A stretch of 28,789 nt of DNA from a virus: IMG/VR virus record IMGVR_UViG_3300036761_000812, positions 1 through 28,789 of that record. One strand, given 5' to 3'. Shown here piece after piece: positions 1-28,789 of this stretch. The position numbers and the translations under genes were made by a program. Every line of letters starts with the position of its first letter. Position 1 is the first letter of the stretch. Below the pieces are notes generated by a model. That model ran no database searches and had not been told where the DNA came from. It saw nothing but the letters and a program-made list of their open reading frames with translations.

Positions 1-569
1 GGTATGAAGCCGACGATGTGATTGCGGAATTAGCCAAAAAGTACTCTTCTCAATTTCAATCATTTGGTAGTAAGTCAAAGATAGTTATTCTTTCCGCCGA
101 TAAAGATATGTTACAATTAGTAGACGCAAGAATAACAGTAGCTACTTTTTCTAATAATAATTTTACAGAATACGATACTGATAAAGTATTAAATAAATTT
201 GGAGTGACTCCTGATTATTTATCGGATTATTTTTCTTTAATAGGTGATAATAGTGATAATGTACCTGGGGTAGAAGGTATAGGCCCCAAAATAGCTTATA
301 AACTTTTGAACGATAATGGGAAGATACAAGTTTGGTTTAATAATATACCTAACATAAACGCTACCGATAGCGTTAAACAAAAACTTATTAATAACAGAGA
401 GACTTTAGTGTTAAGTAAGAAGTTAATTTCCTTGAAGTTACATAGTACTCCTTTGCAAAAATTAGATTTTAATACTATCGCCTCTCCCGATTTTATATTT
501 GATAAGTATGAAATGAAGAAACTTAGACCTCATAATTTTTTATTTACTGAAAAGGGAGAATTAATATGA
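1..569 (+). CDS. 5'-3' exonuclease (flap endonuclease, Pol I N-domain type), 5' end missing
   Basis: Partial gene running in from the left edge; the reading frame is open from base 3. The visible part opens with YEADDVIAELAKK, the conserved metal-binding acidic motif of the Pol I-type 5'-3' exonuclease/FEN family. It continues with ILSADKDMLQLV and then GDNSDNVPGVEGIGPKIA, which combines the acidic GDxSDN motif with the helix-hairpin-helix (H3TH) DNA-binding element. Such enzymes remove RNA primers and flaps during replication. About the first 110-120 residues of a normal enzyme lie outside the window. No polymerase domain follows, so this is a stand-alone exonuclease. The stop overlaps the next start (ATGA at 566), which indicates translational coupling. 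Family assignment is secure; the role in phage replication is inferred. Confidence 0.9.
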   Translation, partial: YEADDVIAELAKKYSSQFQSFGSKSKIVILSADKDMLQLVDARITVATFSNNNFTEYDTDKVLNKFGVTPDYLSDYFSLIGDNSDNVPGVEGIGPKIAYKLLNDNGKIQVWFNNIPNINATDSVKQKLINNRETLVLSKKLISLKLHSTPLQKLDFNTIASPDFIFDKYEMKKLRPHNFLFTEKGELI

Positions 570-862
570 AAAAGATAACTTGGCAAGGACAAATCTTTGA
601 TTCAATTATAGCCTTTGATTGTAGAGTTGTAAAACTTAATAATTATTTTATTGTTATACCTATTAGTGTTAAAGAATATAGGGATAAGAATCCAACACAG
701 GCCAAAGTTATTATTAAAGAAAAAGCAAAAGTAACCGAATTTATTATCTATGATGACTATGGTAAACCTTATTATATGGTTATTCCTAATACAATGAAAG
801 AAGAGATTGAATTCGCCAAACAATCTGCAATAAAAGAAAATTTAATTAAGGGAGAAATTTGA
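566..862 (+). CDS. Hypothetical protein, 98 aa
   Basis: I do not recognise this protein. It is a small mixed alpha/beta protein with beta-rich stretches (YFIVIPISV, VTEFIIYDDYGKPYYMVI) and a basic, helical C-terminus. It has no Cys pairs, signal peptide or membrane segment. The start overlaps the stop of the exonuclease gene by four bases, with GGGAG at 554-558 as ribosome binding site, and the stop directly abuts the ATG of the next gene. It is therefore part of the same tight operon as the exonuclease and primase and is probably a replication-region accessory gene. Confidence 0.7.
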   Translation: MKKITWQGQIFDSIIAFDCRVVKLNNYFIVIPISVKEYRDKNPTQAKVIIKEKAKVTEFIIYDDYGKPYYMVIPNTMKEEIEFAKQSAIKENLIKGEI

Positions 863-1120
863 ATGTTAATAACTAAAAAAGATATGGAAAGGATAAAAGC
901 CGAATCTGATAAATCTAAAAAACAATTTAAGAACCGAGCTTTAATGGTTATCGAAACTTTAGTTGGCGGCGATATTAATTATGGCAACATAGAAACTATG
1001 AAAATAGATATTTATGAAACAGCTCACGTTGCTTTAGGGGATTGTAAGAACGAACATTTAGACTGGCGAGACAAAGTAGAAAAACATTTTAAGGCTTTTG
1101 AAAAAGCAGGTTTAATTTAA
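863..1120 (+). CDS. Hypothetical protein, 85 aa
   Basis: Unrecognised, short, mostly helical and highly charged. It starts immediately after the preceding TGA, with GGGAGA upstream (850-855). The N-terminal 30 residues are Lys/Glu-rich (KKDMERIKAESDKSKK) and could form a helix. The middle has a Gly/Asn/Asp turn (VGGDINYGN). There are two Cys-free halves and no membrane segment. It is co-transcribed with the exonuclease and primase genes. Confidence 0.65.
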   Translation: MLITKKDMERIKAESDKSKKQFKNRALMVIETLVGGDINYGNIETMKIDIYETAHVALGDCKNEHLDWRDKVEKHFKAFEKAGLI

Positions 1121-1152
1121 TAATTAGGAGTTTAAATTAAAATTTTATCAAT

Positions 1153-1359
1153 ATGGCACGTACTACAAAAAAGAATAGATATATGGGGTTTAGTTTAGGT
1201 AAACCTTACTATAGATATGCATCTTCTTTAAAGGAGGCTAAGAACCTCTTAAGGAAAGCTGCCTTAGAGGAAGTAGGTAAATATAACTTTAACGAGGTAG
1301 CTATCGAAGATCCCCCTGGTTCTAATAAGTATAAAAAAATAGCTACTACTATTTTATAG
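1153..1359 (+). CDS. Hypothetical small basic protein, 68 aa
   Basis: Unrecognised. The N-terminus is strongly basic (MARTTKKNRYMGF) and the middle helix is Lys/Arg-rich (SSLKEAKNLLRKAA), so nucleic-acid binding is possible but not shown. The only AGGAG (1126-1130) lies 22 bases upstream of the ATG, which is longer than usual. No closer in-frame ATG, GTG or TTG exists because TAA occurs in frame at 1138. The next gene begins two bases after its stop. Confidence 0.6.
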   Translation: MARTTKKNRYMGFSLGKPYYRYASSLKEAKNLLRKAALEEVGKYNFNEVAIEDPPGSNKYKKIATTIL

Positions 1360-1361
1360 TT

Positions 1362-2168
1362 ATGCCTTTAGATACTACTCAGATATTAACTAATTATCAA
1401 TCTTATACTTCCTTTTTATTGAAGATACAAAAACTCTTCACTCATTATCTTTATAAAAATAGCGAAGCTTTACAATATGTTTATTCGCGACAGATAAACG
1501 ACGACTACATTCAATACTATAAGATTGGCTTCGATCCTGGTATTGAAAAGATAAAAGAATTCGTTATTATGAATAAATTACCTTTTGAACTTTTATATGA
1601 TACTAGGGTACTAATTACTAAAGAAGATAAAGAATACGATGTACTTTCCGAAAGGATAGTATTTCCTTTAGAAGATGTTTTAGGTAACATAACCGGTTTT
1701 AGTGGTAGAATATGGACTAAAGAACAAGAAACTCTTTATGCTTCTAAATATACTCCTAAGTATATAAATACTTCCTCTAGTGATATTTTTTCTAAATCGT
1801 TAATATTGTATAACTTAAGAAACGCTATTCCTTTTATACAGAAACAAAATTGTTGTATATTAGTTGAAGGTATGATGGATGTGATATCTCTTTTTATGAG
1901 AGACGTTAGAAACGTAGTGGCGCCTTGCGGGACTTCTCTTACTCAAGAACATGCTTATTTACTAAAGTATTTTACAGATGAAGTAATAATACTTTATGAC
2001 GGTGATGAACCTGGTAAGAAGTCTGCTTCTAAGGTTTTTGAATTATTAACTAAAACTAAAATTTCCGCTTATATAGTTTCCCTACCCTCTGGCGATCCCG
2101 ATTCCTTTATAAAACAATTCGATAAGGACTATCTCTTAAGATACATTTCCGATAACCGTACCGCTTGA
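1362..2168 (+). CDS. DnaG-type primase, TOPRIM catalytic core only
   Basis: Resembles the RNA-polymerase core of bacterial DnaG. Visible elements in order: YYKIGFDPG (about 52-60), RIVFPLEDVLGNITGFSGR (98-116), PKYINTSSSDIFSK (132-145), the TOPRIM glutamate in LVEGMMDV (E169), APCGTSLT (187-194), the TOPRIM DxD in LYDGDEPGKK (D213, D215), and a further Asp in SGDPDSF (D245). The length of 268 aa is about half of DnaG. The N-terminal zinc-binding domain and the C-terminal helicase-interaction domain are absent, so template recognition and helicase coupling must come from other proteins or be dispensed with. No clear ribosome binding site is seen; the start lies two bases after the previous stop. 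The zinc ribbons elsewhere in the window are too distant to be linked to it. Confidence 0.85.
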   Translation: MPLDTTQILTNYQSYTSFLLKIQKLFTHYLYKNSEALQYVYSRQINDDYIQYYKIGFDPGIEKIKEFVIMNKLPFELLYDTRVLITKEDKEYDVLSERIVFPLEDVLGNITGFSGRIWTKEQETLYASKYTPKYINTSSSDIFSKSLILYNLRNAIPFIQKQNCCILVEGMMDVISLFMRDVRNVVAPCGTSLTQEHAYLLKYFTDEVIILYDGDEPGKKSASKVFELLTKTKISAYIVSLPSGDPDSFIKQFDKDYLLRYISDNRTA

Positions 2169-2192
2169 AACTTTAGACTTAATCTCTATAAT
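2165..2192 (+). promoter_or_regulatory. Likely sigma70-type promoter for the tail module
   Basis: TTGAAA (2165-2170) and TATAAT (2187-2192) are separated by 16 bases. They sit at the end of the primase gene and about 80 bases before the sheath gene, which has a strong GGAGGA site. The position at the boundary between replication and structural genes fits a late promoter, but host sigma specificity is unknown. Confidence 0.45.
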
Positions 2193-2269
2193 TATTGTTG
2201 TAAAGTAAAAAATTTGACGCGAAGAAGTTGTTTTTTGTGATTAGAAAAATTTAATTTTGGAGGAATATT

Positions 2270-3727
2270 ATGTCCGCTATTTATACCCCGCCAGGAGTGG
2301 ATGTTGAAGTACTAGATAACCCCAGACTTATCAATTTAGGCGAAGCCGCGAGAATTACAGCTATAGTAGGAATGGGACCTACCACAAGAATTGTAGCCGA
2401 TGAGGCCCTTGTTAGAGGTACTGGTTCTATTGATTACTTAAGTAACTATCCCGGTACTAATTTTAGCGTATCTCAGATAGCTGAGTATCCTGGTTTATAT
2501 TCAGGACTTGTTAATTATATACTTCGTTCCTCTGGAGGAGGTTTATATAGTTTAGCTACCGCATCTATTAACGCTACTGGTTATATTACGTGGCCTGGAG
2601 GTACTGTTACTGATATACCTTCCGCAGGTACTACTTATTACGTATCTTATACTTTTAATGTTCCTGATTCCCAATATACACCTTCCTTGTTTAACGATAA
2701 GCAGATGATTAAAGCTAAATTTGGTGCCGAAAGCGTATCAACAGGTATCCTTTCTATAGCTGGTTCTATTAACTTGGAGAACGGACCACCCGCAGTAATG
2801 TTATGTCAATCTCAGGGTTCTTCTTATAATGAACAATCCTATAAGGATGCTATCGATAAGTTAAAAAAATATGATTTCGTCGAGCAGGTTGTAGTAGTAT
2901 TTCCATCAGGTTCTGTAACTAGAGCACAGCAAGAAACTATTTTAACTTATGCTTTTAATCATGTATTAAGTATGGGGCAGAGCCGAAAAGAAAGAGGCCT
3001 TGTATCAGGTTCTCCTTCTTCACTTTACGCGTCTGGAGGTTTTGATATTATTGGCACTCCTGCAACTTCAGGTACCTATACATATAGGTCCACTGCAATC
3101 AAACAGAAGAATAGTATTTACGCGGTCCCTTCTGTTTGCTACAGAGTAGATGAAAGCGGAAATACCATGTTGTTAGATGGTAATTTTGCAGCTGCTGCTA
3201 TTGCTGGAAAACAATGCTCTCAGCGTTTAAGAAGTACTCCTATTACTGGAATGGCTATTACAGGTGTTACGATGGATGATGAGAAATGGAACGATTCTGA
3301 AATGAATTTCCTCGCATCCAGTGGTTGTTTAGTATTACAAAGTAAATCTGGAATAATTAAAATAAGAGATGCTATTACAACAGATCCAGCAAATGCGGAT
3401 ACTCAAGAAATGAGTGTTATATCTCAGGAAAGATTAGTTAAAAGATCTTTAAGAAATGGTTTAGAGAATACCTACAAAGGTAAGGGTAAAGTTATATTAC
3501 CGACAACTCCTAATGATGTTATAGCAACTACTGAAGCTATATTAAGAACTTTAGTTAAAGAAGGAGAGATATACGGTTACGGAACTATTGATGATCCTGT
3601 TACAGGCGAGACTAAAATATCTGCTAAACAAAACTCAACGGAACCGAGAGCAATCGATGTGACATGCAGTGTGAAATACTTATACCCTTTAAAATGGATT
3701 CGCGTGACTGTCAGTACGTACGTCTAG
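2270..3727 (+). CDS. Contractile tail sheath protein
   Basis: 485 aa. The N-terminus (YTPPGVDVEVLDNPR) matches the extended N-terminal strand with a PGV motif common to phage sheath proteins. The central region carries the usual variable beta domains. The C-terminal third has the conserved pattern of a sheath core: ITGMAITGVTMDD, a region of loss of conserved length, then ISQERLVKRSLRNGLE, and a beta-rich ending (VTCSVKYLYPLKWIRVTVS). Sheath subunits stack around the tail tube and contract on infection. GGAGGA at 2257-2262 gives a strong translation start. It is the first gene after the probable promoter at 2165-2192, and the tube gene follows at 4343, as expected for a myovirus tail operon. 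Confidence 0.85.
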   Translation: MSAIYTPPGVDVEVLDNPRLINLGEAARITAIVGMGPTTRIVADEALVRGTGSIDYLSNYPGTNFSVSQIAEYPGLYSGLVNYILRSSGGGLYSLATASINATGYITWPGGTVTDIPSAGTTYYVSYTFNVPDSQYTPSLFNDKQMIKAKFGAESVSTGILSIAGSINLENGPPAVMLCQSQGSSYNEQSYKDAIDKLKKYDFVEQVVVVFPSGSVTRAQQETILTYAFNHVLSMGQSRKERGLVSGSPSSLYASGGFDIIGTPATSGTYTYRSTAIKQKNSIYAVPSVCYRVDESGNTMLLDGNFAAAAIAGKQCSQRLRSTPITGMAITGVTMDDEKWNDSEMNFLASSGCLVLQSKSGIIKIRDAITTDPANADTQEMSVISQERLVKRSLRNGLENTYKGKGKVILPTTPNDVIATTEAILRTLVKEGEIYGYGTIDDPVTGETKISAKQNSTEPRAIDVTCSVKYLYPLKWIRVTVSTYV

Positions 3728-3796
3728 GCGTAAAAATTATGGAATCTTTGATATTGAAAATAAATCAATTTATATCTTCCGTTACCGTTAGCATCT

Positions 3797-3976
3797 ATGT
3801 ATAATTGCTCAGCAATGGTAATATTTGCTTTATTGTTGATGTTTCTTTTAATAGTACACACAGCTATACTTTTTGTATTGACATCATTTTATAAAGCTTA
3901 TATTAATAAAAAAGAAGAAAAGACATTACGTTTAACTAAGACGATAATTGTTCAAAAACTAAAAAAAGGAAAATAA
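3797..3976 (+). CDS. Small single-pass membrane protein, 59 aa
   Basis: Open frame from ATG 3797 to TAA 3974-3976. It encodes a hydrophobic segment (about residues 6-32, AMVIFALLLMFLLIVHTAI and beyond) followed by a strongly basic tail (KKEEKTLRLTKT, ending KKGK), the usual form of an N-out/C-in single-pass protein. It fills most of the 250-base gap between sheath and the next gene, and its last codons contain the AGGA ribosome binding site of that gene. No Shine-Dalgarno precedes its own start. A 21-codon frame (3739-3804) overlaps it and could couple translation. The membrane-protein shape supports a real gene; the function is unknown. Confidence 0.5.
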   Translation: MYNCSAMVIFALLLMFLLIVHTAILFVLTSFYKAYINKKEEKTLRLTKTIIVQKLKKGK

Positions 3977-3977
3977 C

Positions 3978-4295
3978 ATGTTCGAATTACAAGCAGATCA
4001 GTTTGGCCTTATAAATTATGCATTTACAGATGATGACGGCGTAACTCCAGCGGATGTTACTTCTATCGATGTTACTTCTTCTAACCCGGAATTTTTAGAA
4101 GTAGTAGCAGAACCCAAGACCGAAGTAGGTATATATCCCTACAGACTGAATCATAAAGGAATTGGGGTTGGTACCTTGGATATGTTCGCAGAAGCTTGGG
4201 TTGATAAACCACCGTTTACCGATCAAGAAGCTTTTTCGACTATTCCAAATATAGCTGAAGGTTTCTCTAAGAGCATTGTGATAAACGAATTATAA
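3978..4295 (+). CDS. Small Ig-like (Big-type) beta protein, 105 aa
   Basis: Starts eight bases after AGGA (3967-3970). The sequence is beta-rich and reads like one bacterial Ig-like domain: VTSIDVTSSNPEFLEVV in the middle, then GIYPYRLNHKGIGVGTLDM, a pattern seen in Big-type folds where a Ser-Asn-Pro turn and a Gly-rich strand occur. It has no Cys, signal peptide or membrane segment. It lies between sheath and tube, so a virion decoration or tail-associated role is plausible. The Ig-like call is by eye and modest. Confidence 0.5.
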   Translation: MFELQADQFGLINYAFTDDDGVTPADVTSIDVTSSNPEFLEVVAEPKTEVGIYPYRLNHKGIGVGTLDMFAEAWVDKPPFTDQEAFSTIPNIAEGFSKSIVINEL

Positions 4296-4297
4296 AC

Positions 4298-4326
4298 TTA
4301 AGTAACAGAAGTACTTAAATATTTTT
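4298..4326 (+). terminator. Weak AT-rich hairpin, possible leaky terminator
   Basis: TTAAGTA (4298-4304) pairs perfectly with TACTTAA (4312-4318) around a 7-base loop and is followed by ATATTTTTA. The stem is A/T only apart from one G-C pair, so at best it attenuates transcription between the Ig-like gene and the tube gene. It could also be an RNA-processing site or chance. Confidence 0.25.
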
Positions 4327-4342
4327 AGAAGGAGTATTTTAA

Positions 4343-4795
4343 ATGACTAGAATCCCGAATACCACTACGGTTGCTTCCTACGCATATACTGTTAAAGCAA
4401 ACGGTGATGTTATTGGTACTCTTCAAGGTTTCAATCCTACCGCAAATAGGACTCTTGAAAGAATAAGAGAAATCATGAACACTTTAGAAGATATTGTAGA
4501 AATAATACCTGGTAGAACTGAGTTTAGTATTACTTTAGATAGGTTAGAAACTTATAATAAAAGTATGATGGAAGCTCTTGGTTTTTCTACTTTCGAGGAT
4601 ATCTCTAAAGTAACTGATCCTATTCAGATAGTAGAGGAAGTAAGAGGACCTGTATCTTCAGGACCTTCTACTAGAATTATTACTTATGAACGTTGCTGGA
4701 TACAATCATGGGGCAAAACTATTAGGGAAGGTACTATTACCGTAACCGAAAACGTAACTCTTTGGCCCGAAAGAATCATAACTTCTAGACAATAA
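4343..4795 (+). CDS. Tail tube protein (putative)
   Basis: 150 aa, the usual size of a myovirus inner tube subunit, encoded shortly after the sheath gene. Features consistent with a tube fold: a beta start (ASYAYTVKANGDVIGTLQGFNP), a helix (RTLERIREIMNT), then VEIIPGRTEFSITLDRLETYNKSMMEALGF, and a C-terminal beta hairpin (CWIQSWGKTIREGTITVTENVTLWP). A pattern of self-association strands with a conserved Trp near the end is common in this family. The AAGGAG site lies at 4329-4334. The assignment relies on order and length as much as on sequence. Confidence 0.65.
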   Translation: MTRIPNTTTVASYAYTVKANGDVIGTLQGFNPTANRTLERIREIMNTLEDIVEIIPGRTEFSITLDRLETYNKSMMEALGFSTFEDISKVTDPIQIVEEVRGPVSSGPSTRIITYERCWIQSWGKTIREGTITVTENVTLWPERIITSRQ

Positions 4796-4823
4796 TTACT
4801 TATAAACAAAAACAAGGTGTAAA

Positions 4824-5024
4824 ATGGACGATCTCAAAAATAAAATTACCAATATTATAGCAATTTTAGTTGCTCTTGGTACCGTAATAGCAACCGCTCT
4901 TGACCGTGTGCCGGAAGGAGCGAAGTGGTATATATGGGTAGGTGCCGTTGTAATAGCTGTTATAGCTTGGTTTGTTGGTAAAAATCCAGATGGTACTGCA
5001 AAAAAGAAACCCGTTATACAGTAA
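4824..5024 (+). CDS. Holin-like small membrane protein, 66 aa
   Basis: Two hydrophobic segments (about 9-25, ITNIIAILVALGTVIAT, and 35-52, WYIWVGAVVIAVIAWFV) are separated by a short charged turn (LDRVPEGAK). A basic C-terminal tail (KKKP) follows. Size, two-segment topology and charged tail match class II holins. It is the last gene before a strong terminator. The amidase gene, a possible partner, is 7 kb away at 12344, so the lysis role is only probable; it could equally be another small phage membrane protein. Confidence 0.55.
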   Translation: MDDLKNKITNIIAILVALGTVIATALDRVPEGAKWYIWVGAVVIAVIAWFVGKNPDGTAKKKPVIQ

Positions 5025-5030
5025 TGGGTT
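5008..5030 (+). other. Hairpin overlapping the holin-like stop codon
   Basis: AACCCGTTA (5008-5016) pairs with TAATGGGTT (5022-5030), nine pairs with one G-U, around a 5-base loop. It includes the TAA stop of the holin-like gene. A T-run begins about 17 bases later (5048-5056), too far for a standard terminator. It may protect the mRNA 3' end or assist the main terminator just downstream. Confidence 0.35.
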
Positions 5031-5064
5031 TAACCGCTAATTAAGTATTTTTTTTTAATACCAT

Positions 5065-5113
5065 GGAGAAGTCACTCTGAGTATTTTAATACTCATTTGA
5101 CTTCTCCTTTTTT
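5065..5113 (+). terminator. Strong intrinsic (Rho-independent) terminator
   Basis: GGAGAAGTCA (5065-5074) pairs perfectly with TGACTTCTCC (5098-5107). Within this arm lies a second perfect stem, GAGTATT/AATACTC (5079-5094). The outer stem is followed directly by six T residues (5108-5113). It points in the + direction only and ends the sheath-tube-holin transcript. Confidence 0.85.
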
Positions 5114-5134
5114 ATTCAAACATACGAGGGCCTT

Positions 5135-5839
5135 ATGAGACTACAAGAAGTAATTCCTATTAACCCCGTCGCGAGTTCCTTAGAGGAATTAGGAGCTTTA
5201 GGGGGTACTGGTCTTTATAAAATAAAACCTTTTAAGGACTGGAAAGGAGCGCCCGTTTGGAAAGAGAAAATCTTTACTTTTCGGCTTTGTAACGCTGGAG
5301 AAATTTTGGATATAGCATCTACAGTTAAAAGTACTTCTGAGAATGAAAGAATCATAGATACTAAAATTGAAGTTCTATCTCGCGCTTTACATTTGGTAAA
5401 TGAGAGTCCTTTAATATCCCAAGAGGAACTTACTAAGTATAACGAAAACAATAAAACCGAATTTTCCTCCCAAAGGGAATGGATTGCGGTATACTTAAAG
5501 AACTTAGAAAATGTAGTACTTAATAGATTATATGCAATCTATGAGGCGTTGGAGTATAAACAAATTCGACAATTACAGGGAGTAGTTCAAAGCGGTATTA
5601 ACGGGGTTAATTATCCTAAAGCCTTAATCCCTGAAGGTTCCCTATATTTACAATATTCGTTACCCGAAATACTTACTTCCGATGAAATAGCAAACAATCC
5701 CGATTACTTAGAATCATTTGATATAGAGGAAAAAGAAGAGAAAGAAGTAGCCTCTGTTCCTGAAGTCGAAGTAGAAAAACCTAATACTGGAGATTCTTTT
5801 GAGGAACGCAAACAACGAAGGGAAGAAGAAGGCTCTTAA
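5135..5839 (+). CDS. Putative tail assembly chaperone, first frame
   Basis: 234 aa with no motif I can name outright. Position (between tail tube and tape measure), size, a mostly helical middle (REWIAVYLKNLENVVLNRLYAIYEALEY) and a long acidic, low-complexity C-terminus (DIEEKEEKEVASVPEVEVEKP) are typical of phage tail assembly chaperones that coat the tape measure protein. The end overlaps the next gene by 41 bases in another frame, the arrangement in which many phages make a fused chaperone by ribosomal frameshift. GAGGG at 5126-5130 is the ribosome binding site. The function is inferred mainly from context. Confidence 0.55.
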   Translation: MRLQEVIPINPVASSLEELGALGGTGLYKIKPFKDWKGAPVWKEKIFTFRLCNAGEILDIASTVKSTSENERIIDTKIEVLSRALHLVNESPLISQEELTKYNENNKTEFSSQREWIAVYLKNLENVVLNRLYAIYEALEYKQIRQLQGVVQSGINGVNYPKALIPEGSLYLQYSLPEILTSDEIANNPDYLESFDIEEKEEKEVASVPEVEVEKPNTGDSFEERKQRREEEGS

Positions 5840-6512
5840 AGTACAGTTTAGTTATGATGATATAACTAATCTTCTTTTTAACAACCAGTTTCCTAAATAT
5901 GAAACTTATCCTTTCAAGAAATGGAAACATTCCCTTTTAAGAAATATTCCCGTTGCTTTTGAAATAAGACATTCTGATAGGAGTAATATTGCTCCTAAGA
6001 ACTTGCTTTCCGCTAAAATATACTTAAACCATAACCTTTTAAAAACACCTTCTTTACTTTCGTTACCCCCTGTAGTTTTTTACTATTTAGTGGATGCTTA
6101 CGCAGAAGTTCATACAATTTGGCAGGAATATTTTTATGAGAATATTTCTGAATATTGTAAAAATCCTTTTTCTATTGTTAAATGGAATGAAGTAAAATAT
6201 AATGGAATTCCTGGAAAAAGAACCGTTGAGAAGGCTATATGGGTTACTACTTGTGCTACTAAGGATAGAGAATTTTGGATGGATTTTGCTATCTCTATGA
6301 GAGAAAGTTTGTTAGGCTGGCTAAACCCTAAAATGTATGAAGTTTACCAGCAAAAGAAAGAAAAAACCAGGTATAATGTAAAGTATGATGAATTTCGATT
6401 GGCTATGGCAGAAGGAAGAATAAAAGATTTAGATGGCAAGTTACCAGATGATATATTAGAACCGGTAGATGAAAACAGCTTTTCAAATGAAGATTACGAT
6501 ATAGTGAAATAA
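5799..6512 (+). CDS. Putative tail assembly chaperone, second frame (TTG start or frameshift product)
   Basis: 237 aa, overlapping the upstream gene by 41 bases in the +1 frame. No ATG occurs near its beginning. The first usable codon is TTG 5799, with GGAG (5789-5792) six bases upstream, so independent initiation is possible. A +1 (or -2) ribosomal frameshift out of the preceding gene is the alternative, for example at the TCT-TAA stop context (5834-5839) or at the CGA-AGG codons (5815-5820). The protein is mixed and Trp/Tyr-rich (WKHSLLRNIPVAFEIRH, ISMRESLLGWLNPKMYEVY), with an acidic C-terminus. It directly precedes the tape measure gene. The role is inferred from order. Confidence 0.5.
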   Translation: MRNANNEGKKKALKVQFSYDDITNLLFNNQFPKYETYPFKKWKHSLLRNIPVAFEIRHSDRSNIAPKNLLSAKIYLNHNLLKTPSLLSLPPVVFYYLVDAYAEVHTIWQEYFYENISEYCKNPFSIVKWNEVKYNGIPGKRTVEKAIWVTTCATKDREFWMDFAISMRESLLGWLNPKMYEVYQQKKEKTRYNVKYDEFRLAMAEGRIKDLDGKLPDDILEPVDENSFSNEDYDIVK

Positions 6513-6513
6513 G

Positions 6514-8724
6514 ATGGCTAAAGAAACCCCAGAACAAAATGTGAATTTTCAAGTTACAGGAGCTGAAAAGTTAGTAGGGGTTACTGCTGCTCTACAAGAT
6601 TTCTCCAGCGTGCTTCAACAATTATTATCCAATCCTTTAGGGGGCGGCTATGTAGCTAGAAGAGCTCATGATATGCTGATGGATAATTTTGTAAAACCTA
6701 TGAAGGAGTTTAAAAACCTAACTAAAGAACAACAATTTGAATTAGATAAATTAGTAGCAAGATCTAGAAATTTAACTACTATAGCTGGTGTTATTACCAG
6801 TTTAGTCTTAGGAATGACCGAATTAGTAAGATCTACTAGAGTAGCTTCCGCTGAGTTGGGACGATTTTTTAGTTTAGATAATTTACCAGGTGGCGCAAAG
6901 ACTTTATACAGAGGACAATTAAATTTACAAAAAGAGACTTTATTAAAATCTTTAGAATATAATGAAGCTTTTGCTAAAGACTATGAAGATATATATAAGG
7001 AATTAGCTCGTAAAATAAAGGCGGATATGCCTAATGCTGATGATCTTAAAATAAAAGATCTTATTGAACAATTAGCTATCCTGCAAAAAGGCACCGGTGT
7101 TTCTATACAACCGTTTGTACAGTTAAGAGATTCTTTAGAATCTTTTGGTATTGAAATAGAGGATGTTACGTATTTATATAAGTTACTGATATCTGAAACG
7201 GTTGCAAAGGGGGGTAAATTTCAAGAATTTAGTCCTCAAGAAATTATTGAGTTGTTTATAGGAGCTGTACTAAATAGAAGAGGAGGAACATTACCGCAAG
7301 AAACTATACGCCAAACTCTTACTTTAGCTGAAACTTATGGTCCTATTGCAGGACCTCGTCAAATAGAACAACTTCAAACTATAATCCCCGGCTTTCAAAA
7401 CGAATTAGAAAACAATATGAAAGCTCAGACGCTTTTTGGTATTACCCCCTCTATGATGAGGGGTACTGAAGGAGCTGTTAATATAGTGAATTCTCTGATT
7501 AAGTTTATGCATAAGCAAACAGGAGGGAAACCGCAAGCTAATATAATGGATATGTTTAGGAAAAGCGCTTACGGAGTAGTTGTACCCGAGTCAGTTGGTT
7601 TAGATAAAGATATGTTACAGTTACTAAATAGTTTAAAAGAAGTAAAAGATGCAAGTACTAGCGTTGCTGATAGCTTTGATAAGTGGGGTGTGAAGAAAAA
7701 TCTATTAGATGATACCGATAAGATGAAGCAGACTATTGGAACTATGGAAAAATCCTTATGGATGTCTTCTAATATATTTGAATTAATAGGTAATCTTGGT
7801 AAGTATGGGGTGGCCCAATTTCAAACAGGACTTAGTAATTTAACGGGTGGTGTAGGGGGGCAGGGGGGCGTGCAAATACCCGAGTGGGCGATACAAGGGG
7901 GTATTTTAGCAGGTAGTTCTTTATTTATGGGGCGCAGGCTAACGGGGGGTTTGCGAAAAGGAATGCAAACACTCGCTGAAAAGATAGGTCAACAGATTAA
8001 TCCCTCAGAAGTTAACGCTGGACTTAAGCACGTTCCTTGGGGGCAAGTTATAGCTGAAAAGACTCCCGTCGCTGGGGAAATAGAGACCGCCTTAACTACT
8101 AGTACTAGAGTAGCACGTCTTGGAACTTGGGCGGGTAGAGTATTTTGGCCAACTTTACTAGGTACTATGATATATGTAATAGGAAATGAATTACTTAGCA
8201 AATCCCCCGAGGAAATTGCAAGGTTATCCCGTGCAACGCGGAAATTCGGGCCTAAATTTACATTTCCTCCTCCTGAAAAAGGACCCACTCCTTTGGATGC
8301 TTTACAAACAAATACTTTACAGGGATTAACAGGAGCTGATTTAATATTACCAGGAGAACTATATGGAGATCCTAAAGCTATAGAGCAAGGTAAAAAATTA
8401 CGCGAATTAAGACGTTTTAAGCAAAGACTCGGAGCTACAGAAACTTCTGTATTTTCTCCCGAAACTATAGCCCCTTCTTGGTTTTCTAATTCTCAAAAAA
8501 GAGAGCAATGGGATACTACTGATGATTTGTTAAATCTAGTAAAAGGAAGTAAAGTTACTAAGGGGGAGGAGATTAAGAAAGAAGGAGAAGGCAAAGATTT
8601 TGGTACTCTTAATGTAATATTTTCTAACGACAAAGGCGATATACTCGCGCAAACTACTGTAGATAACCAAATGAAACAAACTGCTATTAGAATAGCTATA
8701 TCATCAGAAATAGGAATAGGGTAA
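6514..8724 (+). CDS. Tape measure protein (putative)
   Basis: 736 aa, the largest product of the tail block along with the hub, placed where the tape measure is expected (after chaperones, before baseplate genes). The sequence is largely helical with long Glu/Lys/Gln stretches. Hydrophobic segments occur at about 88-104 (TTIAGVITSLVLGMTEL), a Gly-rich stretch near 447-470 and about 545-560 (FWPTLLGTMIYVIGN), a common tape-measure feature linked to membrane passage of DNA. No lytic domain was seen. The ATG lies one base after the preceding stop, with no good Shine-Dalgarno, implying coupled translation. At about 2.2 kb it would predict a comparatively short tail. Confidence 0.65.
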   Translation: MAKETPEQNVNFQVTGAEKLVGVTAALQDFSSVLQQLLSNPLGGGYVARRAHDMLMDNFVKPMKEFKNLTKEQQFELDKLVARSRNLTTIAGVITSLVLGMTELVRSTRVASAELGRFFSLDNLPGGAKTLYRGQLNLQKETLLKSLEYNEAFAKDYEDIYKELARKIKADMPNADDLKIKDLIEQLAILQKGTGVSIQPFVQLRDSLESFGIEIEDVTYLYKLLISETVAKGGKFQEFSPQEIIELFIGAVLNRRGGTLPQETIRQTLTLAETYGPIAGPRQIEQLQTIIPGFQNELENNMKAQTLFGITPSMMRGTEGAVNIVNSLIKFMHKQTGGKPQANIMDMFRKSAYGVVVPESVGLDKDMLQLLNSLKEVKDASTSVADSFDKWGVKKNLLDDTDKMKQTIGTMEKSLWMSSNIFELIGNLGKYGVAQFQTGLSNLTGGVGGQGGVQIPEWAIQGGILAGSSLFMGRRLTGGLRKGMQTLAEKIGQQINPSEVNAGLKHVPWGQVIAEKTPVAGEIETALTTSTRVARLGTWAGRVFWPTLLGTMIYVIGNELLSKSPEEIARLSRATRKFGPKFTFPPPEKGPTPLDALQTNTLQGLTGADLILPGELYGDPKAIEQGKKLRELRRFKQRLGATETSVFSPETIAPSWFSNSQKREQWDTTDDLLNLVKGSKVTKGEEIKKEGEGKDFGTLNVIFSNDKGDILAQTTVDNQMKQTAIRIAISSEIGIG

Positions 8725-8725
8725 T

Positions 8726-9541
8726 ATGTCAAGAATTCCTTTTAGAATATATACATTTAGAAATCCTGGTTTAGTACTGCCCGAAGGAAGCACTGGTCAA
8801 GAGGTCGGAGCTTGGAGATATATACAAGGTAAAACAGAAGAAGATATTCAACCTATAATAGGAACTATTCTCGAGAATGCCGTAGGCCAAATACCTTTAG
8901 CTACAACTAACTTTTTGGCTACTGTAAGCGAGGAATCTTTAATAAATCCTTTAATTGTTTATACTAACGATCCTGGTTATCCTGCTGCTTTAACAATAAA
9001 TGTTGAAAATACGATATTCTTTATCCCACGTGCTAGATTAGATGATACTGTGGCTTTACAAGCGCCCCCCGTATTTGAATTTTACGTTAATCCTCAAAGA
9101 ATAAGTTTTAATCATCAAAAAATAATAAGTGAAGTAAGAACCCGAGGGGGTTGGGATGTACAACATTGGGGAGAAAAATTAACAGAAATTACAGTGGAGG
9201 GAATTACGGGTGGCTTACATCGTGATGGAACTAGATCTCTTAAACCTGGGGGTTACGGCCAAAGTTTAAAACCCACAGAGGATATTAGGGATTCTTCCGC
9301 TTGGCAACGTTTAAGAACCTTACGTCTTATATATGATACAGATCATAGTATATTAGCTACTAATAAAAGAAATTATAAATTAGGTTTTAGTATATATGAA
9401 GATTTTTATACTGGATATTTCCAAAGTTTTAATGGTCCTGAAATTTCATCTGATAAACCTTATTTAATAACTTTTTCTTTTACCTTTAAAGTAGAAGAAA
9501 AAGGAAGTCTCGATACAATTATAAACCCAAGTGAGGGATAA
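8726..9541 (+). CDS. Baseplate/tail protein upstream of hub, 271 aa
   Basis: The central motif FYVNPQRISFNHQKIISEV, followed by RTRGGWDVQHWGEKLTEI and then a GxTGG turn, is one I associate with phage tail or baseplate proteins encoded next to the hub in many myoviruses. The C-terminus (YKLGFSIYEDFYTGYFQSF, then FSFTFKVEEKG) is beta-rich. The start follows the tape measure stop by one base, with AGGAATAGGG as ribosome binding region. No catalytic residues were identified. It may be a tube initiator or baseplate wedge component; the exact role is not determined. Confidence 0.6.
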   Translation: MSRIPFRIYTFRNPGLVLPEGSTGQEVGAWRYIQGKTEEDIQPIIGTILENAVGQIPLATTNFLATVSEESLINPLIVYTNDPGYPAALTINVENTIFFIPRARLDDTVALQAPPVFEFYVNPQRISFNHQKIISEVRTRGGWDVQHWGEKLTEITVEGITGGLHRDGTRSLKPGGYGQSLKPTEDIRDSSAWQRLRTLRLIYDTDHSILATNKRNYKLGFSIYEDFYTGYFQSFNGPEISSDKPYLITFSFTFKVEEKGSLDTIINPSEG

Positions 9542-9542
9542 A

Positions 9543-10145
9543 ATGGACTGGAGAAATACATTAAGTTTTCTTAAACAAACTGATCAAGAAGTTCCTCTTA
9601 CTTTAGATTATATAAGAGATGGCAATATTAAACCCGGCGACTTCGTAACTTCTAAAGGTACTTCTATTCGTCCAGAGGATAATAAAGTTATTTTTAAACC
9701 TTTTGCTTTGTATAAAGTACTTGAAATTTATCCGCAAGAAGGCCCTGGCGTTCAAGGACTTATACTAAATTCTGAATTAGGTAAATGGTACATACATTTT
9801 GGTAAAGATGGGGGGGCTAACTATTTCTATCATGCTACTTTAACTCCAGAAGAGGAATTAGGTCAATTAGAAGGCCTTCCTTTTCGAATTATGGAGATGC
9901 TACATACTTATAAAAGTATAACTAGAAATACTTTAATTTCGGAGATATTACAAGAAAATTATAGTGAAGATAAAAAGAAAATGGATTCGTTAAAGAATGA
10001 CGTTTTTAGAGCTATCAAATTACTATTAGACGCTGGTAAAATTCAAAGAGCTAAAAGACCAGGTTTTTACGAACTTAGTTTAGATGGTCAAAAGGAAATG
10101 CAAGAGCACTATAAAGGTCCTTTAGATAATAACACTCCGGAGTAA
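9543..10145 (+). CDS. Unknown tail-region protein with C-terminal winged-helix-like segment
   Basis: 200 aa from ATG 9543, chosen over the in-frame GTG at 9531 because GAGGG (9533-9537) sits at the right distance from this ATG. The first half is beta-rich (FVTSKGTS, FALYKVLEIYP, GLILNSELGKWYIHF). The second half reads like a helix-turn-helix with wing: FRIMEMLHTYKSITRNTLIS, then VFRAIKLLLDAGKIQRAKRPGFYEL, a pattern common in winged-helix DNA-binding domains. That is odd for a gene between two baseplate genes. It could be a structural adaptor or a regulator; I do not assign a function. Confidence 0.6.
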   Translation: MDWRNTLSFLKQTDQEVPLTLDYIRDGNIKPGDFVTSKGTSIRPEDNKVIFKPFALYKVLEIYPQEGPGVQGLILNSELGKWYIHFGKDGGANYFYHATLTPEEELGQLEGLPFRIMEMLHTYKSITRNTLISEILQENYSEDKKKMDSLKNDVFRAIKLLLDAGKIQRAKRPGFYELSLDGQKEMQEHYKGPLDNNTPE

Positions 10146-10149
10146 TTCT

Positions 10150-12363
10150 TTGGCTGATATTAACGCTGATATAGGCGGAACTACTAATAATGTTGTAAGA
10201 CATGTAAGTCCCAACGCCGCTGTCTTTTTTGTTAAGGGATTCGGGCAGGAAATTATAGCACAAGAGGTAATAATTGCTGATAATATTAAAGATGAAAAAA
10301 CTATTGCTTCTATTGATGTTACTCTTACCGTTAGAAACAGTCCTGGTACCTTTACTTTACAGTTAAGAGATCCTGATAACATATTTATTTTGGAAGATAA
10401 TCCTAATACTGAGATAGCAGCCTTAAAGAAAAATAGTCAGGCGAAGATTTATACTAGAGTAATGGGGGAGGAGAAGAAGGTAGTTGAAGATAAGAAATCA
10501 GGTCATACTTCCGGTTCTGTAACTTCTATTAATAAAGAATATCAATCTTATCCCGGAGAGTATTACTCTTGGCAGGATTATAACGACTGGTCTAAAGGAT
10601 ATCATATTGTTTTAGAAGATACTAAGACTAAACAAAGATATCCTACTCAATTTATTACAACTGAAGGTACTGTAAAAGAGAGATGGGCTTTTGATGAATT
10701 AGGTAATATTATATATGTATCTCTCCAAAGTTCAAAATACACAGACGTGCCTACCGAAGAGGCGTTATTAGCCGAGTTTGGAAGTTCTAGTACTACTAAA
10801 GAAAAAAAGTTTAGGATATCTAATGTTGACGGCAGCTTGAATGTGACAGAAAACCCTCTTATAGCTCACCGTTATTATAATAAGGAACTCGTCGATGGAC
10901 CCTACAGAGATTACAATGAGCAAGGCCCCCCCGGCCTGTTTCCGAAAGGTAAATGCCGGGTATCTCCTATGGATAGAGTTATAATTTTTATGACTCCGCG
11001 ATTTGATAAAGATGGACACTTTAATCAAGGTGATAATGCTACTTATATGACTCCTGTTTTTACTGGGGTTGTTAACTCTGCTCAGCAAGGTTATAGCGAT
11101 GGTCAGCATACTATTACAGTACAGGGAGAAGATGTTACAAAATATTTAAAACTATCTATAATTAACGTAAACCCCGCTTTAAATACGGGCAGAGAAATAG
11201 CGGGTCAATATAAGGACGAACCTATTACGATTTGGGCCCATATATTTTTAGGATTAACTATCCCCGAAATTATTAGAGTTATTTGTTTAGGTACTGAAAG
11301 TTTATCAGGCGGGCGAAGAGGTACTCTTAATCAAAAAATAGATGGAGTAGGTTTTTATAAGTTAGCCGCTGATAAAGGCGATCTAAAATTCTATGAGTAT
11401 AATCCCAGTACTGATATGCCGACTCTTGAAGATAAAATGTCTGGAGTGCAGGTAACTAAAGCTAGTTTTAAGGAGACTTTGGGAAGTTTATTTAGCAATA
11501 TTGCTGTACATATATATGATCCTTACCGACAAGGTGGTGCTATTGATTTAGAAGGTTGGCGACCCTATGCATTATCTTTAGGTAATAATTGGAGTTTTTA
11601 CCAAGCTGATTTTAAGACTAGAAGAGATATAGCTTATAAAGCCGCAGAAGATAGTTTTTTTAATTTTTATGCTGATAGAAAAGGACATATTTGGTTTCAT
11701 CCATATCGTTACGATATTTCTTGGATACTGGGGGCCAAAAATCCTAAAGTATATATTATAGATAATCCCAGTATTATAAGTTACGGGTTTATAGAAGATG
11801 ATAGCGAACTATTTACTGAAGTTCAGGTTTCTACAGAACCCTCTTTTGGCATGGGGGAATTAAATAATATTGGCTTTTATACTGGTGCTATTAGAGATGA
11901 TAATGCTATGTTAAAATATGGGCAAAGAATCTTTGTTGGAGTAAATCCCGTAATAAATGTTAATGTTTCAAAAAGTCCTTATGTTAAAGAAACAGAACCT
12001 TCCATTAATAGAGGGATGATATCCGCATCTATTAATATTTTTGCAAAATCTTTATTGAAAAGACTTTTAGCAGGAAAATATCAAGGACAAGTTACTATAG
12101 TTGGAAGACCAGAGATAGATCCTGGAAGACCCGTTTATATACCTATACGTAATATGATTTATTATGTAGAGACTGTAGAACATTCTTTTACTTTTGGAAA
12201 TACTTTTACAACTACTTTACACTTAAGTTACGGAAGGAAGCCTTGGGAGTTTCTACCAGAGTTATTAACTTTTTCTGAGAATGACGAAATTTATCTAACG
12301 GACGCTACTGTTTTTGATAGAAGGAAAGGTACGGAGTTACAAGGTGACGATACGAACAAATGA
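10150..12363 (+). CDS. Baseplate hub protein (gp27/XkdQ-like)
   Basis: 737 aa from a TTG start with CCGGAG (10137-10142) seven bases upstream. The early part has FTLQLRDPDN, a hub-like strand near residue 70. The middle contains FTGVVNSAQQGYSDGQHTIT, then VQGEDVTKYL, the T4 gp27/XkdQ-type barrel signature of a tail hub. The end has IDPGRPVYIPIRNMIYYVET, then VEHSFTFGNTFTTTLHLSYGR, the classic hub ending. Hub proteins link tube to spike and are the first assembled part of the baseplate. An insertion of about 150 residues (roughly 110-250, Lys/Glu/Tyr-rich) separates the first strands from the barrel and may be a host- or lineage-specific domain. The amidase gene overlaps its end by 20 bases. 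Confidence 0.75.
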   Translation: MADINADIGGTTNNVVRHVSPNAAVFFVKGFGQEIIAQEVIIADNIKDEKTIASIDVTLTVRNSPGTFTLQLRDPDNIFILEDNPNTEIAALKKNSQAKIYTRVMGEEKKVVEDKKSGHTSGSVTSINKEYQSYPGEYYSWQDYNDWSKGYHIVLEDTKTKQRYPTQFITTEGTVKERWAFDELGNIIYVSLQSSKYTDVPTEEALLAEFGSSSTTKEKKFRISNVDGSLNVTENPLIAHRYYNKELVDGPYRDYNEQGPPGLFPKGKCRVSPMDRVIIFMTPRFDKDGHFNQGDNATYMTPVFTGVVNSAQQGYSDGQHTITVQGEDVTKYLKLSIINVNPALNTGREIAGQYKDEPITIWAHIFLGLTIPEIIRVICLGTESLSGGRRGTLNQKIDGVGFYKLAADKGDLKFYEYNPSTDMPTLEDKMSGVQVTKASFKETLGSLFSNIAVHIYDPYRQGGAIDLEGWRPYALSLGNNWSFYQADFKTRRDIAYKAAEDSFFNFYADRKGHIWFHPYRYDISWILGAKNPKVYIIDNPSIISYGFIEDDSELFTEVQVSTEPSFGMGELNNIGFYTGAIRDDNAMLKYGQRIFVGVNPVINVNVSKSPYVKETEPSINRGMISASINIFAKSLLKRLLAGKYQGQVTIVGRPEIDPGRPVYIPIRNMIYYVETVEHSFTFGNTFTTTLHLSYGRKPWEFLPELLTFSENDEIYLTDATVFDRRKGTELQGDDTNK

Positions 12364-12856
12364 CGATATAAAAAGCATAGTAATTCATCATACGCAAGAT
12401 GTTACTAGAACTAAGGGAGAGAGACTGAATGTTGATTATGCGGCTACTCCTAACTACTTTGGGGTACCTTACGATATTATTATTAACAAAGATGGCACCG
12501 TAGATTTAGCCCCCCGTTGGATTTTAGCTGTTGATAAAGGGCAGTATATGAAGGATGTAAGTCTTCATAAAATTTTTAAGTATAAACAGCATTATGTTTC
12601 TGCCATCGGCGAAACCGATGATATAAGAAAAGAAGCCATTCATATCGGGGTTACTGGTGATTTTGATTCTCAAAAGGTTACAAAGGCTCAATTATATAAG
12701 TTAGTAGAAGTCTTAAAAACTATAATTTCGACCCTTAATATCAATCCTAAAACACACTTATTTTACCATAGTAATTTAACTTCTACTTCTTGTCCTGGTT
12801 TCTATTTTCCACAACTTCCGTACCTAATAAACCTAGTAAAAGACTCTTTTTCTTAA
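12344..12856 (+). CDS. N-acetylmuramoyl-L-alanine amidase (Amidase_2/PGRP fold)
   Basis: 170 aa from GTG 12344, which has GGAG (12333-12336) seven bases upstream. An earlier in-frame TTG at 12314 lacks such a site. Zinc ligands expected for T7-lysozyme-like amidases are present: H15 in IVIHHT, H142 in LFYHSN, and C150 in TSCPG. YDIIINKDGTV (43-53) and HIGVTGDFD (100-108) are family strands. It cleaves the amide bond between muramic acid and the stem peptide. No cell-wall-binding domain, signal peptide or membrane segment was seen. Because it overlaps the hub gene, it could act as a virion-borne lysin at infection, as an endolysin at exit, or as both. Confidence 0.85.
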   Translation: MTIRTNDDIKSIVIHHTQDVTRTKGERLNVDYAATPNYFGVPYDIIINKDGTVDLAPRWILAVDKGQYMKDVSLHKIFKYKQHYVSAIGETDDIRKEAIHIGVTGDFDSQKVTKAQLYKLVEVLKTIISTLNINPKTHLFYHSNLTSTSCPGFYFPQLPYLINLVKDSFS

Positions 12857-12858
12857 GA

Positions 12859-12896
12859 TTCTTTGTTTTTAACCAAATTTCAAAGAAAATATTTTT
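12859..12896 (+). terminator. Weak hairpin after the amidase gene
   Basis: TTCTTTG (12859-12865) pairs with CAAAGAA (12881-12887) over a 15-base loop, followed by AATATTTTTG. The stem is short and the T-run broken, so termination would be partial at best. The rest of the 124-base gap to the DUF932 gene is AT-rich; I found no well-spaced -35/-10 pair in it. Confidence 0.3.
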
Positions 12897-12980
12897 GTTA
12901 TCGAGTAACTAATCTACGGATAACTGTGTATATTAATAGTGTAAGTAATTATTTTTTATAAAATAAATGGAGATGCTAAG

Positions 12981-13817
12981 ATGGAACCTAATACTTTAAT
13001 TCCTCGGAGACAGAGGCAGATTAACCTACAATCCTTATTTTTTCCAGTTGTAAAAGAACCTTTGCAGTTCGTTTCTAAAGAAGCTAGAGCAAACATAGAG
13101 GGGGATTGCGGAATTGCTGTTGTAAGAGGTGACACAGGTCATATAATTCAGACCGCCTCAACAGATTACAATCTCGTGCTTCACGAAGACATTATTAATA
13201 TGGTGGAAGCTGTATTTAAGGCTAACAAGGTTGAATTTCAAGTTCATGACGTTTTTACTGGGGGTATTCAAGGTAATAAGATGTTTGTGAATTATACATT
13301 ACCTGGATACAAAATGAAGATCAATGGGGAAGAGTATATACCTTTCGTACAATTTCAGAATTCCTATGATAAGTCAGCTCTTTTCAAAAACCTTTCAGGA
13401 CTTTATCGACTAGTTTGTTCAAACGGTTTGGTGAGGTTTCATTCCCGGAAGACTTTAATCAAAGCACGCCATTACGGTAACACCATTGATTTATCAAAGA
13501 TTGCGTTTAACTTAGATGAATGGTTAGTAGAGATGGATATAACTAAGTTTAAGTTAGAAGAATTAGTTAAGAAACCGATAACTAAAGAAGTATCTATCGA
13601 AGACTTGACCAAAAAGATTTTTCAGAAGAAGAAAGATGTTAAAGCTTTCATGGAATCTAATTTAGTTCCTGCTTATATTGAGGAGTTAGGTAATAACCAA
13701 TATGCTTTGATGAATGCATACACTGATTTTACAACGCATGTTCTTTCTTCAAGGATGAAGAATTTTGATAGAGTAGCTAAATCCTTCGCAGCCATCGAAA
13801 ATATATTCTTGAATTAG
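12981..13817 (+). CDS. DUF932 family protein
   Basis: 278 aa. It carries the hallmark of the phage/plasmid DUF932 family: FVQFQNSYDKSALFKN (122-137) followed by the segment GLYRLVCSNGLVRFHSRK (140-157), and the early TDYNLVLHEDI (61-71). The biochemical role of this family is not established; members occur widely in phages and plasmids near replication and recombination genes. GGAG (12969-12972) lies eight bases upstream. It opens the third gene block of the window. A second, more diverged relative may be encoded at 23211. Confidence 0.75.
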   Translation: MEPNTLIPRRQRQINLQSLFFPVVKEPLQFVSKEARANIEGDCGIAVVRGDTGHIIQTASTDYNLVLHEDIINMVEAVFKANKVEFQVHDVFTGGIQGNKMFVNYTLPGYKMKINGEEYIPFVQFQNSYDKSALFKNLSGLYRLVCSNGLVRFHSRKTLIKARHYGNTIDLSKIAFNLDEWLVEMDITKFKLEELVKKPITKEVSIEDLTKKIFQKKKDVKAFMESNLVPAYIEELGNNQYALMNAYTDFTTHVLSSRMKNFDRVAKSFAAIENIFLN

Positions 13818-13820
13818 GAT

Positions 13821-14042
13821 ATGATAGTAGGAATAAATACTCCTAAGGAACAATTCCAAAAATTTGCAAGAGGGTTCACTATTTTCGGTGAACCCCTTTT
13901 CTATTGCAGAAACTGTGTTACTGAGAAACATCTTCATAGAAAGCTTTTATTACAATCAGTAAATAAAACTAATCTACAAGACAAACAATGTTCTTCGTGT
14001 AAGCGTGTTTATAAAGGTAATGAATGGAAGGAAATTAAATGA
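13821..14042 (+). CDS. Small zinc-ribbon protein, 73 aa
   Basis: Two Cys pairs, CRNC (29-32) and CSSC (57-60), spaced about 25 residues apart, form a likely zinc ribbon. The stretch between is Lys/His-rich (EKHLHRKLLL). The ATG is three bases after the DUF932 stop; AGGA (13816-13819) is too close to act as a normal ribosome binding site, so re-initiation after DUF932 is likely. An 8-bp perfect inverted repeat lies inside the coding region (13872-13895). Probably a nucleic-acid- or protein-binding adaptor. Confidence 0.6.
   Translation: MIVGINTPKEQFQKFARGFTIFGEPLFYCRNCVTEKHLHRKLLLQSVNKTNLQDKQCSSCKRVYKGNEWKEIK
13872..13900 (+). other. Intragenic terminator-like hairpin
   Basis: GGGTTCAC (13872-13879) and GTGAACCC (13888-13895) form a perfect 8-bp stem with an 8-base loop. 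After one mismatch the lower stem can extend with A-T and G-T pairs into CTTTT (13896-13900). It lies within the zinc-ribbon gene, 55 bases after the DUF932 stop, so it may attenuate transcription or stabilise the upstream mRNA. Confidence 0.45.
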
Positions 14043-14203
14043 ATACTAAAGAAAAAGAAATACCTCAAGTTATTATTGAGGAACCTTGCACTAAAACTAA
14101 AAAACATATGCTTGTAACTAACGAAAATGGTATGTATTTTTGGTGTTATCGTTGCGCGAGAGAACTAAATAAAGACGGTACAGAAAAAATAAGAGGAAAT
14201 TAA
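14039..14203 (+). CDS. Small CxxC protein, 54 aa
   Basis: Open frame from ATG 14039 to TAA 14201-14203. It overlaps the stop of the previous gene (ATGA) and is preceded by GGAAGGA (14025-14031). It contains C17, H23 and a WCYRC pair (36 and 39), which could make a C-H-C-C zinc site. The next gene starts directly after its stop. Good ribosome binding site, four-base overlap and abutting neighbour make it a real gene. The function is unknown. Confidence 0.65.
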   Translation: MNTKEKEIPQVIIEEPCTKTKKHMLVTNENGMYFWCYRCARELNKDGTEKIRGN

Positions 14204-15835
14204 ATGAATACTTGGTATCTAATAGGATGTAGTGCTAAGAAAGCATCTACCCCTCAAACACCTGATTTATTATATCAAGGGCCTCTTTTTGTACAGCCTT
14301 TTAAGTATTGTGAAAAGATATACAAACCGGAAGAAGGAGATAGAATATTCGTATTAAGTGCAAAGCATGGTTTATTACATTTAAGACCTAATCTGTCCTA
14401 TATGGAGGTTATTGAGCCTTATTCTTTTGATTTAACAAGGGCTAACAAAAGTACTTTGAGGAAGTGGGGAGGTATGGTGGCTATACAACTTGATCAATAT
14501 ATTTCGAAATATCAGATACCTTATCCTCTTAAGTTGGTATTTTATGCACACCGTCACTATAGAGACGCCCTAAAACCTTTTATAGAAGAACTCCAGATAT
14601 CTGTGGAAGTTCCCTTACTGGGGGTAGTAAGAGGAAAACAAGTTAAATATTGGAAACATAAATTAAATGATATGTTTGAAGGAGAATCAAAGGAAAGTTG
14701 GAGAGACCATCCTGTGATGTTAACTCAAAAGGGGGGCGCTTATATAAAATCTGATTACAAACCACAAATTGAAGGAAATTTTATGAAAGCGTTGTCCGAA
14801 ATGAAATTACAGAAAAAATCAAATACTGTTAATTCTAAAGGAGGCTACTTTGGGGTTAGAGCCATCGACCAATTCCCCGCAAAGTTCATGGAATATATTA
14901 ACTCTTGTGATTCCTTTACTGATGTTACAGCTGGTTCCGGACTTTTCCCCCGCTATCTGGCTAGTTTAGGTAAAAAAGTTAATATATCTGATAGGTCTTA
15001 TTACTCCTATTTAATGCTTCGAACCTTATCCCGTAACCTTTCCTTTACAGGATCTTACGAAGACTGGTTAAAAGATACTTATGGACAGATAAAGGGCATT
15101 TTAGAGACTCCTTTTACAGGTTATTTGTGTAATAATGAAATCTTATCTAAGAAATTTTCTTTGGAGACTGCTAAATTTATTGATTCTTATTGTAGATTTT
15201 ATCAGAGTAATGTTTTAATGTTATATGCGTTAGGTAAAGTATTCTCTACCAAGTTTAGTTTTAGGGGCTTAGGGTGGTGTAATAAAACTACCGCTGGGTA
15301 TAAGAGTAACGAAGTTACTCCAAGTACTATGGCGGAATGGATTATAAGAACTGCTAATTTAATTATGTTAAGATTAACTGAACTGGACGAACGTTTCTCC
15401 GTTCCCGATATATTCTATGGAGATGTTTTACAAGCCTTAGATTCTTTTAAAGTTAAGGATGGTATGGTTTATGCAGACCCCGCCTGGCCTTGGAGCGAAA
15501 AATTTCCTGGGACTAACCCTTATATATGGCAGACATATGATATTTCCAGCATCTTGACACAGACTAAGATTCCTGAAGTAAGATTTTGGCAAAGAGAAGA
15601 TACTATAGATTCTATACTAGAAGAAATTAAAGGTTGGGGGGATAGGGCTTTCGAAAGAGGGGCAAAATACTTTGTAGTATGCAATCAAGATACTAATTAC
15701 CCAAGTTGTGAAGAAGTATTTGATTGGTTTAGTAAGAAATTTAATACTGTTGAAATTATTTATAATTATGAAGATTATAGTAGCGCAGCTGGTAGAAAAT
15801 ATACAACCGGTTGGGGGATATATACCAAGGAATAA
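14204..15835 (+). CDS. Fusion: DUF6884-like domain + D12-type adenine DNA methyltransferase
   Basis: 543 aa. Residues 1-150 look like the DUF6884 group: IGCSAKK (7-13), LLYQGPLF (22-29), FVLSAKHGLL (49-58), and PLLGVVRGKQVKYW (137-150). Residues 210-543 look like an amino-methyltransferase of the D12 class. SKGGYFG (211-217) matches motif X. DVTAGSG (240-246) is the SAM-binding motif I, NISDRSYYSYL (260-270) motif II, and YADPAWPW (423-430) the catalytic DPPY/DPPW motif IV with Ala in the third position. Such enzymes methylate adenine N6 in DNA. Motif order fits the alpha class, with target recognition between I and IV. The first domain may recognise or make another modification; its activity is not known to me. 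RBS AGAGGAAA lies just upstream. No restriction partner was seen. Confidence 0.7.
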   Translation: MNTWYLIGCSAKKASTPQTPDLLYQGPLFVQPFKYCEKIYKPEEGDRIFVLSAKHGLLHLRPNLSYMEVIEPYSFDLTRANKSTLRKWGGMVAIQLDQYISKYQIPYPLKLVFYAHRHYRDALKPFIEELQISVEVPLLGVVRGKQVKYWKHKLNDMFEGESKESWRDHPVMLTQKGGAYIKSDYKPQIEGNFMKALSEMKLQKKSNTVNSKGGYFGVRAIDQFPAKFMEYINSCDSFTDVTAGSGLFPRYLASLGKKVNISDRSYYSYLMLRTLSRNLSFTGSYEDWLKDTYGQIKGILETPFTGYLCNNEILSKKFSLETAKFIDSYCRFYQSNVLMLYALGKVFSTKFSFRGLGWCNKTTAGYKSNEVTPSTMAEWIIRTANLIMLRLTELDERFSVPDIFYGDVLQALDSFKVKDGMVYADPAWPWSEKFPGTNPYIWQTYDISSILTQTKIPEVRFWQREDTIDSILEEIKGWGDRAFERGAKYFVVCNQDTNYPSCEEVFDWFSKKFNTVEIIYNYEDYSSAAGRKYTTGWGIYTKE

Positions 15836-15839
15836 CTAA

Positions 15840-16385
15840 GTGAAAACCCAGACTGAAATTAGAAATAAGATTAAAGAACTTACTAAAGAAAGAAAAGCCC
15901 TACTGTATAATGAGGAACTCGGTAAGGTACAAAAAGAATATCGGGATAAACTAGACGCTTATTATAAAAAGATACGCCCCGAGAAAGATAAGATTGATGA
16001 AGAGATTGAGACTCTACGGAAAGAACTAAGTAAACGTAAAGATGATAGACTTCCTATTATAAGTAAGCGTTTGGAGGACTGGTTGCAAGGGTATACTCGC
16101 GGCGCTACCTTCGGGCCTCAAGGACTAAAGATAAAAGAAATCTTAGATGATAAGGAAAGATTTGTGCTAGTGTATAATCCCGGTCATACCTATTGGGCAA
16201 GGAGAGGAGAATTTCATTATGGTAGTAGTAGTTATTGGATAACTGATACTTTTATACAAAAACAGTGGCTTGGTAATACTACTAAGATAATGGGTACTGA
16301 AGTAGAAGGAAGATTAACTAAAGAAGTAAAGAAAAAACTATTAGAAGTGTTAGAGGAATACAAAAAAGTAAATAAAATAACGTAA
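15840..16385 (+). CDS. Coiled-coil protein of unknown function, 181 aa
   Basis: GTG start with AAGGA (15827-15831) eight bases upstream, close behind the methyltransferase gene. Residues 1-70 are a strongly charged probable coiled coil (KIKELTKERKALL, KDKIDEEIETLRKELSKRK). Residues 80-150 form a compact beta-rich section (FVLVYNPGHTYWARRGEF, SSSYWITDTFI) and the end is again a Lys/Glu helix. It has no Cys and no membrane segment. The link to the methyltransferase is positional only. Unrecognised. Confidence 0.6.
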   Translation: MKTQTEIRNKIKELTKERKALLYNEELGKVQKEYRDKLDAYYKKIRPEKDKIDEEIETLRKELSKRKDDRLPIISKRLEDWLQGYTRGATFGPQGLKIKEILDDKERFVLVYNPGHTYWARRGEFHYGSSSYWITDTFIQKQWLGNTTKIMGTEVEGRLTKEVKKKLLEVLEEYKKVNKIT

Positions 16386-16429
16386 AGTAATAGGGCGTGT
16401 GTAATAAATGAAAATAGAACGGGGTATAT

Positions 16430-17125
16430 ATGGCTACTAAAACAGAAAAAGAAAAAGCATTAGAAGCTACTATAGCAAGTCTGGAGAAGCAATTTGGTAA
16501 GGGCACTATAATGCAAATGGGTAAAACTCCTATAGAAAAAATAGGAGCTATTCCTACTGGTTGCATGTCCATAGATGAAATTACTGGTATAGGTGGAATT
16601 CCCAGAGGAAGAGTAACTGAGGTATTTGGGCCGGAGATGTCTGGTAAAACTACAATGTGCCTTCATATAATAGCACAAGCTCAGAAATTAGGGGGTATGG
16701 CTGCTTTTATTGACGTAGAACACGCTCTTGATTTAAATTACGCTTCTAATATCGGGGTTAATGTAACTAGTTTATTGATATCTCAACCAGACTATGGAGA
16801 ACAAGCTCTTGAAGTAGCAGACGCTTTGATAAGAAGTAACTCTGTAGATATTGTTGTAGTAGACTCCGTAGCAGCTTTAGTCCCAAAAAGTGAATTAGAG
16901 GGAGAAATGGGAGACTCCACCATAGCCCTTCAAGCACGTTTAATGTCTAAAGCTTTACGGAAACTTACGTCTAATGTTAATAAATCTAATACAGCTTTAA
17001 TATTTATAAATCAACTTAGAAGTAAAATTGGGATTATGTTTGGTAATCCCGAATGTGTTGATCCTTATACTACGGAGGTTGAATTGGAAGTTCCCGAAGA
17101 TATTTATAAAATATTTTTTGAGTAA
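16430..17125 (+). CDS. recA-N: RecA N-terminal part (residues 1-208) fused to 23-aa N-intein
   Basis: Encodes the first 208 residues of a clear bacterial-type RecA: TGCMSID (43-49), Walker [10 protein letters not shown] (67-75), catalytic Glu in FIDVEHALD (E97), Walker B IVVVDS (141-146), and the L1/L2 region [17 protein letters not shown] (192-208). Directly after GNPE the sequence leaves RecA and reads [16 protein letters not shown] and so on for 23 residues to TAA. This matches intein block A with catalytic Cys1. The missing RecA part starts at TTPGGNALKFY in the gene at 18142. RecA drives strand exchange and homologous recombination; this fragment lacks part of loop L2 and the C-domain, so it should be inactive before trans-splicing. 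The ribosome binding site is a weak GGGG at 16421-16424. Confidence 0.93.
17054..17122 (+). other. N-intein segment (IntN, 23 residues)
   Basis: Codes for 23 residues from C1 to E23, with the block A pattern Cys-x4-T-x2-V-x-L. Cys1 is the expected first nucleophile. It is strongly acidic (seven Asp/Glu, one Lys), matching a basic start of the partner IntC. The known class of 'atypically split' phage inteins has IntN of about 25 residues; this fits that size. Confidence 0.85.
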
Positions 17126-17183
17126 ACCCTTGAATTTTTTCCTCCTATACTTATATATCATAAGTAACAACGGGAGAAAAAAA

Positions 17184-18149
17184 ATGGATTTATTATTAAA
17201 ATATTTTAATATTGTTATAACGAAGAATTTTTTGGTAAAACTTAAGTTTAAGAATGAATTTAAAGTTAAACATATGAAAAATATTAGGAAAATTATTCCG
17301 AAAGTAAATGGGCCTTCATTGGAATATTATCAATATCATTTGGGGGGAGACACCGGAAGACAGATTTTTAATGAAAGAAAGAAATATTTCGGGTATCAAA
17401 AATTAGCAGAACTTGTAATAGCGAATAAACTTTATGATAATGACGTACAATTAGCTGGAATACAAAAGAAAGTTTTACAAAATAATCAAAATATTAAAAA
17501 AGGTGTTATAGAATCTCAGCCTAAAACTTGGCATAATCCAGATTATGTATCCTCTTTGTTGAAAAAAAGAGCAATATCTATGAGTAAATTAGATTTTTCC
17601 TTAAATAAAAGTAAAAAAGCAAAAGAGTACTGGGCTAGCGATAGGGCTATAGCCCACCGAGAAAAGATTTCAAAAAATCACAAAGAGGGTAAAAGTTTCT
17701 CTTTAGTCAAATGGCAAATAGAAAATGGAGTAAAACATAGTTCTTCTTTATTTCTAAGAAAAGGAAAAAATTTAAATTATTTAGAATATTTGTTTAGTTT
17801 GATGTTAGATGACTTTAGTATATTTTATGAAATAGAACAAAATATTAAAATTGATAATATTAATTATTTTCCAGATTTTTTTATACCGAGATTGCGTTTA
17901 ATAATTGAATTATTTGGTGATGTTTGGCATTGTAATCCTTCTTTAGTTAAAGTTTTTGAAAATAGTAAAGATATCTCTCCTTTTAAAAAAGATCCTAAAA
18001 TAGTATGGCAAAAGGATAAAGAAAGACAAGATACTTTTTTAAAAGCCGGTTATCGTTACTTGGTTTTTTGGGAAAACGAGTTTTCTTTTGGCCGATTAGA
18101 AAGAATTTATAAATTTTTAATAAAAATAGAAAAGGAATTACATGGATAA
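17184..18149 (+). CDS. EDxHD (Vsr-like) homing endonuclease inside fractured recA
   Basis: 321 aa from ATG 17184, which has GGGAG (17172-17176) nearby. The same frame is open further upstream through recA, but that part has no such signal and is a shadow. The C-terminal nuclease domain shows NYLEYLFSLML (198-208), YFPDFFI with D231, LIIELFGDVWHCNP with E242, D246 and H249, then KDKERQDTFLKAGYRYLVFW. This matches the PD-(D/E)XK/Vsr-related EDxHD family that accompanies split inteins and includes I-Bth0305I, a recA-targeting enzyme. The N-terminal half is basic and likely binds DNA. It would spread the locus by cutting intact recA genes. It sits between the recA halves and overlaps the third gene by eight bases. 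Notably richer in A/T codons than recA. Confidence 0.85.
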   Translation: MDLLLKYFNIVITKNFLVKLKFKNEFKVKHMKNIRKIIPKVNGPSLEYYQYHLGGDTGRQIFNERKKYFGYQKLAELVIANKLYDNDVQLAGIQKKVLQNNQNIKKGVIESQPKTWHNPDYVSSLLKKRAISMSKLDFSLNKSKKAKEYWASDRAIAHREKISKNHKEGKSFSLVKWQIENGVKHSSSLFLRKGKNLNYLEYLFSLMLDDFSIFYEIEQNIKIDNINYFPDFFIPRLRLIIELFGDVWHCNPSLVKVFENSKDISPFKKDPKIVWQKDKERQDTFLKAGYRYLVFWENEFSFGRLERIYKFLIKIEKELHG

Positions 18150-18540
18150 GAAGTATATAAAAGTTAAAATTACTTTAGGAACTTTATTTAAAAAATTAGG
18201 CGTGAAAGATTTTAAAACTCCTTCTGTTTTACCAGTTGATACTTTAGGAATTAGAATAAAATCTTTTGATACTGCATTATCTCAGGATGTTTTTTCTTTA
18301 ATAAAAGATTTAGTAGTAAAAGCTCCAGTACCTTATCATTTTATTCTAAAGTCTCTGAATGGACAAGAATTAAAAACATCTAGTCATCATAAGTCTTATA
18401 AAGATAAAGAATGGGTTGAATCATTTAAAAGATTTGAGTTAGAAGAAGATCATCTTAAAGTCGAAAAACCTTTAGATATTGTAGATTTGACAGTGAAAAA
18501 TACTGAATGTTATTATGCTAATGGTCAATTAAACCACAAT
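18142..18540 (+). other. C-intein segment (IntC, 133 residues)
   Basis: Codes for the intein part carrying blocks B, F and G. The first 25 residues are basic (eight Lys against two Asp), complementary to the acidic IntN. No endonuclease domain lies inside; with IntN the intein totals 156 residues, a mini-intein size. The splice junction lies after Asn133 (base 18540). Confidence 0.85.
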
Positions 18541-18951
18541 ACTACACCTGGCGGTAATGCTCTTAAATTTTATGCTTCTATGAGAATTGATATAAGGAAG
18601 AAAACGGCTATTAAACAAGGAGATCGTACTGTTGGTAATATAACTAAGGTAAAAATTGTAAAAAGTAAAGTATCTCCTCCTTTTAGAGAAACTGAGGTTA
18701 GTATTATTAGTCCTTATGGAATAGATATAATAGGGGATATATTAGACAAGGCGGTAGATTTTAAAGTTATAAAGCAAGGCGGGGCCTGGTTTACTTACAA
18801 AGAAGATAGATGGCAAGGTAGGGATTCCGTAACGGACACTTTAAAGAAGGATCCTATATTTTTAGATCAGGTAAAATCCGAAGTATTAGTAGCCATGAAA
18901 GAAAATAAGGAAGTTGTTAAAGAAAAAGAAGTTTTACCACAATTAGTATAA
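18142..18951 (+). CDS. recA-C: 133-aa C-intein fused to RecA C-terminal part
   Basis: 269 aa starting at ATG 18142, with AAAGGA (18131-18136) upstream. Residues 1-133 are the C-terminal intein part: block B TxxH at T79-H82 (LKTSSHH), block F VDLTVKNTECYYA, and block G ending NGQLNHN with penultimate His132 and terminal Asn133. Residue 134 (Thr) is the +1 extein residue, starting TTPGGNALKFYASMRIDIR, the exact continuation of RecA after GNPE. The rest is the RecA core end (GNITKVKIVKSKVSPPFRETE) and a short C-domain. Splicing with the gene at 16430 gives RecA of 344 aa. The block F His common in many inteins is replaced (Glu/Cys there), as in some phage inteins. It is translationally coupled to the endonuclease gene. 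Confidence 0.92.
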   Translation: MDKKYIKVKITLGTLFKKLGVKDFKTPSVLPVDTLGIRIKSFDTALSQDVFSLIKDLVVKAPVPYHFILKSLNGQELKTSSHHKSYKDKEWVESFKRFELEEDHLKVEKPLDIVDLTVKNTECYYANGQLNHNTTPGGNALKFYASMRIDIRKKTAIKQGDRTVGNITKVKIVKSKVSPPFRETEVSIISPYGIDIIGDILDKAVDFKVIKQGGAWFTYKEDRWQGRDSVTDTLKKDPIFLDQVKSEVLVAMKENKEVVKEKEVLPQLV

Positions 18952-18952
18952 C

Positions 18953-19516
18953 ATGAAAATACTTTATAATCCAAATTTACAAGAAGTTTACGAAGGCTAT
19001 ACACAAGCTGTAGAAGACTTATCTTATAACATTTATACTCATTACTTTGTTTTCGAAGATGTAGTTAAGGAAATAGAAGATATGAGGGTTAAGTTACTAA
19101 GAGCTCCCGAAGACGATATGGCTAGTTTTAATACTCTTTACGCAGAAGCCCAAAGTTATCATAGTAGAGCCTGTGGAGTATTGATATCCTTTATAGACGA
19201 AAGAAGATTTTGGAGAAGATTAGAAATTATAGGCGATAAACTCTATGCAAGGTCCCGGAACTTTTTATTAGGTACTCCTGAAATACAGGACCTTCGCAAC
19301 CAAGCTCTACAGAACGCTAAAGTGGACTCTAAACTTCAATTACTTTTATCTTTGATTAGTGTTATAACGGGGGCTTTATCTGATATGAAAGATTTAATAG
19401 AAATTGTACAAGTGAAAATTGATGAATTAAATAATATAATAACTAATATGAGCCGTCAACAGAGAGTAACAGAATCTCTTATAGGTTTAGGTTATCCCGT
19501 TAGAGGCCGTAAATAG
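18953..19516 (+). CDS. Helical protein of unknown function, 187 aa
   Basis: Begins one base after the recA-C stop. Almost entirely helical, with Leu/Ile heptad-like spacing in the last third (LQLLLSLISVITGALSDMKD, then IEIVQVKIDELNNII). The hydrophobic run at about 126-140 is short and flanked by charged residues, so a coiled coil or bundle is more likely than a membrane segment. It has one Cys. Position between RecA and the SSB-like gene suggests a recombination or replication accessory, but no motif supports a specific role. Confidence 0.6.
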   Translation: MKILYNPNLQEVYEGYTQAVEDLSYNIYTHYFVFEDVVKEIEDMRVKLLRAPEDDMASFNTLYAEAQSYHSRACGVLISFIDERRFWRRLEIIGDKLYARSRNFLLGTPEIQDLRNQALQNAKVDSKLQLLLSLISVITGALSDMKDLIEIVQVKIDELNNIITNMSRQQRVTESLIGLGYPVRGRK

Positions 19517-19528
19517 AAAGATGCTAAA

Positions 19529-20356
19529 ATGAATAAATTAAACAAAATAAAACTACCAACCATGGAATCCGAAATTAAAAGTTTTATATTAAAAAAACTT
19601 CAAAAGTATTCTTCCATACCATCCCTTTCTGGCGAAGAATTTACTTTTCTCTCGGTGCTACTTCAAGATTTCGATGAAGAACATCCTGGTAATTGGAGAA
19701 AAGTTTATTATAATAATTCTCCTTTCTACTTCTATAGAAGTTGTCTTGATAATCGTCCTTCCCTTCCTTATTTCTTAATAACGCATAGTGATAGAGTTTC
19801 CGGGTTTTGGAGAAATTATACCGCTTATATTGATACTATAAAAGACAATGGGGATTTACTAACAGGGCAATTAGACAATATAGTTGGTATAGCAATTGCT
19901 AGATATTTAACTTTTATAGGTATTCCTATTGATATTCTATTTACTACTAAAGAAGAATTAGTTAAATCTACTTATCAGGTTGTAGAAGTATGTAAGTTAG
20001 AAGGGAAAACTCCTATTACAATTGATATTGATGTTTTTGATGAAATATCCGAATTTAAGAACGGTTTGATTTCTTTACGTTTTAAAGATAATGCTGGCGA
20101 TATGTTACCTTCTTTAGTTACTGAACTACAAAGCGCAGCGATGACTATTAAAGTTCCTTATACCGAGAAGTTAGGTTACGCTGTAGTTGAAACTGGCTTT
20201 TTAGCTTCTGCTACTAATAATGAGTATCGGGGAGCTCATATTGGTTTACCTCTTATTAATTACCATAGTGATCAAGAAACCGCCTCTTGGAAGAGCGTGT
20301 TTAATATTATCCAATTGTTGAAGACATTTTTTGAAAAACAAATTAAAGGAGTATGA
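19529..20356 (+). CDS. M20/M28/M42-like zinc peptidase or amidohydrolase
   Basis: 275 aa. All five metal-ligand positions of the co-catalytic zinc peptidase superfamily can be placed: THSDR (H86, with D88), GQLDNIVG (D116 bridging), TTKEEL (E142 general base, E143 ligand), ITIDIDVFDE (D166 or D168) and NYHSDQE (H246). The end YHSDQETASWKSVFNIIQLL matches the C-terminal helix of aminopeptidases. It would hydrolyse a peptide or an acylated amino compound; substrate not known. No signal peptide is seen, so it probably acts in the cytoplasm. A small-molecule hydrolase inside a RecA/SSB cluster is unusual. It ends four bases inside the SSB-like gene's ribosome binding region (AAGGAG at 20346-20351). 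Confidence 0.7.
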   Translation: MNKLNKIKLPTMESEIKSFILKKLQKYSSIPSLSGEEFTFLSVLLQDFDEEHPGNWRKVYYNNSPFYFYRSCLDNRPSLPYFLITHSDRVSGFWRNYTAYIDTIKDNGDLLTGQLDNIVGIAIARYLTFIGIPIDILFTTKEELVKSTYQVVEVCKLEGKTPITIDIDVFDEISEFKNGLISLRFKDNAGDMLPSLVTELQSAAMTIKVPYTEKLGYAVVETGFLASATNNEYRGAHIGLPLINYHSDQETASWKSVFNIIQLLKTFFEKQIKGV

Positions 20357-20357
20357 T

Positions 20358-20972
20358 ATGCCTACTATTAAAATTAAAAAGTACGAAACGGTACCTGATT
20401 CGGTTTACAGAGTTCGTATAACCGGAGCAGAACTTCGGGAACGGAAAGATACCTCCGAGAAAACTTTTGGTTCCGATCAATTTATTATGTGGGACTTAGT
20501 TATAGTACCCGGTTACGGCCAGCCTTATGAAGGTACTACTCTTTCTCATATTACAGGGATAGAGTTTGGTAATAAATCGCAGGGTTACAAGTTCTTAAGA
20601 GCCGCTGGTATGCCCGAGCAAGAAAAAGTCATAGATGTAGAGACGGAAGATTATACCAATCGAGAATTGATAGTTAGAACGGAAGTGCAAGAGGACTCTA
20701 AAAAGAATAAAGTTAATAAGTGCGTTGAATTTTATTCTTTAGAGGAGTTTAAGACTATGCAATCACGAAGTTTGACGGACACTCCTATTAAAAATACTGT
20801 TCCTAAAATTGAGATTCCTCCCGCGCAACAATCTAATTTAACAACTCCTGGTAAAACTAATTTAGTGCAACCTGATCTTACCGCAAATGGTAAACCCGGA
20901 GCTGGCGGGAAACCCCAAATAGTTATACCTCCTACCACGGGCGTTGACATTGATTTTCCAAAGGATGAATAG
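20358..20972 (+). CDS. Putative single-stranded DNA-binding protein
   Basis: 204 aa from ATG 20358, which has AAGGAG (20346-20351) six bases upstream; an in-frame TTG at 20331 is rejected. The N-terminal 115 residues are beta-rich with a plausible OB-fold order (VYRVRITGAEL, QFIMWDLVIVPGYG, GTTLSHITGI, NRELIVRTEVQ). The linker is Pro/Gly/Gln/Asn-rich and the end is acidic with a Phe (GVDIDFPKDE), the layout of SSB proteins whose tail recruits partners. It is adjacent to recA, a resolvase-like gene and an exonuclease. Fold and tail are visible patterns; ssDNA binding is inferred. Confidence 0.5.
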   Translation: MPTIKIKKYETVPDSVYRVRITGAELRERKDTSEKTFGSDQFIMWDLVIVPGYGQPYEGTTLSHITGIEFGNKSQGYKFLRAAGMPEQEKVIDVETEDYTNRELIVRTEVQEDSKKNKVNKCVEFYSLEEFKTMQSRSLTDTPIKNTVPKIEIPPAQQSNLTTPGKTNLVQPDLTANGKPGAGGKPQIVIPPTTGVDIDFPKDE

Positions 20973-20974
20973 GT

Positions 20975-21169
20975 ATGTTAAAGAAAACATCTGAAGTAAA
21001 GATAGACACCGGGGAAGCCACTAAAAAAGCTTCTTCTACTGCTTTGGGAATTCTTTGCCCCTATTGTAAACATTTAACCTCTATAAAGGTAGAAGATTTG
21101 GGAAATTCTCATACTTGTTTAACTTGCAATAAAACTTTTATTCCCTCGAAGGTTATAGATGAAAAATAG
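20975..21169 (+). CDS. Small zinc-ribbon protein, 64 aa
   Basis: CPYC (28-31) and CLTC (48-51) separated by 16 residues form a typical zinc ribbon; the intervening part contains HLTSIKVEDLGNSHT. The N-terminal 27 residues are polar and likely disordered. AAGGA (20961-20965) is nine bases upstream. Its end overlaps the nuclease gene by 11 bases, indicating coupled expression. Probably binds DNA, RNA or a replication partner. Confidence 0.6.
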   Translation: MLKKTSEVKIDTGEATKKASSTALGILCPYCKHLTSIKVEDLGNSHTCLTCNKTFIPSKVIDEK

Positions 21170-21728
21170 AGGTAAAAGTAAAGGAAGTGAATTCGAAAGA
21201 ATGGTAGCTAAACTTTTAGACGTGTGGTGGGAAGTTCCTAAAGGGACTTTCTGGCGGTCTAAGATAAGCGGTGGGGCTGATGAACCTGGCGATATCACTC
21301 CGCGGTTTTCTACTGAATTAAAAGAGTGGCCTTTTGTAATAGAATGCAAACATTACAAGGAAGTAAAACTTATTCAATTATTAAGTTCTAGTTCCTTAAA
21401 GGATGGAGGTCAGATACTTCAATGGTGGCAACAACTTTCTAAAGATCATCAAAAAGCTTTAACGAAAAAACCGAATACTTTACTATATCGTTTGTTATTT
21501 ATGAAAGGTACTAATACTCCTTTATTGGTAGGCTTTCGCCCAATGGATTTTAATACATCCCCAAAAATAGACCTTAAGTTTATCGATATTTTTAGTAGAA
21601 TACCCGATATATTAATATTTTCTAGGTGTTCATATTCCACCTCTCTTGCAATCTGTACTTGGGAAAATTTTTCGAATACTATAACTAAATCTATAATTTT
21701 AAATATGAAAAGCAAAAATGAAAACTAA
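21159..21728 (+). CDS. PD-(D/E)XK nuclease, Holliday-junction-resolvase-like
   Basis: 189 aa. KGSEFERMVAKLL (8-20) with E11/E13, then WRSKISGGADEPGDI (32-46) with D45, and FVIECKHYKEV (59-69) with E62 and K64, give the full catalytic motif of the restriction-endonuclease fold. The SGG...GDI context recalls archaeal-type and phage Holliday junction resolvases. It would cut branched DNA after RecA-mediated exchange. Residues 130-189 are an extra C-terminal part without a clear motif. Overlaps both neighbours (11 bases each side), a tightly coupled recombination operon. Confidence 0.7.
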   Translation: MKNRGKSKGSEFERMVAKLLDVWWEVPKGTFWRSKISGGADEPGDITPRFSTELKEWPFVIECKHYKEVKLIQLLSSSSLKDGGQILQWWQQLSKDHQKALTKKPNTLLYRLLFMKGTNTPLLVGFRPMDFNTSPKIDLKFIDIFSRIPDILIFSRCSYSTSLAICTWENFSNTITKSIILNMKSKNEN

Positions 21729-22356
21729 ATATCCTCCTTGTTTTGTATTTGATATTGAAACTCTTCCTAACGACTTAGACCCCGTTCACGAGGCTTTATT
21801 AAAACATAAGTTACGTAATGTATCAGAAGACAAATTAGCAATAGAGACATTAAAAGCCAGGTTTATATATCCCGTTTATTCTAGAGTTTGCAGTATTTCT
21901 ACTTTATATGATCCCGGTTCTGGAGAAGGTAGCGAGTGGGTATTTTTCGATAGAACTAACGAGGAGAAACTTATAAGAGATTTTATAGATTATTTAAGTC
22001 AATGGAATGATAGATACGTACATTATAATGGATTAGACTTCGATGTACCTTATCTTCTTTTCAAATGTGCAAAATATGGTATAACTCCCCCTACTAATTT
22101 TTGTAATTTGATTAGATTCCGAACACATCCTCATTATGACTTGATGCAAGTTTTATCAGCCTGGGGAAAGTTTCCGATTAGTTTAGCGGAAGCCTTGGTA
22201 AGTTTTGGAATTACTAATTCTAAAGATACATTAGGTGGTTTAGATACTTTAACATTTTTACAAACAGCTTCTGATGATGCTATTAGAAAGTATAATTTAG
22301 CTGATACTCAAAGTACTTACGAACTATTTAAGAAAGTTTATCTTATATATCAATAA
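21718..22356 (+). CDS. 3'-5' exonuclease, DEDDy type (PolB-exo-like)
   Basis: 212 aa. Exo I is FVFDIETLP (D12, E14); Exo II is YVHYNGLDFDVPYL (D107 or D109); a DLMQVLSAWG segment has D141; Exo III is KYNLADTQSTYELF (Y192, D196). This fits DnaQ-like exonucleases of the predicted PolB-exonuclease family found free-standing in phages. It would degrade DNA 3' ends for proofreading or recombination. No polymerase domain is attached. Its ATG overlaps the stop region of the nuclease gene. Confidence 0.8.
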   Translation: MKTKYPPCFVFDIETLPNDLDPVHEALLKHKLRNVSEDKLAIETLKARFIYPVYSRVCSISTLYDPGSGEGSEWVFFDRTNEEKLIRDFIDYLSQWNDRYVHYNGLDFDVPYLLFKCAKYGITPPTNFCNLIRFRTHPHYDLMQVLSAWGKFPISLAEALVSFGITNSKDTLGGLDTLTFLQTASDDAIRKYNLADTQSTYELFKKVYLIYQ

Positions 22357-22378
22357 CTTGTTTAACTGAAAGGTTTTT

Positions 22379-22924
22379 ATGTACCTACTAATTTTATTTT
22401 TTATATTAATTATTACGCTTATAATGTTGCGTGATAATATTATTCCTCCTATTGTTACTTATAAAATAGTAGAGGATGTAGCAGACCTTGCTAAAAAACC
22501 TACTAGACATCACTTAGCCGCCTGCTTCGATTTATATTCCGTAGAAGAAATTACTATTCCTTCAGGGCAGTGGCGCGAAGTGAGAACCGGTATAATTTTT
22601 GCTCCTTGGCCTCATATTTATATACCTTTTTTAAATTGGTCATTTAATCCTTTGGGAAATATAGCTTACAAGATACATACTAGATCTGGATTGGCTTTGA
22701 AAAGAGGTATAAGAGCTCACTTAGGTATTATAGACACTGACTATAGAAATGAATGTAATCCTATATTGTTTAACCACAATACTTCTTATCCTGTAAGAAT
22801 AAGAAAGGGAGAGAAAATAGCTCAAGTAGAATTCTATAGAGTGACGACTCCTATCTTTTGGAAAAAGGATAAGCTAAGTAATTCAGCGCGGGGTGATAAG
22901 GGGTTTGGAAGTTCAGGAAAATGA
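22379..22924 (+). CDS. dut: dUTPase with N-terminal membrane segment
   Basis: 181 aa. All five trimeric dUTPase motifs are present: AACFDLYS (47-54), TRSGLALKRG (101-110), GIIDTDYRNE (116-125), RKGEKIAQV (142-150), and RGDKGFGSSG (171-180). It converts dUTP to dUMP and keeps uracil out of phage DNA. Unusually, residues 1-17 are a solid hydrophobic stretch (MYLLILFFILIITLIML) followed by Arg-Asp. ATG 22379 has GAAAGG (22368-22373) at good distance, while the internal ATG at residue 16 has no ribosome binding site, so the anchored form is the better start. The next gene, overlapping by four bases, is itself a membrane protein. Confidence 0.88.
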   Translation: MYLLILFFILIITLIMLRDNIIPPIVTYKIVEDVADLAKKPTRHHLAACFDLYSVEEITIPSGQWREVRTGIIFAPWPHIYIPFLNWSFNPLGNIAYKIHTRSGLALKRGIRAHLGIIDTDYRNECNPILFNHNTSYPVRIRKGEKIAQVEFYRVTTPIFWKKDKLSNSARGDKGFGSSGK

Positions 22925-23169
22925 AATTTACTAAAGCTTTTTTAGCAATTGGTGTTTTTATACTTATAGGTTTAGTAGAACAATATGAAAAACTTAATCA
23001 GTGGTGGAATTATTATATACTAATAACGACAGAAGAAGGACCTAATTACGTTAAACGTAAATATATAATTCTATGGGCGTTATCTATAGTTTTTTTTATA
23101 GTATTATTAATTTCAATAGTAATTTTTAATTGCTTAGCTTTAGTTACTATGTTTTTAAGAATTTCGTAA
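22921..23169 (+). CDS. Two-pass membrane protein, 82 aa
   Basis: Starts inside the dUTPase stop (ATGA). Hydrophobic segments at about 6-19 (AFLAIGVFILIGLV) and 48-76 (IILWALSIVFFIVLLISIVI and beyond) are separated by a polar loop (EQYEKLNQWWNYY, TTEEGPNYVKRK). No known family recognised. Coupling to a dUTPase that also has a membrane segment suggests the two proteins may meet in the membrane. It could otherwise be a superinfection-exclusion or lysis-type small protein. Confidence 0.6.
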   Translation: MKFTKAFLAIGVFILIGLVEQYEKLNQWWNYYILITTEEGPNYVKRKYIILWALSIVFFIVLLISIVIFNCLALVTMFLRIS

Positions 23170-23210
23170 CAACCTAGTTTATATTATTAATTTTAAAATA
23201 GGAGAAATAA

Positions 23211-24254
23211 ATGAAAGATTTCTTATTTGCTAATAAAATAACTCCTTTACATACTAATAATCCCAGCGAGGCTTTAGGGTTTGCGGAAACTTTAAAGGTC
23301 ACACCCCACACTATTCATGTAAAGGATTTAAAAGTAAATGAAAATGGTACTGTGCAATATAATGGGGAACCTCAAAAAATTACTAAATATGGATTTTTGA
23401 AGTTTTGTAAAGTATTAGGTATACCTACCTCCTTCGCCAGAGATATTCCCCCCGATTTACTTTTAGATAATATTGAAAGATTATCATCCCTCATGGAAAA
23501 AGATGAAATGATTTTACTACGAAGAGACAATTATGATATAGCTGGTATTGGCAGAGGGGATTATAAAGAACCTTCTTATGTAGATGTTTTAAGTACTTTT
23601 TCCGAAAGAAGTAACTTAAAGTATGTTAATATTGGAGAAGAGTTACTTACAATATGTTTAGAAGAAGGACAAGTACTTCATAAGACAGACGAAGATATTC
23701 TTGATGTAAGTACTTATATTTATAGTTCTATATTACAAGAATGCAAGATACATGCCTACTCAGGTTTATATAGGAATTCTTGTGAGAACTCTTTTGTAAT
23801 GCCTTACTTTGGTTCCGTAAAAGCTAACTATAGACACAAGGATACTATGCTTAGTAAGTTTTCCGATATAATAACTTGTTTTGACGAACAAATTTATAAA
23901 CGACTTAATACTACTTTTGATACCTTTAACATAAGAAGATTATTTGATACTGAACTAGCTGCTATTTGGAAAGGTATTCATAAGGTGGTTAATTCTTCTG
24001 AGGCTGATAGTCTTTTATTATTTAATGAAGAAAGTAGAAAGGCTTTACTTAGTACTGTATTTGTAAGAGGTATGGAGAACAGAAGAGCTAGGTTAGAAGG
24101 AAGACCCATTGATGAAAAGGTGTTAACCGAGGTTTCCGCTTATGATATTCTAAACAATGTTACTTCTTATTCTCGAAAGAATCTCTTTGGAGCTGATAAA
24201 TTAAAAATAGAAAAATTAGCAGGTTCATGGATAGAGAAGATAATACTGAATTAA
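23211..24254 (+). CDS. Possible second DUF932-like protein, 347 aa
   Basis: Starts behind AGGAG (23199-23203). The segment YSGLYRNSCENSFVMPYFG (183-201) resembles the GLYRxxCSNG core of the DUF932 protein encoded at 12981, and the N-terminal part KYGFLKFCKVLGIPTSFARD, then IPPDLLLDNIERL (59-91), resembles the lead-in found in longer members. The rest is mixed alpha/beta with a helical C-terminus. The relation is weak by eye. Its last 29 bases are repeated at the start of the gene at 24579 (see repeat entries). Function unknown. Confidence 0.5.
   Translation: MKDFLFANKITPLHTNNPSEALGFAETLKVTPHTIHVKDLKVNENGTVQYNGEPQKITKYGFLKFCKVLGIPTSFARDIPPDLLLDNIERLSSLMEKDEMILLRRDNYDIAGIGRGDYKEPSYVDVLSTFSERSNLKYVNIGEELLTICLEEGQVLHKTDEDILDVSTYIYSSILQECKIHAYSGLYRNSCENSFVMPYFGSVKANYRHKDTMLSKFSDIITCFDEQIYKRLNTTFDTFNIRRLFDTELAAIWKGIHKVVNSSEADSLLLFNEESRKALLSTVFVRGMENRRARLEGRPIDEKVLTEVSAYDILNNVTSYSRKNLFGADKLKIEKLAGSWIEKIILN
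24226..24254 (+). repeat. 29-bp direct repeat, copy 1
   Basis: CATGGATAGAGAA, then GATAATACTGAATTAA. It matches bases 24578-24606 at 27 of 29 positions. Here it encodes the last residues (SWIEKIILN) of the gene at 23211 in one frame; in another it reads MDREDNTEL from ATG 24227, nearly the start of the gene at 24579. Confidence 0.85.
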
Positions 24255-24267
24255 TGGAAGTGATATT

Positions 24268-24567
24268 ATGATTAATGAAGAACAATTGCAAGATAACATA
24301 GAGAGTCTAAAAGATGCTACATTAGTAATAGCTTTTAATACAAAAAATCAAAAGACAGATTGGTGGCTAACTTATGATGATCCCAAGAAGGTTCAAGATA
24401 TAATAGTTAAATCAGGAGAAATACCTTCTAGTAAATATGAAGGAGTACTGTCTTTACCAGGCACATTATTAGTAGGCATAATGAATACTTGTTTTAAAGA
24501 TAATTTAAAAGATATTAAGATTGAAACACCAATTTTAGAAAAGTTTTTAGGTATTGGAAGAAACTAA
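24268..24567 (+). CDS. Hypothetical protein between direct repeats, 99 aa
   Basis: Unrecognised; helical N-terminus (NEEQLQDNIESLKD), then strand ATLVIAFNTKNQKTDWWL and SLPGTLLVGIMN. No motif, Cys pair or membrane segment. The ribosome binding site is a modest GGAAG (24255-24259). The gene is enclosed by 29-bp direct repeats (24226-24254 and 24578-24606), so it may be a late insertion or a removable cassette. Confidence 0.6.
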   Translation: MINEEQLQDNIESLKDATLVIAFNTKNQKTDWWLTYDDPKKVQDIIVKSGEIPSSKYEGVLSLPGTLLVGIMNTCFKDNLKDIKIETPILEKFLGIGRN

Positions 24568-24577
24568 GCGATAAGAG

Positions 24578-24606
24578 CATGGATAGAGAAAATAATACTG
24601 AACTAA
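24578..24606 (+). repeat. 29-bp direct repeat, copy 2
   Basis: Second copy of the repeat at 24226-24254, with two differences (A for G, C for T). Here it forms the start codon region of the next gene (MDRENNTEL). Distance between copies is 352 bases. Confidence 0.85.
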
Positions 24607-24968
24607 AAGAAAAATTGAATAGTACTATTAAGAATATTCTTGATGATATTACTTGGTGGGAACGAATAACCTTTCGTATAAGGTTTGGATTTGTTGAATT
24701 ACTTTGGCGTTACTTACCTATGTGGAAGATATATAGTAAATGGTATATGTTTTTAATACGTTTATATGGATTTAAACCCTTGAGATGTGTGGATTACATG
24801 GGTGAGTATACTTTTATATTTAAGACACAAGAGGAAGCTGATCGTACATTTTATAGATTAGAAAATAGAGGAGAAAATAAAAGAATTTTGGTAACGGGTT
24901 GGTGGTACGGAGAAAAGGAATTTGAAGAAGCAAAAAAGGAATGTGATATAAAAATAGGATGGCTATGA
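24579..24968 (+). CDS. Hypothetical aromatic-rich protein, 129 aa
   Basis: Unrecognised. It has a charged helical start (RENNTELKEKLNSTIKNI), then a Trp/Phe/Tyr-rich middle (ITWWERITFRIRFGFVELLW, then RYLPMWKIYSKWYMFLIRLY) that could lie along a membrane, and a strand-rich end (EYTFIFKTQEEADRTFYRL, RILVTGWWYG). The start codon lies in repeat copy 2 and has only a weak AAGAG upstream. A near-identical beginning, MDREDNTEL, is left over at 24227 and stops soon after, which suggests its original start position. Confidence 0.55.
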   Translation: MDRENNTELKEKLNSTIKNILDDITWWERITFRIRFGFVELLWRYLPMWKIYSKWYMFLIRLYGFKPLRCVDYMGEYTFIFKTQEEADRTFYRLENRGENKRILVTGWWYGEKEFEEAKKECDIKIGWL

Positions 24969-25180
24969 TGTTTGAAATAATATTACCGGATGCTATTGAA
25001 ATTAAGTTTGCTGACTGGGTAAAACCAAACATGCTTAAACAAAGAAAAGAAAGTGAATATTTTTATGCTAAGATTATGAGAGTAGGAGCAGATTGTTCTA
25101 GTGGTATTATGATAGGTAATGGTAATAACTTCTTAGATTTATATTATTTCGCTGATGTTAAAATACTAAAGAAATCCTAA
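24965..25180 (+). CDS. Hypothetical small protein, 71 aa
   Basis: Start chosen at ATG 24965 because it overlaps the preceding TGA (ATGA) and has AGGA (24956-24959) five bases upstream; the in-frame ATG at 24959 lies inside that site. The protein is beta-rich (MFEIILPDAIEIKFADWVK, YFYAKIMRVGADCSSGIMI). No family recognised. Its last base is the first base of the Rad50-like gene. Confidence 0.55.
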   Translation: MMFEIILPDAIEIKFADWVKPNMLKQRKESEYFYAKIMRVGADCSSGIMIGNGNNFLDLYYFADVKILKKS

Positions 25181-26433
25181 TGCTTCAGAAACTAATTTTA
25201 AAAAACTTTCAAGCTCATAAACATTCTGAAATTGAATTCTCTCCCGACGTTACATGTATTACCGGGCTTAACAATCACGGTAAAAGTTCTATTTTTAGAG
25301 CCCTTCAAAAATGTATAAGAGACATTCCTGAAGGTAATTCTTTTATAATGAATACTCCCTTTCAAGAAGATACTTGTACCATTACTGTAGTGTCTGATAA
25401 AGGGGAAGTTATACGACAGGTGAAAAGGAATATTGCTTCCGATGCTAACTTTTATAAAGTAAGTAGAATTGATGGTACCGAAGAAGAATACGTTAAGTTT
25501 GGAAAAACAGGAATTCCAGAAGAAGTTACTAATAACTTTCCTACTTCACCTCCTCAAATGTTTGGCGACGTGGAAATCGATATGAATTTTCATAATCAAT
25601 TGGATTCTTTATTTCTGATTCAAGGCGCTGGTCTTTCCTCTTTACGAGGTAAGGTATTAGGTAAGACTACTGGGGTGGATAAAGTACAAAGGGCCATTCA
25701 AATAAGTTCCTCCGAAGAGAAGAAAGAGAAGCAAATCTTAAAAATTCTAAAGCAACAGTCAGAAGATGTAGCGGTTAAATTACTTGAGTATAAAGATATT
25801 GATACCTTCTTAAAACTATTAGTTAGTTGCGAAAATCTTTTTCAGGAAACAGAGGAGAAAAGAATTTTAATTACTAATATAATAGGTTGTTACGAAATTC
25901 TTAAAAACATAGTAACTAAAGCTAAGCAATTAAAAATTACTATTAAAGTAATAGATATTGATTCTTTAAAGGAATTTTTTCAAAAGATAACTCAGACTTA
26001 TAATGTATATAATCTTGCCAACAGATTATTAACTACTAAAGAACAGATTACTTATTCTCATCAAGTATTAGAAATAACCAAAGTAGTTCCTACGGAAGAC
26101 TATCAAGTCCTACAGAAGAAATTATCTCTCTTAAAGAAACTAAAAGATTTATATAGTATTCAAATTAGATATAATGATACTAAACTGAAAGTGGCTTATA
26201 TTAATTCTCTTTTACCCTCTTTGGAAAGTAATAATTATCATATTATTCAGAGTCTATCTAAGTATAATAGTTTATTTACTATACAGGATACTTTATTTTT
26301 ACTAAAGAAGAGAATAATTGATAAACAGCAGATTATATCGAATAAAATAAACGAACTTAGTAGTACCGAACTAGAATTAACTAATTTTAAAAAAGAAATT
26401 AAAGTATGCCCGACATGTGGAAAGGCTTGGTAA
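25180..26433 (+). CDS. Half-length Rad50/SbcC-like ATPase ending at a zinc-hook motif
   Basis: 417 aa. The start KLILKNFQAHKHSEIEF (4-20) and Walker A GLNNHGKSS (29-37), with LFLIQGAGL (Q-loop, about 144-152), match the N-terminal ATPase lobe of Rad50/SbcC. From about 180 the protein is a long Lys/Glu/Leu-rich probable coiled coil. It ends with CPTCGKAW (410-417), a CxxC like the Rad50 zinc hook. A complete Rad50 would return along the coiled coil to a second lobe with ABC signature and Walker B; none is present here or elsewhere in the window. With the Mre11-like gene at 26814 it should form a DNA-end processing complex. Whether it hydrolyses ATP alone is doubtful. Confidence 0.75.
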   Translation: MLQKLILKNFQAHKHSEIEFSPDVTCITGLNNHGKSSIFRALQKCIRDIPEGNSFIMNTPFQEDTCTITVVSDKGEVIRQVKRNIASDANFYKVSRIDGTEEEYVKFGKTGIPEEVTNNFPTSPPQMFGDVEIDMNFHNQLDSLFLIQGAGLSSLRGKVLGKTTGVDKVQRAIQISSSEEKKEKQILKILKQQSEDVAVKLLEYKDIDTFLKLLVSCENLFQETEEKRILITNIIGCYEILKNIVTKAKQLKITIKVIDIDSLKEFFQKITQTYNVYNLANRLLTTKEQITYSHQVLEITKVVPTEDYQVLQKKLSLLKKLKDLYSIQIRYNDTKLKVAYINSLLPSLESNNYHIIQSLSKYNSLFTIQDTLFLLKKRIIDKQQIISNKINELSSTELELTNFKKEIKVCPTCGKAW

Positions 26434-26434
26434 T

Positions 26435-26827
26435 ATGAGAAATATACTTGTTTTATTTTGTTTATTATTAACAATAAAAGTTTTAGGTCAAGAAGACGGG
26501 GACTTAAGATTTAACGAAAATAAAAATTATATAGAGATTTATGTGGATTGCTATGAAGAGGAGAGTATTCCCATATGTTCTATTGCGAATGGCGATTCTG
26601 TTTGGTGGTTTAAGACGGCTAGAAAACACACACAGGGATGGTTTAATGTAGATACTCTTTATACAAAATATGGCGATTATTTTCACCCCTGTACTTGGGG
26701 ACCTTACTACGACATACGTACAATAGTATATATGAGAAAATTGCTTGATGTCCTCCTAGACGAGAAGATATATAGAGATTATTACTACTTTTATATTAAT
26801 GGAAGACCGCATAATGATTATAGGTAA
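26435..26827 (+). CDS. Secreted or periplasmic protein with signal peptide, 130 aa
   Basis: Start at ATG 26435, two bases after the Rad50-like stop, with AAAGG (26421-26425) upstream. Residues 1-19 (MRNILVLFCLLLTIKVLGQ, cleavage likely after Gly18) are a clear signal peptide: basic start, hydrophobic core, then acidic mature start EDGDLRF. The mature part is acidic and aromatic with three Cys (in VDCYEEE, PICSIA, PCTWG). No lipobox. No family recognised. It sits between the two nuclease-complex genes, with its end overlapping the Mre11-like start, so it is co-expressed with proteins that work in the cytoplasm. Could act in the envelope, for example against superinfection, but this is not shown. 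Confidence 0.6.
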   Translation: MRNILVLFCLLLTIKVLGQEDGDLRFNENKNYIEIYVDCYEEESIPICSIANGDSVWWFKTARKHTQGWFNVDTLYTKYGDYFHPCTWGPYYDIRTIVYMRKLLDVLLDEKIYRDYYYFYINGRPHNDYR

Positions 26828-27764
26828 TTTTACAGATTTGCACGCGAGAGCCGATACTCCTCAAGGAAGAACCGATAACTTCCGCAAGAGTATTCTTACT
26901 AAACTTGAGGAGATAGGACAGATCTGGAAAGATAACAAAGTAGAGATTGTTACTTTTACAGGAGATTTATTTGATAGTCCCGACCCTGCTTCTAGTGTGC
27001 GTAATGATGTAATATCAATTCTGAAGTCCTGGCGGCTACGCATTGTAGGGGTCGTAGGCTCTCATGATTATTTTGGTTACCAGATGAAAACTTTGAAGCG
27101 TACAGCTTTAGGGTCATTATACTATGCGGGTATTATTGACTTAGTAGGAGGAGCAGACCAGAAAGAGTACGTAGAATTTAGGCTTAAAGATTTTACTGCT
27201 GTTATTACAGGTACCCCTCATACTTACTGGGCAACTGATAATCTATTATATATAGAGAAGCCACGTTATGTGGAAGGAGCATTTCAGATACAATTAGTTC
27301 ATTTTGATCTTATGAATAAGACAGTTCCTTGGCCGCATCTTACAATAGGGCAGATAAGAACAAGTTCCGATGTAGCATTCTGTGGGCATTATCATCCTGG
27401 TTGGGAAGTTCCGGTTATGGGCAAAGACCACTGCTTGTTTATAAATCAGGGTTCTATAGGGCGTTTGGATAATACCGGCAAACAGCGAACTCCTAGAGTG
27501 TGTATATTACAGTTAACAGATTCATTTAGTCCGCCGGATATTACTTATGTATCATTGCAATCAGCTTTACAACATCCGTTTAAGGAATATATAAAAGAAT
27601 CTAAAGAAATTAAGTCACAGGATATAAGTAAATTACTACAAATGATGGAGAACACAGATATAAACATTATAGACATTAAAACTGTACTTCCGAAAGTAGC
27701 GAAAGAATTTAATTTCGGGGAAGATGTTTTATCTAAAGCGTTTGAATTATTAGAAAAAGTATAA
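26814..27764 (+). CDS. Mre11/SbcD-like metallophosphoesterase (DNA nuclease)
   Basis: 316 aa from ATG 26814, which has GGAAG (26801-26805) eight bases upstream; the in-frame ATG at 26799 lacks such a site. Metal motifs: D8 and H10 (FTDLHA), GDLFDSP (D51), GSHDYFGY (H84), LVHFDLM (H163), and CGHYHPGW (H192, H194). The usual Asn of GNHD is Ser83 here. The C-terminal part (after about 240) is helical and may contact the Rad50-like partner encoded at 25180. Such nucleases trim DNA ends and cut hairpins. Overlaps the end of the preceding gene by 14 bases. Confidence 0.82.
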   Translation: MIIGNFTDLHARADTPQGRTDNFRKSILTKLEEIGQIWKDNKVEIVTFTGDLFDSPDPASSVRNDVISILKSWRLRIVGVVGSHDYFGYQMKTLKRTALGSLYYAGIIDLVGGADQKEYVEFRLKDFTAVITGTPHTYWATDNLLYIEKPRYVEGAFQIQLVHFDLMNKTVPWPHLTIGQIRTSSDVAFCGHYHPGWEVPVMGKDHCLFINQGSIGRLDNTGKQRTPRVCILQLTDSFSPPDITYVSLQSALQHPFKEYIKESKEIKSQDISKLLQMMENTDINIIDIKTVLPKVAKEFNFGEDVLSKAFELLEKV

Positions 27765-27792
27765 TAAATAGAATAAATTACGGAGTAAAATT

Positions 27793-28029
27793 ATGATTAA
27801 GATAGTTGTAACTTTTATTGATGGTCCACCAACTACCTACGAAGCTAGTTATACTAAAGTAAGAGGTTCTTTTTTCTGTATTCATTTTCCTACAAGAAAA
27901 GAAGGTAGTAAGGAAAAATTTGATAGTAAGTTTATTCCTCTACAGCAAATAAAAGAAATTAACCAAACTTCTGATAAAGCACCTGGCCGGGATTTTGATA
28001 ATCGTTATCCTGGTGGAGGGGATGACTAG
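27793..28029 (+). CDS. Hypothetical protein, 78 aa
   Basis: Behind GGAG (27781-27785). Beta-rich N-terminal half (IKIVVTFIDGPPTTYEASYTK, RGSFFCIHFPT), a polar linker and an end rich in Gly/Asp/Arg/Asn (GRDFDNRYPGGGDD). No recognised family. The last part contains GGAGGGG, the ribosome binding site of the queD-like gene two bases later. Confidence 0.55.
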   Translation: MIKIVVTFIDGPPTTYEASYTKVRGSFFCIHFPTRKEGSKEKFDSKFIPLQQIKEINQTSDKAPGRDFDNRYPGGGDD

Positions 28030-28031
28030 AC

Positions 28032-28604
28032 ATGTATACCATAACCAAACAATTCGATTTTTGTTACGGGCATAGAGTATGGTCTCAAACCCTGAATACC
28101 GAATTTAGTTTGGACTCTTGTCTTGCTTGCAGGCACCTTCATGGGCATCAGGCGAGAGTAATTGTATATTTACAGGCGGATACTCTCGTATCAGGAATGG
28201 TGACTGATTTCAAGCATCTTAATTGGTTTAAGAAATGGCTCGATGATGTATTGGATCATAAGTTTATTATGGATATAAATGATCCTTTATTAGTTTATGA
28301 AATACCTCATCTTTTTGACGGTCATAGAAATTTAAAGCGGGATTATTTAGTAAAACACGCAATAGATGGGGGTTATTATACTCTTTATTTAGAAAAACTA
28401 GATGTTCTTAAATATGATTCTGCGTTGACAGAAAAATATGAAGGAATGGTTATAGTAAATTTTGTTCCTACTTCTGAAAATTTAAGTAGTTGGCTTTTTG
28501 ATATAGTAAATGAAAGAATGAAAAGATTGTTTGTAAAAGTATCAAAAGTGGAATTTTTTGAAACCCCAAAATCAAGAAGTATATATACAGACGGTGGAGT
28601 CTAA
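28032..28604 (+). CDS. queD: QueD-like 6-carboxy/pyruvoyl-tetrahydropterin synthase with insertion
   Basis: 190 aa. Zinc ligands H14 (FDFCYGHRVW), H37 and H39 (CRHLHGH) with catalytic Cys33 four residues before H37, MVTDFKHL (56-63), DHKFIMD (76-81), TSENL (148-151) and FFET with E177 are the QueD/PTPS signature. QueD makes 6-carboxytetrahydropterin, a step to preQ0 and queuosine; in phages it often serves 7-deazaguanine DNA modification. The length exceeds the usual 120 residues: about 70 residues are inserted between DHK and TSEN (80-147). No preQ1 riboswitch was seen upstream. FolE, QueE, QueC or DpdA genes are not in the window; they may lie to the right. Confidence 0.85.
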   Translation: MYTITKQFDFCYGHRVWSQTLNTEFSLDSCLACRHLHGHQARVIVYLQADTLVSGMVTDFKHLNWFKKWLDDVLDHKFIMDINDPLLVYEIPHLFDGHRNLKRDYLVKHAIDGGYYTLYLEKLDVLKYDSALTEKYEGMVIVNFVPTSENLSSWLFDIVNERMKRLFVKVSKVEFFETPKSRSIYTDGGV

Positions 28605-28673
28605 ATGGGGCTATTTGGTCTCCTTAATTATACAAGTTAAATAAGGAAGTTTAATAAAAAAAAGGACTTATAA

Positions 28674-28789
28674 ATGTCTAACGAAGAAAAATTAATACAG
28701 TATACCAATAGAATAGAAGCTATAAAGAAGATTAAAATATCTTCGGAGGCCGAGTTAAAAATGCTAGAAACTCAGTACCAAGAAAAGGA
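28674..28789 (+). CDS. Start of a coiled-coil protein, cut by window edge
   Basis: ATG 28674 behind AAGGA (28662-28666). The 38 visible codons are charged and helical (NEEKLIQYTNRIEAIKKIK, then SEAELKMLE), so a coiled coil is likely. The rest lies outside the window, and no function can be given. Confidence 0.55.
   Translation, partial: MSNEEKLIQYTNRIEAIKKIKISSEAELKMLETQYQEK

Follow-up and report, generated by a model that had tools for sequence, protein, structure and literature searches.

A single gene of a bacterial virus encodes a protein in which a DUF6884 domain is joined to a methyltransferase-like domain, and this fusion of two known domains is real and apparently new. The window analyzed here is the entire IMG/VR virus record, 28,789 bases in length, and within it the gene forms one uninterrupted open reading frame of 543 codons, as seen in the window's open reading frames and their translations. 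Its parts are as follows:

14204 to 15835, plus strand: fusion gene (543 aa), with an ATG start, a AGAGGAAA Shine-Dalgarno-like site and a TAA stop
14216 to 14656, plus strand: DUF6884 domain (PF21818; PADLOC PDC-M57A), residues 5 to 151, from Pfam and PADLOC matches and with its invariant residues kept
14228 to 14242, plus strand: CxxxK motif, C9 to K13, conserved in DUF6884 domains
14354 to 14377, plus strand: LSAKHGLL motif, residues 51 to 58, the second putative active-site motif
14657 to 14820, plus strand: inter-domain linker, residues 152 to 205, containing the ATG at 14783 (M194)
14846 to 15832, plus strand: predicted D12/Dam-like (COG3392-like) methyltransferase domain, residues 215 to 543, from hhalign with controls, a multiple sequence alignment (MSA), AlphaFold2 (AF2) and Foldseek/VIA
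14921 to 14941, plus strand: SAM-binding motif I, DVTAGSG, residues 240 to 246, from the alignment
14987 to 15010, plus strand: motif II region, SDRSYYSY, residues 262 to 269, matching NDxEYYSY of COG3392-like enzymes
15470 to 15493, plus strand: motif IV, YADPAWPW, residues 423 to 430, where relatives have YLDPPY

The G+C content is the same in the two halves of the gene (0.346 and 0.350) and therefore gives no hint of an assembly join. The internal ATG at 14783 is preceded by a Shine-Dalgarno-like AAGGA site, AAGGAAATTTT. Such sites precede 12 of the 26 likely gene starts in the window, compared with 35 of 490 other ATGs, so a separate product could also arise from this codon, and it could be a stand-alone methyltransferase.

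The first-pass annotation had placed a DUF6884-like domain in the first 150 or so residues on the strength of four motifs. All four are present in the translation (C9-S-A-K-K13; LYQGPLF, residues 23 to 29; LSAKHGLL; and PLLGVVRG, residues 137 to 144), and profile searches bear out the domain: Pfam PF21818 matches at an E value of 4.4e-24 (85.6 bits, where the cut-off is 30), and PADLOC PDC-M57A matches residues 1 to 154 at 1.7e-21. In an alignment of 10 DUF6884 proteins, all 13 invariant columns are kept in the fusion protein (C9, K13, L23, Y24, F29, S52, A53, G56, L57, Y73, Y119, P137 and G144), among them residues of the LSAxxG motif, which reads L51-S-A-x-x-G56. The cysteine and lysine of CxxxK occur in all but one of 65 distinct DUF6884 domains, the exception having a gap there. 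The passages of the Pfam paper that treat DUF6884 describe it as a distant relative of YaaA (DUF328/PF03883) with the YaaA-like "cantaloupe" fold, describe DUF6884/YaaA proteins as DNA binding with a positive cleft, and place YfjM among DNA-lesion interactors (PMC11701544). Carried over from the family, a YaaA/DpdC-type fold would thus be expected for the DUF6884 domain of the fusion protein. The earlier expectation of a "DUF6884-like or TGT-related fold" stands in its first part only, since those same passages make the fold YaaA/DpdC-like; the tie to TGT is instead genomic, through a DpdA neighbor and one fusion. A search of the DUF6884 alignment against PDB sequences returned nothing significant, with YaaA (5caj) at an E value of 0.06. 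A single-sequence AF2 model of the whole fusion protein reached a pLDDT of 36.8, and its Foldseek matches were meaningless and not used.

The description of this half as a domain of unknown activity no longer holds entirely, as PADLOC lists DUF6884 as the candidate defense protein PDC-M57A. The fusion protein might accordingly be read as a defense or counter-defense protein akin to candidate PDC-M57 (DUF6884 plus a GIY-YIG-like effector), with DUF6884 sensing base modification and the methyltransferase marking self DNA. The PDC-M57A match and the M57A-M57B fusions of Bacillota point this way. However, M57B is matched neither in the fusion protein nor among the scanned neighbors, no GIY-YIG or other nuclease partner lies in or beside the gene among those neighbors, and the gene sits among phage DNA-metabolism genes, adjoining recA. 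We regard a defense role as rather improbable. Members of the DUF6884/PDC-M57A family, including Bacillus subtilis YfjM, share CxxxK, LSAxxG and a whole-domain match with the fusion protein; they are usually stand-alone proteins of around 140 aa, and those of Bacillota often carry a GIY-YIG-like half, whereas the fusion protein carries a methyltransferase and lies on a long branch.

DUF6884 also occurs in other composite proteins. An open reading frame at L011:5314-6573 and those of L318 to L324 combine DUF6884 with a GIY-YIG-looking second half of about 250 to 330 aa, which in L318 is PADLOC PDC-M57B; open reading frames of this DUF6884 plus GIY-YIG size were found in 7 of 348 Bacillota genomes and in one virus. 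In a Bacillota genome (L317:1468-3390, minus strand), a carbon-nitrogen hydrolase of the nitrilase superfamily is fused to DUF6884, an arrangement of note given the nitrile chemistry of preQ0. In five viral loci (L047, L053, L057, L063 and L064), DUF6884 lies within a longer phage protein, and an XkdF-like protease domain follows it in both of those scanned (L047 and L053).

The C-terminal half was not matched above cut-off by any Pfam, PHROG or NCBIfam family, and PF02086 (D12) was likewise unreported. A COG3392-like D12 profile, built from bacterial loci and labeled here from sequence features rather than from the COG library, aligned by hhalign to residues 221 to 532 (probability 95.5, P = 1.4e-8, 279 columns). 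The real sequence scored 64.2 on this profile, compared with at most 26.0 in 200 shuffles and 19.8 for the next-best open reading frame of the window, and a viral-enriched COG3392-like profile agreed (P = 1e-6). Generic profiles matched weakly (D12, P = 0.004, in the correct register at motif IV; N6_N4, P = 0.05), so the COG3392-like branch is required for the assignment. The alignment pairs YFG..R with motif X, DVTAGSG with DLFAGTG, SDRSYYSY with NDxEYYSY and YADPAWPW with YLDPPY. By sequence, then, the C-terminal two thirds are assigned to a divergent D12/Dam-like SAM-dependent amino-methyltransferase domain, which agrees with the adenine-type methyltransferase and the motifs X and I proposed earlier. 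COG3392-like D12 enzymes (PADLOC MTase_II PDLC03257), Dam, T4Dam and DpnM share with it the motif order X-I-II-(insertion)-IV, an NDxEYYSY-like motif II and the overall fold; in contrast, identity to them is 12 to 21%, motifs I and IV are changed, the Pfam D12 cut-off is not reached and the fusion protein adds an N-terminal DUF6884 domain. With an MSA of relatives, AF2 gave a model of the methyltransferase domain with a pTM of 0.68 and a confident core, for which Foldseek ranked Escherichia coli Dam first and VIA gave Z scores of 10 to 11 for T4Dam, DpnM and Dam, alongside many other methyltransferases; because the MSA rows are COG3392-like relatives, the model and its structural matches are partly circular and not independent of the profile result. 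Because MAFFT placed methyltransferase rows over the N-terminal half, a combined MSA of the two domains was not used.

At motif IV the domain departs from its relatives. As the first-pass annotation noted, DPAW (residues 425 to 428) stands in place of DPPY/DPPW; every full-length relative examined keeps DPPY. A degenerate motif IV means that the methyltransferase may be inactive or changed in substrate; DPAWPW may thus reflect an altered substrate, lost activity or a plain insertion in DP..PW. If activity were lost, the C-terminal half would be a pseudo-enzyme with a methyltransferase fold, serving the DUF6884 enzyme solely by binding DNA, and both the replacement of DPPY and a fall in AF2 confidence directly after motif IV are consistent with this. 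However, the domain retains motif I as well as the motif II acidic residue, and an alternative alignment of motif IV as DP-(AW)-PW would retain the proline and aromatic residue. We consider a pseudo-enzyme improbable.

The first-pass annotation did not recognize the fusion as a described family, and counts in phage collections found no second example: a methyltransferase fusion occurred in 0 of 80 viral DUF6884 loci from IMG/VR (15 open reading frames exceeded the length of a single domain, of which 9 were read and 7 scanned, the remainder being near-copies), and DUF6884 lay within 4 kb in 0 of 43 viral COG3392-like loci. Neither the fusion nor a relative of its C-terminal half was recovered by tblastn of phages and plasmids or by peptide patterns in IMG/VR (full length, N-terminal half or C-terminal half). 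A codon pattern for YADPAWPW in IMG/VR yielded no C-terminal-half relative, and a degenerate pattern for motif X, run against IMG/VR and GTDB, matched three times but never in a methyltransferase. The IMG/VR methods reach close relatives only, so rare distant fusions may exist. The DUF6884 passages of PMC11701544 mention neither a methyltransferase fusion nor a 7-deazaguanine linkage.

Among viruses, DUF6884 genes show a strong link to 7-deazaguanine DNA modification. In 27 of the 80 viral DUF6884 loci, a gene for DpdA, QueC, QueD, QueE, FolE or a queuosine-precursor transporter lay within 5 kb, compared with 0 of 43 viral methyltransferase loci (Fisher P = 1.7e-6, over loci that are partly non-independent because some are near-copies); in the other 53, no pathway gene was nearby. 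The neighbor families came from blind clustering of all open reading frames at the 80 IMG/VR loci with no families preselected. After DUF6884 itself, the top families were a DpdA-like TGT, QueC, QueD, QueE and FolE, with ParB and the queuosine-precursor transporter (QPTR) lower, and PHROGs confirmed the enzyme names. Most DpdA genes, detected with a home-made profile since PF01702 alone recovers few phage DpdA proteins, lay less than 100 bp from DUF6884, and complete queC-queD-queE-folE-dpdA clusters were frequent. In one viral open reading frame, a DpdA-like TGT and DUF6884 are joined (L089:8447-10456), and an annotated dpdA adjoins DUF6884 in Halorubrum virus HRTV-29 and, together with a queuosine-precursor transporter, in Fusobacterium phage phiFN37. 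On the idea that DUF6884 might take the place of QueF, clear copies of QueF were present in 0 of 27 versus 2 of 50 records, the remaining PF14489 matches being weak and probably FolE. The reverse association is weak, with DUF6884 in only 6 of 80 DpdA loci, which makes it an accessory step at most.

What that step might be is suggested by DpdC, a DUF328/PF03883 protein of the Dpd system that hydrolyzes dPreQ0 to dADG (PMC12839542) and belongs to the same distant superfamily as DUF6884. Stand-alone DUF6884 proteins match DpdC models at 8e-6 to 1.7e-4. These matches, the chemistry of DpdC and the kinship with YaaA make DpdC-like tailoring, by analogy, the leading hypothesis for the pathway-linked DUF6884 members. 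DpdC is a single-domain protein of about 310 aa, whereas the fusion protein has two domains and gave no match to DpdC models up to an E value of 1.

We also asked whether the link extends to the copy in the window, where one pathway gene is present:

28032 to 28604, plus strand: QueD-like 6-pyruvoyl-tetrahydropterin synthase with a CxxxHGH motif (PF01242, 9.8e-27; PHROG 2389, 2e-34)

This queD lies at the right edge of the window, with 185 bases left before the contig stops, and is the sole 7-deazaguanine pathway gene there; dpdA, queC, queE and folE are absent from the 28.8-kb window, which is a fragment. Among the viral loci nearest to the window's DUF6884 domain, 10 of 11 were pathway linked, compared with 17 of 69 others. 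In the tree, the nearest rows are linked ones, and the window copy forms a long branch whose placement is unsupported. Profile scores were nearly equal, at 90.5 bits with the linked and 95.4 bits with the unlinked profile (leave-one-out AUC of the classifier, 0.89), so that the classifier leaves the window copy undecided with a slight lean to unlinked, and this outcome lowers confidence in the 7-deazaguanine link for this copy. That the window's DUF6884 copy belongs with the pathway is therefore a tentative proposition, a little short of evenly balanced.

The window holds several other features. The recA gene (16430 to 18951) is split at GNPE^T by an apparent, atypically split intein with a short N part and a C part ending in ...NGQLNHN^TTPGG. 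A free-standing open reading frame between the two intein parts (17028 to 18149) looks Vsr-like by eye and has no Pfam match. This arrangement resembles the "fractured genes" of viral metagenomes. A DnaG-like primase is encoded at 1362 to 2168, and an SbcC/SbcD-like pair (an AAA_23 ATPase and a calcineurin-type phosphoesterase) at 25180 to 27764. The tail sheath protein (2270 to 3727) is nearest to those of large myophages, Bacillus phage G among them, and a baseplate-like protein (10150 to 12363) to one of a 485-kb uncultured phage; with such kinships, the contig probably comes from a far larger genome.

From the domain identity, the conserved residues and the family's genomic linkage, all observed here, we infer the chemistry of the fusion protein. 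That it is a base-modification enzyme in the broad sense is probable, and the earlier suggestion of a combined DNA-modification enzyme remains the most likely role. The more specific model, a two-domain phage DNA-base modification enzyme pairing a DpdC-like DUF6884 step with methylation of the same DNA, could equally prove right or wrong. In this model, DUF6884 would bind DNA with base flipping, as the family literature suggests, would accommodate the flipped-out (7-deaza)guanine in its Cys-Lys pocket, and would convert the C7 substituent that a DpdA transglycosylase had installed, for instance by the DpdC reaction, in which the dPreQ0 nitrile becomes an amide; the assignment of nitrile or side-chain chemistry to C9 and K13 is by analogy with DpdC. 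The methyltransferase domain, judging from its fold and motif I, would then methylate adenine N6 or the new exocyclic amide or amine on the same DNA. Both marks might be placed in one binding event, hiding the genome from host restriction, and DpdA and the remaining preQ0 pathway genes would either be encoded outside this 28.8-kb fragment or come from the host. Protection from restriction is established for 7-deazaguanine phages (PMC6884629). Counting against the model are the degenerate motif IV, the missing DpdC match of the fusion protein, the pathway genes absent from the window, the majority of viral DUF6884 loci without a pathway neighbor, and the GIY-YIG-like and nitrilase fusions of DUF6884 elsewhere.

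A simpler reading, which we find somewhat unlikely, is an orphan Dam-type phage adenine methyltransferase to which DUF6884 adds a DNA-binding or base-flipping module, so that N6-methyladenine evades restriction with no 7-deazaguanine. The Dam-like C-terminal half, a window without dpdA and a classifier that does not put the window's domain in the linked group are in keeping with it, as are the DNA binding, positive cleft and lesion interaction ascribed to this family in the DUF6884 passages of PMC11701544. However, the putative catalytic CxxxK and LSAxxG residues have all been conserved, something a module serving only to bind would not require; DPAWPW deviates from the DPPY of all full-length relatives examined; and the collections searched gave no second case of the fusion. 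A variant of the two-domain model has the halves work one after the other on a single base: first, DUF6884 would make a 7-carboxamide or related group from DpdA-inserted dPreQ0, and the DPAWPW Dam-fold domain would methylate the new side-chain nitrogen, not adenine, giving an undescribed N-methylated 7-deazaguanine. Methylation of a 7-deazaguanine side chain in DNA reportedly has a precedent in DpdM, a phage dPreQ1 methyltransferase; DpdM is said to have a fold not seen before among nucleic acid methylases, hence unlike the Dam-like fold of the fusion protein. We regard sequential action on one base as improbable.

For the family, the most useful by-product of this analysis is a connection, which may be new, with phage 7-deazaguanine modification; complete gene clusters and one open reading frame joining TGT to DUF6884 tie the domain to it. 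The fusion is a natural bifunctional construct for testing DUF6884 activity beside a methyltransferase. If the proposed chemistry is true, one gene would give the phage two layers of anti-restriction protection, and DUF6884 would be a marker for discovering new modified bases.
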